Part shown: one piece after another, positions 1 to 64,000 of the stretch
Numbering within the stretch: the stretch's first letter is position 1
Layout: every line of letters starts with the position of its first letter
Assembly: GCF_000430995.1 (NCBI RefSeq)
Contig: NZ_HF952018.1
Coordinates: 581,897 to 645,896 of the forward strand
DNA: 64,000 nt
Direction: 5' to 3'
DNA from: Thermobrachium celere DSM 8682
GTDB lineage: Bacteria; Bacillota; Clostridia; Clostridiales; Caloramatoraceae
Notes under the pieces: model-generated
The model's database searches: none
The model's input: only the letters and a program-made list of their open reading frames with translations
What the model was told of the DNA's origin: nothing
Program-made: the position numbers and the translations under genes

Positions 1-357
1 AATGAATCAAAAGCTGCTTTACATGTTATGCTTTCTTATAATAGCGATTTAGCTATTGCTCATGCATTAAAAGAAAAGTTATTAAAAATTACTGAAACTG
101 CATCTTCTTCTAAGGAAGCTCGTACTTTATTAAAGGAATGGATAAAACTTGCTCAAAATAGTGGTCTTAAAGAATTCAAAAAATGTGCTGATACTTATAT
201 TAGATATTTCGATGGAATAGTTAATTCTTTTGATATTCCTTACACAAATGCTTGTATAGAAGGATTTAATAACAAGATTAAAGTTATTAAAAGAAATGCC
301 TTCGGCTTTAAAAATTTTGATAGGTTTAGAAATAGAATACTTCATTGTTGTAACTAA
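1..357 (+). CDS. ISL3-family transposase, C-terminal part (left end cut by window)
   Basis: The reading frame is open from base 1 and ends at 357, so only about the last 118 residues are seen. The segment NACIEGFNNKIKVIKR followed by a Phe/Arg-rich tail is typical of the end of ISL3-type DDE transposases, and the Glu in IEGFNNKIK is the expected third acidic catalytic residue. A terminal inverted repeat of ISL3 type lies about 145 bp downstream, which supports the family. Whether the element is intact cannot be judged because its left part is outside the window. It lies tail to tail with the decarboxylase gene and has no functional link with it. Confidence 0.85.
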   Translation, partial: NESKAALHVMLSYNSDLAIAHALKEKLLKITETASSSKEARTLLKEWIKLAQNSGLKEFKKCADTYIRYFDGIVNSFDIPYTNACIEGFNNKIKVIKRNAFGFKNFDRFRNRILHCCN

Positions 358-379
358 ATTTTATAAAATATTATATTTA

Positions 380-412
380 AAAGAACCCAACTACCGTTGG
401 TCTTTTTGTCAT
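380..412 (+). terminator. Hairpin after the transposase gene
   Basis: A short stem (CCAAC with GTTGG, flanked by AAGA and TCTT) is followed by TTTTTG. It probably ends transposase transcription inside the IS right end. Confidence 0.5.
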
Positions 413-499
413 GCAAACTTTTAGGCAAACTCCCTCAAAACCAATTTATCTTTCTAAAATTCCTCTCAAATAAGAAAGGACAGGCATTCTAAATGAATA

Positions 500-525
500 C
501 CCGCCCCAACTATTGACAAAGAGCC
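500..525 (-). repeat. Right terminal inverted repeat of the ISL3-type element
   Basis: Read on the minus strand the sequence begins GGCTCTTTGTCAATAGTTGG, the usual tip of ISL3-family elements. It marks position 525 as the outer end of the IS. The next bases (526-533, AAAATAAA) would be one copy of an 8-bp target duplication, and the other copy is outside the window. The insertion lies right at the T-tract of the neighbouring decarboxylase terminator. Confidence 0.75.
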
Positions 526-533
526 AAAATAAA

Positions 534-556
534 AAGGCAGAGACTATCTCTGCCTT
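534..556 (-). terminator. Intrinsic terminator of the decarboxylase gene
   Basis: The perfect 10-bp stem AAGGCAGAGA / TCTCTGCCTT has a 3-nt loop. On the minus strand it is followed by TTTTATTTT. It starts at the base next to the stop codon. Confidence 0.85.
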
Positions 557-2020
557 CTACATTTCTAGCACCTTTATATATTCTACATTTGGATCCTCTG
601 TTCCTTGAACGTATAGGTTTGCATCCTTTAGAGCCTGAACATAATCCAATACTTCTTCGTTTATTATTTCACCAGGGCAGATTATTGGAATTCCTGGAGG
701 ATAAGCAAGTAAGAACTCTGCAGAAATCAATCCTGTACTTTCTTTTAATGGAACAACTCTCTTCTTGCCATTAAATGCCTGTCTTGGAGTTACAGCTCTT
801 TGAGGTATTCCAGGTAAATCAATCACTGTTCCAATAGTAGGCCTTGTTCCATAATATTTATCTGAAATTTCCTTGAGTGCAGAAATAAACTTATCGATCT
901 TTTCCTTAGTATCTCCAAAGGAACCAACAGCAAGTATGTTGTATAAATCTGATAGCTCCATTTGTATATGATATTCATCAGCAAGTATCTGATCAAGCTC
1001 ATATCCTGTAAGTCCAAGTCCCTTACAATTTACTGTAATCTTAGTTGGATCAAGGGCAAATACTCCAGGTTGACCAAGTATTTCCTCACCAAAACAGTAT
1101 AGCCCTGGTATTTTATTTATCTCACGTCTTGCATAATTTGCAAGCTCAATAGCCTTATCTAATAGTTCCTTTCCTTTTGTTGCAATTTGCATTCTAGCCA
1201 CATCTAATGACGCCATAAGAGGGTAGGATGGGCTGGTAGTTTGAAGCAGGTTCATAATCTGCTGAACTCTATTTATATCAACCCTTCCAGACTTAACTTG
1301 TAAAAATGATGCCTGTGTCATTGCACCTATAATCTTATGGGTGCTTTGGGCACAAATATCTGCACCTGCCTGCATAGCAGACATAGGAAGCTTATCGTTA
1401 AAACCACAGTGTGGTCCATGGGCTTCATCTACTATAAGTGGAATGTTGTAGCTGTGAACAATATTTGCTATTTTCTTAATATCAGTTGCAACTCCATAGT
1501 ATGTTGGATTAATAATTAAAACAGCCTTTGCATCTGGGTTTTCCTTTAGAGCCTTTTCAACAGTCTCTGGAGTTACATTATGTGCAATTCCTAAATTCTT
1601 ATCAACCTCAGGCTGCATATAAACAGGTACAGCACCTGATAAAATTATACCTGCTGTAACAGACTTATGTACATTTCTTGGGATTATTATCTTATCTCCT
1701 TCTCCTACAACAGACATAATCATTGCTTGAATTGCACCACTTGTTCCATGTATTGAAATAAAGGCCATATCAGATCCATAGGCATCAGCTGCAAGAAGCA
1801 TTGCCTCCTTTATAGGCCCCTTTGGATGGTGCAAGCTGTCAACTAACTTAAACACAGTAACATCAATTGAAAGGATGTTTGTACCAACAAACTCCTTAAA
1901 TTTGTTGTCCATTCCATCGCCCTTTTTGTGCCCAGGTACATGGAAGGGAATTGTTTCACGGTTATAATATTCCATTAGAGCATCAAAAATTGGTGTTCTA
2001 GTTTGATCCATCTTATACAA
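557..2020 (-). CDS. Orn/Lys/Arg decarboxylase, fold type I (SpeA/LdcC-like)
   Basis: A PLP-dependent amino-acid decarboxylase of the short (about 490 residue) Gram-positive type, without the response-regulator-like N-terminal domain of the enterobacterial enzymes. Landmarks are PFHVPGHKKG near the N terminus, the HGTSGA segment, DEAHGPH and the PLP-lysine motif STHKIIGAMTQ. The C-terminal domain includes YPPGIPIICPGE. The product would be agmatine or cadaverine, for polyamine supply or acid resistance; the substrate cannot be fixed from sequence. Start: a GTG at 2032 lies inside the GAGGGTGG ribosome site, so the TTG at 2020 (8-nt spacing) is preferred, and ATG 2011 is also possible. The gene stands alone, divergent from rplY. 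Confidence 0.9.
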   Translation of the reverse strand: MYKMDQTRTPIFDALMEYYNRETIPFHVPGHKKGDGMDNKFKEFVGTNILSIDVTVFKLVDSLHHPKGPIKEAMLLAADAYGSDMAFISIHGTSGAIQAMIMSVVGEGDKIIIPRNVHKSVTAGIILSGAVPVYMQPEVDKNLGIAHNVTPETVEKALKENPDAKAVLIINPTYYGVATDIKKIANIVHSYNIPLIVDEAHGPHCGFNDKLPMSAMQAGADICAQSTHKIIGAMTQASFLQVKSGRVDINRVQQIMNLLQTTSPSYPLMASLDVARMQIATKGKELLDKAIELANYARREINKIPGLYCFGEEILGQPGVFALDPTKITVNCKGLGLTGYELDQILADEYHIQMELSDLYNILAVGSFGDTKEKIDKFISALKEISDKYYGTRPTIGTVIDLPGIPQRAVTPRQAFNGKKRVVPLKESTGLISAEFLLAYPPGIPIICPGEIINEEVLDYVQALKDANLYVQGTEDPNVEYIKVLEM

Positions 2021-2159
2021 TGTGATATCCACCCTCTTTCTATAAAATTAAAACCTTAATTATTATAGTCCTCTTAAATTAAAAATTCAATTACTTATTA
2101 TAAATTTTTTCCTTAAATTTTAATAATATTCTATGTATAAAAAAAGTTAAATAGGGAAA

Positions 2160-2202
2160 ACTCCTCTAATGTAGTAGATTGTTGTAAATAAAAAGGAGGA
2201 GT
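2160..2202 (+). promoter_or_regulatory. Possible anti-Shine-Dalgarno pairing in the rplY leader
   Basis: ACTCCTC at 2160-2166 is the exact complement of GAGGAGT at 2196-2202, which is the rplY ribosome site. A 7-bp stem with a 29-nt loop would close the site. It matters only if the transcript starts upstream of 2160, and no convincing promoter was identified. Confidence 0.35.
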
Positions 2203-2206
2203 AGAT

Positions 2207-2788
2207 ATGCAAATAGAAGCAAGACTTAGAGAAAAGATATCCAAAACAGAAAATCACAGATTAAGAAAACAAGGAAGGCTTCCTGCAGTTATATATGGGC
2301 TTAACAAACAGAACTTCAACATCGAAGTTGCAATGGCAGATGTATTTGAAGTATTAAAACATGATGGTCCCCATGCAGTAGTTGATTTAAATGTTAACGG
2401 AGCACATGAAAATGCAATAATAAAGGATATACAGAGGGACCCAATAGATGGAAAAGTACTCCACATTGATTTTGAAAGAATAGAAGGTAACAAAAAAGTA
2501 CATACAAAGGTTCCAATTAACTTCACAGGTGAAGAATACCTTAAATCTAGAGGCCTTCTTATCCAAAAGGAAATATCCTATGTAGAGGTAGATGCTCCAG
2601 CAGATAGAATACCAAAGAACATAACAATAGACGTATCAAGCATAACTGGAAGCTATAAAGTAACTTTAAAGGACGTTGAAATTGCAGAAGAGATTGCAAT
2701 AGATCTTCCAGAGAATGCAACAATAGCTCAAATTTACTATTATAAAGAACAAGTTGAACAGGATACAAAAGAAGTGCAGAGCGAATAG
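2207..2788 (+). CDS. rplY: 50S ribosomal protein L25 / general stress protein Ctc
   Basis: A 193-residue L25 of the long (CTC/TL5) type. The N-terminal 5S-rRNA-binding domain (about 1-95) has GRLPAVIYG and a histidine-containing HIDFERI strand. The C-terminal beta domain (about 96-185) includes KSRGLLIQKEISYVEV and the DLPENATIAQI end. It binds 5S rRNA in the large subunit; in Bacillus, Ctc is a stress-induced form. The ATG is preceded by a very strong AAAGGAGGAG site. The acidic tail (QDTKEVQSE) is normal for the family. It is monocistronic, with its own terminator formed over the stop codon. Confidence 0.95.
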   Translation: MQIEARLREKISKTENHRLRKQGRLPAVIYGLNKQNFNIEVAMADVFEVLKHDGPHAVVDLNVNGAHENAIIKDIQRDPIDGKVLHIDFERIEGNKKVHTKVPINFTGEEYLKSRGLLIQKEISYVEVDAPADRIPKNITIDVSSITGSYKVTLKDVEIAEEIAIDLPENATIAQIYYYKEQVEQDTKEVQSE

Positions 2789-2799
2789 GCTCTGCTTTT
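2776..2799 (+). terminator. Terminator of rplY, stop codon in the loop
   Basis: GCAGAGC (2776-2782) pairs with GCTCTGC (2789-2795) and is followed by TTTT. The TAG stop of rplY lies in the loop. Confidence 0.8.
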
Positions 2800-2898
2800 C
2801 CTATGTTAGATTTATTAAAGTAAATTAGGATTATTTAAAAATAATTACATATATTGCAAAATATAGTTATTAAATTGTGTTAAATAGGAGGTATTCGA

Positions 2899-3684
2899 AT
2901 GAAAAGAATTAAAAAAATTGTTTTACTAATTTTAGTGATAACATTCTTAGTTCTTCCGTTAATTCAAATTGGTGCACAAGCAAAAGAAGTTCTTCCAAAA
3001 GTAAAAATAGTATCAGTAGTTAAATCTTCATATCTTGTTTATGAACCAATTTCAGTAACAGTAAATTCAAATTATTTAGGTAAAGTTCAGTACAGAGCCT
3101 ATATTAAGAATGTAAAAACAGGAAAGGTATATGATGTATTTACAATAAGTAAGGATAAATACTCAACTGTTGTTAATGGAGGAGAAAACTTCAAATTTAC
3201 AATAAGAGCAACTACAGCTGGTACATATCAAGTAGTTGTTATGGTAAAAAGAGAAGGTGTAAAGAAGAACTATGAATCAATTGTTTACTCAAGAAAAATA
3301 ACTATAAAGGATACAAAGGCAGCAATAACAAATGTTAGCCTAAAGATAAATGGGAACAAAGTAATAACAGGCGTAACTGCAGGGCATACATTTTACTTTA
3401 ACTTATCAAGCCTAAAGGATTCAGACAGAGTGACAAGACTTATAATTACTTCAAACAAGGATGCGAAGGTTAGATTAGCTGGAAAAGATATACCTCTTAC
3501 TGCATATCAACCAAAGGAAATTTCACTTTCAATGCTTGGAATAAAGGATAATCCTCCAGAAGGTGCAACTCTTAAATCAATAAGAAATTTTAAGGATTCA
3601 AATGGATACTTAACAGGCAAGATTGAATTGTATATAAACGGTAAAATATACAAAACGTATGATGTAAAGGCCAAGGTAAATTAA
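2899..3684 (+). CDS. Secreted protein with Y_Y_Y-like beta-sandwich domains
   Basis: A 261-residue protein with a clear Sec signal peptide (MKRIKKIVLLILVITFLVL, probable cleavage after AQA near residue 28). The mature part is all-beta in character. The stretch TTAGTYQVVVMVKREGVKKN closely resembles TIGNYKVVINIKQEGSNKEY in the SpoIID/LytB protein at 26.4 kb, so both seem to carry the triple-tyrosine (Y_Y_Y) type of module. No catalytic motif or cell-wall anchor is visible. The ribosome site is AGGAGG, 8 nt before the ATG. It has its own terminator. It may be an extracellular adhesion or polysaccharide-binding protein, but this is inference. Confidence 0.7.
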   Translation: MKRIKKIVLLILVITFLVLPLIQIGAQAKEVLPKVKIVSVVKSSYLVYEPISVTVNSNYLGKVQYRAYIKNVKTGKVYDVFTISKDKYSTVVNGGENFKFTIRATTAGTYQVVVMVKREGVKKNYESIVYSRKITIKDTKAAITNVSLKINGNKVITGVTAGHTFYFNLSSLKDSDRVTRLIITSNKDAKVRLAGKDIPLTAYQPKEISLSMLGIKDNPPEGATLKSIRNFKDSNGYLTGKIELYINGKIYKTYDVKAKVN

Positions 3685-3712
3685 GCTGCTGAGAATTTCT
3701 GCAGCTTTTTTT
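3683..3712 (+). terminator. Terminator after the secreted protein gene
   Basis: AAGCTGC (3683-3689) pairs with GCAGCTT (3701-3707), followed by a T run. It overlaps the TAA stop. Confidence 0.85.
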
Positions 3713-3839
3713 ACAAAAATACCTTTAATATCTCTAAAAAAGTCAAATTCACTTTCAATAAATCCCATTTCATATTATTGTAAAATAAAAAAAAATATAT
3801 TAAAATAAGTTTGATAAAATAAAAAAATGGGGTGATTTG

Positions 3840-4907
3840 TTGAAATATATAGACTACATAAAAAAAGAAGTAGAAAGGCTTTTATTTATAGAAACAAATA
3901 AGGATTTAACATTTAAAATAAAAAATTCTTTTGTATTAAAAAAGGGAGAATATCCAATTAATGTTGATAACTTAAAAGATATGGCTTTAAATGGTACATT
4001 TAACATAAACTTAAGCTATATATTAGATGGAATTATAACAATTCTCGGAGTGGATGAGAATTTTAAATATAAAGATGACTACTTTTCTATATTAAAAAGC
4101 ATCCAAGGAATTGAAAGTTACATAATTTCACAGATTGAAGCGAATAGAGAGAAAAACATAAAAAAATCACTCATTTATGCAAATACATTAATTAAGCTTT
4201 CACCAAAGGAATCAAACCTTATAAATAGAATATATCTTTTATTTGACATTCAGCAAAAAACAGGACTGGACTTTAAAGATGAAATTGAAAAATCCCTAAA
4301 AGAGGTTTTAGATATAAATCCAGACAATCCAACAGCAAACTACAATTTAGCACTTTTATACCTAAATAATGACAACGATTTAGCAAAATACCACTTAAGA
4401 AAATGCCTACAAAGTCCGACGACAAAAAATGAGGCACAAGAGCTTCTTGAAAAAATAGAAATTGTCGAAAGCTTCGACAAGGCTGTTGATCTAATAAAAT
4501 CACAACAATACAGACAAGCTCTTGCAATTTTAATTCCACTAATTGAACAACAGCCAGAAAATCTTAATGCAATATACTATACAGCTTTGTGCTATAGAAA
4601 TCTAAACGCAAACCAAAAAGCTCTATACTACCTAAACATGTTAAAAGGATGTCCAGAAAGACCAGAGGTTTTTGTTGAAATTGGTTTAAACTTAGCCTCT
4701 CTTGGGTACTTTGAAGAGGCTCTTAAAAACTTTAAAGATGCTCTAAAACTTAAGCCAAACGACAGTACAATAATATGCAACATTGGTGTCTGCTATTACT
4801 ATTTAGGACAAAATGATAAAGCTAAGGAGGCCTTTGAACTTTCATTAAGGCTTAACAAAGATGATGAAGTAACAAAAAAATGGCTGGAGCTCTTAAAGGA
4901 GGACTAA
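3840..4907 (+). CDS. TPR-repeat protein at the head of the polysaccharide locus
   Basis: A cytoplasmic 355-residue protein with no signal or membrane segment. Several tetratricopeptide repeats are visible in the C-terminal two thirds: a run around NPDNPTANYNLALLYL, another around LNAIYYTALCYRNL, and the last two at PEVFVEIGLNLASLGYFEEA and STIICNIGVCYYYLGQNDKA. The N-terminal 110 residues are not recognised. Two TTG codons stand in tandem (3837 and 3840); the GGGGTGA site is better spaced for 3840. The gene ends 3 nt before the first wzz, so the two are probably co-transcribed. It may be a scaffold for the export complex. Confidence 0.75.
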   Translation: MKYIDYIKKEVERLLFIETNKDLTFKIKNSFVLKKGEYPINVDNLKDMALNGTFNINLSYILDGIITILGVDENFKYKDDYFSILKSIQGIESYIISQIEANREKNIKKSLIYANTLIKLSPKESNLINRIYLLFDIQQKTGLDFKDEIEKSLKEVLDINPDNPTANYNLALLYLNNDNDLAKYHLRKCLQSPTTKNEAQELLEKIEIVESFDKAVDLIKSQQYRQALAILIPLIEQQPENLNAIYYTALCYRNLNANQKALYYLNMLKGCPERPEVFVEIGLNLASLGYFEEALKNFKDALKLKPNDSTIICNIGVCYYYLGQNDKAKEAFELSLRLNKDDEVTKKWLELLKED

Positions 4908-4910
4908 AAA

Positions 4911-5594
4911 ATGGAACAAGAAATGACGATTGATTTAACAGAACTTTTTGCAATCATAAAAAAGAGAATTTGGCTTATAATCGCTATAACACTTGCTACA
5001 ACATTAATTTCTGCTGTTTTAAGCTTTTTTGTCTTAAAGCCAGTGTACGAAGCGAAAATAAGCATAATTATAGGAAGAGCAGAAATAGGTGAAAAGGTTA
5101 AAACTGACTACAACGAAGTATTGATGTATCAAAAACTTGTAAAAACATACGCAGAAATTGCAAAGTCAAAGACAGTTGTAGAAAAAACAATAAACGAATT
5201 AGGAAAAAGTGTACAAGCAGATGATTACCTAAAAAACATAACAGCAATACCACAACCAGATACACAAATACTTGTTTTAAAATATCAATCAAAGGACCCT
5301 GTTGATGCAGCAACAACAATAAACACACATGCTAAAAACTTTATAGAGGAATCAAAAAGATTTTATCCAGATGGTAATATACAAATAATAGACGCAGCAC
5401 AAGTTCCAGAAAATCCAGTAAAACCAAAGAAAATGCTAAATATAGCAATAGCCTTTGTGCTTGGAGTTATGCTATCACTTGGACTTGTATTTATACTTGA
5501 ATACATGGATACAACAGTCAAAACAGAAGATGATGTAGAAAAACTACTAGATCTTCCTGTTGTAGGTATAATACCAAATAATAAAGATGAGTAG
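4911..5594 (+). CDS. Wzz/CapA-type polysaccharide co-polymerase (copy 1)
   Basis: A 227-residue chain-length determinant protein of Gram-positive type. It has an N-terminal Wzz domain, TM1 at about 19-41, an extracellular loop and TM2 at about 178-198 preceded by PENPVKPKKM, the proline-rich PCP signature. A cytoplasmic tail ends LPVVGIIPNN. Such proteins activate a partner BY-kinase and set polymer length. No intact kinase follows: the next 220 bp hold only a decayed kinase end. The protein is strongly similar to the second copy at 6.8 kb, sharing for example MYQKLVKTYAEIAKS. Cassette duplication is the simplest explanation. The ATG has an AAGGAGG site. Confidence 0.9.
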   Translation: MEQEMTIDLTELFAIIKKRIWLIIAITLATTLISAVLSFFVLKPVYEAKISIIIGRAEIGEKVKTDYNEVLMYQKLVKTYAEIAKSKTVVEKTINELGKSVQADDYLKNITAIPQPDTQILVLKYQSKDPVDAATTINTHAKNFIEESKRFYPDGNIQIIDAAQVPENPVKPKKMLNIAIAFVLGVMLSLGLVFILEYMDTTVKTEDDVEKLLDLPVVGIIPNNKDE

Positions 5595-5641
5595 TTTTAG
5601 AAATTTTATTTTGTAATCATCTTGAATAGTATTTTAAATAT

Positions 5642-5815
5642 GTTCAAATATTATCAAACATTACAGATGGAGTAATAATTGTTTTATTAAGAGATGGTAA
5701 AAGAAATTTGTAAGGAGTATAAAGGATCTACTAAATAAAGTTATTGTAAATATAAGTCTAGAAAAGATATGCTTACTATTATTACTATGGTGAAGAAGGA
5801 AGTGCTAAAGGATGA
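5642..5815 (+). pseudogene. Decayed C-terminal remnant of a BY-kinase gene
   Basis: Three short segments in different frames match, in order, the end of the intact BY-kinase at 7439-8167. VQILSNITDGVIIVLL (from 5642) parallels AQVLSKYADGTLLVVA. KDLLNKVIVNI (from 5722) parallels KELLDKVDANI. YAYYYYYGEEGSAKG (from 5768) parallels the tyrosine-rich tail. Stops and frameshifts separate them. The last segment ends with a TGA at 5813 that overlaps the ATG of the phosphatase gene, which looks like a fossil of the usual kinase-phosphatase coupling. Confidence 0.8.
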
Positions 5816-6588
5816 TAGATATACACAGCCACATACTTCCAGGAATTGATGATGGTTCTAAGGACTTAGAAACTACTTTAAAAATGATAGAAATATATAA
5901 ATCTCAAGGGGTTGACACTGTAATATCAACCCCGCATTTTTATCCATCCTATTTTGAAAACACAAAGGAAGTTGTTAATAAAACACTATATGAGATAAAT
6001 GAAAAGCTAAAGGCGATGAATATTGACTTTACTATTTACCCAGGAAGCGAAGTCTTTGCAACACAAGATACCTTAAAATACGTAAAGGAAGGATATATAC
6101 AGACTTTAAACAATTCAAGATATATATTAATGGAGTTTGATTACAAACATTTTCCAGAATATGGACTTGACTTAATATATGAACTGCACCTTTTAGGATA
6201 TAGAGTAGTGGTTGCACACCCCGAGAGGTATTATTATGTAATAAAAGATATAACCTTTTTAAACGAATTAATTGAAGAGGGTTGCCTCATCCAAATAAAC
6301 ACATCCAGCATCACAGGATTATTTGGAAGAGAGGTTAAAAAGACAGCACTTAAGATAATTGAAAACGGCTCCTTTAACTTCATAGCAACAGATGCCCATA
6401 CAACCAATGGAAGAGGCCCATATTTTGAAGAGGCTTTTAAGTTGATTAATAAATTTAAAAAAGATTATCGACAAACATTAGCGAATAATATAGAATTACT
6501 AATAAAAAATGTAAATATATGTAACAAACTTAACAAAATGGAAAAAAACAAAAGCTTTATTGATATATTAAAAGGAATTAGGAGGTAA
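5812..6588 (+). CDS. PHP-family tyrosine-protein phosphatase (CpsB/YwqE type)
   Basis: A 258-residue manganese-dependent phosphatase of the CpsB/Wzb-PHP family that removes phosphate from the tyrosine tail of BY-kinases. Metal-binding motifs appear in order: IDIHSHILPGIDDG at the N terminus, STPHFYPS near 40, VVAHPERYYY near 135 and ATDAHTTNGRGP near 195. Length and order are typical. The start ATG lies inside the end of the kinase remnant, so the gene has probably lost its original translational coupling; a GAAGGAAG stretch upstream can serve as ribosome site. It lies between the two wzz copies and can still act on the intact kinase downstream. Confidence 0.9.
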   Translation: MIDIHSHILPGIDDGSKDLETTLKMIEIYKSQGVDTVISTPHFYPSYFENTKEVVNKTLYEINEKLKAMNIDFTIYPGSEVFATQDTLKYVKEGYIQTLNNSRYILMEFDYKHFPEYGLDLIYELHLLGYRVVVAHPERYYYVIKDITFLNELIEEGCLIQINTSSITGLFGREVKKTALKIIENGSFNFIATDAHTTNGRGPYFEEAFKLINKFKKDYRQTLANNIELLIKNVNICNKLNKMEKNKSFIDILKGIRR

Positions 6589-6659
6589 TTTCTACTAATT
6601 CCTTATTTTTTTTGTAAAGAAGCTGTATAGTTGTTTTAACAAAATATGTATTTCATGTT

Positions 6660-6774
6660 ATTATTAAGGAGCTGGTGATCGATGAAGCTTACTCTGTATC
6701 TGGGCCCTTGGAGTAAGTCGAGATAGTAGGGCACCCACCGCCAAGCAGAGGGTTTATGTGTTGGGGGTGGTCTA
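6660..6774 (+). ncRNA. Candidate structured RNA leader between the phosphatase and second wzz genes
   Basis: This 115-nt stretch is far more GC-rich than its surroundings and has two clear stems. CTTACTC (6688-6694) pairs with GAGTAAG (6711-6717). CCACC (6735-6739) pairs with GGTGG (6766-6770), extended by CC/GG after one mismatch. The second stem holds the GGGGGTGG ribosome site of the next gene, so it could block translation. CACC can also pair with GGTG at 6674-6677, an alternative state. It fits no riboswitch class I can recall with certainty. A polysaccharide antitermination RNA (EAR-like) or part of a 6S-like RNA are possibilities to test. Confidence 0.5.
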
Positions 6775-7437
6775 TTGGAAATTCAAGATATACTGCACAT
6801 CATAAAAAAGCGTATTGTACTTATATCATCTATCACAGTTATGTCAGTTATAATATCAGCACTTATATCCTTTTATCTAATAACACCAGAGTACAAATCA
6901 ACCTGCAGTATAGTAGTAACAAAACATATGGAAAAGGATGGAGAAAAGCTGCAGTATAACGACATAATGATGTATCAAAAACTTGTTAAAACATATGCAG
7001 AGATAGCAAAATCAAGAAAGGTTGCAGAAAATACAATAATCAGCATGGGGCTTAATATAAAGCCTGAGGAGCTTCAAAGAATGCTTACAACCAATATTGC
7101 ACCAGATACAGAAGTTATGTATATATCAATTCAGCATAAGGATAAGAAGTTTGCAACAAATGTTGTAAATAAACTCTCAGAGGAGTTTATAAAAAGGGCA
7201 AATGAACTTTTGCCGGGGGGGAATATTCAAATAATAGACTATGCTAAGGTGCCAAAGTCACCAGTTAAACCTAAAAAGGTTCTTAATATGGCAATTGCAT
7301 TTGTTCTTGGACTTATGACATCTCTAGGATTGACATTCCTTTTAGAATATCTTGATACAACTATTAAGACAGCAGATGAAATAGATTCATATCTTGATAT
7401 ACCAGTTATTGGATTAATTGCAAAGGTGGGTGAATAA
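6775..7437 (+). CDS. Wzz/CapA-type polysaccharide co-polymerase (copy 2)
   Basis: A 220-residue paralogue of the copy at 4.9 kb with the same layout: TM1 at about 16-36, an extracellular segment with MMYQKLVKTYAEIAKS, the PKSPVKPKKV motif, TM2 near 171-192 and a tail ending IPVIGLIAK. It starts with TTG at 6775, 4 nt after GGGGGTGG, and this ribosome site lies in the predicted leader hairpin. The stop codon is followed one base later by the kinase start, so the two are translationally coupled. It should be the membrane activator of that kinase. Confidence 0.9.
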   Translation: MEIQDILHIIKKRIVLISSITVMSVIISALISFYLITPEYKSTCSIVVTKHMEKDGEKLQYNDIMMYQKLVKTYAEIAKSRKVAENTIISMGLNIKPEELQRMLTTNIAPDTEVMYISIQHKDKKFATNVVNKLSEEFIKRANELLPGGNIQIIDYAKVPKSPVKPKKVLNMAIAFVLGLMTSLGLTFLLEYLDTTIKTADEIDSYLDIPVIGLIAKVGE

Positions 7438-7438
7438 T

Positions 7439-8167
7439 GTGGTTGGGGTTGATTTAGTTACAATTGAAAAGCCAAAGAGCCCTATAGCAGAGGCCTATAG
7501 GACATTAAGAACAAATATACAGTTTTCATCCCTTGACAAAAAGGTTAAAAAGATTGTTATAACAAGCTCTGGTCCAGGAGAAGGTAAAACAACAACAGCT
7601 CTTAACCTTGCCGTAACACTTGCACAAAATGGACATAAAACACTACTGCTGGATTGTGATATGAGAAAACCAAGTATACATAAGAGACTTAGGATATCAA
7701 ACTTAAATGGACTATCTAATATATTGGTTGGAGAAGTTTCTTTTGAAGATGCTTTAAATAAAGGACCTGTTGATAATTTAGATGTAGTAACATCAGGAAC
7801 AAGGCCTCCAAACCCAGCAGAGCTTTTATCTTCCCAAAGGATGATAAACTTTATACAAGGTCTTGATGAAAAGTATGATTACATAGTTATAGATACGCCT
7901 CCTGTTCTAATGGTAACAGATGCACAGGTTCTTTCAAAATATGCAGATGGAACTCTTCTTGTTGTAGCATCTGGTGAGGCAGAAAAGGATGCAGTAAAAA
8001 GAGCTAAGGAACTATTAGATAAAGTTGATGCAAATATACTTGGGGTTGTTTTAAATAAACTTGATACATCAAGAAAGGGCTATTATGGATACTACTATCA
8101 ATACTACTACGGACACGATCAAGATAAGAAGGAAAAGAAGAGAAAAGGGCTATTCTTCGGTAGGTAG
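7439..8167 (+). CDS. BY-kinase (CpsD/Wze-type tyrosine autokinase)
   Basis: A 242-residue bacterial tyrosine kinase of the cytoplasmic Gram-positive type. Walker A is GPGEGKTT (45-52), Walker A' LLLDCDM (69-75) and Walker B YIVIDTPP (148-155). The tyrosine cluster at about 215-224 (YYGYYYQYYY) is the autophosphorylation site, followed by a Lys/Arg-rich end. It phosphorylates itself when bound to the Wzz partner, and cycling with the PHP phosphatase controls polymer assembly. A GTG at 7439 is chosen because GGTGGGTG lies 6 nt upstream. An upstream TTG at 7418 would overlap the wzz gene. Confidence 0.92.
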   Translation: MVGVDLVTIEKPKSPIAEAYRTLRTNIQFSSLDKKVKKIVITSSGPGEGKTTTALNLAVTLAQNGHKTLLLDCDMRKPSIHKRLRISNLNGLSNILVGEVSFEDALNKGPVDNLDVVTSGTRPPNPAELLSSQRMINFIQGLDEKYDYIVIDTPPVLMVTDAQVLSKYADGTLLVVASGEAEKDAVKRAKELLDKVDANILGVVLNKLDTSRKGYYGYYYQYYYGHDQDKKEKKRKGLFFGR

Positions 8168-8244
8168 GAATAAACTTAAAAGATTAATCAAGATTAGAAA
8201 TTAAACAAGTATAAATCAATATTTTAAAAAAGAGAGGTGTTATT

Positions 8245-8901
8245 ATGCAACCTCAGGTAAGTCATGAATATTATATTGATGAATACACACGTGGACAATT
8301 GTATGAAATTACAAAGCGATTAATAGATATTATAGGTTCTTTATTTGGAATTATATTATTATCGCCAATATTTATTATTACTGCAATAGCAATAAAGTTA
8401 GATTCAAAGGGACCAATATTTTTTATACAGGAGCGTTGCGGTAAAGATGGTAAAATATTTAAAATGTTTAAATTCCGTTCAATGTGTGTAGATGCAGAAG
8501 AAAAATTAAAGGAGCTTATAAAGAAAAATGAAATGTCTGGACCAGCTTTTAAGATGAAGGATGATCCAAGGATTACAAAGGTAGGAAAATTTATAAGGAA
8601 AACAAGCATAGACGAACTCCCGCAATTATTCAATGTATTAAAAGGTGATATGAGTCTTGTTGGTCCAAGGCCACCAATAGTAAGAGAAGTTAAACAATAC
8701 ACACCTTATCAAATGCAAAGGCTTCTTGTTAAACCAGGACTTACTTGTTATTGGCAAGTTATGGGTAGAAATAAAATAAATGATTTTGATGAATGGGTAG
8801 AACTTGATATAAAGTACATAAAAGAAAGAAGTTTTTGGCTCGATATGAAGCTTATATTTAAAACATTCTTTGTATTATTTGGAGATGAGAATGCTTGCTA
8901 A
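8245..8901 (+). CDS. Undecaprenyl-phosphate sugar phosphotransferase (initiating transferase 1)
   Basis: A 218-residue monotopic phosphoglycosyltransferase of the Bac_transf type. It has a re-entrant membrane helix at about 30-52 (IIGSLFGIILLSPIFIITA), the FKFRSM motif, DELPQLFNVLKGDMSLVGPRPP with the catalytic Asp-Glu and the uridine-binding PRP motif, and PGLTCYWQVMGR. It transfers a sugar-1-phosphate from a UDP-sugar to undecaprenyl phosphate and so starts repeat-unit synthesis. Only the catalytic domain is present, without the N-terminal multi-TM part of WbaP. The ATG has an AGAGAGGTG site. The manC gene follows after 13 nt. Confidence 0.9.
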   Translation: MQPQVSHEYYIDEYTRGQLYEITKRLIDIIGSLFGIILLSPIFIITAIAIKLDSKGPIFFIQERCGKDGKIFKMFKFRSMCVDAEEKLKELIKKNEMSGPAFKMKDDPRITKVGKFIRKTSIDELPQLFNVLKGDMSLVGPRPPIVREVKQYTPYQMQRLLVKPGLTCYWQVMGRNKINDFDEWVELDIKYIKERSFWLDMKLIFKTFFVLFGDENAC

Positions 8902-8914
8902 GGGAGTGAAGTAA

Positions 8915-9958
8915 ATGCTTTGTGGACTTATAATGGCTGGGGGAAAGGGTGAAAGATTTTGGCCTCTATCAACAGATGATAGACCAAAACAATTCCTAAA
9001 CCTTTTAGGCAAAGATACAATGATTCAAATGACAGTAAAAAGACTAGAAGGTCTTATACCAATAGATAGAATATTTGTAGTAACAGCAGAAAGGTATGTT
9101 GGACTTGTAAAGGAGCAGCTTCCTAATTTGCCAGAAGGAAATATAATTGTTGAACCAGTTGGAAGAAACACTGCACCTTGTATTGCGCTTTCTGCATTTT
9201 ATATAAACAAAAAAATTGAAAATGCAACAATTGCAGTCTTACCATCAGACCATTTAATAAGGGATGAAGGAAAGTTTAGAGAGGTTTTAAAATCAGCCTA
9301 TGAATATGTAAACAAAAACAAAGATGCAATTGTGACACTTGGAATGAAACCAGATAGACCAGAGACAGGTTATGGTTACATCAAAAGGCTTCATGAAGTA
9401 GAAAAAATAAATGAAAATTCAATACATAAGGTAGAATGTTTTGTTGAAAAACCAAATAAAGAAACAGCAGAAAAATACATACAAGAGGGTACATATCTTT
9501 GGAATGGTGGAATGTTTATATGGAAGGCATCAACTATATTAAAATGTACAAATCAATATCTTCCAGAGACATTTGAAGTTCTTGCAGAAATTGCAGCGGC
9601 AGATGAAGATTTCGAAGAAGTTTTAAAACAAAAATATGAAGAAGTTGAAGATATTTCAGTAGATTATGCCATAATGGAAAAGTCAAATGATATATACGTC
9701 ATCCCTTGTGATTTTGGATGGGATGATGTTGGTAGTTGGACAAGTCTTGAAAGATATAGAGAAAAGGACGAAAAGGGCAATGTAGCAAATCAGAATTGTA
9801 TTGCAAGGGATTCAAGAGGAAATATTATAATGGCAAACAAGAAGGTAATCTTAAATGGTATAGAAGACATTATAGTAGTTGAAACAGAGGATTGCATAAT
9901 GATTAGCTCTAAAGATAGAGCACATGAGATAAAGGAAATAAAGAAAATGGTAGTGTGA
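8915..9958 (+). CDS. manC: Mannose-1-phosphate guanylyltransferase
   Basis: A 347-residue GDP-mannose pyrophosphorylase making GDP-mannose from GTP and mannose-1-phosphate. The pyrophosphorylase motif MAGGKGERFWPLS is at residues 7-19, VEPVGRNTAPCIALSA follows, the mannose-binding FVEKP is near 175 and WNGGMF near 195. It is the short form without the phosphomannose-isomerase domain; a separate manA lies at 19.1 kb. Its place just before a WbaZ-like GT4 gene suggests a mannose-containing polymer. The stop precedes the next GTG by 9 nt. Confidence 0.93.
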   Translation: MLCGLIMAGGKGERFWPLSTDDRPKQFLNLLGKDTMIQMTVKRLEGLIPIDRIFVVTAERYVGLVKEQLPNLPEGNIIVEPVGRNTAPCIALSAFYINKKIENATIAVLPSDHLIRDEGKFREVLKSAYEYVNKNKDAIVTLGMKPDRPETGYGYIKRLHEVEKINENSIHKVECFVEKPNKETAEKYIQEGTYLWNGGMFIWKASTILKCTNQYLPETFEVLAEIAAADEDFEEVLKQKYEEVEDISVDYAIMEKSNDIYVIPCDFGWDDVGSWTSLERYREKDEKGNVANQNCIARDSRGNIIMANKKVILNGIEDIIVVETEDCIMISSKDRAHEIKEIKKMVV

Positions 9959-9967
9959 GGTGTTGTT

Positions 9968-11089
9968 GTGAAGATAGCATTAGTACATGATTGGTTAACA
10001 AACATAGGTGGTGCAGAGAGAGTTGTTATAAATTTTAAACAACTCTTTCCTGAAGCACCTATTTATACTACAATATATAATCCTGATAATTTAGATGATG
10101 AATTAAAAAATATCGATGTTAGAACATCTTTTTTGCAAAATAAGAGAAAGGCAAAAACTAATCATCAAAGATATTTTCCATTTATGCCAATGGCATTTGA
10201 AAGTTTTGATTTAAATGAATATGATGTTGTTTTAAGTAGTAGTTCCTCATGTGCAAAAGGTGTAATAACAAATCCTAATACAGTTCATATTTGTTATTGC
10301 CACACACCTATGAGGTATGGATGGGAATTTTACTATGAATATTTAAACAAAGAAAGGTTAAGTGCTCTTAAAAAAGTAATTATGAAATATTTTATGAACT
10401 ATATGCGTATGTGGGATAGAATTTCTGCAGATAGAGTAGATTATTTTATAGCAAATTCGCAAAATGTTGCAAAAAGGATATGGAAACATTATAGAAGAGA
10501 AAGTGTTGTTATACATCCTCCTGTTAGAACAAAGCTTTTTAATATTAGTAATGTTGATGAAGAATATTTTTTAATTGTATCTAGGCTAGTTCCATATAAA
10601 AGAATTGACCTTGCTGTTGAAACCTTTAATGAACTTGGATTGCCTTTAGTAATAATAGGCGATGGTTCAGAAAGGCAGAGACTTCAATCAATGGCAAAAT
10701 CAAATATTAAATTTTTAGGTCGACAACCAGATGAAGTAATAAAAGAATATTATTCAAAATGTAGAGCATTTATTTTCCCTGGTGAAGAAGACTTTGGAAT
10801 TACCCCACTTGAAGCACAAGCTAGTGGAAGACCTGTAATTGCTTATGGTAAAGGTGGGGCGCTTGAAACAGTAGTTGAAGGTAAAACAGGTATATTTTTT
10901 AAAGAACAAAGTGTTAATTCATTAAAAGAAGCAATAAATAGGTTTAAAAATTATGATTTTGATAAAATAGAAATAAGAAAACATGCAGAACAGTTTGATG
11001 AGGAGATATTTAAAAAGAAGATTGAAGAATATGTTAAATATTGTTATGAAGAACATAATTTAAAGATAAATAGTTTTAAGGTTTTATAA
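9968..11089 (+). CDS. GT4 glycosyltransferase, WbaZ-like (probable mannosyltransferase)
   Basis: A 373-residue GT-B enzyme. The N terminus MKIALVHDWLTNIGGAERVV and the ICYCHTPMRYGWE segment resemble WbaZ-type mannosyltransferases. The C-terminal donor site is FPGEEDFGITPLEAQASGRP, with the E-x7-E pair typical of GT4, and VSRLVPYKRIDLAV sits at the domain junction. GDP-mannose as donor is inferred from family resemblance and the manC next door. The GTG start has a TGAGGTG site 6 nt upstream. Confidence 0.85.
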   Translation: MKIALVHDWLTNIGGAERVVINFKQLFPEAPIYTTIYNPDNLDDELKNIDVRTSFLQNKRKAKTNHQRYFPFMPMAFESFDLNEYDVVLSSSSSCAKGVITNPNTVHICYCHTPMRYGWEFYYEYLNKERLSALKKVIMKYFMNYMRMWDRISADRVDYFIANSQNVAKRIWKHYRRESVVIHPPVRTKLFNISNVDEEYFLIVSRLVPYKRIDLAVETFNELGLPLVIIGDGSERQRLQSMAKSNIKFLGRQPDEVIKEYYSKCRAFIFPGEEDFGITPLEAQASGRPVIAYGKGGALETVVEGKTGIFFKEQSVNSLKEAINRFKNYDFDKIEIRKHAEQFDEEIFKKKIEEYVKYCYEEHNLKINSFKVL

Positions 11090-11112
11090 TATTGTTTTAG
11101 ATAGGTGATGAT

Positions 11113-12213
11113 ATGATAATATTTAATGCATTACAGACTTCTTTAAGTGGAGGCATAGGTCGCTATTCCTATGAAGTTGCTAAAGGAGTTTATAATTTAA
11201 AAGAAATTGATTTTAAGATAGTTATTAGAGAGCAAGATATAGATAAATTTAATTTTGCTAAAAAAGAAGATTTAATAATAATGAAAAACATAAATAATAG
11301 TAAGCAAAGAAATTATGTTGAACAATTTGTATTACCTAAAATGATTTATGAGAAATATCCCGATGCTATTATACATTATCCTGATACAATGGCACCAATA
11401 TTAGCTAAAAACAAAGTGATAATTACAATTCATGATCTAGCATTTAAAGCATTAAAAAATGAATTTACATTAAAGACAAGGTTATGGAAAAATTTTATAA
11501 CAGATTTTTCTGTTAAGAAGGCAGATAAAATTATAGCGATTACAAATTTTACAAAAAGTGAAATAGAAAAATATTATCCTTTTGCTAAAGAAAAAATAAA
11601 TGTTATTTATAATGGATTTAATGACTTTTCAAAGGATCCAATTAATGAAGAAAATTTAAGGAAGGATTTTGAAAATATTATTTCGAAGAAATACATTTTA
11701 ACGGTTTCTACTATTTCACCTAGAAAAAATATAGATGGCTTAATCAAGGCATTTAATTTAATAAAAGCACAAATACCTCATAATTTAATAATTGCAGGCA
11801 AAAATGGTTGGAATTATGAGCATGTTTTCAAATTAGTAGATGAATTAAATTTAAAAGAAAGGGTTATTTTTACAGGAGCAGTTACAGATGATGAACTAAA
11901 ATTATTATATAAAAATGCAGATTTATTTGTTTATCCTTCTTATTATGAAGGTTTTGGTTTACCACCTCTTGAAGCAATGGCATGTGGTTGTCCAACATTA
12001 GTATCAAATCTAACCTCATTACCAGAGGTTGTTGGAAATGAGGAGATGACATTTGATCCTTATGATGAAAAAGAAATAGCAATGAAAATTATGTATATAG
12101 TAAATAATAATTTAATACTAAAGACTTTTATTGAAAATAGTTTAAGAATTGTAAAAAGATTTAATTGGGATAAATGTAGTTATGAAATGTTAAATATTTA
12201 TTTAACTATTTAA
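11113..12213 (+). CDS. GT4 glycosyltransferase
   Basis: A 366-residue GT-B enzyme. It has a glycine-rich N terminus (LQTSLSGGIGRYSYEVAKG), ITIHDLAFK near 105, STISPRKNIDGLIKAF at the domain border and YYEGFGLPPLEAMACGCPTL as donor site with the E-x7-E motif. It resembles the MtfB/WbaZ group of mannosyltransferases, but donor and acceptor are not known. Third-position A/T use is heavier than in manC upstream, and the very AT-rich part of the cluster begins here. A GATAGGTGATGAT site precedes the ATG. Confidence 0.85.
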   Translation: MIIFNALQTSLSGGIGRYSYEVAKGVYNLKEIDFKIVIREQDIDKFNFAKKEDLIIMKNINNSKQRNYVEQFVLPKMIYEKYPDAIIHYPDTMAPILAKNKVIITIHDLAFKALKNEFTLKTRLWKNFITDFSVKKADKIIAITNFTKSEIEKYYPFAKEKINVIYNGFNDFSKDPINEENLRKDFENIISKKYILTVSTISPRKNIDGLIKAFNLIKAQIPHNLIIAGKNGWNYEHVFKLVDELNLKERVIFTGAVTDDELKLLYKNADLFVYPSYYEGFGLPPLEAMACGCPTLVSNLTSLPEVVGNEEMTFDPYDEKEIAMKIMYIVNNNLILKTFIENSLRIVKRFNWDKCSYEMLNIYLTI

Positions 12214-12665
12214 TGATGAAGAATAATAAGTTGATAATTGATATATATAACGTTAATAAAATTAACTAAATAATATTAATTTATAATTTAAAGTATTTAT
12301 AGTATATTAGAAGTAATTAAAATTATTATACTTACTTAGTAATTTTGTTAGTTCTAAATATTTAATTTTAAGTAATTATATATAGTATGTTATTTAAAAA
12401 ATTTTAAAATAAAAATTATGTAAAATAAATAATAAAAACAAGTGTTTAAAATATATTTCAAATACAATATTTTTATGTAGTAGTTTTTATATCGTAAAAA
12501 ATTATTTGTTATGATCAATATATTTATTAATTTGATTAATACGTGTTAAAAAGCTAATTGTTTATTTAATAATATATAAAGAAATTACAATTAAAGTTAT
12601 ATTAGAATTATTATTTTAAAAATTTATGTTCTATTTAAATAAATTAATTTATAGGAGGATTTCTT
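12214..12665 (+). other. AT-rich spacer without a recognisable gene (452 bp)
   Basis: Almost all A and T, with stops in every frame. I see no gene, hairpin terminator or repeat. It interrupts an otherwise tightly packed operon and may be what is left of a lost gene. Confidence 0.5.
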
Positions 12666-13979
12666 GTGATCTATAGATTTCAATTGCTTAGTTTAGAAAA
12701 TAAAATATTATATATTTCCAATTTAATAGTTTTTATTGTATATGCAATAAATAAAATATTAAAGAAGAAATATATAATTTCTCCTTTTAACGTAAATTTT
12801 TTTATATTTATTTTTATTTATTTATTTATTGGATTATTTCAATTTGATAATAAGGCTTGGTATGCATTAGGTTATGAAAGTAGTGATAAATATTTATTAT
12901 ATCTAAATTATAATTATACTATTAACTTAATTGGACTTTTAACAGTTTTAATAACATTATTTTATTATGAATTTAATACAATCAAAAAAATAAATTTAAA
13001 TAAATTTACTAAAAAATTTAATGATATTACATCATTAAATGAAGTTATTACTATTTTATCTATATTTTTATGGGTATTTATTGTTTTTATATATTTAAAG
13101 GTTAATCCATTGTATAATAGGACATTTATTAATGAATATCCTTCTATACGACCAATTTATAATGCATTAAATAATATATTATATATTTGTTCAATAGTTA
13201 CATCAATTAAATATTTAAATTTAAACAAAAAAAAATATCTATTATTATATATTTTAGCAGTTATAGTACTTTTTTTAACTGCTAATAGAGGACCTTTAAT
13301 ATCAGTAATTTTTATATTTTACATTGTAAAAACTCAAAAAAAATATGGGTTTAATTTTAAGAGTATGCTTAAAGTCTCAAAATTTATGATTATATGTTTA
13401 ATCTTAGGAATTTTGATTGAATTTATAAGGAGTTCATCTTATTATAGTAAATTTTATATTTATGATATTGTAGATAAAATTATTTATGGAAATACTTTTT
13501 CTGATATAAGAGATGGTGCATATGTATTATATGGATTTAAAAATCTTTATGATAATTACTTGTATGGATTGAATTATATAGCAGATTTCATTTCTTTTAT
13601 ACCTAGAAAATATATACAATTTAGAAATATATATTCATATGGTATTTTTTCAACAAATACATTATTTGGAATGAGTGGGCATTATGGATTACGTGGAGGT
13701 ATGTTTTTAGAACCATATATAAATTTTAGTTATGTAGGAGTGGTTATAGTTGCTATTATAGTTGGTTATTATTATGGGAAAATAGAGAATACATATTTTT
13801 ATTTACTCAGTCAAAACAAAATAAAATCTAGCGATATTTTAGCTTTGGTATTTTTAAATTTTTTTATAAATAGTTTATGCATAAGTTCAGCTTTTCATAC
13901 ATTTTATGTTTACTTATTTATAATTATGTTAGCGAAAATATTTAATATTTTATTGAAGAAAATAGTTAAATATAGTTAA
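12666..13979 (+). CDS. Wzy-like polysaccharide polymerase, multi-pass membrane protein (Wzy 1)
   Basis: A 437-residue protein with about 10-12 hydrophobic helices and a larger polar loop around 270-330 (FKNLYDNYLYGLNYIADFIS, then GMSGHYGLRGGMF), the usual pattern of O-antigen/oligosaccharide repeat-unit polymerases. It would link lipid-linked repeat units on the outer face of the membrane. Wzy proteins are poorly conserved, so the call rests on topology, size and context. GTG start with GGAGG 7 nt upstream. It is extremely A/T-rich, more so than the flanking nucleotide-sugar genes, which suggests transfer. Long non-coding gaps lie on both sides. Confidence 0.75.
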   Translation: MIYRFQLLSLENKILYISNLIVFIVYAINKILKKKYIISPFNVNFFIFIFIYLFIGLFQFDNKAWYALGYESSDKYLLYLNYNYTINLIGLLTVLITLFYYEFNTIKKINLNKFTKKFNDITSLNEVITILSIFLWVFIVFIYLKVNPLYNRTFINEYPSIRPIYNALNNILYICSIVTSIKYLNLNKKKYLLLYILAVIVLFLTANRGPLISVIFIFYIVKTQKKYGFNFKSMLKVSKFMIICLILGILIEFIRSSSYYSKFYIYDIVDKIIYGNTFSDIRDGAYVLYGFKNLYDNYLYGLNYIADFISFIPRKYIQFRNIYSYGIFSTNTLFGMSGHYGLRGGMFLEPYINFSYVGVVIVAIIVGYYYGKIENTYFYLLSQNKIKSSDILALVFLNFFINSLCISSAFHTFYVYLFIIMLAKIFNILLKKIVKYS

Positions 13980-15129
13980 GCTTTATTTTAGTAACGAAAT
14001 ATTTAACTAAGCAAAATGTGTGATTAAAACTTATTGAAACATAACATTAATCAACAAAAATTAAATAATAACTATATAATGAGAAATACTATTAGATTTC
14101 TTTTTTAAATAAAAATTTAAACAAAAAATTGGTTGTATTTAAGAAATGTTTTTAATTACCATTAAATACTTGTATATAATGTGTTATGTCTTTTATAGTT
14201 TTTGTGCCACTAAATTCATATAAAATGATAAAATCCATTAAATTTATAAAATTTGTATGAATGAAAATAAACATTATTCTTGATTGTATACAAATAAGAT
14301 TAATTTCTTTTTCAATATTTTATTCTAACTTATCATATTGTTTATTTTAGATAAATTTATTTATAAAGGTAGAATAAATTATATTATAAAAAATTAATGT
14401 GTAAAGTGATTGCAGTAATAAAATGTAGAAATGGTTATAAAAATATAATATTAAAAAGTTTGAGTTTTTATTATTAGTAAAAATAAATATATTTTATATA
14501 TTTTATTTATTTTATTTATTTTATTTAAAATTATTAATAAATAAAATATTCATAGAAATAAAATAATTATTGATATTTATGTTTATGATATTTATTATAG
14601 CTAAAAAAATTAATTTAGTTTATTTTTAATAAATTAAATAATTGCGTGATAATAATTATGATGAATAAAACTGTATACATAATTTTAATGAACTATAATA
14701 GCTATAAAGGTACTACTTATTGTATTTAAAGCTTAATAATAAGAGACAATGTGCTACAAAAAATTTTGTTTTATATTAAACAAATATTCTGAAGAAAATA
14801 ACCAAATCTAAACAAAATTTTGATTTTTTAGGCAGTAATAATTTGGATATAAATATGTTTCATGGCGTAAACTATAAAGTAATGATATTTAAGTAAAACC
14901 TGAGTTTATTGAAAATACGCTTAAAAATTACTAAAAATAATAAGAATATAGGTACTATTGTTTGTAAGATAAATTATTATAGTATACTGATAGACAAGTT
15001 AATTGGTTTCATTTTATAGTGAGAAAGTTAATAATAAGGATTATATAATTATAAAAAGTTATATTTATAGAAAATTATTATGTGTTAATGTAAGAGTAAA
15101 TCACAAAACAAAAATAATATTAACAAGAG
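13980..15129 (+). other. Long AT-rich spacer, probable graveyard of decayed genes (1150 bp)
   Basis: No intact gene is visible. The sequence is dominated by A/T runs, including a TTTATTTTATT tandem near 14500. On the minus strand a frame is open from 14319 down to a stop at 14152 (about 55 codons, ending GTKTIKDITHYIQVFNGN), longer than expected by chance at this composition, so it may be a remnant. No terminator or promoter could be assigned with confidence. Confidence 0.5.
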
Positions 15130-15138
15130 GTGAAGTTA

Positions 15139-16323
15139 ATGAGTAGAATATTGTTAATTAATACTTTTTATTATCCTAATATGATAGGAGGAACAGAACA
15201 TACGATAAAATTATTAGCAGAGGGATTAGCATCCAAAGGTCATAATGTAGCAGTATTTACTTGTGATTCAAATAAAGATTTTTTAAAAGAAGAAATTAAT
15301 GGAGTAACAATTTATCGTGATAAAGTTGTAATTAAAAATAAAGGTTTTTTTAAACCAATTTATAAAGCAATAGAGTTAAATAATAGAATTATATTAAGTA
15401 GGTTAGATAAAGTTATAGATGAATTTAAGCCAGATGTAATTAATACACATAATTTATTTTATATATCACCATATATTTGGAAATATATTAAATTAAAATT
15501 TAGTATACCTATAGTTCATACAATACATGATTTATGGCTATATTGCCCAAAAGCAACATATTTAAAAAGAAATGGTCAACAATGTGAAAACAAACATTTA
15601 TATTGTAAATATCATGAATTTGTTAATAAAAAGCATAGTATGTATGTAGATTTTGTAACTTCTCCATCTAGATATGCTATTGATTTTTTTGGTAAAAGAG
15701 GATATTTTTTAAAATCTAAAAAGATGGTAATACCAAATAACATTGATATTGACATAGAAAAAACTATTGATTTAATTAAATATAAAAATGAAATAAAAGA
15801 TAAAAAAGTTAATTTTGTTTTTTTAGGAAATTTATTGTTTTCAAAAGGATTAAATTGGTTGATAGAAACTTTTAAAGAAATAGAAAATAAAAATATTAAT
15901 TTAATAATATGTGGAGATGGACCTCTAAGAGATTATGTAATTAAAGAAACACAAAATGATAACAGAATTATTTACAAAGGTCATGTTTCAGGAAAACAAA
16001 AGGAAGATATACTTGTACAAGGAGATGTTTTAATAATGCCTTCAATTTGTAATGAAACTTTTGGTAGAGTAATCGTAGAAGCTTATAAATATGGTATGCC
16101 AGTAATAGGTTCAAACTTAGGTGGTATTCCAGAAGTAATTAAAAATAATGAAACAGGGCTTATAGTTGAAGCAAGTGACAAAAAACAATTAAAAGATGCA
16201 ATAGAGTATATGGTATTAAGAAAAAATCAAATTAAATTTAGAGATAATATTACAAAATATATCAATAACTACAATAATAGTGAACATATAAAAAATTTTG
16301 AAAATGTATTTAGTGAATTATGA
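15139..16323 (+). CDS. GT4 glycosyltransferase
   Basis: A 394-residue GT-B enzyme. The N terminus is ILLINTFYYPNMIGGTEHTI; TIHDLWLYCPKATYLKRNG in the middle is typical of a GT4 group that binds its acceptor with a Cys-rich loop (CENKHLYCKYHE). The donor site is ICNETFGRVIVEAYKYGMPV with the E-x7-E pair. ATG 15139 is preferred over GTG 15130 because AGAGGTG lies 6 nt before it. Donor and acceptor are unknown. The broken ugd gene follows after 30 nt. Confidence 0.85.
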   Translation: MSRILLINTFYYPNMIGGTEHTIKLLAEGLASKGHNVAVFTCDSNKDFLKEEINGVTIYRDKVVIKNKGFFKPIYKAIELNNRIILSRLDKVIDEFKPDVINTHNLFYISPYIWKYIKLKFSIPIVHTIHDLWLYCPKATYLKRNGQQCENKHLYCKYHEFVNKKHSMYVDFVTSPSRYAIDFFGKRGYFLKSKKMVIPNNIDIDIEKTIDLIKYKNEIKDKKVNFVFLGNLLFSKGLNWLIETFKEIENKNINLIICGDGPLRDYVIKETQNDNRIIYKGHVSGKQKEDILVQGDVLIMPSICNETFGRVIVEAYKYGMPVIGSNLGGIPEVIKNNETGLIVEASDKKQLKDAIEYMVLRKNQIKFRDNITKYINNYNNSEHIKNFENVFSEL

Positions 16324-16353
16324 AATTAAAACTATGATTAAAAGGTGAGAAAT

Positions 16354-17515
16354 ATGAAAATTGCAGTAGCAGTAATGGGATATGTAGTCAATGGTTGTGC
16401 TTTTATCACAATATAATGAAATTGTAGTTGTTGATGTTCTACAAGAAAAAGCTGATATGGTAAATTATAAAATTACTCTAATAGTTGATAAGGAGATACA
16501 GGAGTTTTTACAAACAAAGGAATTAAATTTAAGAGCTACAACTGATACATATAAGGCATATAAGGATGCTGAATATGTAATTATAGCAACTCCTACAGAT
16601 TATGATCCAGAGAAAAATTACTTTAACACAAGAACACTAGAGAGTGTCATAGCTACAGTTCTTGCAATAAATCCAGATGCAGTTATGGTTATAAAATCAA
16701 CTGTACCTGTTGGATATACAAAAAGAGTTAAAGAAATGTTCCAAACAGATAATATAATATTTTCACCAGAGTTTTTAAGAGAAGGAAAGGCACTTTACGA
16801 TAACCTTTATCCTTCAAGAATAATAGTAGGAGAAAAGTCAGAGAGAGCAGAAAAGTTTGCAAATCTGCTTCTGCAAGGTGCAATAAAGAAGGATGTACCT
16901 GTGTTATTTACAGATTCAACAGAGGCAGAGGCTATAAAGCTTTTTGCAAATACATACCTTGCTATGAGGGTTGCCTTCTTTAATGAACTTGATACCTATG
17001 CAGAATTAAGAGGATTAGATACAAGACAAATAATAGAAGGTGTTTGTCTAGATCCAAGAATAGGTAATTATTACAATAACCCATCCTTCGGATATGGTGG
17101 ATATTGTCTTCCAAAGGATACAAAACAACTTCTTGCAAACTATCAAGATGTACCAAATAACTTAATAGAAGCAATAGTAAAGACTAATACAACAAGAAAA
17201 GATCATATAGCAGAAATGATATTAAAGAGGAATCCAAAGGTTGTAGGTATTTATAGACTTACAATGAAAACAGATTCAGATAACTTTAGACAATCAGCAA
17301 TACAAGGAGTTATGAAGAGGATAAAAGCAAAGGGAATAGAAGTTGTTTTATATGAGCCTGTATTAAAAGAGGACAAGTTCTTTAATTCGAGGGTAATAAG
17401 GGATTTAAATGAGTTTAAAGAAATATCAGATGTAATAGTAGCCAATAGAATGTGTGTAGAGTTAGAGGATGTAAGAAATAAAGTTTATACAAGAGACATA
17501 TTTTCAAGGGATTAG
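16354..17515 (+). pseudogene. ugd: UDP-glucose 6-dehydrogenase gene, frameshifted at the NAD-binding site
   Basis: The ATG at 16354, with an AAAAGGTGAG site, begins [14 protein letters not shown] and stops after 20 codons at 16416. The remaining 374 codons continue in the +1 frame from about 16391. Compared with the E. coli Ugd type (start ...GTGYVGLSNG...), the glycine loop has lost two residues (a 6-bp deletion), the first Gly is Val, and one extra T lies before GTGCTTTTA. The rest is intact and very similar to Ugd: [24 protein letters not shown] and the catalytic Cys in [15 protein letters not shown] protein restarted at ATG 16391 would lack the dinucleotide-binding loop, so activity is unlikely. 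Confidence 0.85.
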
Positions 17516-17525
17516 AGGTGGCTGA

Positions 17526-19055
17526 ATGAAAAAAACAGCAATTATAATAATGGTAATAACAGTATTGTCTAAAATATTAGGATTTATAAGAGAAGTTTCA
17601 CTTTCATATTTTTTTGGGGCAAATAATATTACAGATGCATATTTAATTTCTCAAACAATACCTACAGTATTGTTTTCTTTCATAGGTGCTGCATTAGGTA
17701 CTGGATTTATACCTATGTTTAGCGAAATTAAAGTTAAAGTTGATGAAAAAAAAGCTATTCAATTTACAAATAATTTAATAAATATATTTATATTTTTATG
17801 TACATTTTTAGTAAGTTTAGCTTATTTATTTACAGAACCACTAGTAAAAATGTTTGCATTTGGATTTACTGGAGATACATTAAAATTAGCAATAAATTTT
17901 ACTAGAATTAGTATATTTAGTATATATTTTTCTGGTTTAGTATATATTTTTATTGCGTATTTGCAGATTAAAAATAACTTTATAATACCTGCATTAATAG
18001 CTTTTCCAATGAATATTATTATTATTTTATCAATGTATATAGCTACCAAAACAAATTTTTTATATTTAGCTGTTGGAACTGTTATATCTTTTTTGGCACA
18101 ATTATTATTTATTTTACCTTTTACTTGTAGTAAGGGATATAAATATAAATTTTATTTTGATTTAAAGGATAAATATGTTCTTACTTTATTCAATATTGCA
18201 GTTCCAGCAATATTAGGTGTATCAGTTAATCAATTAAATGTATTAGTTGATAGAACCATAGCTTCAAAAATTGTAGAAGGAGGCATATCTGCACTAAATT
18301 ATGCCAATAAATTAAATGGATTTGTTTTTGGTATTTTTGTTATTTCTATAAGTACAGTCTTATTTCCATCCATATCGAAAATGGCTGCTGAAAAAAATTA
18401 TGATGGTTTAAAAAAATCTTTAAATGAATCTATTAATTCAATAAACTTACTTGTTATTCCTGCTACAATTGGATTAATGATGTTTTCAACACCTATTGTT
18501 GAAATGCTTTTTGCACGTGGTGCCTTTGATGAAAGGGCAGTTAAGATGACATCAAGTGCATTGTTATTTTATTCAATAGGTATGATTGGGTATGGACTTC
18601 GTGAGGTTCTATCTAAAGCTTTTTATTCTTTGAAAGATACAAAAACTCCAACTATAAATGCTGTAATATCTTTGATTATGAATATAATATTGAACATAAC
18701 ATTATCAAGATTTATGGGAATTGCAGGACTTGCTTTTGCTACAAGCATTTCAGCAATTGTTTGTACAGGGTTATTGTTTATATCTTTAAGAAAAAAGATA
18801 GGTGGATTTGGGTTAAAAGAAATAATTATGTCTTTTATAAAGATATTTATTTCATCTATAGTTATGGGAGTAGTAGCTAAGGCTAGTTATAGTTTGCTTC
18901 TACAAGGTTTTAATAAGAATTTATCTTTAATTATTGCAATAATATTAGGTATAACGGTGTACTTTGCAATAGTTCCTTTTATGAGAATTAGAGAAGTTGA
19001 TGATATAATTTTAAAGTTAAAAATAAAGTTGAAAAATATAAATTTAAAATATTAA
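17526..19055 (+). CDS. MurJ/MviN-family lipid flippase (paralogue 1)
   Basis: A 509-residue protein with about 14 membrane helices of the MOP superfamily, MurJ branch. The N terminus ILGFIREVSLSYFFGANNITDAYLISQTIP shows the conserved GFxRE and D-A motifs; GGISALNYANKLNGFVFGIF and MLFARGAFDERAV are also family landmarks. In this locus it probably flips a lipid-linked exopolysaccharide unit, taking the place of a Wzx, while murein flipping may belong to another paralogue (50.4 kb is the most regular). It is the first of three MurJ-like genes in the window. A GAGGTGG site precedes the ATG. Confidence 0.88.
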   Translation: MKKTAIIIMVITVLSKILGFIREVSLSYFFGANNITDAYLISQTIPTVLFSFIGAALGTGFIPMFSEIKVKVDEKKAIQFTNNLINIFIFLCTFLVSLAYLFTEPLVKMFAFGFTGDTLKLAINFTRISIFSIYFSGLVYIFIAYLQIKNNFIIPALIAFPMNIIIILSMYIATKTNFLYLAVGTVISFLAQLLFILPFTCSKGYKYKFYFDLKDKYVLTLFNIAVPAILGVSVNQLNVLVDRTIASKIVEGGISALNYANKLNGFVFGIFVISISTVLFPSISKMAAEKNYDGLKKSLNESINSINLLVIPATIGLMMFSTPIVEMLFARGAFDERAVKMTSSALLFYSIGMIGYGLREVLSKAFYSLKDTKTPTINAVISLIMNIILNITLSRFMGIAGLAFATSISAIVCTGLLFISLRKKIGGFGLKEIIMSFIKIFISSIVMGVVAKASYSLLLQGFNKNLSLIIAIILGITVYFAIVPFMRIREVDDIILKLKIKLKNINLKY

Positions 19056-19077
19056 TGATATTAAAGATTTTTAAATA

Positions 19078-19114
19078 ATTATTAGTGCTATCCTATATGG
19101 ATAGCACTAATAAT
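19078..19114. terminator. Perfect hairpin after the flippase gene
   Basis: ATTATTAGTGCTATCC and GGATAGCACTAATAAT form a 16-bp perfect stem with a TATAT loop. No T-run follows on the plus strand, so it may be a transcript 3' stabiliser or a weak terminator. Confidence 0.55.
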
Positions 19115-19149
19115 TACTGCTATATATTATTTATTTAAGGAGGATTAAT

Positions 19150-20109
19150 ATGCTTTATCCTTTATTTTTTAAACCAGTCTACAAAGAAATAATATGGGGT
19201 GGGCAAGGTTTAAAGAGAATTTTTAAAAGAGATTTGCCTTTTGAAAAAACAGCTGAGAGCTGGGAAGTATGCTGCCATAAAAATGGAATGAGTATAATAG
19301 AAAATGGAAAATTGAAGGGGAAAACCATTAAAGAAGCAATAGATTTATATGAGGAAGATTTAATTGGAAAGAAAGCTGTAAAATATGATAGATTTCCATT
19401 ATTAATAAAATATATAGATGCAAATGATAAACTATCGGTACAAGTTCATCCTAATGATGAATATGCTTTAAAACATGAAGGTGAATTTGGAAAAACTGAG
19501 ATGTGGTATATTGTAGATGCTAAAGAGGATGCCAAATTAATCTATGGCGTTAGAAAAGGTATAACTAAGGAAGAATTTCAAAGGTCACTTGATGAGAAAA
19601 AACTAGAAGAATGTTTAAATTATGTTTCAGTTAAAAAGGGAGAAGTAATATTTATTCCATCAGGTACTGTACATGCTATATTAGAGGGAATAGTTATAGC
19701 AGAAATTCAACAAAACAGCGATACTACATATAGGGTTTATGATTGGAATAGAGTTGACAAGGAAGGCAAAACAAGAGAATTACATATAGACAAGGCTCTA
19801 GATGTAATAGATTTTGATATAAGTGGTAAAGTTGAAACTCCAAATAAGATTATTATGGACGGCTATAGTATTGCTAATTTAACAAAGTGTGAGTATTTCA
19901 ATGTAGATGAGATAGATATTGGAAATGTTTATAAGGACAAAACAAATGGAGAAATATTTTTTATTTATATGTGTATTGAAGGAGAAGGAATTTTAAATTA
20001 TAACGGAGGTATTTATAATATATCTGCAGGACAAACATTTATGATACCAGCAAAAGAAGGTGAGTTTAAAATAGAAGGCAAATTAAAATTGCTAAAGGTA
20101 TATTTATAA
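19150..20109 (+). CDS. manA: Mannose-6-phosphate isomerase, class I
   Basis: A 319-residue cupin-type zinc enzyme that converts fructose-6-phosphate to mannose-6-phosphate, the first step towards GDP-mannose. The probable zinc ligands are Gln98 and His100 (QVHPND), Glu117 (KTEMWY) and His175 (TVHAILEG). Length and YPLFFKPVYKEIIWGG start match the Gram-positive ManA. A strong AAGGAGG lies 6 nt before the ATG. With manC (8.9 kb) and the hexomutase next door it completes a GDP-mannose route. Confidence 0.93.
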   Translation: MLYPLFFKPVYKEIIWGGQGLKRIFKRDLPFEKTAESWEVCCHKNGMSIIENGKLKGKTIKEAIDLYEEDLIGKKAVKYDRFPLLIKYIDANDKLSVQVHPNDEYALKHEGEFGKTEMWYIVDAKEDAKLIYGVRKGITKEEFQRSLDEKKLEECLNYVSVKKGEVIFIPSGTVHAILEGIVIAEIQQNSDTTYRVYDWNRVDKEGKTRELHIDKALDVIDFDISGKVETPNKIIMDGYSIANLTKCEYFNVDEIDIGNVYKDKTNGEIFFIYMCIEGEGILNYNGGIYNISAGQTFMIPAKEGEFKIEGKLKLLKVYL

Positions 20110-20224
20110 TTATGTTTTAAATTTATTCGTATATATTAAACAAAATTTTTTGTCATCCTTGAAAAAAATTCTAAAAAATGATAATTTATTATCAGTTAAA
20201 TTTTGATAGATTGGGGGAATCAAT

Positions 20225-21928
20225 GTGGAATACATGTCAATGTATAAAAGATGGTTAGAGTTTGATGAAGAAACAAGAAGGGAACTTGAGGGGCTTGATG
20301 AAAAGGAGATAATGGAAAGATTTTATAAAGAGCTTGAGTTTGGTACAGGAGGATTAAGAGGTATAATTGGTGCTGGAACTAACAGAATGAACGTGTACAC
20401 TGTTAGAAAGGCAACACAGGGCCTTGCGAACTTTATACTAAAGCAAAACATAGAAAATCCTTCTGTTGCTATAGCATATGATTCAAGAAAATATAGTGAT
20501 GTTTTTGCTAAGGAGGCTGCACTTGTTTTAAATGCAAGTGGTATAAAGACTTACATATATGATGAACTAAAACCAACTCCAATGTTATCCTATGCAGTAA
20601 GACACATGAAGGCAACAGCAGGAATAGTTATAACAGCAAGCCACAATCCAAAGGAATACAATGGATATAAGGTTTACTGGTCAGATGGCGGCCAAGTTAC
20701 AGAGGAACTTGCAGAGGGAATATTAAATGAGATAAAAAATGTAGACTACAGTGACATAAAGAGAATGGATTATGATGAGGCAATAGAAAAAGGGCTATTT
20801 AATTTTATGCCAAAGGAAGTTGAGGATACATATGTAAAGCTTGTTAAGGGTCTTACCGTAAATAAAGAGCTTGTTGAAAAGATGAAGGACAAGGTAAAGG
20901 TTATATACACTCCACTTCATGGAACAGGTAATAAGCCTGTAAGAAGGGTACTTGAGGAGCTTGGATACAAGAATGTATATGTTGTAAAGGAGCAGGAAAA
21001 TCCAGATCCAGCCTTTTCAACTGTTAAATATCCAAACCCAGAGGAGTCAGAAGTATTTACAAGAGCAATGGAGATGGCTCGTGAACTTGATGCAGATGTA
21101 ATAATAGGAACAGACCCAGACTGCGATAGAGTTGGCGTTGTTGTTAAAAATTCCGAAGGAAACTATGTAGTTTTAACAGGAAACCAAACAGGTGCACTAC
21201 TAACTCACTATATGCTTGAAAACCTAAAGGCGACAAATACAATACCAAAGAACCCTGTTGTTATAAAGACAATAGTTACAACAGAGTTTGCAAGGGCAAT
21301 ATGTAAGGATTATGGTGTTGAAATACTTGATGTTTTAACAGGATTTAAGTATATAGGGGAAAAAATAAAGGAATTTGAGATAAATGGGGATATGAACTTT
21401 ATACTAGGATTTGAAGAAAGCTATGGATACCTTGCTGGAACATTCGTAAGGGATAAGGATGCTGTAATAGCATCAATGCTAATTGTTGAGATGGTTTGCT
21501 ACTACAAGGATAGGGGTATGAGCCTATATGAGGGACTAATGGAACTATACAATAAGTATGGTTTCTATAAGGAAGATCTTGTTTCAATTACCCTAAAGGG
21601 AATTGAGGGAAGCGAGAAGATAAAGAAAATAATGGAGGATTTAAGAAGCAACCCTCCAAAGAAGGTAGCAGACCTATCTGTTAAGCTTGTGAAGGATTAT
21701 AAGATGAGTGTTACAAAAAATGTTGTAAGCGGAGAAGAGGAAGTGATTGAACTTCCAAAGTCAAATGTAATTCAGCTAGTTTTAGAGGATGGAAGTGTAA
21801 TTACTGCAAGACCATCTGGAACAGAGCCAAAGATAAAGTTCTATTTTATGACAAAGGGAGAAACACTAGAAAAGGCAGAGGAAAACATAAAGAGGTTTAA
21901 GGAAGAGATTTTAAAGATGGCAGAGTAA
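20225..21928 (+). CDS. Phosphoglucomutase / phosphomannomutase (PgcA type)
   Basis: A 567-residue alpha-D-phosphohexomutase of the long Bacillus PgcA type. The four domain signatures are present: the phosphoserine loop ITASHNPKEYNGYK with Ser139, the metal site DPDCDRVG, the sugar loop FEESYGYLAG and the phosphate-binding RPSGTEPKIKFY near the end. It interconverts hexose-6- and hexose-1-phosphates and so feeds galU, manC or both. The GTG start has GGGGG 7 nt upstream. A REPIN-like hairpin follows the stop by a few bases and may serve as transcript end. Confidence 0.92.
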   Translation: MEYMSMYKRWLEFDEETRRELEGLDEKEIMERFYKELEFGTGGLRGIIGAGTNRMNVYTVRKATQGLANFILKQNIENPSVAIAYDSRKYSDVFAKEAALVLNASGIKTYIYDELKPTPMLSYAVRHMKATAGIVITASHNPKEYNGYKVYWSDGGQVTEELAEGILNEIKNVDYSDIKRMDYDEAIEKGLFNFMPKEVEDTYVKLVKGLTVNKELVEKMKDKVKVIYTPLHGTGNKPVRRVLEELGYKNVYVVKEQENPDPAFSTVKYPNPEESEVFTRAMEMARELDADVIIGTDPDCDRVGVVVKNSEGNYVVLTGNQTGALLTHYMLENLKATNTIPKNPVVIKTIVTTEFARAICKDYGVEILDVLTGFKYIGEKIKEFEINGDMNFILGFEESYGYLAGTFVRDKDAVIASMLIVEMVCYYKDRGMSLYEGLMELYNKYGFYKEDLVSITLKGIEGSEKIKKIMEDLRSNPPKKVADLSVKLVKDYKMSVTKNVVSGEEEVIELPKSNVIQLVLEDGSVITARPSGTEPKIKFYFMTKGETLEKAEENIKRFKEEILKMAE

Positions 21929-21933
21929 TAAAA

Positions 21934-21997
21934 GTGCCACCCAAGTGAAATGTGAAATTATCCATTTCTTGGATTTTACATTGTCACATGGGTGGCA
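21934..21997. repeat. REPIN-like palindrome, copy 1 (complete)
   Basis: A 64-nt imperfect palindrome beginning GTGCCACCCAAGTGAAATGT and ending ACATGGGTGGCA. The outer 9 bp (TGCCACCCA / TGGGTGGCA) are perfect, and inner arms (TTATCC with GGAT) continue the stem. It lies directly 3' of the hexomutase gene. It shares its termini with seven other full or half copies in the window. Confidence 0.85.
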
Positions 21998-22157
21998 AAG
22001 TTTTATGAGAGTTTTTTATTGGTTAGGAACATAATTAACATATATGTAATAGTTTGTTAATTTTATATTATTAACCTTGTAGGAAGCATATATCTAGATT
22101 ATAGAATTTTAAATTATGATTCAAGTAGTATTTAATTTTAAAGGGGGACAAGTAATA

Positions 22158-22289
22158 TCATTGGTTACTGCTGTTGCAGGCTGTGGAGTATTTGGAGACC
22201 ACTGTTCGCCATTATCTGATACAACCATTCTTGCTTCAACAGGATCTGCTGCAGATCATATTGACAATGTTAAGACTCAACTGCCGTAA
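22158..22289 (+). pseudogene. Remnant of an NhaC-type Na+/H+ antiporter gene
   Basis: A 43-codon open stretch reads SLVTAVAGCGVFGDHCSPLS and continues DTTILASTGSAADHIDNVKT before a stop. The GxxFGDHCSPxSDTTIL and DHIDxVxTQLP motifs are hallmarks of NhaC antiporters. Neither the upstream nor the downstream part of the gene is present. Confidence 0.75.
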
Positions 22290-22437
22290 GTAATATTAAG
22301 TAATAGTTTGTGTTTTGATTGTTTAGATAGGATTTTTAATAATGGGATTGATTAATGTAAAAGTTGTTTAAAAATCCGTCTAAAAAATTAAGATCAGATT
22401 TTTTTAAAAATTTAAACTGTTAGATTTAGAAATTTTG

Positions 22438-22446
22438 TGTTATAAT
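22438..22446 (+). promoter_or_regulatory. Probable extended -10 promoter of galU
   Basis: TGT followed by a perfect TATAAT at 22441-22446. No good -35 is seen (TGTTAG at 17 nt), which an extended -10 can tolerate. The galU start is 62 nt downstream. Confidence 0.5.
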
Positions 22447-22507
22447 ATTATTGCTGTTTATAGTTAGTATTTATGTAAATTTATGTTGCTTTGGGGGAGG
22501 AGTTAGT

Positions 22508-23416
22508 GTGAAGGTTAGAAAGGCAATAATTCCAGCTGCAGGGCTTGGAACAAGATTTTTACCAGCAACAAAGGCACAACCTAAAGAGATGCTTCCAATA
22601 GTAGATAAGCCAACTATTCAGTACATAATAGAGGAAGCTGTTGAGGCAGGAATAGAGGAGATACTTATAATAACAGGTAGAAATAAAAGGGCAATAGAGG
22701 ATCACTTTGATAAGTCTGTTGAACTTGAGCTTGAACTTAAGGAGAAGAAGAAGGACGATCTTTTAAAGATGGTTCAGGATATTTCAAACATGGTTCAGAT
22801 ACACTATGTAAGACAGAAGGAACCAAAGGGACTTGGACATGCTATTTTATGTGCAAAGACATTTGTTGGGAATGAGCCTTTTGCAGTTATGTTAGGAGAT
22901 GACGTTGTTGATGCAGAGGTACCATGCTTAAAGCAGCTTATAGATGTGTATAATGAGTATAAGACAACTATATTAGGTGTTCAGCAGGTACCAATGGCGG
23001 ATGTAAGTAAGTATGGAATTGTAAAGGGAATGCATATTGAAGATGGTGTATATAAGGTTAAGGACCTAGTTGAAAAGCCAAGCAAGGAACAGGCTCCAAG
23101 TAATGTTGCTATACTTGGAAGATATATTATAACTCCACAGATATTTGAGATACTAGAGCACACTCGCCCAGGAAAAGGTGGAGAGATTCAGTTAACAGAT
23201 GCATTGAAGGAGCTTTTAAATAGAGAGGCTATGTATGCGTATACATTTAAGGGAAGAAGATATGATGTAGGAGATAAGCTTGGATTCCTTCAGGCGACAG
23301 TAGAGTATGCATTAAAGAGGGAAGATTTGAAGGATGAGTTTTTTAAGTATTTGAAGGATATTGTAAATAATTATGAGGCTTCCTTTGAGGCTGCAGTAGA
23401 TACAGATAAGGAGTAA
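22508..23416 (+). CDS. galU: UTP-glucose-1-phosphate uridylyltransferase
   Basis: A 302-residue UDP-glucose pyrophosphorylase. The nucleotide-binding motif [20 protein letters not shown] is at the N terminus, followed by [37 protein letters not shown] and [13 protein letters not shown]. It makes UDP-glucose for the polysaccharide, for Ugd-type enzymes and for glycolipids. The GTG at 22508 is chosen because a GGGAGGAG site is 5-6 nt upstream; an earlier TTG would add an unlikely hydrophobic tail. It probably has its own promoter and is followed by two REPIN-like hairpins. Confidence 0.95.
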
Positions 23417-23423
23417 TTAATGG

Positions 23424-23485
23424 GTGCCACCCAAGTGAAATGTGAAAAGTCTTGCGACTTTATCACATTGTCACCAGGGTGGCAC
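23424..23485. repeat. REPIN-like palindrome, copy 2 (complete)
   Basis: Begins GTGCCACCCAAGTGAAATGT and ends with CACCAGGGTGGCAC. The centre is an AAGTC-TTGC-GACTT hairpin. It lies 8 nt after the galU stop. Confidence 0.85.
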
Positions 23486-23512
23486 CTAGGGTATTTGAGG
23501 GGTGTTGATTAA

Positions 23513-23570
23513 GGTGTGATACCTAAGTGAAATGTGAAAAGTCTTGGGACTTTGTGACATTTCACTTGGG
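23513..23570. repeat. REPIN-like palindrome, copy 3 (degenerate ends)
   Basis: The inner arms AAGTGAAATGT and ACATTTCACTT and the AAAGTC/GACTTT centre are kept, but the outer GTGCCACC / GGTGGCAC ends are eroded. It lies 28 nt after copy 2, so galU is followed by a tandem pair. Confidence 0.75.
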
Positions 23571-23586
23571 TTTTGGATTTGTATGA

Positions 23587-23615
23587 TTGTTTTTAGGATG
23601 TTTTTATGTTATAAT
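23587..23615 (+). promoter_or_regulatory. Probable sigma-A type promoter of the sortase operon
   Basis: TTGTTT (23587-23592), a 17-nt spacer and a perfect TATAAT (23610-23615). The first gene of the operon starts 84 nt downstream of the -10 box. Confidence 0.55.
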
Positions 23616-23698
23616 CAAGTAAAATTTTACTATAGTTCTAAAGGCTACTATGGAAATAGACGATAAATGTAAAGAATACTACATAAAGGGGTGTTATT

Positions 23699-24211
23699 AT
23701 GAAGGCAAGAAAGTTTGCTCTAAGTCTTGCATTAGCTTTAACTGTATTTTCAACTACCTTTGCAAGTGCTGCAACAAAGCAGGATGTAATTAATGCTTTA
23801 AGAAGAGTTGGTGCCAATAGTGCAATTATCACTATGGCTGAAAATTATTTAAAGACTGTAAGTATTTCAGAGGATAAGCTTGATTTAGTAGTTCAAAACA
23901 TCAATGATGTAAAGGCTCTAATGGATGCAAGAGGGGTTACAGATGTAACAAAATTAAGTAGAGAAGATAAGGAAAAAGTTATAGCAGAAATTCAAGATTC
24001 AGCAAGAATAGTTGGTCTTACTGCTGAAATTGTAACAGGTAAAAATGGGGTAAGAACAGTAAAACTTGTAAATGAAAAGGGAAAGATTGTTGCTGTTGTT
24101 GCTGGAAATGGGAAAATAATGAAAAAGACAGGAACAGCAAATGCTCTAGGTATGGCTGTAGGATCACTTACTGCTGTAGCAGGACTTTTAGCATTAAGAA
24201 AGAGAAAGTAA
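23699..24211 (+). CDS. Secreted protein with a non-canonical sortase sorting signal
   Basis: A 170-residue protein with a Sec signal peptide (MKARKFALSLALALTVFS, cut near ASA at 22-24). The middle is a charged helical domain. The C terminus has the three-part layout of sortase substrates: KKTGT (142-146), a hydrophobic helix (ALGMAVGSLTAVAGLLAL) and an RKRK tail. The pentapeptide is MKKTG where LPxTG would be expected. The sortase gene starts 1 nt after its stop, so this is very probably the dedicated substrate. Its role on the wall is unknown. A GGGGTG site lies before the ATG. Confidence 0.75.
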   Translation: MKARKFALSLALALTVFSTTFASAATKQDVINALRRVGANSAIITMAENYLKTVSISEDKLDLVVQNINDVKALMDARGVTDVTKLSREDKEKVIAEIQDSARIVGLTAEIVTGKNGVRTVKLVNEKGKIVAVVAGNGKIMKKTGTANALGMAVGSLTAVAGLLALRKRK

Positions 24212-24212
24212 T

Positions 24213-24833
24213 ATGAGCTTTATGAAAAGGGGAGTTCGTCACTGGACTCCTTTACTTTTATATGCATTAGGTTTAGCCATTTTGTCCTACAGCTTTATAA
24301 ATATGTTTTTTGATAGAATTGTTTATTTAGATTTACTATTTAAAAAATCTAAAATTGAAAGTGGGGTAAAAAGCGAAAAGTTTAAGATAAATGGGTATTT
24401 AATTGATTATCCTCTTTGGGGAGATGTTATAGGTAAGATAGAGATTAAAAGGTTAAATATATCTTCAGTTATATATCAAGGAGATGATGACGAACAGCTT
24501 ATTAAGGGTGTTGGACACTCGTTTGCAAGTTTAATCCCAGGTGAAGGTGGAAATTGTATATTAGCAGGGCATAGAGATACTGTTTTTAGAAGGCTAGAAG
24601 GAATAAGGGTTGGAGATGAAGTTGTAATTTATACAACTTATGGTACATATAAATATAGAGTGAAGAATATAAAGATAGTAGATAAAAATGATGAAACTGT
24701 TATAGTTCCATCAGATAAGGAGATGCTTACAATTTACACATGCTATCCATTTAACTATATAGGTGCTGCACCGAAGAGATTTGTAGTAACCTGTGATTTT
24801 GTTGAGTCAACAAGAGATATAAATTTAAAGTAG
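24213..24833 (+). CDS. Sortase, class D-like
   Basis: A 206-residue membrane-anchored transpeptidase. TM anchor is at about 12-32 (WTPLLLYALGLAILSYSFIN). The catalytic residues are His120 in LAGHRD, Cys177 in LTIYTC and Arg189 in PKRFVV. The TLxTC-type motif and small size fit class D/E enzymes of Gram-positive bacteria. It should cut the neighbouring substrate at its C-terminal signal and attach it to peptidoglycan. It is packed between the substrate gene and a membrane protein gene, so the three form an operon. Confidence 0.9.
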   Translation: MSFMKRGVRHWTPLLLYALGLAILSYSFINMFFDRIVYLDLLFKKSKIESGVKSEKFKINGYLIDYPLWGDVIGKIEIKRLNISSVIYQGDDDEQLIKGVGHSFASLIPGEGGNCILAGHRDTVFRRLEGIRVGDEVVIYTTYGTYKYRVKNIKIVDKNDETVIVPSDKEMLTIYTCYPFNYIGAAPKRFVVTCDFVESTRDINLK

Positions 24834-24842
24834 GGTGGTTTT

Positions 24843-25694
24843 ATGAGGATTTTAAAAAAGTTGACGGTTATTTTAATTTCTTTAGTTATATTTTTAGATC
24901 TATTTGCGATAGGTTTTAGCGTATTTGTTAAAAGAAGAGTTTTAAATGCAGAGTATTATTTGGGGGTATTTAAAAGTAACAATTTATATATACATATAAA
25001 AGATTTAATATTAAAGGATTTAAAAGCAGTTGCACTGGAAAATAACTTAAGTAGTGATATTTTAAATGGATTAGTTGACGAAAAGATGATAGAGGATAAT
25101 ATTAAAAGATTGACCTATGGTACAGTAGATTATTTCCTAAAGGTTGAGGATACTTTGCCAAAGCCCAACCTAAGTTTAGCTCAAGTTGTTAAAAGGGATG
25201 TGGAGGATTATTTTGTTAAAAGAGGATTTAAGATAAACAGCCTTTTAAAGAATGAAATAGAGGGCATTGGAGATGAGATAAACACGTTAGTTGAAAATCA
25301 TATTATGTTTTTAAATTTAGGTGGATTAGAGAATAATAAGTATTTAATATTTGCTAGGGATGTATTGAACAATGTTTATAGAAATATAAATATATATATA
25401 ATGGTAATGCTTATATCATTATCAGTTTTATTTTTAACATCAAAGCAGGATGCATTAAATGTTTTATCAGCAGTTTTTGAGGTGGCAGGGATAACTTTAT
25501 CTGTACCATTATATACCCTCTATTTTATGAAGTATATACAAAATATTTCAATAGGGGATGAGATATATAAAAAGGTTGTTGTGGATTTGTTAAATGGTTC
25601 TATATTATATTTAGCCAATTTAGGAGTTTTTTTAATAGTATTAGGTTTTCTTTTTTATTTATTTAGTGAATTTCTTAATAAAAAGGGAGCGTAA
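24843..25694 (+). CDS. Unknown membrane protein of the sortase operon
   Basis: Not recognised. It has 283 residues: one N-terminal membrane helix (about 9-29), a 150-residue polar, mostly helical segment with many Lys/Asp/Glu, then three membrane helices (about 182-200, 206-226 and 255-275). The ribosome site GGGTGG is 5 nt before the ATG, and the gene is 9 nt from the sortase stop. A strong terminator follows, so this gene ends the operon. It could assist export or positioning of the sortase substrate, but that is only from position. Confidence 0.6.
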   Translation: MRILKKLTVILISLVIFLDLFAIGFSVFVKRRVLNAEYYLGVFKSNNLYIHIKDLILKDLKAVALENNLSSDILNGLVDEKMIEDNIKRLTYGTVDYFLKVEDTLPKPNLSLAQVVKRDVEDYFVKRGFKINSLLKNEIEGIGDEINTLVENHIMFLNLGGLENNKYLIFARDVLNNVYRNINIYIMVMLISLSVLFLTSKQDALNVLSAVFEVAGITLSVPLYTLYFMKYIQNISIGDEIYKKVVVDLLNGSILYLANLGVFLIVLGFLFYLFSEFLNKKGA

Positions 25695-25701
25695 TAATTG
25701 T

Positions 25702-25781
25702 AAAATTAAGCGTAATAACTTTAAAATTTAAGTTATTACGCTTAATTTTATGTGTAATAAATATGTTTTTATATTTATTAC
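25702..25781 (+). terminator. Tandem hairpins ending the sortase operon
   Basis: A perfect 20-bp stem (25702-25721 with 25731-25750; core TTAAGCGTAATAACTT) is followed by a second 11-bp stem, GTAATAAATAT (25754-25764) with ATATTTATTAC (25771-25781). The first is a good bidirectional terminator. The motif GTAATAA occurs in both stems. Confidence 0.75.
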
Positions 25782-25811
25782 GTTTTGGAATTATTTTATA
25801 AAGTCTTTTAC

Positions 25812-25868
25812 CATATACTCATCCGGCCGGAAATAAATTTTGGAGGGGTTAATATGGATGAGTATATG
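25812..25868 (+). promoter_or_regulatory. 13-bp inverted repeat enclosing the ribosome site and start of the sigma gene
   Basis: CATATACTCATCC (25812-25824) is the exact reverse complement of GGATGAGTATATG (25856-25868). The right arm begins at the last base of the ATG start and covers codons 2-5. The GGAGGGG ribosome site (25842-25848) sits in the 31-nt loop. In the transcript this forms a long stem at the initiation site, and at DNA level it could be a dyad operator. Confidence 0.7.
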
Positions 25869-26354
25869 TTGATTAAAAAGTATGAACCGCTTATAAAAAG
25901 GGCAATAAAGATGTATATACGTGATAGAAACTACTATGAGGATGCATATCAGGAGGCGGTTTTGGCAATTCTTCAGGTTTTAAGAGGTTTTGATGAGAAG
26001 AAGGGAGATTTTAATGCATATATAAAATGTGCTGTTATTTATTCTGTTAAGGCCTTTGCCAAAAGGATCAAGGAAAATATAAGCTTAGATGAGGAGCTTG
26101 AGGATGGAGGATGTCTATATGATTTAATACCAGATGAAGGTTGTCTTGAAGAGGATTATATAATGGAAGATGATATAAAAAGGCTGTATGAGGCAATTAA
26201 TAAATTAAACAAAAAGCAGAGGGAGGTTATTGCGGAATATTATTTTAAAGGCAAAAGCATGGTTGAGATTGCCAAAAACAGAAGATGTCATTATAATTCG
26301 ATTGTACGATTAAAAGAAAGGGCTATAAATAAGTTAAAAGAAGAACTAAAATAA
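25854..26354 (+). CDS. Sigma-70-family RNA polymerase sigma factor (short, ECF-like)
   Basis: A 166-residue factor with sigma region 2 (about 1-70; YYEDAYQEAVLAILQVLRGF is the core-binding part) and region 4 (about 105-160; KLNKKQREVIAEYYFKGKSM then a helix-turn-helix with RCHYNSIVRLKERAINKL). An acidic linker separates them. No anti-sigma gene is adjacent. ATG 25854 is chosen for its TGGAGGGG site; a longer reading from 25785 has none. Its targets are unknown, but envelope genes lie on both sides. Group is uncertain (ECF or clostridial group 5). Confidence 0.8.
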   Translation: MDEYMLIKKYEPLIKRAIKMYIRDRNYYEDAYQEAVLAILQVLRGFDEKKGDFNAYIKCAVIYSVKAFAKRIKENISLDEELEDGGCLYDLIPDEGCLEEDYIMEDDIKRLYEAINKLNKKQREVIAEYYFKGKSMVEIAKNRRCHYNSIVRLKERAINKLKEELK

Positions 26355-26415
26355 TTAAATTTGTTGAAAAATACTGTTATTTAATGTAGAATAGGTCTTA
26401 AAGGGGGATGGTTTG

Positions 26416-28974
26416 ATGCGAAAAAAGTTAATAGCGATTTTTACTATATTAATATTATTATTTAACAACTTATCAGTATTTGCTGCTGTAACCCCAGATG
26501 TATACTATACAAATATTAGGGTTGCATTAAAGTCAATGTCATCAAAACAGATGAAGGTAACTTTAAATGGAGATTATGTTTTAAGACTTAAGGTAAAAAA
26601 TCAGAGTGGACAAGAGTTTGAAAGTTTTAAAACAAATTTAAAAAGTGATAGTATAGTTGATTTTAAAATAGAAGGTGGGAAGATAAAATATTTAGATAAA
26701 TTATGTGATGTATTAGAGCTTGAACCAGTTTTAAATAACTCAACGCTTACTTTACCAATTCCTTCATCTACAGATAAAACAAGAACATATTTAGGGGATT
26801 TTAGGTTTGTTATAAGTGGTGAAAATATTTTACCTATAAATACAATAGACGTAGAAAATTATCTTGTTGGAGTAATTGGAAATGAGATGGGATTTGATGT
26901 ACCAGGAGGAGCTTCAGAAGCTTATAAAGTACAAGCTGTAGCTTCAAGAACATATGCACTAAAGAATATAAAGCCAAGTAGTAGTTTTGATTTATATGAT
27001 GATACATCATCTCAAGTTTATAAAGGAATTATGTCAGGAAAAGAAACAAACTTTGATAATATTATAAAGGCAATAAATGAAACCAAGGGTGAAGTGTTGA
27101 CATACAATGGAGAATTAATAAATGCATACTTTTCAGCAAGTAATGGAGGATATACTGAGCTCAGTGGAAATGTATGGTCTACTAATTTTTCATATTTAGA
27201 AACAAAGTATGATGAGTTTGATGATCCTGCTAAAACTTCGAATATTAGAAAAATGCAGTGGACAAGAAAGCTTACAACAAGTCAAATGGAAGCCAATATG
27301 CTTACAAATGGAACTCTTGCAGCAGGACACAAGTTTAGTAAAATAGATTTAGGATCAATATCAAAATTTACAAGTGGAAGAATAAGTAACATGAATTTAG
27401 AGTGTTATTTTAATTTAGATAGTGGAAAGATAAAAAGTTTAATTGGTACTGATAAAGATATAATAAATGTTGCTTTTAATAAGATAAATAATGAAGATGT
27501 ATATACATTTACTTTAACTGAAGGAGAAATTACTTTAAAGGGAGCAGATATAAACAAAAAGTTAAAGGATTTAAAATATTTAAATGGAGTTGATAGCTTC
27601 AAAAATATTAATATATCTGGAGTAAAAAAGGATTTAGAGGGAAAGGTAATAGAACTTTCAATATACTATACAAAGACATTAAACAAATCAACATCAAGAA
27701 ACTTTTTAGATCTTGTTGAGGGTAATAAAAGGACAAATACGTTATTAAGTACTTTATATAATGTAACATATGATGCTTCTACAGGTACTTATACATTTAG
27801 TGGCAGAGGATTTGGACACGGTGTTGGAATGAGTCAATATGGTGCAATAAATAGAGCATATGTGGGACAAAAATATAAGGATATTTTGGCATTTTATTAT
27901 CCTAATACTAAAATAGCTAATTTAAATGTTATATTAAAGTCTATTGGAATTGATAAAGGAGAAGTTTTAGTTGGACAACCTGTTAAGATTAATGTTTATA
28001 CTTATGATTCAAATAATCAATTTTCATTTATAATTTATAACAATGATAGTGAAGAGGTACAAAGAACAGAGTACTCACAAAGTAGTTTATTAGAGTTTAC
28101 ACCAAGTACAATTGGAAATTATAAGGTTGTTATTAATATTAAACAAGAAGGTTCTAATAAAGAATATGATGTAAGACAAACAGTTAATTTTAAAGTATTT
28201 GATGTACCAAAGATAAGTAAAATTACAATTCTACAGGATAAGATATATGAAAAAAAGGCTGCAAGCTTTAGGGTTGATGCAGTAAATGGGACTACAAAAG
28301 GTAAGTTTTATGAGTTTGAAGTTGTTAAGGATGGAAAAAGTATATTTAAGAAGAGTCAGGATTCAAACGTGCTAAGTTATATTCCATCATCTATAGGGGA
28401 ATATATTTTGAAAGTTAGGATAAAGGATAAGATGAGTACAAATCAGTTGGATGATGAAAAGGAGATTAAGTTTAGTGTACAAAAAGAGCCTATTAGACTG
28501 AATATAAACAGAACTCTTAAAAAGGGCATGAAGGGTGCAGATGTAAAGATACTTCAGGAGGCCTTAATTAAGTTAAAATATTTAAAGTATTCTAAGCCCA
28601 ATTCAGTTTATGATACTGCAACATTAAATGCAGTAAAAAACTTTCAAAAGGCAAATAAGTTAAAGGCAGATGGAGTGTTTGGTGCTGGAGCCAAAAAGGT
28701 TTTAGAGGACAGGTTAAATGGTGTTGCAATAGGATCTATAACAAATAGGACAGTAACTTCAACAAATATTATATATTTAAATGTAGGTTCAAAGGGACAA
28801 GATGTTTTAAAGCTTCAAAATAGACTAAAGCAGCTTGGATATTTAAATGCAAAATATGTTACAGGATATTTTGGAACAGTAACACAAAATGCCCTAAAGG
28901 CATACCAAAAAGCAAACAAATTGACTCAGACTGGGGTATTAGATAGTGCAACATATAATAAGTTGTATAAATGA
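26416..28974 (+). CDS. SpoIID/LytB-domain protein with Y_Y_Y-like and two peptidoglycan-binding domains
   Basis: An 852-residue secreted wall-active protein. It has a signal peptide (1-24), then a SpoIID/LytB domain (about 95-500) with VGVIGNEMG, whose Glu157 matches the SpoIID lytic transglycosylase residue, and EAYKVQAVASRTYAL, ending at GRGFGHGVGMSQYGA. Next are two beta modules of the Y_Y_Y kind (about 505-595 and 600-690), then two PG_binding_1 repeats (about 700-768 and 783-850). SpoIID enzymes cleave glycan strands without stem peptides; a role in vegetative wall or polymer remodelling is more likely here than sporulation because of the binding repeats. GGGGG lies 7 nt before ATG 26416. 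Confidence 0.88.
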   Translation: MRKKLIAIFTILILLFNNLSVFAAVTPDVYYTNIRVALKSMSSKQMKVTLNGDYVLRLKVKNQSGQEFESFKTNLKSDSIVDFKIEGGKIKYLDKLCDVLELEPVLNNSTLTLPIPSSTDKTRTYLGDFRFVISGENILPINTIDVENYLVGVIGNEMGFDVPGGASEAYKVQAVASRTYALKNIKPSSSFDLYDDTSSQVYKGIMSGKETNFDNIIKAINETKGEVLTYNGELINAYFSASNGGYTELSGNVWSTNFSYLETKYDEFDDPAKTSNIRKMQWTRKLTTSQMEANMLTNGTLAAGHKFSKIDLGSISKFTSGRISNMNLECYFNLDSGKIKSLIGTDKDIINVAFNKINNEDVYTFTLTEGEITLKGADINKKLKDLKYLNGVDSFKNINISGVKKDLEGKVIELSIYYTKTLNKSTSRNFLDLVEGNKRTNTLLSTLYNVTYDASTGTYTFSGRGFGHGVGMSQYGAINRAYVGQKYKDILAFYYPNTKIANLNVILKSIGIDKGEVLVGQPVKINVYTYDSNNQFSFIIYNNDSEEVQRTEYSQSSLLEFTPSTIGNYKVVINIKQEGSNKEYDVRQTVNFKVFDVPKISKITILQDKIYEKKAASFRVDAVNGTTKGKFYEFEVVKDGKSIFKKSQDSNVLSYIPSSIGEYILKVRIKDKMSTNQLDDEKEIKFSVQKEPIRLNINRTLKKGMKGADVKILQEALIKLKYLKYSKPNSVYDTATLNAVKNFQKANKLKADGVFGAGAKKVLEDRLNGVAIGSITNRTVTSTNIIYLNVGSKGQDVLKLQNRLKQLGYLNAKYVTGYFGTVTQNALKAYQKANKLTQTGVLDSATYNKLYK

Positions 28975-29000
28975 TATATGGGGAAGCCCATATATCATTT
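28969..29000 (+). terminator. Hairpin over the stop of the SpoIID/LytB gene
   Basis: AAATGATATATGGG pairs perfectly with CCCATATATCATTT around an AAG loop. The stop codon lies in the left arm. A weak T-containing tract follows. Confidence 0.65.
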
Positions 29001-29051
29001 ATTGTGTATATTGAATTTTTGACATGATAGACAAATAAAGGTGGGGTTGAT

Positions 29052-29936
29052 GTGTATAAAAAAACATTATTTTCTTTAATTTTAACCATTTTTATTATAT
29101 TAAATATTTCAAACAATATTTATGCTAAAGATATAAAAGGTAAAAAAGTTTATTATTCAGGTAAAGCAGTTGTTTTAACCTATCATCATATTAGTAATGA
29201 GAGGTTTAGTAGTATAACTGTTACACCTGAAAGATTTGAAGAAGATGTAAAAATGCTAAAGGAAAATGGTTTTAATATAATAAGCTTATCTCAACTTCTA
29301 ATGGCAATGGAGGGGAAAGCAAAGCTTCCTGATAATGCAGTTGTAATTACTTTTGATGATGGTATAGAAAGTTTTTACAAATATGCATATAAAGTATTAA
29401 AGAAATACAATGTTCCTGCTACGAATTTTATAATAACATCAAGAACAGAGTCATATAGGCCATCTACAAAGGATTTTAATCCATTAAGTAAAGAAGAAAT
29501 TCAAGAAATGGTTGACAGTGGTTTAGTAGAAATACATTCTCATACACATGATAGCCATAGTTACGTGTACAAAGATTCTTCTCTAAAAAAGGGTGGCAAG
29601 TTAGCTACAAGAATATATGATCCTGTTAAAAAACAGATTGAATCAAGAAATGATTATTTAGACCGAATTGAAAAAGATTTATACAAGTCAAAAGAACTAA
29701 TTAAGAATTATACTGGTAAAGATACAAATGTTTTATGTTTCCCTTTTGGACAATACAATAGCGACGCTATAAATGTTTCTAAAAAAGTTGGATTTAAATA
29801 TTTTGTTACAACGATATATGGTGTAAATAAAGAAAACACAAAAACAAAGTATATATACAGAATAAGAGCTGGAGAATATAAAATAATAACTGAAAAGTTA
29901 AAGCAGGATATAATAAAATGTGGGATAAGAGAATAA
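29052..29936 (+). CDS. Polysaccharide deacetylase (NodB/PgaB-like), membrane-anchored or secreted
   Basis: A 294-residue CE4 enzyme. The N-terminal hydrophobic helix (6-24) is a signal peptide or anchor. Motif 1 is TFDDG with Asp102-Asp103, motif 2 is HSHTH with metal ligands His162 and His166, and FPFGQYN is motif 3. YHHISNERFSSITVTPERFE near 44-63 is typical of the PgaB/IcaB subgroup. It removes N-acetyl groups from an extracellular amino-sugar polymer or peptidoglycan. GTG start with AAAGGTGGGG upstream. It lies between the wall-active SpoIID gene and the second polysaccharide block. Confidence 0.88.
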   Translation: MYKKTLFSLILTIFIILNISNNIYAKDIKGKKVYYSGKAVVLTYHHISNERFSSITVTPERFEEDVKMLKENGFNIISLSQLLMAMEGKAKLPDNAVVITFDDGIESFYKYAYKVLKKYNVPATNFIITSRTESYRPSTKDFNPLSKEEIQEMVDSGLVEIHSHTHDSHSYVYKDSSLKKGGKLATRIYDPVKKQIESRNDYLDRIEKDLYKSKELIKNYTGKDTNVLCFPFGQYNSDAINVSKKVGFKYFVTTIYGVNKENTKTKYIYRIRAGEYKIITEKLKQDIIKCGIRE

Positions 29937-30050
29937 TAAATATAATCGTGAGTTTTACGAGTTTAATAGTATCTTTAAAACTAAGTAAATTTTTGATAAA
30001 ATTATTAATATGCACTTGTTGAATACTCTCTGGATGTGTAATATTACAAA

Positions 30051-30077
30051 GCATCTAAAAAGATGCATATTTTTTTG
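30051..30077 (+). terminator. Terminator after the deacetylase region
   Basis: GCATCT-AAAA-AGATGC is followed by ATATTTTTTT. Confidence 0.8.
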
Positions 30078-30084
30078 TAAAAAT

Positions 30085-30107
30085 ATGTTGGGGCTATACC
30101 CCAACAT
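30085..30107. terminator. Second hairpin upstream of block B
   Basis: ATGTTGGGG and CCCCAACAT form a perfect 9-bp stem with a CTATA loop. No T-run follows. It may reinforce termination or cap the next transcript. Confidence 0.5.
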
Positions 30108-30196
30108 TTATTATAGAATCAATTAAAATTTATTAACGTTCAAAGATATTTGTGATATAATCAACGATGATTTTGATTATGAATAGGGGGTTATTT

Positions 30197-31384
30197 ATGA
30201 AGGTTTTAGTTATTTCTCATATGTATCCTTCTAGTTTTAATAGAATATCAGGCATATTTGTTCATCAACAAGTAAAGGCTTTAATTAATGCTGGCTGTGA
30301 AGTTAAAGTAGTAAGCCCTATTCCTTATGCACCATATATTTTAACTTTAATAAATAAAAAGTGGAAGGCTTATAGGGATGTGCCATATAAAGATAGTCTT
30401 GAGAATGTAGATATCTATCACCCAAGATATATAGAATTCCCTAGAGGGTTATTTTTTGATAAGTCTGGAAGGCTTATGGCAATAGGAATTAAAAAAATAG
30501 TGAGGGATATAAATAAAGAGTTTAAGTTTGATATCATACATTCACATGTTGCATTACCAGATGGATATGCAGGAATGATCATTAATCAAAAATATAAAGT
30601 TCCACATGTAGTAACAATTCATGGACAAGATTTTCAAAATACAATATATAAAAGTGAGAAGTGTAAAAAGCAACTTTTTAAAGTTTTAGATAATGTAGAT
30701 TATATAATAACTGTTAGTAATAAATTGAAAAAGATAGTAGAGGGTGAGAGTTTTTATAGTAAAATTGTAACTATTAATAATGGTATTGATAAAGAAATTA
30801 TAGTAAATCAATTTAAACCTAGACAAAGTGATAATAAAATAAAGATAGTCAGTGTTTCGAATTTAAAGAAAACTAAAGGTTTGCAATATAACTTATATGC
30901 ATTAGAAAGATTGGTAAGAAAGTATAAAGATGTATATTATGACATAATTGGAGAAGGAGAATACAAAAGTGAGTTAAAAAGATTAGTTGATGAATTGGGA
31001 TTAGTAAATAATGTAAGGTTTTTAGGGAAAATGGACCATTCAAAAGTGATTTCAATTTTAAAAAACTATGATATATTTTCTCTACCAAGCTATAAAGAGG
31101 GATTTGGCATGGTTTATCTTGAGGCAATGGCACAGGGGTTACCTGTAATTGCAGTCAAAGGGGAAGGTATAGAGGATGTTATAAATAATTCAATTAATGG
31201 TTTTTTAGTTGAAAGAGAAAATATAGATGAACTTGAAAAAGTATTAGAAAAATTAGTTTTAGATACAAATTTAAGAATAAGCATAGGAAAAAAAGCATTA
31301 GAAACAGTAAAAAATAATTATACTTGGGAAATTAATTCTTATAAAATTATTGAATTGTATAAACAACTTCTCAATAAGGAGTGA
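30197..31384 (+). CDS. GT4 glycosyltransferase, first gene of block B
   Basis: A 395-residue GT-B enzyme. It opens MKVLVISHMYPSSFNRISGI, has VVTIHGQDFQNT near 145, VSNLKKTKGLQY at the domain junction and the donor site YKEGFGMVYLEAMAQGLPVI with E-x7-E. ATG 30197 is preferred because ATAGGGGG is 6 nt upstream. The gene follows two hairpin terminators, so a promoter should lie close before it. The next gene's ribosome site (AAGGAG) overlaps its last codons. Substrates are unknown. Confidence 0.85.
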   Translation: MKVLVISHMYPSSFNRISGIFVHQQVKALINAGCEVKVVSPIPYAPYILTLINKKWKAYRDVPYKDSLENVDIYHPRYIEFPRGLFFDKSGRLMAIGIKKIVRDINKEFKFDIIHSHVALPDGYAGMIINQKYKVPHVVTIHGQDFQNTIYKSEKCKKQLFKVLDNVDYIITVSNKLKKIVEGESFYSKIVTINNGIDKEIIVNQFKPRQSDNKIKIVSVSNLKKTKGLQYNLYALERLVRKYKDVYYDIIGEGEYKSELKRLVDELGLVNNVRFLGKMDHSKVISILKNYDIFSLPSYKEGFGMVYLEAMAQGLPVIAVKGEGIEDVINNSINGFLVERENIDELEKVLEKLVLDTNLRISIGKKALETVKNNYTWEINSYKIIELYKQLLNKE

Positions 31385-31391
31385 TCTGTTT

Positions 31392-32501
31392 ATGAAAATT
31401 TGTATGCTTACGTCTGGGCATGATATTTTTGATAATAGGATATATTACAAAGAAATTTTATCATTGAAGAAACAGTTTAATGAAATATATTTGGTTGCAC
31501 CTGGAGAAAAGGACTTTGTAACTGAAGATGGTATTATAGTAAAATGCTTCCCAAAGAGAAAAAATTGGATTGATAGATTTGAGCCAATGAATAGAATGTT
31601 CAAGATTGCGAAGGAAATAAATGCTGATATATATCATGCACATGAGCCAGATTCATTTCAAGTGGCAGTTAAGCTAAAAAAAGAATTAGGTTGTAAAATT
31701 ATTTATGATTCTCATGAATATCATCCAGAAGGTTTTGCAGAGCATTTCAAATTTGGGAGAAGTATTATTAAAAAAGTTATTTATTTATATGAAAAGCATT
31801 TAGGAAAGCAGGCAGATGCAATTATAAGTGTTAATGAATTGTTGATTAATAAGTTTAAAAGATATAACAATAATGTTGTGATGCTTCCCAATTATCCTGT
31901 TTTAAATGAAATAAAAATTGAAAAAGAGTATGAAAAAAAACCAATGTTTGTTTATATTGGAGGTCTTAGAGAAGACAGAGGAATTTTAAAAATATTAGAA
32001 GCGATAGAACTTATAAAGGATGAAGATTATAAATATTTATTCATTGGTCCATTTGAAACTTTTGATTTTGAACAAAAATGTAAAAAGTTTGCTAAAGATA
32101 GGTTAAGGAATGTTGATATTAAATTTACTGGTAAAATACCACATATGCAAGTCTTTGATTATTTAAAAAAAGCATATGCTGGTTTTGTGCTTTTACAACC
32201 AACAAATTGGAGATATGTTAATTCTGAACCTATTAAGATATTTGAATATATGGCAACTAAAACAGCAGTAATTTCAAGTAATTTTCCAATGTTTGAAAAA
32301 ATAATAAAAAATCCTGATGCAGGAATATCAGTTGATCCTACTAATACTCAAACAATTGCTGATGCAATTAAATATTTAGCTAGTAATCATGGTAAAGCAA
32401 AAGAACTTGGAGAAAACGGTTATAAAAAAGTTTTAGAGTTGTATAATTGGAGTGTATGTGAAGACAGGCTTTTAAAGCTTTATAATGAATTATATAAATA
32501 G
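31392..32501 (+). CDS. GT4-like glycosyltransferase
   Basis: A 369-residue GT-B enzyme. The N terminus is MKICMLTSGHDIFDNRIYYK, with YHAHEPDSFQVAVKLK and IIYDSHEYHPEGF in the acceptor domain and VYIGGLREDRGILKILEAIE at the donor domain. The usual E-x7-E site is altered (NWRYVNSEPIKIFEYMATKT), as in a subgroup of GT4 enzymes. ATG 31392 follows AAGGAG by 10 nt. It is tightly linked to the transferase before and the flippase after (8 nt). Confidence 0.8.
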   Translation: MKICMLTSGHDIFDNRIYYKEILSLKKQFNEIYLVAPGEKDFVTEDGIIVKCFPKRKNWIDRFEPMNRMFKIAKEINADIYHAHEPDSFQVAVKLKKELGCKIIYDSHEYHPEGFAEHFKFGRSIIKKVIYLYEKHLGKQADAIISVNELLINKFKRYNNNVVMLPNYPVLNEIKIEKEYEKKPMFVYIGGLREDRGILKILEAIELIKDEDYKYLFIGPFETFDFEQKCKKFAKDRLRNVDIKFTGKIPHMQVFDYLKKAYAGFVLLQPTNWRYVNSEPIKIFEYMATKTAVISSNFPMFEKIIKNPDAGISVDPTNTQTIADAIKYLASNHGKAKELGENGYKKVLELYNWSVCEDRLLKLYNELYK

Positions 32502-32509
32502 GAGGAGTT

Positions 32510-34048
32510 ATGGAAAAAGAGATTAAAAATGTAGCAAAAAATAGTTTAATAATAACAGTAATACTTATAATTAGTAAAATGACGGGATTTTTAAGGGAGT
32601 TTATAGTAGCAATACAACTTGGAGCTACAGCAGAATCCGATGTGTTTAAAACGGCAAGCACAATGCCACAAGTTTTTTTTAGTGCTATTGCTGCAGCTCT
32701 TGTTACGACATTTATACCGATATTTTCAGGTATAAAAAATAATAAGCAAGAGGCAGTAAGATTTTTTAATAATGTATTAAATATTATTGTAATTTTATGT
32801 ACTGTTTTAGCAGTTATTGCAATTTTTGTATCGCCCCAGCTTGTAAAGTTGTTTGCTGGTGGTTTTAAGGAAGATTATTATAAAATAACTGTGAATTTAA
32901 CTAGGGTTTTGATGCCATCAATTATATTTCTAGGTATAAGTGGATTATACACTGGTTATTTACAGTCTTATGGCAATTTTATTCAACCAGCTTTAACAGG
33001 AATAGTTGCAAATGTAGTTATAATGGTAGGGCTTATAGTTTTTTATAAATATTTTGGTTTATATGCAGCTATAATGTCAGTTTTTTTAGGTGCAGTTGCA
33101 CAAGCCTATAGTCAAAGACCTTTTATGGGAAAGGATTATAAGTATCAATTTATTTTAGATTTTAAGGATAAGAATGTAAGAAAAATGATGCTTCTTGCAA
33201 TTCCAATTTTAATTAGCAGTGCAGTATCCCAAATTAATTTAATGGTAGCAAGAAATTTTGCCTCATACTTAGTTGAAGGAAGTATTTCAGTTATTGACTA
33301 TGCAAGTAAGTTTAGTACAATTATAAATCAAGTTTTCATAGTTTCAATAACAACAGTTATTTATCCAAAACTAACAGAAAAAAATGCACAAGGGGATATA
33401 CGTGGTTTCAATGATATTGTAGTAAAATCAGTAAATATTGTACTTTTAGTGACAATTCCACTTGTATTTGGTTTATTTTCATTGAGTGAACCACTAATAA
33501 GGTTAATTTTGGAACATGGTAAATTTGATAGGAATGCAACTATTGTGACATCTTATTGTTTAAAATATTTAGTTTTTTCAGCAATTGGATATTCTCTCAT
33601 AGATATTTTGGGAAAAGTATTTTTTGCTATGAAAAATACACTAACACCTATGATAAATGGGTTTATATTGGTAGTTGTAAATATAGCATTTATATATTTA
33701 TTAGGTCCAGTTTTAAAAGTAAATGGTATAGCATTAGCCACAACACTATCAGTAAATATATTAGCTTTAATTTTACTTATAGAAGTGAAAATAAAGATAA
33801 AGAGCATAAAGTATAAAAAAATTATTATTACATCTTCAAAAATGTTGATTTCTGGAATTATTATGACAATTGCTGTTAATTTAACTTATTCTTTTATAAA
33901 AAGTATTTTACAAGATAGTAATTTAAATATTTTTATTAACATGCTTATATCTTCATTAGTTGGTGCTTTTGTTTATATAGTTATGCTTATAATTCTAAAT
34001 GTAGAAGATTTGTTTGATTTAATAAAATTTAAAAATAAAAAAGGGTGA
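32510..34048 (+). CDS. MurJ/MviN-family lipid flippase (paralogue 2)
   Basis: A 512-residue membrane protein with about 14 helices. MTGFLREFIVAIQLGATAESDVFKTASTMP holds the MurJ N-terminal signature, and SVIDYASKFSTIINQVFIV and LILEHGKFDRNA match the family. It is surrounded by glycosyltransferase, polymerase and solute-binding-protein genes, so a lipid-linked exopolysaccharide unit is the likely cargo. It is clearly diverged from the paralogues at 17.5 and 50.4 kb. A GGAGGAG site lies before the ATG. Confidence 0.88.
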   Translation: MEKEIKNVAKNSLIITVILIISKMTGFLREFIVAIQLGATAESDVFKTASTMPQVFFSAIAAALVTTFIPIFSGIKNNKQEAVRFFNNVLNIIVILCTVLAVIAIFVSPQLVKLFAGGFKEDYYKITVNLTRVLMPSIIFLGISGLYTGYLQSYGNFIQPALTGIVANVVIMVGLIVFYKYFGLYAAIMSVFLGAVAQAYSQRPFMGKDYKYQFILDFKDKNVRKMMLLAIPILISSAVSQINLMVARNFASYLVEGSISVIDYASKFSTIINQVFIVSITTVIYPKLTEKNAQGDIRGFNDIVVKSVNIVLLVTIPLVFGLFSLSEPLIRLILEHGKFDRNATIVTSYCLKYLVFSAIGYSLIDILGKVFFAMKNTLTPMINGFILVVVNIAFIYLLGPVLKVNGIALATTLSVNILALILLIEVKIKIKSIKYKKIIITSSKMLISGIIMTIAVNLTYSFIKSILQDSNLNIFINMLISSLVGAFVYIVMLIILNVEDLFDLIKFKNKKG

Positions 34049-34053
34049 TTTAA

Positions 34054-35391
34054 ATGAATAAAAACAAAAAAAAGCTCTTTATTTATTCTATATTAACAAT
34101 TTTTTTACTTATTGTTTCGTTGTTTTATAAAATTAATTTAAAAAAGATAGATGAGTTAAAAGTAGAAGAAGATTTAAAAGAAAAGGTTATTATAAGGCTT
34201 TGGATGAAAAGTAGTATAATAACACCCACAAGAGGGTATCAAATAGAAAAATTCAATAAGACAAATTCAGATAATATATATATAGTTTATAATGACTATA
34301 AAGAAGATTACTATAACTTATTGAGAGTTGCATTAGCAACTGATAAAGGTCCAGATATTTTTGAATATGGTTTTACATCTTTGATAAAAAACAATCAGAT
34401 TGCAACATTAGATGATATAGGGTTTGATTATAGTAATATTGATAATTCTAGTGTAGTTAGATATATGGATAAAAATATTGGTGTAAAACTTACAGAAACC
34501 AATGTTAAATTGATATGGAATAAGGATATATTCAAAAAAGCAGGTATAAATCCAGATCAACCACCAAAAACAATTTATGAATTAATTAATTATGCTAAAA
34601 TAATAAAACGAAAATTTCCAGATATAATACCATTTGCTTTCCCAATTTCTGAGTATAAAGATATAAAAATCTCAATTGGTGAAGCATGCGTAAGTAATAA
34701 TAATATTTATACAAGCTTTTGGGACTATAAAAGGGGTATTTACGATTTTAAGTATGCAGAGGATTTACTAAAATCCTATCATGAAATGTATTTATTGGGG
34801 TTAATAGACAAAGATTTTGATAAAAAAAGCAAAAATCAATTAAGATCAGAGTTTTATCAGGGCAAAATTGCAATTCTTATTAGTACATTTGAAGATAAAT
34901 CATATTTTTCAAATATTTTACCTCTAAGTTTTGATATAGGTATATCAGATGTATTTAAAATTAGAGATACGGATATAAAAGAATATTATTACGTAGATAA
35001 TGATAAATTTTTTGTAATTAATAAAAAGTCAATAGAAGATCCTAAAAAGAAAATTGCAATTAAAAAGGTTTATGAATTTTTATTAAGTGAAGAGACTAAT
35101 AGAGAAATTTTATCTACAAGAAATGCTTTGCCTTTAAATATTAAAGATTACAATGTCAAAAATGATATTTATAAAGAATATAATCATGTAGTTAATTTCA
35201 AAAATGAAAATTATGATCCAACAATATTTTTAAGTAGAAATTCGTCATATGAAATCAATCAAATCATAGGTGCAATAAAAGGTGATATAAAGGTAGAACA
35301 AGCTATTAAAAATTTGAATGACCAGTACTTTGGATATATTAAATTTGCAACTGAAAAAGAAAAATTTAATTTGAGTTTTTATAAAAAATAA
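34054..35391 (+). CDS. Membrane-anchored family 1 solute-binding protein without transporter genes
   Basis: A 445-residue protein with a single N-terminal membrane helix (about 8-26) and no lipobox cysteine, so it is probably anchored by an uncleaved helix. The rest has the layout of ABC-type sugar-binding proteins: a KVIIRLWMKSS start, then GPDIFEYGFTSLI, KLIWNKDIFKKAGINPDQPP, ELINYAKIIKRKFPDIIPFA and a C-terminal EETNREILSTRNALP. No ABC permease or ATPase is near. Placed between a flippase and a polymerase, it could hold a glycan at the outer surface during polymerisation. That role is inference. Confidence 0.75.
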   Translation: MNKNKKKLFIYSILTIFLLIVSLFYKINLKKIDELKVEEDLKEKVIIRLWMKSSIITPTRGYQIEKFNKTNSDNIYIVYNDYKEDYYNLLRVALATDKGPDIFEYGFTSLIKNNQIATLDDIGFDYSNIDNSSVVRYMDKNIGVKLTETNVKLIWNKDIFKKAGINPDQPPKTIYELINYAKIIKRKFPDIIPFAFPISEYKDIKISIGEACVSNNNIYTSFWDYKRGIYDFKYAEDLLKSYHEMYLLGLIDKDFDKKSKNQLRSEFYQGKIAILISTFEDKSYFSNILPLSFDIGISDVFKIRDTDIKEYYYVDNDKFFVINKKSIEDPKKKIAIKKVYEFLLSEETNREILSTRNALPLNIKDYNVKNDIYKEYNHVVNFKNENYDPTIFLSRNSSYEINQIIGAIKGDIKVEQAIKNLNDQYFGYIKFATEKEKFNLSFYKK

Positions 35392-35412
35392 TCATTGGGA
35401 GATGATAGTTTA

Positions 35413-36834
35413 ATGAAAACAATTTTATTTGAGCTAAAAAAATATAAAAGGATAATTTTGTTCTCTTTGTTTGCTTCATTGTTTTTGAGTGCTATTTTAT
35501 ATTTTAAATTAGGTTTTAAGAATTCAGCAATTTTATTTGTAAGTTTAAATATTTTGTTAATTAATATATTTTTTATATTTATAGATAAAATAAAATCAAT
35601 TATAATGTTTATAGTATTACTACCAATCTACACTACGGTTAGAAGATTGTGTTATTTTGACATTTTCTTTATTAAGGTTACTTTTGAAACCATTTATATT
35701 ACTATTTTATTTATAAGCAGTTTAAGAGATATTTTTAGATACATAAAACAGCAATTTAAAATAGATTCTTCAGCATTCAATTTTATTTTATATACTTTAA
35801 TGTTTCTGATTTTTTCTTTCAACAGTAGTTTTTTTTCAGACAATATTTTAAAGAGTATGAGTGAAGTATATATAGGGATTTTTATACCTTTAGCTTTTTA
35901 TTTTACTTTTGTTGTATATTTTAATAAAAATTTAAAAAAGTTTATTTATTTTGCTTTGTTTATTGCTTTGGATTTCAGTTGTTTATATGGTTTTATTCAA
36001 ATATTTTTAAGGATAATTAAAACTGGTCAAATTAAAATTGATAGGGTATATTTAACATTTGGTTTTCACAATGTAAACATTTTTGCAGGGATATTAATTT
36101 TAATAATTCCTCTTATATTAGAGTTTATTCTTTTTAGAGAAAATAATAAAAAAGAAAAAGTATTTTTAATCTCTTCATTTATGCTTTATACTATTTCAAT
36201 TTTTATTACGTTTAGTAGAGGAGCATGGCTATGTTTTATAATGGCCGTAATTATAAGTCTAATAAGTAAAAAGTACTCAAAATTATTAATTACTGTTTCT
36301 ATAATATTAATTTTTATATCAAAGCCTCTTTTTAGTTTTATAATAACAAGAGGAACGTCTACATCTTTTTTACAAAATGAATCTGCTGTAGCAAGACTTC
36401 AATCAATTTTTACTGATTTTGAAATTATTAAAAAATATCCATTTGGAATTGGTGGAGGCCAATTTAAATATTTGTTTAAGGAATATGCAGTAAAAGGATA
36501 TTTAAGTATGCCAGAATCAATAAGATTTAATTCAACTGTCGCTCATTATGCACTTGAGCATGCTCATAACTTAATATTACAAATTTGTGTTGAATTTGGT
36601 ATTATTGCAACAATATTATTTTTGTTAATCATTATTAATAGACTAAGAAGTTCATTTATAGATTTTAATTTTAATAGAGGAGCTTTTACTTCTATAATTG
36701 TTTATTTGTTTTTTTCAATAATTACAGGAAATGAGTTTAACCATAAAGGTGTAATAACAGGAACTATTATTCTTTATTTAATTTTTGGAATTATAGAAAT
36801 TTCTATAAAAGACACAAATGAAGGGAGAAATTAG
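35413..36834 (+). CDS. O-antigen ligase/polymerase-family protein (Wzy 2)
   Basis: A 473-residue multi-pass protein of the Wzy_C family (10 or more helices). The conserved periplasmic-side loop is present: SVAVARLQ-like AVARLQSIFTDFEIIKKYPF, then GIGGGQFKYLF and the HYALEHAHNLILQI segment, where EHAHN is the usual histidine motif. FTFSRGAWLCFI matches the other signature (SRG). It polymerises or transfers lipid-linked units outside the membrane. ATG 35413 follows GGGAG. It ends 1 nt before the next start, which suggests coupling. Confidence 0.85.
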   Translation: MKTILFELKKYKRIILFSLFASLFLSAILYFKLGFKNSAILFVSLNILLINIFFIFIDKIKSIIMFIVLLPIYTTVRRLCYFDIFFIKVTFETIYITILFISSLRDIFRYIKQQFKIDSSAFNFILYTLMFLIFSFNSSFFSDNILKSMSEVYIGIFIPLAFYFTFVVYFNKNLKKFIYFALFIALDFSCLYGFIQIFLRIIKTGQIKIDRVYLTFGFHNVNIFAGILILIIPLILEFILFRENNKKEKVFLISSFMLYTISIFITFSRGAWLCFIMAVIISLISKKYSKLLITVSIILIFISKPLFSFIITRGTSTSFLQNESAVARLQSIFTDFEIIKKYPFGIGGGQFKYLFKEYAVKGYLSMPESIRFNSTVAHYALEHAHNLILQICVEFGIIATILFLLIIINRLRSSFIDFNFNRGAFTSIIVYLFFSIITGNEFNHKGVITGTIILYLIFGIIEISIKDTNEGRN

Positions 36835-36835
36835 T

Positions 36836-38029
36836 ATGAAGATTTTATTTTCACCACCAGATATTTCAGATTTAGAAATAAATGAAGTAGTTGATACATT
36901 AAAATCTGGGTGGATAACAACAGGCCCGAAAACTAAATTATTTGAACAGAAGATAGCTGAATATACAAATACTAAAAGAGCAGTGGCATTAAATTCTGCA
37001 ACTGCTTGTATGGAACTTACTTTAAGATTGCTAGGTATTGGTGAAGGAGATGAAGTTATAACTTCTGCTTATACATATACAGCATCTGCTAGTGTAATTG
37101 AGCATGTTGGTGCAAAAATAGTTCTTGTTGATACTGCAAAAGATTCATACCAGATGGATTATGAAAAGCTAGAGCAAGCCATAACAGAAAGAACTAAAGC
37201 AATAATTGCTGTAGATTTAGCAGGTGTTATGTGTGATTATGATAAAATTTATGAGATTGTAGATAGAAAAAAACATTTATTTAAGCCAAAAAATAAAATA
37301 CAAGAGGCAATAGGAAGAGTTATTGTTATAGCAGATGCTGCACATTCCTTTGGGGCTATGAGAAATGGGAGAAAAAGTGGGGAAGTAGCAGATTTTACTA
37401 GTTTTTCTTTTCATGCAGTAAAAAATTTAACAACTGCAGAGGGTGGTGCAGTTACTTGGAAAGAAATTGAAGGAATAGATAGTAATGAAATTTATAAAGA
37501 ATACATGCTGTTATCTCTTCATGGACAATCAAAGGATGCATTATCTAAAACAAGATTAGGTTCATGGGAATATGATATAATATATACAGGTTATAAATGC
37601 AATATGACAGATATAATGGCATCTATAGGATTAGCACAGTTAAAAAGATATGCAGAATTACTAAAAATTAGAAAAAGAATAATAGAAATGTACAATGAAG
37701 GTTTAAAAGATCTCAATTTGCATATTTTAGAGCACTATGGAAATAACTTTTGCTCAAGTGGACATCTATATTTAGTTAGATTATTAGGTAAAGATGAAAA
37801 ATATAGAAACATGTTTATTGAAAAGATGGCTGAAAAAGGAATACCTACAAATGTGCATTATAAACCTCTTCCATTATTAACAGCATATAAGAAATTAGGT
37901 TTTAAAATAGAAGATTATCCGAATGCTTATAATATGTATAAAAATGAAGTTACATTACCGCTTCACACACTTTTAACTGATGAACAAGTTGCTTATATTA
38001 TAAACACATTTGTAGAAATTTATAAATAA
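36836..38029 (+). CDS. DegT/DnrJ/EryC1/StrS aminotransferase (sugar 4-aminotransferase type)
   Basis: A 397-residue PLP enzyme that aminates keto-sugars. ADAAHSFGAMRNGRKSG precedes the PLP lysine K196 in FSFHAVKNLTTAEGG; GWITTGPKTKLFEQK and VALNSATACMELTL are N-terminal family motifs. With the WbpM/PglF-type 4,6-dehydratase at 40.6 kb it could make a UDP-4-amino-6-deoxy-HexNAc, as PglE does. That pairing is inferred. A GAAGGGAG site lies before the ATG. Confidence 0.88.
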   Translation: MKILFSPPDISDLEINEVVDTLKSGWITTGPKTKLFEQKIAEYTNTKRAVALNSATACMELTLRLLGIGEGDEVITSAYTYTASASVIEHVGAKIVLVDTAKDSYQMDYEKLEQAITERTKAIIAVDLAGVMCDYDKIYEIVDRKKHLFKPKNKIQEAIGRVIVIADAAHSFGAMRNGRKSGEVADFTSFSFHAVKNLTTAEGGAVTWKEIEGIDSNEIYKEYMLLSLHGQSKDALSKTRLGSWEYDIIYTGYKCNMTDIMASIGLAQLKRYAELLKIRKRIIEMYNEGLKDLNLHILEHYGNNFCSSGHLYLVRLLGKDEKYRNMFIEKMAEKGIPTNVHYKPLPLLTAYKKLGFKIEDYPNAYNMYKNEVTLPLHTLLTDEQVAYIINTFVEIYK

Positions 38030-38047
38030 CTAAGGAGGCAATTAAAT

Positions 38048-39151
38048 ATGAAATTACAATTATTAGATTTAAAGGCTCAATATGAAACCATTAAGGAAGA
38101 AATAAAAGAAGCTGTAATTAATACTATTGAATCTGGCCATTATATATTGGGGCCACAAGTTAAAAAGCTAGAAGAGGACATTGCAAAATATTGTGGTGTA
38201 AAGCATGGTATAGGTGTTGCAAATGGTACAGATGCATTAGTTTTAACATTAAAAGCCTTTGGTATAGGTGAAGGTGATGAGGTTATAACAACACCATTTA
38301 CATTTTTTGCTTCGGCAGAGACTGTTTCACAAGTTGGAGCAACTCCAGTGTTTGTGGATGTAAGACCTGATACATACTGTATAGATGCAGATAAAATTGA
38401 AGAAAAAATAACATCAAGGACAAAGGCAATAATTGCTGTACATATTTTTGGTCAAATGTGTGATATGGATAAAATAATGGATATAGCAAATAGACATAAA
38501 CTAATTGTTATTGAAGATGCTTGTCAAGCAATAGGAGCAGAATATAAAGGTAAAAAGGCAGGATCTATAGGTCATGCTGCATGTTTTTCCTTTTTCCCAA
38601 CTAAAAATTTGGGTGGATATGGAGATGGAGGAATGGTAGTAACAAATGATGATGAGATTGCACAAAAAATAAGGATGTTAAGATTTCATGGAAGTAAAAT
38701 TAAATATTATCATGATATGATAGGATATAATAGTAGATTAGATGAAATTCAAGCTGCTATATTAAATGTAAAATTTAAATACATAGATGAATGGAATAAT
38801 GCAAGAAAAGAAAAAGCCCATGTTTATAATGAATTGTTAAGAGGAACAAAGTGTGTTACACCATATGAAGACAGTAAGTGTAAGCATATATACCATTTAT
38901 ATATACTTCAACATGAAAACAGAGAAGAACTATTAAAGTATTTAAATGAAAATGGGGTTGCAACAGGTATTTATTATCCGGTACCATTACATCTACAAAA
39001 TGTTTATAAAAATTTAGGATATAATGAAGGAGATCTTCCAGTTTCAGAAATGCTTTCAAAGAGAACATTTGCAATTCCTTTATATCCTGAAATTACATTT
39101 GATCAACAAAAATATGTTGCAGATTTAATTAAAAAATTTGACAATAACTAA
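38048..39151 (+). CDS. DegT/DnrJ/EryC1/StrS aminotransferase, WbpE-like
   Basis: A 367-residue PLP enzyme. LLDLKAQYETIKEEI and GHYILGPQVKKLEEDI at the N terminus, EDACQAIGAEYKGKKAG, and the PLP lysine K186 in FFPTKNLGGYGDGG. These match the WbpE subgroup, which converts UDP-3-keto-GlcNAcA to the 3-amino sugar using glutamate. Genes for WbpA-, WbpB- and WbpD-like enzymes lie within 6 kb. Strong AAGGAGG upstream. Confidence 0.88.
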   Translation: MKLQLLDLKAQYETIKEEIKEAVINTIESGHYILGPQVKKLEEDIAKYCGVKHGIGVANGTDALVLTLKAFGIGEGDEVITTPFTFFASAETVSQVGATPVFVDVRPDTYCIDADKIEEKITSRTKAIIAVHIFGQMCDMDKIMDIANRHKLIVIEDACQAIGAEYKGKKAGSIGHAACFSFFPTKNLGGYGDGGMVVTNDDEIAQKIRMLRFHGSKIKYYHDMIGYNSRLDEIQAAILNVKFKYIDEWNNARKEKAHVYNELLRGTKCVTPYEDSKCKHIYHLYILQHENREELLKYLNENGVATGIYYPVPLHLQNVYKNLGYNEGDLPVSEMLSKRTFAIPLYPEITFDQQKYVADLIKKFDNN

Positions 39152-39201
39152 ATAAAAGGAATATAATTTAAATTGACTACAGAGTATGGGAGGTATTAGG
39201 T

Positions 39202-40515
39202 GTGAGTTATAAAGAACAATTATTAGAGAAAATTCAAAATAAGACTGCAATAATTGGAGTAGTAGGATTAGGATATGTTGGTCTTCCACTTGCAGTTGAA
39301 AAAGCAAAAGCTGGATATAAGGTTATAGGATTTGATATTCAAGAAAGTAAAGTTAAGATGGTCAACGAGGGACATAATTATATAGGAGATGTAGTTGATG
39401 AAGAATTAGAGGACTTAGTAAAAAGAGGAATGCTTAAAGCAACAACAGACTTTTCTTTTGTAAAGGATGTAGATTGTGTTGCAATAGCAGTTCCTACACC
39501 ACTTGATAAGTTCAAACAACCTGATGTTTCTTATATAATAAATTCAACTAAGGATGTTGCAAAGTATTTACATAAGGGGATGTTAGTTGTTTTAGAATCA
39601 ACTACTTATCCTGGAACTACTGAAGAGATTGTGAAACCAATTCTTGAGGAGACTGGGTTAAAGTGTGGAGAAGATTTCTATTTAGCTTTTTCACCTGAAA
39701 GAGTTGACCCAGGTAACAAGTATTATAAAACAAAGAATACTCCAAAGGTTGTAGGTGGGGTAACTAAGGATTGTACAGAAATTGCTGCAACACTTTATGG
39801 AAATGTTTTAGAAGGTGAAATATTTAAAGTTTCATCTCCAAAGGTTGCGGAAATGGAAAAAATTTTAGAAAATACTTTCAGACATATAAATATTGGTCTT
39901 GTAAATGAAATGGCAATTTTATGTAAAAAGATGGGTATTGATGTTTGGGAAGTTATAGAAGCTGCAAAGACAAAACCATATGGATTTATGGCTTTTTATC
40001 CTGGCCCAGGACTAGGCGGACATTGTATACCCCTTGATCCATTCTATTTAACATACAAAGCAAGAGAATTTGATTATCACACAAGATTAATAGAAACTGC
40101 AGGTGAAATAAATGATTATATGCCTGAGTTTGTTGTAGAAAATGCAATGAAATTACTAAATATGCAAAAGAAGGCAATGAATGGATCAAAGGTGCTTCTT
40201 TTAGGAGTTGCATATAAAAAGGATATAGACGATTATAGAGAATCACCTACATTAAAGGTAATAGAACATTTAGAGAAAAATGGTGCTGAAGTTTATGTAG
40301 ACGATCCATATATTCCGCATTTTAAACATAACGGTAAAATATATGAAACAATTAATTGGCAAAATGTAATAGACAGTGCAGATATAGTTATAATAACAAC
40401 TGATCATTCATGCTATGATTATGAAAAGATAGTAGAAAGAGCAGCAATTGTTTATGATACAAGAAATGCAACTAAAGATGTTATAAATAATAGAGAAAAA
40501 ATTCATAAACTTTAA
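39202..40515 (+). CDS. UDP-N-acetylglucosamine 6-dehydrogenase, WbpA-like
   Basis: A 437-residue nucleotide-sugar dehydrogenase. The Rossmann motif is GVVGLGYVGLPLAVE, AIAVPTPLDK and LESTTYPGTTEE follow, and the catalytic Cys275 is in GPGLGGHCIPLDPFYL. It oxidises C6 of UDP-GlcNAc in two steps with NAD. KPYGFMAFYPGPGLGG is typical of the WbpA group rather than Ugd. It would start the diacetamido-uronate route with the WbpB/E/D-like genes beside it. GTG start with GGGAGG upstream. A perfect hairpin follows the stop. Confidence 0.88.
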   Translation: MSYKEQLLEKIQNKTAIIGVVGLGYVGLPLAVEKAKAGYKVIGFDIQESKVKMVNEGHNYIGDVVDEELEDLVKRGMLKATTDFSFVKDVDCVAIAVPTPLDKFKQPDVSYIINSTKDVAKYLHKGMLVVLESTTYPGTTEEIVKPILEETGLKCGEDFYLAFSPERVDPGNKYYKTKNTPKVVGGVTKDCTEIAATLYGNVLEGEIFKVSSPKVAEMEKILENTFRHINIGLVNEMAILCKKMGIDVWEVIEAAKTKPYGFMAFYPGPGLGGHCIPLDPFYLTYKAREFDYHTRLIETAGEINDYMPEFVVENAMKLLNMQKKAMNGSKVLLLGVAYKKDIDDYRESPTLKVIEHLEKNGAEVYVDDPYIPHFKHNGKIYETINWQNVIDSADIVIITTDHSCYDYEKIVERAAIVYDTRNATKDVINNREKIHKL

Positions 40516-40516
40516 T

Positions 40517-40547
40517 ATATTAAGGCTGCCATTGGCAGCCTTAATAT
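40517..40547. terminator. Perfect hairpin between the wbpA-like and dehydratase genes
   Basis: ATATTAAGGCTGCC and GGCAGCCTTAATAT form a 14-bp stem with an ATT loop. It lacks a T-tail, so it may be a processing or stabilising element inside the operon. Confidence 0.55.
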
Positions 40548-40569
40548 TAGAACAGAGGGAAGTGAACAT

Positions 40570-42399
40570 ATGAATAAAAAAATAGAGCAAATTTTATATG
40601 CTTTACTTGATATAATATTTATACATGCTTCAATATTTGCAGGATATTTTGCAAGATTTTCTTGGAATATACCTACTGAATATTTAAAAATTTATAGGTT
40701 ATCAGCAATACCAATTACTTTTATAATGATTTTTTCATTTTATGTATTTAAGTTATATAAAAGTATATGGAGATATGCAAGTATTAATGAACTTATTTCT
40801 GTTATATTAGCAGTAACTTCAGGAGCAATTTTTTCATATGTTTACGGAGAAATAATTGGTTATAGACTACCTTTAAGTGTATATTTTATTATGTGGGCTT
40901 TAACAATACTCGCATCAGGAGGAATTAGATTTTTAAGAAGGTTAATTTCAAGTATAGAAATGTTGCCTAAAGACGTTTTAAAAAAGAGCGCAAGGGTATT
41001 AGTTTATGGTGCTGGTGATGCAGGTGCACTTGTTGTAAAAGAGATGAGGAAACATCCTGAATTGGGCTATATACCAGTAGGTTTTATTGATGATGATAAG
41101 AATAAATGGGGAAAGTCAATTAATGGTATAAATATTTTAGGTGGAAGAGAAGATTTGGATTCAATAGTTATAAATAAAGATATTGACGAGATAATAATTG
41201 CTATACCTTCACTTAATAATGAAGATAGAAAAGAAATTTTAGAGGTTTGTAGCAAAACAGGTTGTAAGCTAAAAATACTGCCAGGTGTATATGAATTAAT
41301 AGAGGGAAAAATAAGTATAAATCAAATTAGAGATGTAGAAATTGAGGATTTACTTGGAAGAGAACCAGTAGAATTAAATATAGAAGAGATTGCTGGATAT
41401 TTAAAAAATAAAACAGTTCTTGTTACAGGTGGTGGAGGCTCAATTGGTTCAGAGCTGTGTAGACAGATTGTAAAGTTTAATCCTAAAAAATTACTAATAT
41501 TAGATATTAATGAAAACGGAGCCTATGAGTTACAAACAGAATTACAGTTTAAATATGGTAAAAATATTGATTTGGATGTTATAATAGCTTCAATAAGAGA
41601 GAAAAATAGACTTGAAGAGATATTCAATAAGTATAAAATAGATGTTGTTTTCCATGCTGCAGCACATAAACATGTTCCTCTTATGGAAGCAAATCCAAAG
41701 GAAGCAATTAAAAATAATATTATTGGAACTATGAATTTAGCAGAAGTTTCAAGTAAGTATAATGTAAATAAATTTGTTCTCATTTCAACAGATAAGGCTG
41801 TTAATCCAACAAATATTATGGGTGCAACAAAGAGATTCTGTGAAATGATAATACAAGCTATGGATAAAGTTAGTAAGACTGAATTTGTAGCTGTAAGATT
41901 TGGTAATGTATTAGGAAGTAATGGAAGTGTAATTCCTCTTTTTAAAAAACAAATAAAGGAAGGCGGACCTATAACAGTTACACATCCAGAAATAAATAGA
42001 TATTTTATGACCATACCAGAGGCGGCACAGCTTGTAATTCAAGCAGGTGCAATGGCTAAGGGTGGAGAAATATTTATACTTGACATGGGTGAACCTGTTA
42101 AGATTGTTGATTTAGCAAAAAATCTTATTAGACTTTCAGGACTTGAGCCAGAAAAAGATATAAAAATTGTTTTTACTGGCTTAAGACCTGGTGAAAAGTT
42201 ATATGAGGAACTTTTAATGGATGAGGAAGGTTTACAAAAAACTGCACATAAGAAGATATTTGTTGGTAAGCCTGGTAATTATGATATAAATGATATAAAA
42301 ACAAAAATTGAAATTTTAAAGGAAAATTTATCTGCTGATGATGAAACTTTATTTACAATAATGGAGGAATATGTACCAACTTATAAAAGGAATAAATAG
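40570..42399 (+). CDS. Membrane-bound UDP-sugar 4,6-dehydratase (WbpM/PglF/EpsC type)
   Basis: A 609-residue enzyme: four N-terminal membrane helices (about 10-115), a first Rossmann-like domain (LVYGAGDAGALVVKEMRKHP) and the catalytic SDR domain with VTGGGGSIGSELC (about 285-297). The SDR tyrosine is replaced by methionine in NIMGATKRFCE (Met417, Lys421), which is the rule for this family. It dehydrates UDP-GlcNAc to the 4-keto-6-deoxy sugar. The product may be used by the 36.8-kb aminotransferase and by initiating transferases. ATG has a GAGGGAAGTG site. Confidence 0.92.
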   Translation: MNKKIEQILYALLDIIFIHASIFAGYFARFSWNIPTEYLKIYRLSAIPITFIMIFSFYVFKLYKSIWRYASINELISVILAVTSGAIFSYVYGEIIGYRLPLSVYFIMWALTILASGGIRFLRRLISSIEMLPKDVLKKSARVLVYGAGDAGALVVKEMRKHPELGYIPVGFIDDDKNKWGKSINGINILGGREDLDSIVINKDIDEIIIAIPSLNNEDRKEILEVCSKTGCKLKILPGVYELIEGKISINQIRDVEIEDLLGREPVELNIEEIAGYLKNKTVLVTGGGGSIGSELCRQIVKFNPKKLLILDINENGAYELQTELQFKYGKNIDLDVIIASIREKNRLEEIFNKYKIDVVFHAAAHKHVPLMEANPKEAIKNNIIGTMNLAEVSSKYNVNKFVLISTDKAVNPTNIMGATKRFCEMIIQAMDKVSKTEFVAVRFGNVLGSNGSVIPLFKKQIKEGGPITVTHPEINRYFMTIPEAAQLVIQAGAMAKGGEIFILDMGEPVKIVDLAKNLIRLSGLEPEKDIKIVFTGLRPGEKLYEELLMDEEGLQKTAHKKIFVGKPGNYDINDIKTKIEILKENLSADDETLFTIMEEYVPTYKRNK

Positions 42400-42411
42400 C
42401 GGAGGTGCAAT

Positions 42412-43509
42412 ATGAATAAATTAAAATTTGCAATAATCGGTTGCGGAAGAATATCATATAAACATGTGGAAGCAATAACAAATAATTTTGAAGATTCTGT
42501 TTTAGTAGCAACATGTGATGTTGTTAAAGAAAAAGCAGAAGAAAAAGCAAAAGAATACAAAAATAAAACAGGATTAGATGTGGCAGTTTATATTGATTAT
42601 AAAGAAATGATAAAGAATGAGGATATAGATGTAGTAACAATAGCAACTGAGAGTGGATATCACCCAGAAATAGCAATATATGCAATGGAACAAGGAAAAC
42701 ATGTTATTGTTGAAAAACCAATGGCACTATCAATAAAAGATGCTGATTTAATGATTGAAACAGCTAAGAAAACAGGAGTTAAATTAGCTGTTTGCCATCA
42801 AAATAGGTTTAATAAACCTATTCAGATGCTAAGAAAGGCTATTGAGGAAAATAGATTTGGAAAGTTGATAAATGGTATGGCAAGTATTAGATGGAATAGA
42901 AATATGAACTACTATAAACAAGCACCATGGAGAGGTACATGGGAACTTGATGGTGGAACACTTATGAACCAATGTATTCATGATATTGATCTTTTACAAT
43001 GGATGATGGGAGGAGAAGTCGAAACAGTTTATGCACAAACAGGTAATTTTATAAGAGATATAGAGGCTGAAGATTTTGGTGCTATTATTATTAGATTTAA
43101 AAATGGTTCCATAGGAATAGTTGAAGGTAGTGCATGCGTTTATCCAAAGAATTTGGAAGAAACATTAAGTATTTTTGGTGAAAAAGGAGCTGTTGTAATA
43201 GGAGGGCTTGCAGTAAATAGGATAGAGACATGGAGATTTGAAGATGGAAAAGATTCAGAAGAGGAAATACTAAAAAATCAAGAAGATGATCCAGATACAG
43301 TATATGGATATGGGCATACACCTCTTTTTAAGGATGTAATTGAAGCAATAAAAAATAATAGAGAACCTTTAATAAATGGTATTGAAGGAAAAAAGGGAAT
43401 GGAAATTATTTTAGCAGCTTATAAGTCACAAAAAACTGGCATGCCAGTTAAATTGCCACTACATGATTTCTCAACATTAGATATGAAGGAAGTTAACCTA
43501 AGGCGATAA
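42412..43509 (+). CDS. Gfo/Idh/MocA oxidoreductase, WbpB-like
   Basis: A 365-residue NAD-dependent dehydrogenase. FAIIGCGRISYKHVEAI is the dinucleotide-binding start, VEKPMALS the family motif with the catalytic lysine, and LDGGTLMNQCIHDIDLLQW the conserved C-terminal-domain segment. In the Pseudomonas pathway WbpB oxidises C3 of UDP-GlcNAcA before WbpE aminates it. The neighbourhood supports the same step here. Strong GCGGAGGTG site; 12 nt after the dehydratase gene. Confidence 0.87.
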   Translation: MNKLKFAIIGCGRISYKHVEAITNNFEDSVLVATCDVVKEKAEEKAKEYKNKTGLDVAVYIDYKEMIKNEDIDVVTIATESGYHPEIAIYAMEQGKHVIVEKPMALSIKDADLMIETAKKTGVKLAVCHQNRFNKPIQMLRKAIEENRFGKLINGMASIRWNRNMNYYKQAPWRGTWELDGGTLMNQCIHDIDLLQWMMGGEVETVYAQTGNFIRDIEAEDFGAIIIRFKNGSIGIVEGSACVYPKNLEETLSIFGEKGAVVIGGLAVNRIETWRFEDGKDSEEEILKNQEDDPDTVYGYGHTPLFKDVIEAIKNNREPLINGIEGKKGMEIILAAYKSQKTGMPVKLPLHDFSTLDMKEVNLRR

Positions 43510-43517
43510 GCCTTAGG
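43497..43517 (+). terminator. Hairpin with the wbpB-like stop codon in its loop
   Basis: CCTAAGGC and GCCTTAGG pair around GATAA, which holds the TAA stop. Only TTGTAT follows, so termination would be partial. Confidence 0.5.
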
Positions 43518-43539
43518 TTGTATAATAGGAGGGGTTTTT

Positions 43540-44286
43540 ATGTATTATATATCAGAAAAAGCTCATATTGGTAAAAATGTTAAAATTGGAAGGTTTACAA
43601 CAATTGAAGATGATGTACATATAGGAGATAATTGTGTTATAGGGAATAACGTTGTAATACATAAAGGAACTATTATAGGAAACAATGTAAGAATAGACGA
43701 CAATACTGTTATAGGTAAGAAACCAATGAGAGCGATAAATAGTATTTTTAAAGATGATGGAGAATTCTCACCTTGTAAAATAAGTGATGGATGTTTAATA
43801 GGAGCATGTGTAATCATATATTGTGGATGTGTAATAGGAGAAAATACTCTTGTTGCAGATTTATCAACTATTAGAGAAAACGTGGAGATAGGAAGCAAAA
43901 CAATAGTTGGTAGAGGTGTTGCAATTGAAAATTTCTGTAAGATAGGTTCAAATTGTAAACTTGAAACTAATGCATATATAACAGCATATTCAGAACTTGA
44001 AGACTATGTTTTTATTGCACCAGGTGTAGTAACTTCTAATGATAATTTTGCTGCAAGAAGTAAAGAGAGGTTTAAACATTTTAAAGGAGTGACTATAAAA
44101 AAGGGAGGAAGGGTAGGAGCACAAGCTACTATACTTCCAGGTAAGGTTATATATGAAGATGGTTTTGTTGCTGCTGGTTCAGTTGTAACAAAGGATGTTA
44201 ATCCTAGACAAATTGTTGCAGGAAACCCAGCTAGATATTTAAAAGATGTTCCTAATGATCAGTTATTAGAAAATCAAGAGAGGTGA
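43540..44286 (+). CDS. Hexapeptide-repeat acetyltransferase, WbpD-like
   Basis: A 248-residue left-handed beta-helix acyltransferase. Hexapeptide repeats run almost from the start (AHIGKNVKIGRFTTIEDDVH) through GENTLVADLSTIRENVEIG to GAQATILPGKVIYEDGFVAA, ending with VVTKDVNPRQIVAGNPARYL. It would acetylate the 3-amino group of UDP-GlcNAc3NA to give UDP-2,3-diacetamido-2,3-dideoxy-glucuronate. It is longer than Pseudomonas WbpD by an extra set of repeats, so the acceptor is not certain. GGAGGGG site. Confidence 0.82.
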   Translation: MYYISEKAHIGKNVKIGRFTTIEDDVHIGDNCVIGNNVVIHKGTIIGNNVRIDDNTVIGKKPMRAINSIFKDDGEFSPCKISDGCLIGACVIIYCGCVIGENTLVADLSTIRENVEIGSKTIVGRGVAIENFCKIGSNCKLETNAYITAYSELEDYVFIAPGVVTSNDNFAARSKERFKHFKGVTIKKGGRVGAQATILPGKVIYEDGFVAAGSVVTKDVNPRQIVAGNPARYLKDVPNDQLLENQER

Positions 44287-44289
44287 AAT

Positions 44290-45306
44290 ATGAAGACAGT
44301 ATCTGTTGTTATACCTTGTAGAAATGAAAGAGAATATATATCTAAGTGTTTAGATTCCTTTATAAATCAAACATATGATAAAAGATATTATGAAGTATTA
44401 GTTTGTGATGGTATGTCTACTGATGGAACAAGAGAAATTGTAAAGGAATATGTAAAAAAATATTCCTTTATTAAACTTATAAATAATGAGGGTTTGACAG
44501 CACCAAAAGCAATGAATATAGGTATAAAAAATAGTAAAGCAGATATTTTAATTATATTTAGTGCACATGCTTTTGCTAAAGAAGATTTTATTGAACAAAA
44601 TGTAAAGTTGCTTGATAACAAGGAAATTGGTTGCGTGGGAGGACCTATAGAAACAATAAATAATGATAAAAAAGGTAAGGCAATTTCCCTTGCTATGAGT
44701 TCTCCTTTTGGTGTAGGTAATGCTCTTTTTAGATATTCAACCCAAGAAAGGTTTGTAGATACAGTACCTTTTGCAGCTTATAGAAGAGAAGTGTTAGATG
44801 AAGTTGGTTACTTTGATGAAGAATTAGTTAGAAATCAAGATGATGAAATAAATTTGAGAGTATCTAAAGCAGGATATAAAATATTACTTTCACTTAAAAT
44901 TAAATCATGGTATTACGCGCGTTCTTCATATAGAAAACTATGGAAACAATATTTTCAGTATGGCTTTTGGAAAGTAAGAGTCATGCAAAAACATGGTAAA
45001 CCAGCTTCACTTAGACATCTTGTGCCATTAATTTTTATTCTTGTTAATATTTTAGGTATTATTTTTGGTTTAATTAATAAGATAATATTTTATCTATGGT
45101 TTTTTCAAGCTTTATTGTATTTAGTGTGTGATATATTTTTTTCTGTTAGAGTATCAAAAAATGATAGAGGGTTAATTAAGTATGTTATTCCTACATTTCC
45201 TATATTACATATAGGCTATGGATTAGGTTTTTTAGAAGGACTATTTGTGTTTTATATATTAAAATCAAAAAGGATAATGGAAAAAAATACAAAACTTTCG
45301 AGATAA
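44290..45306 (+). CDS. GT2 glycosyltransferase, ExoA-like
   Basis: A 338-residue GT-A enzyme. VSVVIPCRNEREYISKCLDS starts the nucleotide-binding domain, CDGMSTDGT holds the first acidic motif, and RNQDDEINLRVSKAGYK is the ED/D-type acceptor motif. Two or three membrane helices at the C terminus (about 245-310) anchor it. It resembles the succinoglycan transferase ExoA. It starts 4 nt after the acetyltransferase stop with an AGAGGTG site. Confidence 0.85.
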   Translation: MKTVSVVIPCRNEREYISKCLDSFINQTYDKRYYEVLVCDGMSTDGTREIVKEYVKKYSFIKLINNEGLTAPKAMNIGIKNSKADILIIFSAHAFAKEDFIEQNVKLLDNKEIGCVGGPIETINNDKKGKAISLAMSSPFGVGNALFRYSTQERFVDTVPFAAYRREVLDEVGYFDEELVRNQDDEINLRVSKAGYKILLSLKIKSWYYARSSYRKLWKQYFQYGFWKVRVMQKHGKPASLRHLVPLIFILVNILGIIFGLINKIIFYLWFFQALLYLVCDIFFSVRVSKNDRGLIKYVIPTFPILHIGYGLGFLEGLFVFYILKSKRIMEKNTKLSR

Positions 45307-45324
45307 AATATGGGGGTAAGATAT

Positions 45325-45975
45325 ATGCAGCAAGTAAATATAGATGAGATAAAGAAACAACTTGAAAAGAAAAAAATACAATTTGCAATAAAAAGGTTAT
45401 TTGATATTGTTTTTTCTTTAGCGCTTTTAATCTTATTAAGTCCACTTTTTTTAATACTAATTCTATGGATCAAACTTGACTCTGAGGGTGAAGCAATATT
45501 TAAACAAACACGAATTGGTAAAAATGGTGTTCCATTTACTATTTATAAATTTAGAACGATGGTAAAGAATGCGGATAAAATGTTTAATAAAAAGGTAGAT
45601 AAGGAAAATTTAAAAAGCTTTGTTTTTCAAGATAAGGATGACCCAAGAATAACAAGATCAGGAAAATTTTTAAGAAAAACAAGTTTAGATGAACTTCCAC
45701 AGCTTATTAATATAATAAAGGGGGATATGAGTCTAATTGGTCCAAGGCCAGAAATACAAGATATAGTGAATTTATATTCAGATTATGATAAAATAAGATT
45801 ATTAGTTAAACCAGGTGTTACAGGACTTGCTCAAGTAAATGGAAGAGGGGATTTATCTCTTGGTGAAACAATAGAGTATGATGTAAAATACGTAAAAAAT
45901 TTTTCTTTATGGCTTGATATTAAGATTTTCTTTAAAACATTCAAAGTTGTTTTATTAAAAGAAGGTGCATATTAA
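45325..45975 (+). CDS. Undecaprenyl-phosphate sugar phosphotransferase (initiating transferase 2)
   Basis: A 216-residue monotopic phosphoglycosyltransferase. Membrane helix near 27-50 (IVFSLALLILLSPLFLILIL), then YKFRTM, DELPQLINIIKGDMSLIGPRPE with the catalytic pair, and PGVTGLAQVNGRG. It is paralogous to the enzyme at 8.2 kb, which suggests a second repeat-unit assembly line. ATG 45325 follows GGGGGTAAG by 5-8 nt and is preferred to the upstream ATG at 45310. An intrinsic terminator overlaps its stop. Confidence 0.9.
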   Translation: MQQVNIDEIKKQLEKKKIQFAIKRLFDIVFSLALLILLSPLFLILILWIKLDSEGEAIFKQTRIGKNGVPFTIYKFRTMVKNADKMFNKKVDKENLKSFVFQDKDDPRITRSGKFLRKTSLDELPQLINIIKGDMSLIGPRPEIQDIVNLYSDYDKIRLLVKPGVTGLAQVNGRGDLSLGETIEYDVKYVKNFSLWLDIKIFFKTFKVVLLKEGAY

Positions 45976-45999
45976 AAGCAGACAAATGTCTGCTTTTTT
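45975..45999 (+). terminator. Intrinsic terminator inside block B
   Basis: AAAGCAGAC and GTCTGCTTT pair around AAAT and run into TTTTT. It starts at the stop codon and lies only 15 nt before the next gene start, so downstream expression needs read-through or another promoter. Confidence 0.8.
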
Positions 46000-46014
46000 A
46001 TGGAGGATAAAAAT

Positions 46015-47256
46015 ATGACAAGGAAAAATATTTTAAGTGTATTTTTGTATATGTTTCTTTTTTGGGTTCCTATATTACCAATTAAAGAAAAAATAAAAGG
46101 TATACCTATATCGGCTGATTTTTTCTTTGGTTCTATTATTTTAATTTTATTTATTATCTTATATTTAAAAGACATATACAGATTTGAGTTTTTTAAAGAC
46201 AAGCTAATAAAGAGATTAACTGTTTTATCAATTTTATTTATTTTATTTTCTGTATTTTCAATAACTTATGCTAAAAATAAGTCAATTGTTGTTAGTGAAA
46301 CATTGCGTTTTACAGAATATATTTTATTATTTATAGCTTGTATATATTTTATAGAAAAAGATAATGCTAAAAGAGGATTTATAGTTTTTAATATATCTAT
46401 GTTAATATCAGCATTTTATGGGTTAATTCAATTTGTATTAAACAAATCAGAATTTAAAGATTCAATTTTATTATTTGGAAGGGGAAGGGTATATTCAACG
46501 TTTGTAAATCCCAATTATTATGGAGCCGCTATAAACTTAATAATTTACTATTTTATTATTAATCTTATAGAAGATGAAAAAAATAAAATAATTAATATTT
46601 CTATAATATTATTATACTTGATTAATTTAATATTAACATTGACTAGAGGTTCATGGTTTGGTTTTATCATAGGTTTGATTGTAATTTCTATGTTGAAATA
46701 TAGAAGGCTTTTATTTTCTATACCATTTGGTTTGTTTTTAGTAGTTTTAATTCCAAGTTTAAGAGCAAGGTTTATTTCCACTTTTGATTTAACTAATTTG
46801 ACAAATAGTGAACGATTAAAGTTGTGGAAAACAGGATATTTGATGTTTAGGGATCATGTACTAACAGGAGTTGGTAATGGCAATTATCTTTATAGATATG
46901 CTGAATATATTAAAAAATATCCTGAATTGAATTTAGGGAGAAGTCAATTTAGTGTTCATAATTCTTATTTGAAAATGTTTGCAGAGCTAGGTGTTTTTGG
47001 AGGTTTATTATTTATATTTATATATGGCATATTAGTTTTTATGAATTATAAAGTTTATAAACATACCAAAATAGAAAAATTAAAAAATCTTGCTTTAGCA
47101 AATTTAGCCTTTTGGGGAGCATATCTCTTCCAAAATTTCTTTAATAACTTGATGTTTATACCACAGCTTAATGTGTTTGCATGGGTTTTAACAGCTATTG
47201 TTTATAAACTATATTTAATCGAAGGGCGTGAAGTTAATGGTGAAGGAACAATATAA
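46015..47256 (+). CDS. O-antigen ligase/polymerase-family protein (Wzy 3)
   Basis: A 413-residue multi-pass protein of the Wzy_C family. TLTRGSWFGFIIG (SRG-type motif), LKLWKTGYLMFRDHVLTGVG, GNGNYLYRYA and the FSVHNSYLKMFAELGVFGGL segment are typical. It has about 11 helices. ATG 46015 is used because TGGAGG lies 7-8 nt upstream; an ATG at 46000 would overlap that site and the terminator. It is the third polymerase gene of the window and overlaps the next gene by 20 nt. Confidence 0.87.
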   Translation: MTRKNILSVFLYMFLFWVPILPIKEKIKGIPISADFFFGSIILILFIILYLKDIYRFEFFKDKLIKRLTVLSILFILFSVFSITYAKNKSIVVSETLRFTEYILLFIACIYFIEKDNAKRGFIVFNISMLISAFYGLIQFVLNKSEFKDSILLFGRGRVYSTFVNPNYYGAAINLIIYYFIINLIEDEKNKIINISIILLYLINLILTLTRGSWFGFIIGLIVISMLKYRRLLFSIPFGLFLVVLIPSLRARFISTFDLTNLTNSERLKLWKTGYLMFRDHVLTGVGNGNYLYRYAEYIKKYPELNLGRSQFSVHNSYLKMFAELGVFGGLLFIFIYGILVFMNYKVYKHTKIEKLKNLALANLAFWGAYLFQNFFNNLMFIPQLNVFAWVLTAIVYKLYLIEGREVNGEGTI

Positions 47257-48553
47257 AAACGTCGCTGTATTTGGACAAGGTTTTGTCGGTCTTCCTCTTG
47301 CATTAAGCTTTGCTATGCGTGGATGTAATGTATATGGTGTGGATGTTGTAGAACCACTTGTAAATGATATAAACAATGGAATTACTCATCATACTGAAGA
47401 ATTTGAAGGAAAGGGAATAAGAGAAATTTTAAGAGAACAGCTTGATGCAGGAAGATATAGAGCAACAACTGATATGGAAGAAGCTCTAAAAAAGTGCAAC
47501 AATATAGTTGTAACTGTTGGAATTCCAATAAGAAATGGGGAACATGATTTAAGTGATCTTTTAGGTTGCGTTACTGTTATAGGTAAGAACCTTAAAAAAG
47601 GGGATTTAGTAGTAATAAGAAGTACAGTAATACCAGGAACAACAGAAGAAAAACTTTTACCAATTTTAGAAAAAGAATCAGGTATGAAGGCAGGAGTTGA
47701 TTTTTATCTTGCGTATTCATCAGAGAGAATAGCAGAAGGTAAGGCCTTTTATGAATTTGCTTATATGCCAACTGTTGTTGCTGGTATAAATGAAGAAAGT
47801 GCAGTGAGGGCAAAGGAACTTTTAGAGGTTGTATGTAAAGCTGATGTTATTGTTGCAAGTGATATGAAGATTGTTGAAACATCTAAGGTATTTGAAAATG
47901 TTCAAAGAGATGTAAATATAGCTATGGTACAAGAGTTTGCTAGATTTACTGAGGCTCTAGGAATAGATATATATGAGGTTATAAAGGTTGCAAATACTCA
48001 TAAGAGAGTAAACCTTTTAACCCCGGGACCAGGGGTTGGAGGATACTGCATACCAAATGCATATCACTATTTAGAACCAAAGGCTAGAGAACTTAATGTA
48101 GATTTAGATTTATTAAAATTGGCAAGACTTAAGAATAGTAATTTACCAAATATTATGGTAAATATGCTTGAGTCAATGTTATTAAAAGAAGGTAAAACAT
48201 TAGAAGGATCAAAGATTGGTGTGCTTGGTCTTGCTATGAAGGATTATTCAAATGACGATAGAATAAGCCCTCCAATTGAAATTGTAAAGATTCTACAAAG
48301 AAGAGGAGCGTTGGTCTTTGCATATGATAGTGCTGTTCCTACAGAATATGATTTTAAGGTTTGTGATATAATAGATGCCTTAAAGGATAAGGATGCAATT
48401 ATGATACTTGCAAAGCAGAAGGATTATGACAATTTTGATGATAAGTATCTAGAGGTGATAAGTAGGGGAACAGTAATTTTAGATACAAGAAATTTATTTG
48501 AAGGTAAAGAAGAAAAATTAAAGGAATATGGAATAAAACTTATGAAGATCTGA
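47237..48553 (+). CDS. Nucleotide-sugar dehydrogenase (WecC-like group)
   Basis: A 438-residue UDP-sugar dehydrogenase. VAVFGQGFVGLPLALSFAMRG is the Rossmann motif, IRSTVIPGTTEEKLL follows, and the catalytic Cys271 is in GPGVGGYCIPNAYHYLEPKA. The NAYHYL ending differs from the DPFYL of WbpA-type enzymes. Substrate could be UDP-ManNAc, UDP-GlcNAc or UDP-glucose; since the ugd gene at 16.4 kb is broken, this enzyme may be the remaining source of a uronate. ATG 47237 is preferred to GTG 47228 by spacing from AAGGG. Confidence 0.82.
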   Translation: MVKEQYKNVAVFGQGFVGLPLALSFAMRGCNVYGVDVVEPLVNDINNGITHHTEEFEGKGIREILREQLDAGRYRATTDMEEALKKCNNIVVTVGIPIRNGEHDLSDLLGCVTVIGKNLKKGDLVVIRSTVIPGTTEEKLLPILEKESGMKAGVDFYLAYSSERIAEGKAFYEFAYMPTVVAGINEESAVRAKELLEVVCKADVIVASDMKIVETSKVFENVQRDVNIAMVQEFARFTEALGIDIYEVIKVANTHKRVNLLTPGPGVGGYCIPNAYHYLEPKARELNVDLDLLKLARLKNSNLPNIMVNMLESMLLKEGKTLEGSKIGVLGLAMKDYSNDDRISPPIEIVKILQRRGALVFAYDSAVPTEYDFKVCDIIDALKDKDAIMILAKQKDYDNFDDKYLEVISRGTVILDTRNLFEGKEEKLKEYGIKLMKI

Positions 48554-48564
48554 TGGAGGCAATT

Positions 48565-50427
48565 ATGAGGGTGCTTCATATTATAAGTGGTGGTGAAAAG
48601 GGAGGGTCAAAAGTTCATCTTTTGACCCTTTCATTAGAGTTTAAAAGAAGAGGTATAGATAGTACAATAGTTTGTTTTTTAGAAGGAGACTTATATAGAG
48701 AAGCTAAAGAATTAGGACTTGATATTGTTCTTATAAAACAGAATAAAAGGTTTGATTTGTCTGTAGTAGATAAAATTTGTGAATTATGTAAGGAGAAAAA
48801 GATTGACATAATAAATTGCCATGGTGGAAGAGCAAACTTTATAGGATATTTTTTAAAAAAGAGATATTCAGCATTATATGTAACAACCATACATAGTGAT
48901 TATCTTCAGGATTATAGAGGAAATAAATATAAGACACTTGTGTATAGTAATATAAATAGGTATGTTTTAAAAATGTTTGATGGATATATTGCAGTTTCTA
49001 ATAGTTTTAAAGATATGTTAATTGATAGGGGATTTGAAAGAGAAAAAATATATGTTGTGTATAATGGAATAGATTTTGACAAAAAATTAGACTTTGATAA
49101 GAATGAGATTTTGAATAAATATGGTATACATGGTTACGATGCATATATAACTATGATAGCAAGGATGCACCCAATAAAGGGCCATAGCATACTTCTTGAA
49201 GCAGCAAAGAAGGTTGTAGATAGAGGTTTTAATCCTCTTTTTATATTAGTAGGTGATGGGCCTATAATGGATGAGGTAAAAAATAAAGCATATGAATTAG
49301 GTCTAAGGAATAATATTTTATTCACAGGATTTAAGAAGCCCGATGAATATATTTATATATCTGATTTTACGCTTTTAACATCATATTCAGAGAGTTTTCC
49401 ACTTGTAGTTTTAGAATCTGCAAAATATAATAAAACTGTGGTTGCTTCAAATGTTGGTGGTGTTAAGGAAATCATAATAGATAGAGAAAATGGGTTGTTA
49501 TTTGAACCTGGAGATGTAGATGGGCTTTTTCATGACATAATATACTTAATTGAAAATAAGGATATTGCATATATTTTAGGACAAAGGCTTTATAAACATG
49601 CATCAAGTAAATTTTCAATAAAAAATATGGCAGAGCAATATTTAAGTGCATATGAAGAATTTTTAAATAAGGAGAGAGACTTGATGTATATTGAAAGGTA
49701 CTTCGGAGTAGAGGTCTGTGCAATAGACATGGAAGAGGCTCTAAAAGAAGTAGATGAAATAATCAAGGATAAAAAACTAAGTTTTGTTGTTGCTATAAAT
49801 CCAGAGAAAATAATGAAGGCTAAAGAGGATGAAGATTTAAGGAGTTTATTAAATAGTGCTAGACTTAAAATACCAGATGGAGTTGGTGTTTTAATTGCCT
49901 CAAGATTGAAGGGTGGAAAAATAAGAAAAAGGGTTACAGGAATTGACTTAATGCAAAATATATGTAAAAGAGCTGCAGAAAAAGGCTATAGAGTGTTTTT
50001 ATTAGGTGCAAAGCCTGGTGTTGCAGAAAAGGCTGCAGAGATTTTAAAGGAAAGATATAAAGGGCTTGATATTGTTGGTGTAAGAGATGGATATTTTGAA
50101 AGTGAAGATGAGGTTATAGAATATATTAAATCAAAAACACCAGATGTGTTATTTGTTGCGATGGGAAGTCCAAAGCAAGAGTTATTTATTAAAAGGAATA
50201 TGGAAAGATTAGGTGTACCACTTCTTATGGGAGTGGGTGGAAGTTATGATGTAATTTGTGGTAATATAAAGAGGGCTCCAAAATGGATGCAAAGTTTAGG
50301 ATTAGAGTGGATGTACAGGCTTATTAAGGAGCCATGGAGATATAAAAGGATGATGGTGCTTCCAAAGTTTTTATTTGAAGTTATACTAAAGGAAAAGAAA
50401 GGAGAAGGCAATGACAAAGCAGAATAA
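48565..50427 (+). CDS. Two-domain glycosyltransferase: GT4 fused to WecG/TagA/CpsF (GT26)
   Basis: A 620-residue fusion. Residues about 1-365 are a GT4 enzyme: LHIISGGEKGGSKVHLLTLS at the start, IARMHPIKGHSILLEAAKK at the junction and SYSESFPLVVLESAKYNKTV as donor site. Residues about 372-615 are a WecG/TagA domain: GVEVCAIDMEEALKEVDEII, IPDGVGVLIASRLKG, RVTGIDLMQNICKRAAEKGY, FVAMGSPKQELFIKRN and GSYDVICGNIKRAPKW. TagA-type enzymes add ManNAc or ManNAcA to lipid-linked GlcNAc. Fusion would couple two successive sugar additions. ATG 48565 follows GGAGG. Confidence 0.88.
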   Translation: MRVLHIISGGEKGGSKVHLLTLSLEFKRRGIDSTIVCFLEGDLYREAKELGLDIVLIKQNKRFDLSVVDKICELCKEKKIDIINCHGGRANFIGYFLKKRYSALYVTTIHSDYLQDYRGNKYKTLVYSNINRYVLKMFDGYIAVSNSFKDMLIDRGFEREKIYVVYNGIDFDKKLDFDKNEILNKYGIHGYDAYITMIARMHPIKGHSILLEAAKKVVDRGFNPLFILVGDGPIMDEVKNKAYELGLRNNILFTGFKKPDEYIYISDFTLLTSYSESFPLVVLESAKYNKTVVASNVGGVKEIIIDRENGLLFEPGDVDGLFHDIIYLIENKDIAYILGQRLYKHASSKFSIKNMAEQYLSAYEEFLNKERDLMYIERYFGVEVCAIDMEEALKEVDEIIKDKKLSFVVAINPEKIMKAKEDEDLRSLLNSARLKIPDGVGVLIASRLKGGKIRKRVTGIDLMQNICKRAAEKGYRVFLLGAKPGVAEKAAEILKERYKGLDIVGVRDGYFESEDEVIEYIKSKTPDVLFVAMGSPKQELFIKRNMERLGVPLLMGVGGSYDVICGNIKRAPKWMQSLGLEWMYRLIKEPWRYKRMMVLPKFLFEVILKEKKGEGNDKAE

Positions 50428-51982
50428 TGTAAAGAGGACTACGTTTTTTCTTATGATAATTTATTTTTTATCCAGAATACTTGGCTTTATAAGAGAGATG
50501 ATTATAGCTAAGGTTTTTGGAAGAAATTCTGTAACTGATGCTTTTTTTGCTGCCTTTACTATTCCAGATGTGATGTACGATTTGCTTGTTGCAGGTGCTT
50601 TAAGCTCAGGATTTATGCCTGTATTTAATGAGCATCTTGCAAAGGAAGATGAAGAGGGAGCATGGAAGGCTGCAAATACTTTTATTACTGTTGCTCTTAT
50701 TTTTATAGTAATATTTAATATTTTATACTATGCCTTAGCAAAATATCTAATTCCTCTTGTTGCAATTGGTAATGCAAAGGATCCTGCAACGTATGCATTA
50801 ACAGTAAAGCTTACTCGTTTTATGACAATATCAGTTAGCTTTACTGTTTGTGCAGGGCTTACGATGGGAATTTTGAATTCATATAAAATATTTACAACTC
50901 CGGCATTAGGTCCTGTTTTATATAATGTAGGAATTATTATAGGAGCTATTTTATTAGGTGGAAAGTTTGGTATATATGGACTTGCAACTGGTGTTATACT
51001 TGGAGCCTTATTAAATTTTGGGGTTCAAGTTCCAAACTTTTTAAAGGTAGGAAAGAGATTTAGATTTGAATTAAATACTAAAAATGAAAGCTATAGAAGG
51101 ATGCTTAGACTTATGGGGCCAGCACTTTTAGGGCTTGCAATACTTAGAATAAACCTAGTAGTAAATCAAAACATTGCATCTATATTAGACCAAGGAAGTA
51201 TAACAGCCCTAAGATATGCGCAAAGAATAATGATGCTTCCTGTTGGAATATTTGGAGCTAGTGTTTCAACAGCAATTTTTCCAACACTAAATGCACACAT
51301 TGCAAGAAAAGAGTTTGATGAGTATAAAGCTGTGATTTCTCAGGGACTAAGAACACTAATATTTATTACTATACCTGCGACAGTTGGACTTGTTGTGTTA
51401 AACAAGCCTATTGTTAGGCTTCTATTTAAAACAGGTAAATTTACAGAGCAGGACGTTTTAGTTACTGCCTTTGCACTTTCATTTTATGCATTAGGTATAT
51501 TAGGGCAGTGTGCTGTTCCGGTTTTAACAAGATCTTTTTATTCACTTCAGGATACAAAAACACCTGTTAAGATTGGAGCATTAATTGTTGTATTCAATAT
51601 AACTTTAAATCTACTATTTGTTAAATTTAGTGGCTTAGCAATAGGAGGAATTGCTCTAACAAGCTCCTTAGCTGCAATACTTCAGATGGTCCTTTTATAC
51701 AGAATGCTTGGAAAGAAGGTAAATGGACTAAGAACAAGGGAAGTTATTGTTTCTCTAACTAAATCTATAGCTGCTTCAGTTGCAATGGGTGTAGTTGTGT
51801 TCCTATCAAGTTTAGTTGTTGAAAAGTTTATTGGAAGTGTATCAAAATTAGCACAGCTAATCAATGTAGGTATTTCAATTACACTTGGAGTTTTAGTTTA
51901 TGGTTTAGCAGCATACCTCTTCAAAATGGAAGAGCTTCATGATGCTGTTAATATTATAAAGAAAAAAAGAAAAAGAGCTTAA
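50411..51982 (+). CDS. murJ: MurJ/MviN lipid II flippase family (paralogue 3)
   Basis: A 523-residue protein with 14 predicted helices and the most regular MurJ features of the three copies: ILGFIREMIIAKVFGRNSVT, AFTIPDVMYDLLVAGALSSG, GSITALRYAQRIMMLPVGIF and LFKTGKFTEQDV. It probably serves as the murein lipid II flippase, with an additional or alternative role for the adjacent polymer. It overlaps the fusion gene by 17 nt, with its AAAGGAG site inside that gene. It ends block B. Confidence 0.85.
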   Translation: MTKQNNVKRTTFFLMIIYFLSRILGFIREMIIAKVFGRNSVTDAFFAAFTIPDVMYDLLVAGALSSGFMPVFNEHLAKEDEEGAWKAANTFITVALIFIVIFNILYYALAKYLIPLVAIGNAKDPATYALTVKLTRFMTISVSFTVCAGLTMGILNSYKIFTTPALGPVLYNVGIIIGAILLGGKFGIYGLATGVILGALLNFGVQVPNFLKVGKRFRFELNTKNESYRRMLRLMGPALLGLAILRINLVVNQNIASILDQGSITALRYAQRIMMLPVGIFGASVSTAIFPTLNAHIARKEFDEYKAVISQGLRTLIFITIPATVGLVVLNKPIVRLLFKTGKFTEQDVLVTAFALSFYALGILGQCAVPVLTRSFYSLQDTKTPVKIGALIVVFNITLNLLFVKFSGLAIGGIALTSSLAAILQMVLLYRMLGKKVNGLRTREVIVSLTKSIAASVAMGVVVFLSSLVVEKFIGSVSKLAQLINVGISITLGVLVYGLAAYLFKMEELHDAVNIIKKKRKRA

Positions 51983-52000
51983 TTTAGGAGGTTGTGGGAA

Positions 52001-53389
52001 ATGGAGATTTTAAACAAAAAGATTGATGAACTAAAGGAAGAAATAGTAAAGAGCACTCAGGAGATTTGTAGGATTAAGAGTGTTGAAGGAGAACCAAGGG
52101 AGGGGATGCCATTTGGTGAAGGAGTTGCTGAGGCTTTAGATTATGCGCTTAAGCTATCAGAAAGGTTAGGATTTAAGACAGCTAATTTAGACGGATATGT
52201 TGGATATGCTGAATATGGAGAAGGGGAAGATTATGTGGCTGTTTTAGGTCACCTAGATGTTGTGCCAGAGGGAGATGGATGGATTTACCCACCATATGCT
52301 GCAGAGATTCATGATGGAAAGATATATGCTAGAGGAACAATGGATGACAAGGGGCCAATTATTGCGGCATTATATGGTTTATATGCCATTAAAGAACTAG
52401 GGATAAAATTAAATAAAAGAGTTAGAATTATATTTGGTACAAATGAGGAGACAGGCTCTAAGGAGATTGGATACTATTTAAGTAAAGAAAAACCACCTGT
52501 ATTAGGGTTTACACCAGATGCAGAGTTCCCATTAATATATGCTGAAAAGGGGCTTACTGTGTTTGATATAGTTAAGGATTTTAAAAGAAAGCCAAGCAAT
52601 ATTAAAGTGGAGTATATAAAAGGTGGAAATAGGCCAAATATGGTTCCAGATTACTGTGAGGCAAAGATTAAGGGAGATTTAGAATATATAAAAGATGTAG
52701 TATTAAAGCATGTTGAGGAAACAGGGCATAAGATTGAGTTTGTTGTAGAGGAAGATGCGATGATTATTAAATCCTATGGAGTTTCAGCCCATGGAAGTAC
52801 ACCAGAGCTTGGTAAAAATGCAGTAATGCAAATGATAAATCTTTTAGCAAAGATGAATATAGAAGATAGTGATGTAAAGGATTTCATAATATTCTTTGAT
52901 GAGTACGTAGGATTTGAAACAGATGGAAGAAGCTTTGGAGTATACTTAGAGGATGAGCCATCAGGAAAGTTATCATTTAATGTTGGAACAATAGAATTAA
53001 ATGAAGATGGAGTAAGAGTTGGATTAAACCTAAGATATCCAGTGACATTTAAACTAGATGATATGATGAATCCTTTTAATGAAAGGATAAAGGAAATTGG
53101 TATTAGAGTTGAAAACTTTGAACATCAGGCACCACTTTATTTCTCAAAGGAACATGAACTTATAAAGAAGCTTATGAAGGTATATGACGATTATGTTGGA
53201 AAGAGAAATGAGCCAATTGCGATAGGTGGAGGAACATACGCAAAGGAGATGCCTAATACAGTTGCATTTGGTCCACTATTCCCAGGACGTGAGGATGTTG
53301 TACATCAAGCAAATGAATATATTTCAATAGAGGATTTAATTGCTTGTGCAAAAATTTATGCAAATGCTATATATGAATTAGCAATATAA
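52001..53389 (+). CDS. pepV: M20-family dipeptidase, PepV type
   Basis: A 462-residue zinc dipeptidase. VLGHLDVVPEGDGW carries the first metal His-Asp pair, ARGTMDDKGP the bridging Asp, and GTNEETGSKE the catalytic and ligand Glu residues. The lid domain lies about 185-380, and GGGTYAKEMPNTVAFGP near the C terminus closes the site. It hydrolyses dipeptides in the cytoplasm. ATG 52001 is preferred; TAGGAGG lies 7-8 nt before it. It is 18 nt downstream of murJ and ends before a REPIN-like hairpin, and no functional link with the polysaccharide is evident. Confidence 0.92.
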   Translation: MEILNKKIDELKEEIVKSTQEICRIKSVEGEPREGMPFGEGVAEALDYALKLSERLGFKTANLDGYVGYAEYGEGEDYVAVLGHLDVVPEGDGWIYPPYAAEIHDGKIYARGTMDDKGPIIAALYGLYAIKELGIKLNKRVRIIFGTNEETGSKEIGYYLSKEKPPVLGFTPDAEFPLIYAEKGLTVFDIVKDFKRKPSNIKVEYIKGGNRPNMVPDYCEAKIKGDLEYIKDVVLKHVEETGHKIEFVVEEDAMIIKSYGVSAHGSTPELGKNAVMQMINLLAKMNIEDSDVKDFIIFFDEYVGFETDGRSFGVYLEDEPSGKLSFNVGTIELNEDGVRVGLNLRYPVTFKLDDMMNPFNERIKEIGIRVENFEHQAPLYFSKEHELIKKLMKVYDDYVGKRNEPIAIGGGTYAKEMPNTVAFGPLFPGREDVVHQANEYISIEDLIACAKIYANAIYELAI

Positions 53390-53393
53390 AAAA

Positions 53394-53460
53394 GTGCCAC
53401 CCAGGTGAAATGTGACATTATCCATAAAATAAAATGGATAAGTATTTTTGCCTGGGTGGT
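53394..53460. repeat. REPIN-like palindrome, copy 4 (complete)
   Basis: Begins GTGCCACCCAGGTGAAATGT and ends GCCTGGGTGGT. The centre TTATCCAT and ATGGATAA pair around AAAATAAA. It lies 5 nt after the pepV stop. Confidence 0.85.
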
Positions 53461-53481
53461 ATTTGAATGTGAGGTGATAAA

Positions 53482-54426
53482 ATGAGGGTTCTTAAGGAAA
53501 CTCTGTTTTTTACTCTGTTCCAAATAATATTTTGCCCAATTTTAGCAATTTATTTAGTCTTTTATGGTCCATTTACAAACATAAAGGAAACATTTGTTAC
53601 TTCTGCAATGACTACATTAAGGCATCAGTATTTGGCTAAGTTGTTTTTGTCTGATGAGGAAATAGAAAAAATTTTAGAAAAAAATAGAGCAGGGATAGAA
53701 ATAGAAAAGCAGCAGGATGGAGAAGTTGTAGTTTCAAAGAGGGATAATAATATTGAGTTTGTGATGATAGAAACAAAAAAGTTTAGAGGTTACCTATTGA
53801 TAGTTGATAATCCAAGTAGGATTTCTGTTGGAACAACAGATGGATTAGGAGATAGGGGGATGACATTAAGTCAGATAGTTAAAAAATATGGTGCCGTGGC
53901 AGGTGTAAATGCTGGTGGATTTGCAGATAAGAATTTTACTGGTACAGGTGGACATCCAACGGGAATTGTTATAGAGAATGGAAATATATTATATAAGGAT
54001 GATGGTAATAAATTTGGAATTGTTGGATTTGATGATAATGACGTTTTAATTGTAGGGACATATTCATTGAAGGAAATAAAAAAGAAAAAGATAAGGGATG
54101 CTATAAGTTTTGGTCCTCCACTTATTGTAAATGGTAAGCCAACAATAAAAAGAGGTGATGGGGGTTGGGGAATAGCACCAAGAACAGCAATAGGACAGAG
54201 AAAGGATGTAACAGTTCTTCTTCTTGTTATAGATGGTAGACAGAAGGATAGTATTGGTGCAACTTTAAAGGAAGTTCAAGATATTCTTTTAAGATATGGT
54301 GCATACAATGCATCTAATTTAGATGGTGGTTCGTCAACTACCATGTTTTATGATGGAAGGGTTGTAAACAAGCCTTCTGATATTTTAGGAGAGAGAGCAA
54401 TTCCTACAGCTTTTATTGTGAAATAG
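53482..54426 (+). CDS. Phosphodiester glycosidase (NAGPA-domain) family protein, exported
   Basis: A 314-residue protein with an N-terminal membrane helix (about 8-30) and a NAGPA domain (about 120-312). Typical motifs are AGVNAGGFADKNFTGTGGHP, GPPLIVNGKP, IAPRTAIGQR and NLDGGSSTTMFYDGRVVNKP. Bacterial members act on N-acetylglucosamine-phosphodiester links or on wall polymers, and many lie in exopolysaccharide loci. A removal or trimming function on the polymer made upstream is plausible. A GTGAGGTG site lies before the ATG. Confidence 0.85.
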   Translation: MRVLKETLFFTLFQIIFCPILAIYLVFYGPFTNIKETFVTSAMTTLRHQYLAKLFLSDEEIEKILEKNRAGIEIEKQQDGEVVVSKRDNNIEFVMIETKKFRGYLLIVDNPSRISVGTTDGLGDRGMTLSQIVKKYGAVAGVNAGGFADKNFTGTGGHPTGIVIENGNILYKDDGNKFGIVGFDDNDVLIVGTYSLKEIKKKKIRDAISFGPPLIVNGKPTIKRGDGGWGIAPRTAIGQRKDVTVLLLVIDGRQKDSIGATLKEVQDILLRYGAYNASNLDGGSSTTMFYDGRVVNKPSDILGERAIPTAFIVK

Positions 54427-54438
54427 GAGTGATGGCTT

Positions 54439-55443
54439 ATGAGGTTTGTAAAAAAGATATTTATTTATGCTTTAATTGGAGTAGTTTTGACTGTGCTGCC
54501 TTTGTATTATGTGAATAATATTCTTTTGGCTGAGGCGTCGGCAGATGAAATAAAGGAAGTAGCTTTAACAAATATTAAGAGTGTTTTAAAGAAAAATGGG
54601 ATAACTATTCCAAATGGGGCAGAGTTAATATCTCTTACCAATGATGAAAATGTAGTTGCATATCTATTAAATGGACAAGTTATATTAAAGGATATTAAAT
54701 CTGATAGTGAGGTTGAAAGAATAGTAGAAGACAGTGATATTGTCTATTTTAAGCCCCTTTATGATAGAAATATTATATTGTATTTTATTTATAGCGATAA
54801 TCAGATTAAGATAATGACGTATAATATAGATACAAAGGATAAAATGGAGCATAAATCATTTAGAGTTGACAATTTTGTTAGGGTGAAGGATATAAAATAT
54901 TCAAGCTTAACAAATGTTATTTATGTTTTGGTTGAAACAGGTACAGAGAATGGTTCGTTAGACAAGGTGTATAGAATAGATATTATGAAAAATGTTAGTC
55001 TGTTTTTAAAGGATAAGAATGGAATAAAGGATATGGAGCTTCTAAATAAAGAGGACAGGCTTACTTATCAAGATTTTAATGGGGCTGTTTATGATAAGGG
55101 TAAAAGAGTCGTTTTGAAGGTTAATAAGACAAGATTTAAGGAGTTTGATATTTTAGGTATAGATGAACTGGATAATTTATATTTGTATGAGAAGGGTGAA
55201 AAATCAATTTTTGTATATAAAGATAAGGAATTTGTAGATGGAAAGTCTATACCAGATTTTGAATTTGATAGGATTATTAGTAAGAATAATAGGATTTATT
55301 TAGTCAAGGGCAAAAGGGTTTATGATGTAATTAATTTTAGAGAATTTACAATAGATGAAGCGGATGAAATAATTGATATATTGAATGGAAGAGTGCTTTA
55401 TAAAAGAAATGGTATATATGAGTGCCACCCATGTGAAATGTGA
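54439..55443 (+). CDS. Unknown membrane-anchored protein, C terminus encoded by a repeat
   Basis: Not recognised. It has 334 residues with one N-terminal helix (about 9-28) and a long extracytoplasmic part rich in short beta-strands with spaced aromatic residues (VVAYLLNGQVIL, IILYFIYSDNQIKIMTYNI, VIYVLVETG), which could be a beta-propeller-like fold. The last residues ECHPCEM and the stop codon come from REPIN copy 5, so the original C terminus has been replaced or extended. It begins 12 nt after the glycosidase and is probably co-transcribed with it. Confidence 0.6.
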   Translation: MRFVKKIFIYALIGVVLTVLPLYYVNNILLAEASADEIKEVALTNIKSVLKKNGITIPNGAELISLTNDENVVAYLLNGQVILKDIKSDSEVERIVEDSDIVYFKPLYDRNIILYFIYSDNQIKIMTYNIDTKDKMEHKSFRVDNFVRVKDIKYSSLTNVIYVLVETGTENGSLDKVYRIDIMKNVSLFLKDKNGIKDMELLNKEDRLTYQDFNGAVYDKGKRVVLKVNKTRFKEFDILGIDELDNLYLYEKGEKSIFVYKDKEFVDGKSIPDFEFDRIISKNNRIYLVKGKRVYDVINFREFTIDEADEIIDILNGRVLYKRNGIYECHPCEM

Positions 55444-55470
55444 AATTATCCATTAAATGTAAGTATTGTT
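55422..55470 (+). repeat. REPIN-like element, copy 5 (left arm and centre)
   Basis: Starts GTGCCACCCATGTGAAATGT, has TTATCCATTAAATGTAAGTATT in line with copy 4 (two short runs), but lacks the closing GGGTGGCAC end. The first 22 nt are within the upstream coding sequence. Confidence 0.75.
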
Positions 55471-55474
55471 TCCA

Positions 55475-55508
55475 AAAAATCGTTTAGGCATAAACCTAAA
55501 CGATTTTT
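55475..55508. terminator. Bidirectional terminator
   Basis: AAAAATCGTTTAGG and CCTAAACGATTTTT form a perfect 14-bp stem with a CATAAA loop, and T-runs on both strands. It separates two convergent genes. Confidence 0.88.
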
Positions 55509-56085
55509 ATTTTATTATGATATTTTTAAACCCCATATCCTTTAGCATGTTTCTTAAAAACAAATCAGCCTGTTTATTAACTTGATCTAATATTCCTTTT
55601 TCTAGGGCATCCTTTTCAATTTTCTTTTTTTCTTCTATTATTGCATTGTTATAATCTTCTATTTTTAGAGGATTTAATATGTTCATGCTTTGATCATATA
55701 CTTCAATACTTTTTTCATCTATATATACATCAATTATTTTAGGCTCAGGTAGTGTTATTTCAACTTTGTCTTTATATACGTCAATTTTTACACCATTCAT
55801 ATCAATACCAGCTTTAACATATCCGTTATATTTAATTAAAAAGTGTTTTGATGTAAGGGGGAGGCTTACGTCACCAAACGTAAGGTTATTTTTGAAGCTT
55901 ATGATACCTGTATAGTTGTATTGTACAAGTGAAATATCTTTAATTTGAACTATTTTTTCAAATATATTTGATGATGTATATAAGGGGACATTTGTTTTTA
56001 TTTTTATGATAGATATATATCCTATTAATACTAGATTGGTTATTAGTAAAAACAATGTTATTTTTGTTGGTTTAAACTTAGACAC
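55507..56085 (-). CDS. Membrane-anchored protein, DUF4230-like
   Basis: A 192-residue protein with an N-terminal membrane helix (about 8-27) and an extracytoplasmic domain. IKYNGYVKAGIDMNGVKIDV followed by KVEITLPEPKIIDVYID looks like the DUF4230 family (function unknown). A helical C-terminal part (EEKKKIEKDALEKGILDQVN) follows. It is the only minus-strand gene in the right half of the window and is framed by half REPIN arms at 55422 and 56378. It overlaps the bidirectional terminator by its last two bases. The family name is recalled, not searched. Confidence 0.6.
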   Translation of the reverse strand: MSKFKPTKITLFLLITNLVLIGYISIIKIKTNVPLYTSSNIFEKIVQIKDISLVQYNYTGIISFKNNLTFGDVSLPLTSKHFLIKYNGYVKAGIDMNGVKIDVYKDKVEITLPEPKIIDVYIDEKSIEVYDQSMNILNPLKIEDYNNAIIEEKKKIEKDALEKGILDQVNKQADLFLRNMLKDMGFKNIIIK

Positions 56086-56346
56086 AAGACCACCTTTAAA
56101 ATTTATCTAATAAATAATATGCCTAAAGCTGTTGTTGATGAAACTGAAATAAGAAATTTTGAGTTAAAATATAGGGTGTTTTGTGTAGTGGGAATTAAAA
56201 ATTGTAAGAGGGCGGATTTATGAAATGAAAATGTTAGTTGAATAGTTGAGGTGAAAAATTAAAAAGATTAATTGTAAGTTTGAGAAAATTAAATTTACAG
56301 CAGGATCATGCAATATATTAAAAGTTAATTTTCGTTTGGGTGATGA

Positions 56347-56378
56347 TTGGAAAATTTCACATTTCACTTGGGTGGCAC
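56347..56378 (-). repeat. REPIN-like element, copy 6 (right arm only)
   Basis: Ends with ACATTTCACTTGGGTGGCAC, the exact complement of the left-arm start of copy 7. It lies 53 nt before the RAYT start. Confidence 0.8.
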
Positions 56379-56431
56379 TTATATGTATATTTTTTCAAAA
56401 TGTGGTAATAATTAAGATAGGAGGTGAAAAG

Positions 56432-57292
56432 GTGAGGGAACCAAGATATCATTTTGAAGGTGCAATATATCATGTTACTACTAGATGCAATAATAAAGAA
56501 TATATTTTAGAAAATGATAATTATAAAAGATTTATAATAAAGCAGTTGAAGGACTATAATAAAAAGTTTGATTATGAACTTTTAGGATATGTAATTATGA
56601 ACAATCATTATCATTTGTTGATAAGGACACATAAAGATTCTATTAGTACAATTATGTTTAATTTAAACAATGTAATTGCAAAGTTTTTGAATACTGCACT
56701 TGAAAGAACAGGTCATGCACTTGAAAAGAGGTTTCATTGTAATTTGATTGAGACAGACAGTCAACTATTTGCTACCTTAAGGTATATACACAGAAATCCT
56801 TTAAGGGCAAATATATGTGAGGATGTAGATAAATATTTATGGAGTAGCCATTGGTTTTATAAAAGAGGAATAAATTCATTTGTTAATATAGATTTTATTT
56901 TAGATATGTTAAGTAATGATAGAAAAAAGGCTATTAAGGTATACACAGAGCTTTTACAAGTAGATGGAGATGATAAATTATTTGTTAAAGAGTCTAGTAT
57001 TTTTTCTAACTTACTTGGTATAGTAGAAAAGGAGTTGTACTATGATAAAAATATATATAACAAATTTGAAAAGCCTAATAGGGCATCTTTAGAAGAAATA
57101 AGAGGTAAGCTTAACATTTCTGACTGGGTACTAGAAGAAATAAGAAGAGGAAGTAAAAATCATGTTTTGACACAAATAAAGACAATATTTGTATTGGAGG
57201 CTTTAAAAGAGAAATATTCCCACGTAGAAATTGCGGAGTTTTTGAATATGGATAGGTCAAGTATAAGTAAAATAGCAAGAAAAAATAAATAG
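56432..57292 (+). CDS. REP-associated tyrosine transposase (RAYT, Y1 family)
   Basis: A 286-residue Y1 (HUH) transposase. The HUH motif is NNHYHLL with His59 and His61; the catalytic tyrosine is probably Tyr118 in LRYIHRNPLRA. YHFEGAIYHVTTRCNNKEYI is the classic RAYT N terminus. The C-terminal part ends in a helix-turn-helix (VEIAEFLNMDRSSISKIARK), as in clostridial members. GTG 56432 is preferred because GGAGGTG lies 7 nt before; a reading from 56336 would translate repeat copy 6. The gene is flanked immediately by inverted REP arms (copy 6 before, copy 7 starting at the base after its stop). It probably moves or maintains the repeat family. Confidence 0.88.
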   Translation: MREPRYHFEGAIYHVTTRCNNKEYILENDNYKRFIIKQLKDYNKKFDYELLGYVIMNNHYHLLIRTHKDSISTIMFNLNNVIAKFLNTALERTGHALEKRFHCNLIETDSQLFATLRYIHRNPLRANICEDVDKYLWSSHWFYKRGINSFVNIDFILDMLSNDRKKAIKVYTELLQVDGDDKLFVKESSIFSNLLGIVEKELYYDKNIYNKFEKPNRASLEEIRGKLNISDWVLEEIRRGSKNHVLTQIKTIFVLEALKEKYSHVEIAEFLNMDRSSISKIARKNK

Positions 57293-57340
57293 GTGCCACC
57301 CAAGTGAAATGTGAAATTATCCAAATTTTGTTTGGAAATT
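57293..57340 (+). repeat. REPIN-like element, copy 7 (left arm and centre)
   Basis: Starts GTGCCACCCAAGTGAAATGT directly after the RAYT stop codon. A small TCCAAA/TTTGGA centre is kept and the right arm is missing. Confidence 0.8.
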
Positions 57341-57630
57341 TTATGATGAAAGATTTGGTGATAAGTTTTTTAAAGTGATGAATAACAAAAATGTGATATT
57401 AATTCATAATAGAAAACATTGTTTAAAATAATAAATATATAATTTTAAAATATTTATATCAGATGATGTATTAAATGCTTTAAAAGAGAAATAATTATAA
57501 TACAACGTTTAAAATTGTAGAGTAATTTAATAAAAATATTAAAGCTGTTATTTATTAAAAACAAAATAAATTTTTAAATTTAACCCCTTCAAACAAACAC
57601 CTAAACCCAACTTCAGAAGTTTGTAATAAT

Positions 57631-57675
57631 AAAAAAGCAAAGGCCCCTAATATTAAAGGGGACTTTTGCTTTTTT
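57631..57675. terminator. Orphan terminator hairpin
   Basis: AAAAAGCAAAGGCCCC and GGGGACTTTTGCTTTTT form a long stem with T-runs on both sides. No intact gene ends here on the plus strand; on the minus strand it would follow the remnant at 57734-57955. Confidence 0.75.
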
Positions 57676-57733
57676 GTTTTTATTGTATTGTAATTAAAAA
57701 TAATTTATTTAAAGAAATTATAGTGAAAATATA

Positions 57734-57955
57734 TTATTTTTTTCTAGGAGATATTTTGTTTATTTTTTTAATTATTTCAGCAATATCTTTAAATCCTCCT
57801 AAAAGAATTATTTCTGATAAATTATATTGAAGGAAATTAATTTTATTTTTTGTTTTTTCATAACATAAGAATTTTTGATTAAAAAGAAAAATTAGAGTAG
57901 TTTGTTTGTTTTTTAAAAAGAAATTTAGAATTGTTTAAAAAAATAGCAGCAAAAC
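57734..57955 (-). pseudogene. Possible 3' remnant of a gene
   Basis: A frame open for about 73 codons without a start codon. It ends SEIILLGGFKDIAEIIKKIN, then KISPRKK and a stop. It runs upstream into REPIN arm copy 8 and downstream to the orphan terminator. That looks like a gene truncated by the repeat. The family is not recognised. Confidence 0.35.
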
Positions 57956-57987
57956 ATGGAAATTTTCACATTTCACTTGGGTGGCAC
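57954..57987 (-). repeat. REPIN-like element, copy 8 (right arm only)
   Basis: Ends ACATTTCACTTGGGTGGCAC, like copy 6. It lies 92 nt before the hutH start. Confidence 0.8.
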
Positions 57988-58008
57988 TTTAGTGTGTTAA
58001 AAATATTC

Positions 58009-58056
58009 AGAAAATTTCAAGAACAATTTAATGCTATAATATTATTAGAAAATTTC
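58009..58056 (+). promoter_or_regulatory. hut promoter with a repeated GAAAATTTC dyad
   Basis: A perfect TATAAT is at 58035-58040; no good -35 is seen. AGAAAATTTC occurs at 58009-58018 and again at 58047-58056, 38 bp apart, on both sides of the -10 box. GAAAATTTC has dyad symmetry around its central A, so these may be operator half-sites or a pair of operators for a hut regulator. Confidence 0.5.
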
Positions 58057-58078
58057 GAACATTAAGGTGGTGGTGGGT

Positions 58079-59599
58079 TTGCATAAAATTATAATCGATG
58101 GGGAAAATCTAACGATTGAAGATGTTATTAAGGTTGCAAGATATGGATATAGGGTTGAGATTGCAGAGGAGGCCAAAAGAAGGGTTAAGGCTGCAAGAGA
58201 GGTTGTAGATAGGTTCGTTGATGAAGGAAAAGTTGTTTATGGAATTACAACAGGATTTGGGAAGTTTTCAGATGTTGTAATATCCAAAGATGAAACAAAG
58301 AAACTTCAAAGAAATTTAATTGTATCCCACGCCTGTGGAGTAGGAGAAGAGCTCCCACAGGAGGTTGTAAGGGCAATAATGCTTCTTCGTGCAAATGCAT
58401 TATCAAAAGGTTATTCAGGTGTTAGGCTTGAAACTCTAGAAACCCTTGTTGAAATGTTAAATAAAGGTGTTCATCCTGTTATATATGAAAAAGGCTCCCT
58501 TGGTGCAAGTGGGGATTTAGCACCTTTATCACATATGGTTCTTGTTATGATAGGAGAAGGTGAGGCTTATTATAACGGTGAAAGATTGTCAGGCAAGGAA
58601 GCACTAGAGAGGGCAGGAATAAAGGAAATAGAACTTGTAGAGAAGGAAGGGCTTGCACTTATTAATGGAACTCAGGTTATGACAGCAATAGGAACACTTG
58701 CAGTATATGATGCATTAATGCTTTCAAAGGCGGCAGATATTGTTGCATCTTTAACAGTTGAAGCATTAAGAGGAATAACAGATGCATATTATTATAAAGT
58801 ACATGCTGTTCGTCCACAAATAGGACAACAAAAATGTGCTCAGAATTTAAATAGGATTTTGGAAGAAAGCAGAGTTACAACTAGACAAGGTGAGCTTAGA
58901 GTACAGGATGCCTATACATTAAGATGTATTCCGCAGGTACATGGAGCAAGCAAAGATGCTATTGAATATGTAAAAAAGGTTGTTGAAATTGAAATAAATT
59001 CAGCAACTGATAATCCTCTAATTTTTGCGGATGAAAACAGGGTAATTTCTGGTGGAAATTTCCATGGACAACCTATGGCACTTGCAATGGACTTTTTAGG
59101 AATTGCGGTATCGGAGCTTGCTAATATATCAGAGAGAAGAATAGAAAGACTTGTAAATTATCAGTTAAATGATCTTCCAGCCTTTTTAACCAAAAGGGGA
59201 GGTCTAAATTCAGGTTTTATGATAGCACAATATACAGCAGCATCACTTGTTTCAGAAAACAAGGTGTTAGCACATCCAGCTTCAGTTGACTCAATACCAT
59301 CTTCAGCAAATCAAGAGGACCACGTCAGCATGGGTACTACAGCAGCAAGGAAGGCTAGAAGTATTATATATAATGTAAGTAAAGTTTTAGCAATTGAATA
59401 CCTAGCAGCGTGCCAAGCAATTGATTTGAGGGGAATGTATGAACTTGGCCGTGGTACTAAGGTTGGTTATGAACTTTTAAGAAATCATGTTCCAGTTTTA
59501 GATGAGGACAGAATTATGTATATTGACATAAATAAGGCATCAGCTCTTTTAGAGGAGCTTGTTATAAAAGTTGAAGAAAAAATAGGAGAATTAATGTAG
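58079..59599 (+). CDS. hutH: Histidine ammonia-lyase
   Basis: A 506-residue enzyme removing ammonia from histidine to give urocanate. The MIO cofactor forms from Ala143-Ser144-Gly145 in GSLGASGDLAPL. YGITTGFGKFSDV, NLIVSHACGVGE, and SVDSIPSSANQEDHVSMG (two motifs of the active site) are all present. The start is placed at TTG 58079 because AAGGTGG lies 8 nt before it; the GTG triplets at 58067-58073 are part of the ribosome site. It is the first gene of the hut operon; hutU follows after 11 nt. Confidence 0.95.
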   Translation: MHKIIIDGENLTIEDVIKVARYGYRVEIAEEAKRRVKAAREVVDRFVDEGKVVYGITTGFGKFSDVVISKDETKKLQRNLIVSHACGVGEELPQEVVRAIMLLRANALSKGYSGVRLETLETLVEMLNKGVHPVIYEKGSLGASGDLAPLSHMVLVMIGEGEAYYNGERLSGKEALERAGIKEIELVEKEGLALINGTQVMTAIGTLAVYDALMLSKAADIVASLTVEALRGITDAYYYKVHAVRPQIGQQKCAQNLNRILEESRVTTRQGELRVQDAYTLRCIPQVHGASKDAIEYVKKVVEIEINSATDNPLIFADENRVISGGNFHGQPMALAMDFLGIAVSELANISERRIERLVNYQLNDLPAFLTKRGGLNSGFMIAQYTAASLVSENKVLAHPASVDSIPSSANQEDHVSMGTTAARKARSIIYNVSKVLAIEYLAACQAIDLRGMYELGRGTKVGYELLRNHVPVLDEDRIMYIDINKASALLEELVIKVEEKIGELM

Positions 59600-59610
59600 G
59601 GGGGTAATTT

Positions 59611-61257
59611 ATGAGAGAAATAAGAGCACCGAGAGGTAACAAGCTAAACTGCAAGGGTTGGCAGCAGGAGGCAGTATTAAGAATGCTTATGAACAACCTT
59701 GATCCTGAGGTTGCAGAAAAGCCAGAGGATTTAATTGTATATGGAGGAAGAGGAAAGGCAGCAAGAAACTGGGAATGCTTTGATGCAATTGTAAATTCTT
59801 TAAAGAATTTAGAGGATGATGAAACACTTCTTGTTCAATCAGGAAAGCCAGTTGGTATTTTTAAGAGTCACAAGTGGGCACCAAGAGTTTTAATTTCAAA
59901 CTCAATGCTTGTTCCACATTGGGCAAACTGGGAATATTTCTGGGAATTAGAACAAAAGGGGCTTACAATGTATGGTCAAATGACTGCAGGTTCTTGGATA
60001 TATATTGGAACTCAAGGAATACTTCAGGGAACATATGAAACTTTAGCTGCAGTTGCAGAAAAGCACTTTGGAGGAAGCTTAAAGGGAACAATTACATTAA
60101 CTGCTGGTCTTGGAGGAATGGGTGGAGCTCAACCACTTGCAGTTACTATGAATGAAGGTGTTGCACTATGTATTGAAGTTGACAGAGACAGAATTGAAAA
60201 GAGAATAAATACTAAATATCTTGATGTATATTATGAAGATATAAATGAGGCATTAAATAGAGCAATTGAAGCAAAGGAAAAGGGAGAGGCTATCTCAATT
60301 GGTGTATTAGGAAATGCGTCAGATATTCTTCCAGAGCTTGTGAAAAAGGGATTTGTTCCAGATGTTTTAACAGACCAAACATCAGCCCACGATCCACTTA
60401 ATGGATATGTTCCAGGTGGAATGAAATATGAAGAGGCACTTGAACTTAGAAAGAAGAATCCAAAGGAATATATAAGACTTGCAAAGAAGAGTATGGCTCG
60501 CCATGTTGAAGCAATGCTTGAGATGCAAAGACGTGGTGCTGTAACATTCGATTATGGTAATAATATAAGACAAATGGCCTACGATGAAGGTGTAAAGGAT
60601 GCCTTCAACTTCCCAGGATTTGTTCCAGCATATATAAGACCTTTATTCTGTGAAGGTAAAGGACCATTTAGATGGGCAGCACTTTCAGGTGATCCAGAGG
60701 ATATTTATAGAACTGATGAGCTTGTTTTAGAACTATTCCCAGAAAATAAACATCTTGCAAGATGGATTAAGATGGCAAGAGAAAGAGTTAAGTTCCAAGG
60801 ACTACCATCAAGAATCTGTTGGTTAGGATATGGAGAAAGAGCAAAGTTTGGACTTGCATTAAATGAACTTGTAAGAAAGGGAGAGCTTAAGGCACCAATT
60901 GTTATAGGACGTGACCACTTAGACTGCGGTTCAGTTGCATCACCAAGACGCGAAACAGAAGCTATGAAGGATGGTTCAGATGCAATTGCTGACTGGCCAA
61001 TATTAAACGCTCTAATTAATGCTGTAAATGGTGCAACATGGGTATCAGTTCACCATGGTGGTGGTGTAGGAATAGGATACTCAATCCATGCTGGTATGGT
61101 TGTTTGTGCTGATGGAAGCGAGGAGATGGATGTAAGGCTACAAAGAGTATTAACAAGCGACCCAGGTATGGGAATATTAAGACATGCTGATGCAGGATAT
61201 GATGAGGCAATCGAGTTTGCAAAAGAAAAGGGCGTAAAGATACCAATGCTTAAATAG
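59611..61257 (+). CDS. hutU: Urocanate hydratase
   Basis: A 548-residue NAD-dependent enzyme converting urocanate to imidazolone propionate. The N terminus [20 protein letters not shown] is diagnostic. [27 protein letters not shown] (NAD-binding), [15 protein letters not shown] and the [20 protein letters not shown] segment near the C terminus follow. Full family length. GGGGGTAA site 6 nt upstream. The next gene starts 12 nt after the stop. Confidence 0.96.
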
Positions 61258-61268
61258 GAGGTTATAGG

Positions 61269-62165
61269 ATGGCTAAAATAGTTGAGTGCGTTCCAAATTT
61301 TTCAGAGGGAAGAGATAAGGAGAAGATTGAAAAGATTGTAGATGAGGTAAGAAAAGTAAAGGGAGTAAAGCTTCTTGATTATTCTTCAGATGCAGACCAC
61401 AATAGAACAGTTGTAACCTTTGTTGGGGATGTTGAGGGAGTTATAGAGGCAGCCTTTAATATGACGAAGAAGGCCTGTGAGCTTATTGATATGAGAACTC
61501 ATACAGGTGGACATCCAAGAATGGGGGCAATGGATGTTATACCTTTTATACCAGTAAGAGAAGTTACTATGGGGGATTGTATAGAGATAGCAAGGGCTGT
61601 TGGAAAAAGAATTGGAGAAGAGTTAAATGTTCCTGTTTATTTATATGAAGAGGCAGCAACAAGGCCAGAGAGAAAGAACTTGGCAGATGTGAGAAAGGGG
61701 CAGTACGAAGGATTTTTTGAAAAGATTAAAAATCCAGATTGGGCACCAGACTTTGGGCCAAGTGAGATGAATGAAAAGAGCGGATGTACTGCGGTTGGTG
61801 CAAGAGTTCCACTTGTTGCATTTAATGTAAATCTAAATACACCAAATATAGATATTGCAGATAAAATTGCAAAGACAGTAAGATTTATAGGTGGAGGATT
61901 AAGGTTTGTAAAGGCAATGGGAGTAAAGCTTGAGGATAGAAATATTACTCAAGTATCAATGAACCTTGTAAACTATGAAAAGACAGCAATTTATAGAGCC
62001 TTTGAAATGGTTAAAATGGAGGCGAGAAGGTACGGAGTAGAAGTTGTTGGAAGTGAGATTGTTGGGCTTGTTCCAATGAAGGCACTTGTTGATTCTTTAG
62101 AGTACTACCTACAATTAGAGAACTTTAGTATTGATCAGGTTTTAGAGCATAGGATTGCTGAATAG
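61269..62165 (+). CDS. ftcD: Glutamate formimidoyltransferase
   Basis: A 298-residue enzyme that transfers the formimino group from N-formimino-glutamate to tetrahydrofolate. VECVPNFSEGRDKEKIE starts the FTCD_N domain, DADHNRTVVTFVG and HTGGHPRMGAMDVIPFIPV follow. It is the stand-alone transferase; the cyclodeaminase is encoded separately at the right edge. This is the folate-dependent branch of histidine breakdown, common in anaerobes. GGAGG site 6-7 nt before the ATG. Confidence 0.95.
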   Translation: MAKIVECVPNFSEGRDKEKIEKIVDEVRKVKGVKLLDYSSDADHNRTVVTFVGDVEGVIEAAFNMTKKACELIDMRTHTGGHPRMGAMDVIPFIPVREVTMGDCIEIARAVGKRIGEELNVPVYLYEEAATRPERKNLADVRKGQYEGFFEKIKNPDWAPDFGPSEMNEKSGCTAVGARVPLVAFNVNLNTPNIDIADKIAKTVRFIGGGLRFVKAMGVKLEDRNITQVSMNLVNYEKTAIYRAFEMVKMEARRYGVEVVGSEIVGLVPMKALVDSLEYYLQLENFSIDQVLEHRIAE

Positions 62166-62175
62166 GGGTGGTACT

Positions 62176-63426
62176 TTGGATAGAATTTTACTCAAAAATG
62201 GGAGGATTGTAACTGTAAAATCAAAAGGTCCAAAATTTGGCGAGGAAATGGCGGACCTAAGTGTTATTGAGAGAGGTTATGTGGTTGTTGAGAACGGTAT
62301 TATATTGGATGTTGGTAGCGGGGAAGGATTAGATTATGTAGATGAAGGAACAGAAGTTATTGATTTAGAGGGAAGGACAGTACTTCCTGGGCTTGTTGAC
62401 AGCCATACACACCTTGTACACTATGGTTCAAGGGAGAATGAGTTAAAATTAAAGCTTGAAGGGGCAAGCTATTTGGATATATTAAAACAAGGCGGGGGAA
62501 TTTTAAGTACGGTTAGAGCAACAAGGTCGGCAAGCTATGAAAATCTTTATAAAAAAGCATTAAAGAGTCTTGATTTGATGCTTCTTTGGGGAACAACAAC
62601 CGTAGAGGCCAAGTCAGGATACGGATTGAATTTTGAAGATGAAGTAAAGTGTCTAAAGGTTGCAAAGGAGATAGAGCATCCAATTGATATAGTAAGTACT
62701 TATCTTGGAGCACATGCAATACCTGAAGAATATAAGGGGAATGTGGATGGATATATAGATTTTATGATTGAAAAGGTTATGCCCTATGTAAAAAAAGAGG
62801 GACTTGCTGAATATGTGGATGCTTTTTGTGAAGAGGGGTTTTTTGATATAGAACAAACAAGAAGGGTTTTAAAGGCAGCTAAAGAATTAGGATTTCAAGT
62901 AAAATTACATGCAGATGAAATTGAACCTATGGGTGGTGCACAGCTTGCAGCAGAGCTTGGAGCAGTTTCTGCAGAACATTTAGTAGCTGTATCAGATGAA
63001 GGGATAGATGCAATGAAGGAGGCAGGAGTTATACCTATCCTGCTTCCTGGAACTTCCTTTTATTTGAGGCTCAAAAGATATGCACCAGCAAGGGAAATGA
63101 TAAGAAGAGGGCTTGCAGTAACTGTTGCATCAGATTATAACCCAGGTACATGTCCAACAGAGTCACTGCAGAGTATAATGGTATTTGCATCTTTAGGAAT
63201 GGGACTTACACCACAGGAGGTAATTTCGGCGATTACAATAAATGCAGCTTATGCAATAGGACGTGGAAGTGAGGTTGGAAGTATAGAAAAGGGCAAGAAG
63301 GCAGATTTGGTTGTTATGAATGCCCTAAATGAGAACTACATCATTTACCATTTTGGAATAAATCATGTTGATATGGTAATAAAAAATGGTAAAATAGTAG
63401 TTAGAGATGGTAGACTAATTTACTAA
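62176..63426 (+). CDS. hutI: Imidazolonepropionase
   Basis: A 416-residue amidohydrolase opening the imidazolone ring to give N-formimino-glutamate. Metal-binding HTHLVHYGSR is near 80, KSGYGLNFEDEVK near 145, LHADEIEPMGGA near 245 and SDYNPGTCPTESLQ near 320. TTG 62176 is chosen because GGGGTGG lies 4-5 nt upstream; a reading from 62155 would overlap ftcD. Only 10 nt separate ftcD and hutI. In pathway order this step precedes FtcD. Confidence 0.94.
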   Translation: MDRILLKNGRIVTVKSKGPKFGEEMADLSVIERGYVVVENGIILDVGSGEGLDYVDEGTEVIDLEGRTVLPGLVDSHTHLVHYGSRENELKLKLEGASYLDILKQGGGILSTVRATRSASYENLYKKALKSLDLMLLWGTTTVEAKSGYGLNFEDEVKCLKVAKEIEHPIDIVSTYLGAHAIPEEYKGNVDGYIDFMIEKVMPYVKKEGLAEYVDAFCEEGFFDIEQTRRVLKAAKELGFQVKLHADEIEPMGGAQLAAELGAVSAEHLVAVSDEGIDAMKEAGVIPILLPGTSFYLRLKRYAPAREMIRRGLAVTVASDYNPGTCPTESLQSIMVFASLGMGLTPQEVISAITINAAYAIGRGSEVGSIEKGKKADLVVMNALNENYIIYHFGINHVDMVIKNGKIVVRDGRLIY

Positions 63427-63437
63427 GGGGGATTGTT

Positions 63438-64000
63438 ATGAAGACTTATCAAAATACAATAGAAAATTTTTTAACCGACCTTGCTTCCAGTTCTCCTGCT
63501 CCAGGTGGGGGTGCAGTAGCAGCACTATCTGGTGCGCTTGCTGCAAGTTTGTCATCAATGGTAATTAATTTAACAGTAAATAAAAAGAAGTTTATGGAAT
63601 ATAGTGATGACATAAAGGAAAAGTTTAATCAGTATTTAGGAAAGTGTGAAGAGCTAAGAAGAGAGTTTTTAGAATATATTGATAAGGATATTGAGGCGTT
63701 TAATCTTGTTATGCAGGCCTATAAGATGCCAAAGGATACAGATGAGCAAAAGGCTGAGAGGAATAAGGCTATACAAAACGCTTTAATTGAAGCTTATAAG
63801 GTTCCATATTCAGTTGCAGAAAGTGCGTATAATATGTTTGATATTGTGGATTTTATAGCGGAATATGGAAATCAAAATGCCATAACTGATGCAGGGGTTG
63901 CAGCAATACAAATACTTGCGGCAATTGAAGCAGCCGTTTTAAATGTGAGAATAAACCTTGGTGGCATAAATGATGTGGATTTGGTAAGTGATGTTGATAT
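63438..64000 (+). CDS. fchA: Formimidoyltetrahydrofolate cyclodeaminase (right end cut by window)
   Basis: The first 187 codons of a cyclodeaminase, open to the window edge. TIENFLTDLASSSPAPGGGA at the N terminus is the FTCD_C signature, followed by VAALSGALAASLSSMVINLT and the KIPKDTDEQKAERN-like MPKDTDEQKAERNKAIQNAL. It releases ammonia from 5-formimino-THF to give methenyl-THF, feeding one-carbon metabolism. ATG with AAGGGGG 8 nt upstream, 11 nt after hutI. The family is about 210 residues, so little is missing. Confidence 0.93.
   Translation, partial: MKTYQNTIENFLTDLASSSPAPGGGAVAALSGALAASLSSMVINLTVNKKKFMEYSDDIKEKFNQYLGKCEELRREFLEYIDKDIEAFNLVMQAYKMPKDTDEQKAERNKAIQNALIEAYKVPYSVAESAYNMFDIVDFIAEYGNQNAITDAGVAAIQILAAIEAAVLNVRINLGGINDVDLVSDVD

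Follow-up and report, generated by a model that had tools for sequence, protein, structure and literature searches.

In Caloramator, a single-copy, vertically inherited HUH/Y1 transposase probably keeps up a population of its own terminal arms across the genome, and this enzyme most likely belongs with the TIRYTs (RAYT group 1, TnpAY1 subclass 2.1). The DNA analyzed, hereafter the window, is 64,000 nucleotides long (C32:581897-645896 of genome G000; 2.64 Mb, 55 contigs), and its host is placed in the genus Caloramator, a heat-loving relative of Clostridium. We compared five genomes of this genus, namely G000, G012 (C. proteoclasticus DSM 10124), G013, G014, and G015 (Caloramator sp. mosi_1), together with a family set of 17 genomes and an order set of 225.

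The transposase gene starts with GTG, preceded by a ribosome-binding-site-like AGGAGG. Profile searches identified a Y1_Tnp domain in the 286-aa protein (4.3e-10), which narrowly passes the NCBIfam model for REP-associated tyrosine transposases (NF047646; 81.8 bits vs. a cut-off of 80); the IS200 model gave 19.3 bits, below its cut-off of 55. The His59/His61 and Tyr118 named in an earlier note on this DNA hold up: H59, H61, and Y118 are invariant in two alignments (9/9 and 19/19 proteins). In the predicted structure (mean pLDDT 86.6), residues 1-184 match 4er8, a TnpAREP with REP hairpin (Z 16.6, rmsd 2.5, 154 aligned), vs. Z 10.3 for the best IS608 chain. The Y1 core (HUH plus Tyr) is therefore nearer to TnpAREP than to IS200 TnpA and, with its gene lying between inverted copies of a dispersed repeat, the protein is a RAYT/TnpAREP in the broad sense. 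Residues 216-286 match chain B of 8btg (Z 9.1, rmsd 2.2, 70 aligned; for helical folds, Z below about 13 can be chance), a chain that we take to be DnaA, with the matched stretch presumably its domain IV. The model thus ends in an additional helical domain (about 216-286) whose resemblance to a DnaA chain is tentative. Pfam HTH matches fall solely below their cut-offs, and a sequence search of solved structures returned no relative at E ≤1. As to the question, raised earlier, of whether the RAYT is single-copy, it is the sole gene of its kind in G000, although a second, distant Y1 gene (L061) is present with 26% identity. In a tree of 79 rows, the RAYT groups with other Clostridia sequences in one clade, and the branch leading to E. 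coli rayT is very long; the one relative from viral contigs is identical to a Gracilibacter locus over the tree columns.

The earlier note had counted at least eight copies of the arm end in the window, and all eight are present: a 20-mer search (≤3 mismatches) matched at every named place, with no match in 100 shuffles. The site described as eroded corresponds to 23516-23535, while positions 56378 and 57987 mark the heads of the minus-strand matches 56359-56378 and 57968-57987. The inverted arms with their heads toward the RAYT gene were likewise recovered (Table 1). Complete copies do follow the stop codons of the hexomutase, galU, and pepV genes as had been described (gene ends vs. heads: 21928/21934, 23416/23424, and 53389/53394), but most copies in G000 are solo arms and not palindromes of 60-67 nt.

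Table 1. Transposase gene, arms, and intervening segments in the window (window coordinates)
Feature	Coordinates	Strand	Remarks
64-nt dimer, 5 nt past the hexomutase stop	21934..21997	+	
62-nt dimer, 7 nt past the galU stop	23424..23485	+	
Eroded dimer downstream of galU	23516..23576	+	
Degenerate dimer, 4 nt past the pepV stop	53394..53459	+	
Outer arm, upstream split dimer	55422..55452	+	ORF 54439-55443 ends within this arm, which gives its stop codon
Interval between the arms of the upstream split dimer	55453..56347		Minus-strand ORF 55507-56085; terminator-like hairpin 55475-55508
Arm upstream of RAYT, head toward gene	56348..56378	-	Read as inner half of a split dimer
RAYT/TIRYT-like Y1 HUH transposase, 286 aa	56432..57292	+	Y1_Tnp, NF047646, fold matches
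Arm abutting the RAYT stop codon, head toward gene	57293..57323	+	Read as inner half of a split dimer
Interval between the arms of the hutH-side dimer	57324..57956		Compact dimer (about 66 nt) at this site in G013
Outer arm, hutH-side split dimer	57957..57987	-	G012, G013, G014, and G015 have an orthologue that shares the outer flank

Searching the whole G000 genome with the same 20-mer and threshold returned 74 matches (38 + 36 by strand) vs. none for the reversed pattern. This bears out the dense dispersal proposed for a clostridium, extends it beyond the eight window copies, and rules out a purely local origin of the arms. A wider scan of fetched G000 stretches (≤5 mismatches) gave 78 matches, which became 72 arms on removal of two chance-like matches and four on small contigs that duplicate C32 sequence. 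These contigs (C5, C12, and C51) repeat arm-bearing stretches of C32 and are probably assembly redundancy; C5 contains Ns, and C51 differs slightly from C32. The arms are roughly 31-37 nt long and begin with GTGCC; the consensi of the five Caloramator genomes have GTGCCACCCARGTGAA in common and diverge after it. Arms within 100 kb of the RAYT outnumber a uniform expectation in G000 (14/56, 5.7 expected), G015 (12/39, 2.9 expected), and the family genome G006 (7/25, 1.7 expected). Clustering centered on the gene was nevertheless rejected: the densest 200-kb window lies off it, and in G000 the medians do not differ significantly (p 0.07).

Solo arms and dimers differ in their shares among genomes. 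A partner arm (score ≥12 within about 110 nt) accompanies 13 of the 72 arms in G000, and a few more have weak remnants, while in G013 15/16 arms seen sit in compact dimers made of two unlike arms. Four inherited sites hold a compact dimer in G013 and, elsewhere, a solo arm or two arms 0.6-1.5 kb apart. Solo arms are conserved as well as dimer arms in G000, G012, and G015 (pairwise identity solo/dimer: 0.947/0.919, 0.944/0.946, and 0.941/0.929) and slightly less in G014 (0.885/0.911). An inverted doublet that both predominates and is better conserved, which would define a REPIN, is therefore not what G000 contains; G013 has mostly dimers. Three single arms folded no better than shuffles (z -0.9, 0.5, and 0.4), and the solo arm was rejected as a hairpin or terminator on this basis; three dimers folded better than shuffles (z -6 to -10). 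With single arms unfolded and GT[AG]G absent, the units lack the GT[AG]G at a hairpin foot that marks a canonical REP. The suggestion that the repeats act as transcript ends fits some dimers; several solo arms, by eye, precede a separate terminator-like hairpin (one is listed in Table 1). Neighboring arms 100-2500 nt apart point heads-out more often than heads-in (12 vs. 2 in G000), and by eye several such pairs enclose one host-like gene or IS-like ORF. We do not claim TIR-bounded cargo elements from them, given these contents and given that a preference of heads for gene ends would also produce a heads-out bias.

As judged from sequence, the arms sit head-first at stop codons and are homogeneous within each genome. 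In G000, 68 of the 72 arms are intergenic; the head side faces a gene 3' end in 47, and 37/68 intergenic heads lie at -26 to +8 nt from a stop codon (gene ends from simple longest-ORF calling). In ten arms a called ORF terminates within the arm, which thus gives the stop. Using a slightly different arm set, heads at stops number 38/68 (G000), 26/47 (G012), 22/30 (G014), 14/42 (G015, a count that comes from a frameshift-rich assembly), and 7/16 (G013). The tail ends at stops number 0, 0, 1, 0, and 0 in the same order (0/74 in G000 and 1/237 across the five genomes), with random intergenic points at 5-10%. Among the copies examined, four other arm families have 6/18, 3/22, 7/11, and 4/7 heads at stops and 1, 2, 0, and 1 tails, compared with 9-14% for random points; the second family (3/22) is near the random rate. 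By eye, arm positions 13-15 read TGA in frame with the leading GTG in the arm types of G000, G001, G003, and G010. Such an in-frame TGA would lessen the harm of insertion near a gene end, and the placement of heads at stops suggests a straightforward explanation for the tolerance of repeats like these.

The gene's neighborhood and substitution ratios support vertical inheritance of the RAYT in Caloramator under purifying selection. It lies near hutH, in a shared hut neighborhood, in G000, G012, G013, and G015; its neighbors are homologs of pepV, hutH, and hutU in G012 and G015 and of hutH and hutU in G013. Identity to G012/G013 is 80%/58% for the RAYT and 92%/88% for hutH. Between G000 and G012, pN/pS is 0.18 for the RAYT, 0.10 for hutH, and 0.15 for pepV; between G000 and G013, it is 0.43 for the RAYT vs. 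0.12 for hutH. G015 is a complete chromosome, yet homologs of the window genes near hutH are nearly all in several pieces there (L124). The RAYT of G015 is also broken, likely by sequencing (frameshift) error, since the neighboring genes are in pieces as well.

We did not find a RAYT in G014 (assembly 96% complete). At its hutH locus, the two outer arms are kept and the gene is absent, and because this syntenic locus retains the arms, the loss in G014 reads as secondary. The same repeats in a genome with no RAYT had been named in advance as grounds for refutation; this situation does occur in G014 (34-35 copies), but the hutH locus turns it into a case of loss. Deletion between two direct arms would be one conceivable route, but the G014 segment between the arms matches DNA from both sides of the gene, namely RAYT-downstream DNA of G000 (30 nt) and G012 (49 nt) and, as its best match, RAYT-upstream DNA of G015 (56 nt). 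Arm decay is only slightly greater in the RAYT-less G014 (p 0.04-0.06 over three tests), too little for us to claim faster decay there. Caloramator forms a natural series, with the gene intact, the gene and repeats diverged (G013), or the gene lost (G014), for studying what keeps the members of a bacterial repeat population alike.

To compare arm types with resident enzymes, six arm patterns, each from inverted arms flanking a RAYT, were run against the 17 family genomes. The GTGCCACCC type has 70 copies in G000, 58 in G012, 12 in G013, 34 in G014, 46 in G015, and one each in G006 and G007, and a second type has seven in G010 and two in G011. Copies of the CTGGCAGCC type number 19 in G012, 25 in G013, nine in G014, seven in G015, 12 in G009, and 35 in G011 (mostly a variant at 3 mismatches), plus one in G004, two in G007, and one in G010, with none in G000. 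The arm type of G006 has 29 copies there, six in G005, and three in G010; of two further types, one has 14 copies in G001 and 10 in G004, and the other has 106 in G003. Each type is thus multicopy in few genomes, and five follow the genomes with their RAYT well. The expectation that repeats track RAYT presence fails for the CTGGCAGCC type: no RAYT with such arms was identified in G011, G009, G014, or G015, despite multicopy arms. Likewise, no RAYT with arms of the G006 type was identified in G005. At ≤1 mismatch across the 225 order genomes, the Caloramator 20-mer is multicopy in four Caloramator genomes alone; G013, G089, and G104 have one match each, and the reversed control has one in G220. 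RAYT relatives were collected as 81 loci from named genomes and viral contigs, of which 79 were examined; inverted arms scoring at least 18 flank 50/79, vs. 1.6% of mispaired controls, with heads such as GGGGTCAGGC, GGGGACGG, GGTGCCAGGCACC, and similar. These sequence comparisons tie the enzyme to its arms, the arm type differing between genomes with different enzymes.

Many arm sites are common to species with large silent divergence in their genes; empty sites are few and not clean (five candidates, two informative). We identified 154 reciprocal-best orthologous arm pairs, and the junction is exact in 81. Among exact-junction pairs (the five tabulated genome pairs without G013), identity is 62-91% at the gene end, 87-100% over the first 20 arm nucleotides, and about 30-50% beyond +40 nt (ungapped). 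In 15/15 pairs that involve G013, the distance between orthologous arms exceeds the paralogue mean, and the G000-G013 distance is 9.7 for orthologous vs. 4.0 for paralogous arms (of 30 nt). Elsewhere, the signal is mixed, and orthologues lie beyond the paralogue mean in 18/34 (G000-G012), 13/19 (G000-G014), 17/23 (G000-G015), 14/20 (G012-G014), 13/23 (G012-G015), and 10/20 (G014-G015). Arm sequence thus appears to follow the genome more than the site, clearly so where the enzyme has most diverged (G013). Between genomes, orthologous arms are slightly closer on average than non-orthologous copies, so some memory of the site remains.

From these patterns, we infer that arms are copied or rewritten. 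The enzyme would recognize the arm in single-stranded DNA, as a dimer hairpin or through its C-terminal domain, and would nick at the A-rich/GTGCC junction; it would then copy arms, either into new positions near stop codons or onto arms already in place, and so keep them uniform. The dimer is the probable mobile unit, and a solo arm would be its remnant after decay or displacement of the half farther from the gene end. Counted against this reading are the few, unclean empty sites, the mixed signal in comparisons other than those with G013, the narrow margin of the NF047646 match, the persistence of arm copies in G014 without the gene, and the occurrence of the CTGGCAGCC and G006 types in genomes where no matching RAYT was identified.

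It is possible, if on the unlikely side, that arm sites are fixed insertion hotspots, at which each species' own arm independently hit the same stop-proximal positions and older copies were lost, with no rewriting in place. The base before the head is A in 88% of 132 site groups, three of the four other arm families share the stop-proximal preference, and some sites carry an arm in one species but none in another, all as hotspots would predict. Yet A-rich sites are common and the junction is nonetheless exact in 81/154 orthologous pairs, and many sites would need repeated loss and re-hit. Rewriting in place and repeated hotspot insertion are both possible.

We consider it unlikely that the arms are host-selected 3'-end elements (for stop supply, termination, or mRNA stability) to which the enzyme is now a bystander. 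The head-at-stop bias is in keeping with selection by the host, as is the retention of the first 20 nt at exact junctions next to downstream DNA that is unalignable without gaps. One dimer separates convergent ORFs (11607); by eye, another stands between a CDS and the 3' end of a tRNA, and a third occupies the place of a terminator-like hairpin in a relative. Against this reading, arm sequence is genome-specific at shared sites and arm types mostly follow the resident enzyme; moreover, solo arms are unfolded, and several precede their own separate terminator-like hairpin.

A bolder version of the preferred reading, which we regard as rather improbable, is that the enzyme, besides spreading arms, rewrites inherited, stop-anchored arms in place, the arms being held uniform in each genome and re-specified as its specificity drifts; the arm would be a transcribed functional mark, and the DnaA-like domain would link the system to replication. 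The arm tail resembles a DnaA box in G000 and G012 and hardly in G014 and G015 (31/70 G000 arms lie ≤2 mismatches from TTATCCACA, vs. 4/50 in G015). We leave this resemblance as speculation, the arm copies being not independent.

The layout is nearer to TIRYT/TIRtron than to REP/REPIN. In TIRYT/TIRtron (Di Nocera and colleagues 2013, PMC3733652), a Y1 transposase likewise lies between long inverted repeats, which in some species are dispersed in moderate abundance as dimers or clusters. The GGGGWSAS heads of TIRYT are also found in many of the RAYT relatives examined here (GGGGTCAG, GGGGACGG); the Caloramator head (GTGCCACCC / GTGCCACC) has diverged and fits them loosely. Beyond the TIRYT description, Caloramator shows a genus-wide population, solo-arm dominance (G000), heads placed at stops, and arm sequences that differ by genome at inherited sites. 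TnpAY1 subclass 2.1 is equated with RAYT group 1 of Bertels 2017 in a survey (Quentin 2018, PMC6006769) where its members are long Y1 proteins, as is the Caloramator enzyme, with a C-terminal extension resembling DnaA/HTH domains, a resemblance toward which the Caloramator protein leans. That survey detected no REP-like sequences near subclass 2.1 genes by automatic or manual search, whereas several probable subclass 2.1 genes here each have a multicopy arm family. A probable member of a subclass surveyed without cognate repeats thereby gains its own repeat families. TIRYT families with dispersed terminal repeats and the frequent supply of stop codons by GTAG REPs (PMC3733652) are already in print; a clostridial RAYT repeat family was not found in the literature searched, which took in subscription journals in part.

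There is little probability that the system is a classical gammaproteobacterial REP/REPIN-RAYT merely found in a clostridium, the layout named in the earlier note. That comparison was right about a RAYT-like enzyme with its own dispersed family, and it is favored by the NF047646 match, the best fold match to TnpAREP, the folding of dimers, the dispersal, arm types that differ with the enzyme, and the dimers of G013. REPIN-RAYT systems (PMC3116915, PMC8049555) and the E. coli REPtron share a single-copy vertical enzyme, cognate dispersed repeats, inverted dimers, and gene-end placement with Caloramator. The arms are, however, not canonical REPs: a single arm has neither a hairpin nor a GT[AG]G foot, dimers are a minority in G000, its predominant solo arms are conserved like dimer arms (as in three of four genomes), and the enzyme carries the extra C-terminal helical domain. 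By contrast, P. fluorescens REP singlets are described as less conserved remnants (PMC3116915). An ordinary IS200/IS605-like element with scattered dead ends would explain the Y1 domain and the inverted arms, and some distant relatives are multicopy (e.g., G009 with 23 matches), but it is scarcely credible for a lone gene of its type that four genomes have inherited at the same place and that is under purifying selection, yet has about 70 near-identical arms.

The second Y1 gene of G000 (L061) belongs to a sister Y1 group that is multicopy in G009, G005, and G006. By eye, three copies from this group (L061, and L043 and L052 of G009) have GGGACA-type ends that are inverted between the two sides. 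The group is possibly an autonomous cousin of the domesticated RAYT gene.

Caloramator arms serve as IS landing sites: in nine arms of G012 (loci L335, L353, L123 [1-300], L339, L340, L347, L348, L354, and L328), the head is interrupted by an IS, or by a small element related to it, with ends CGGAGGTCTC. One interrupted arm contains a transposase start that, by eye, we take to be IS1182-like. REPs have likewise been reported as IS landing sites (PMC1525189). Between pepV and the RAYT of G012, the split dimer in L123 encloses, by eye, a degenerate stretch that resembles a reverse transcriptase and may be left over from a group II intron.
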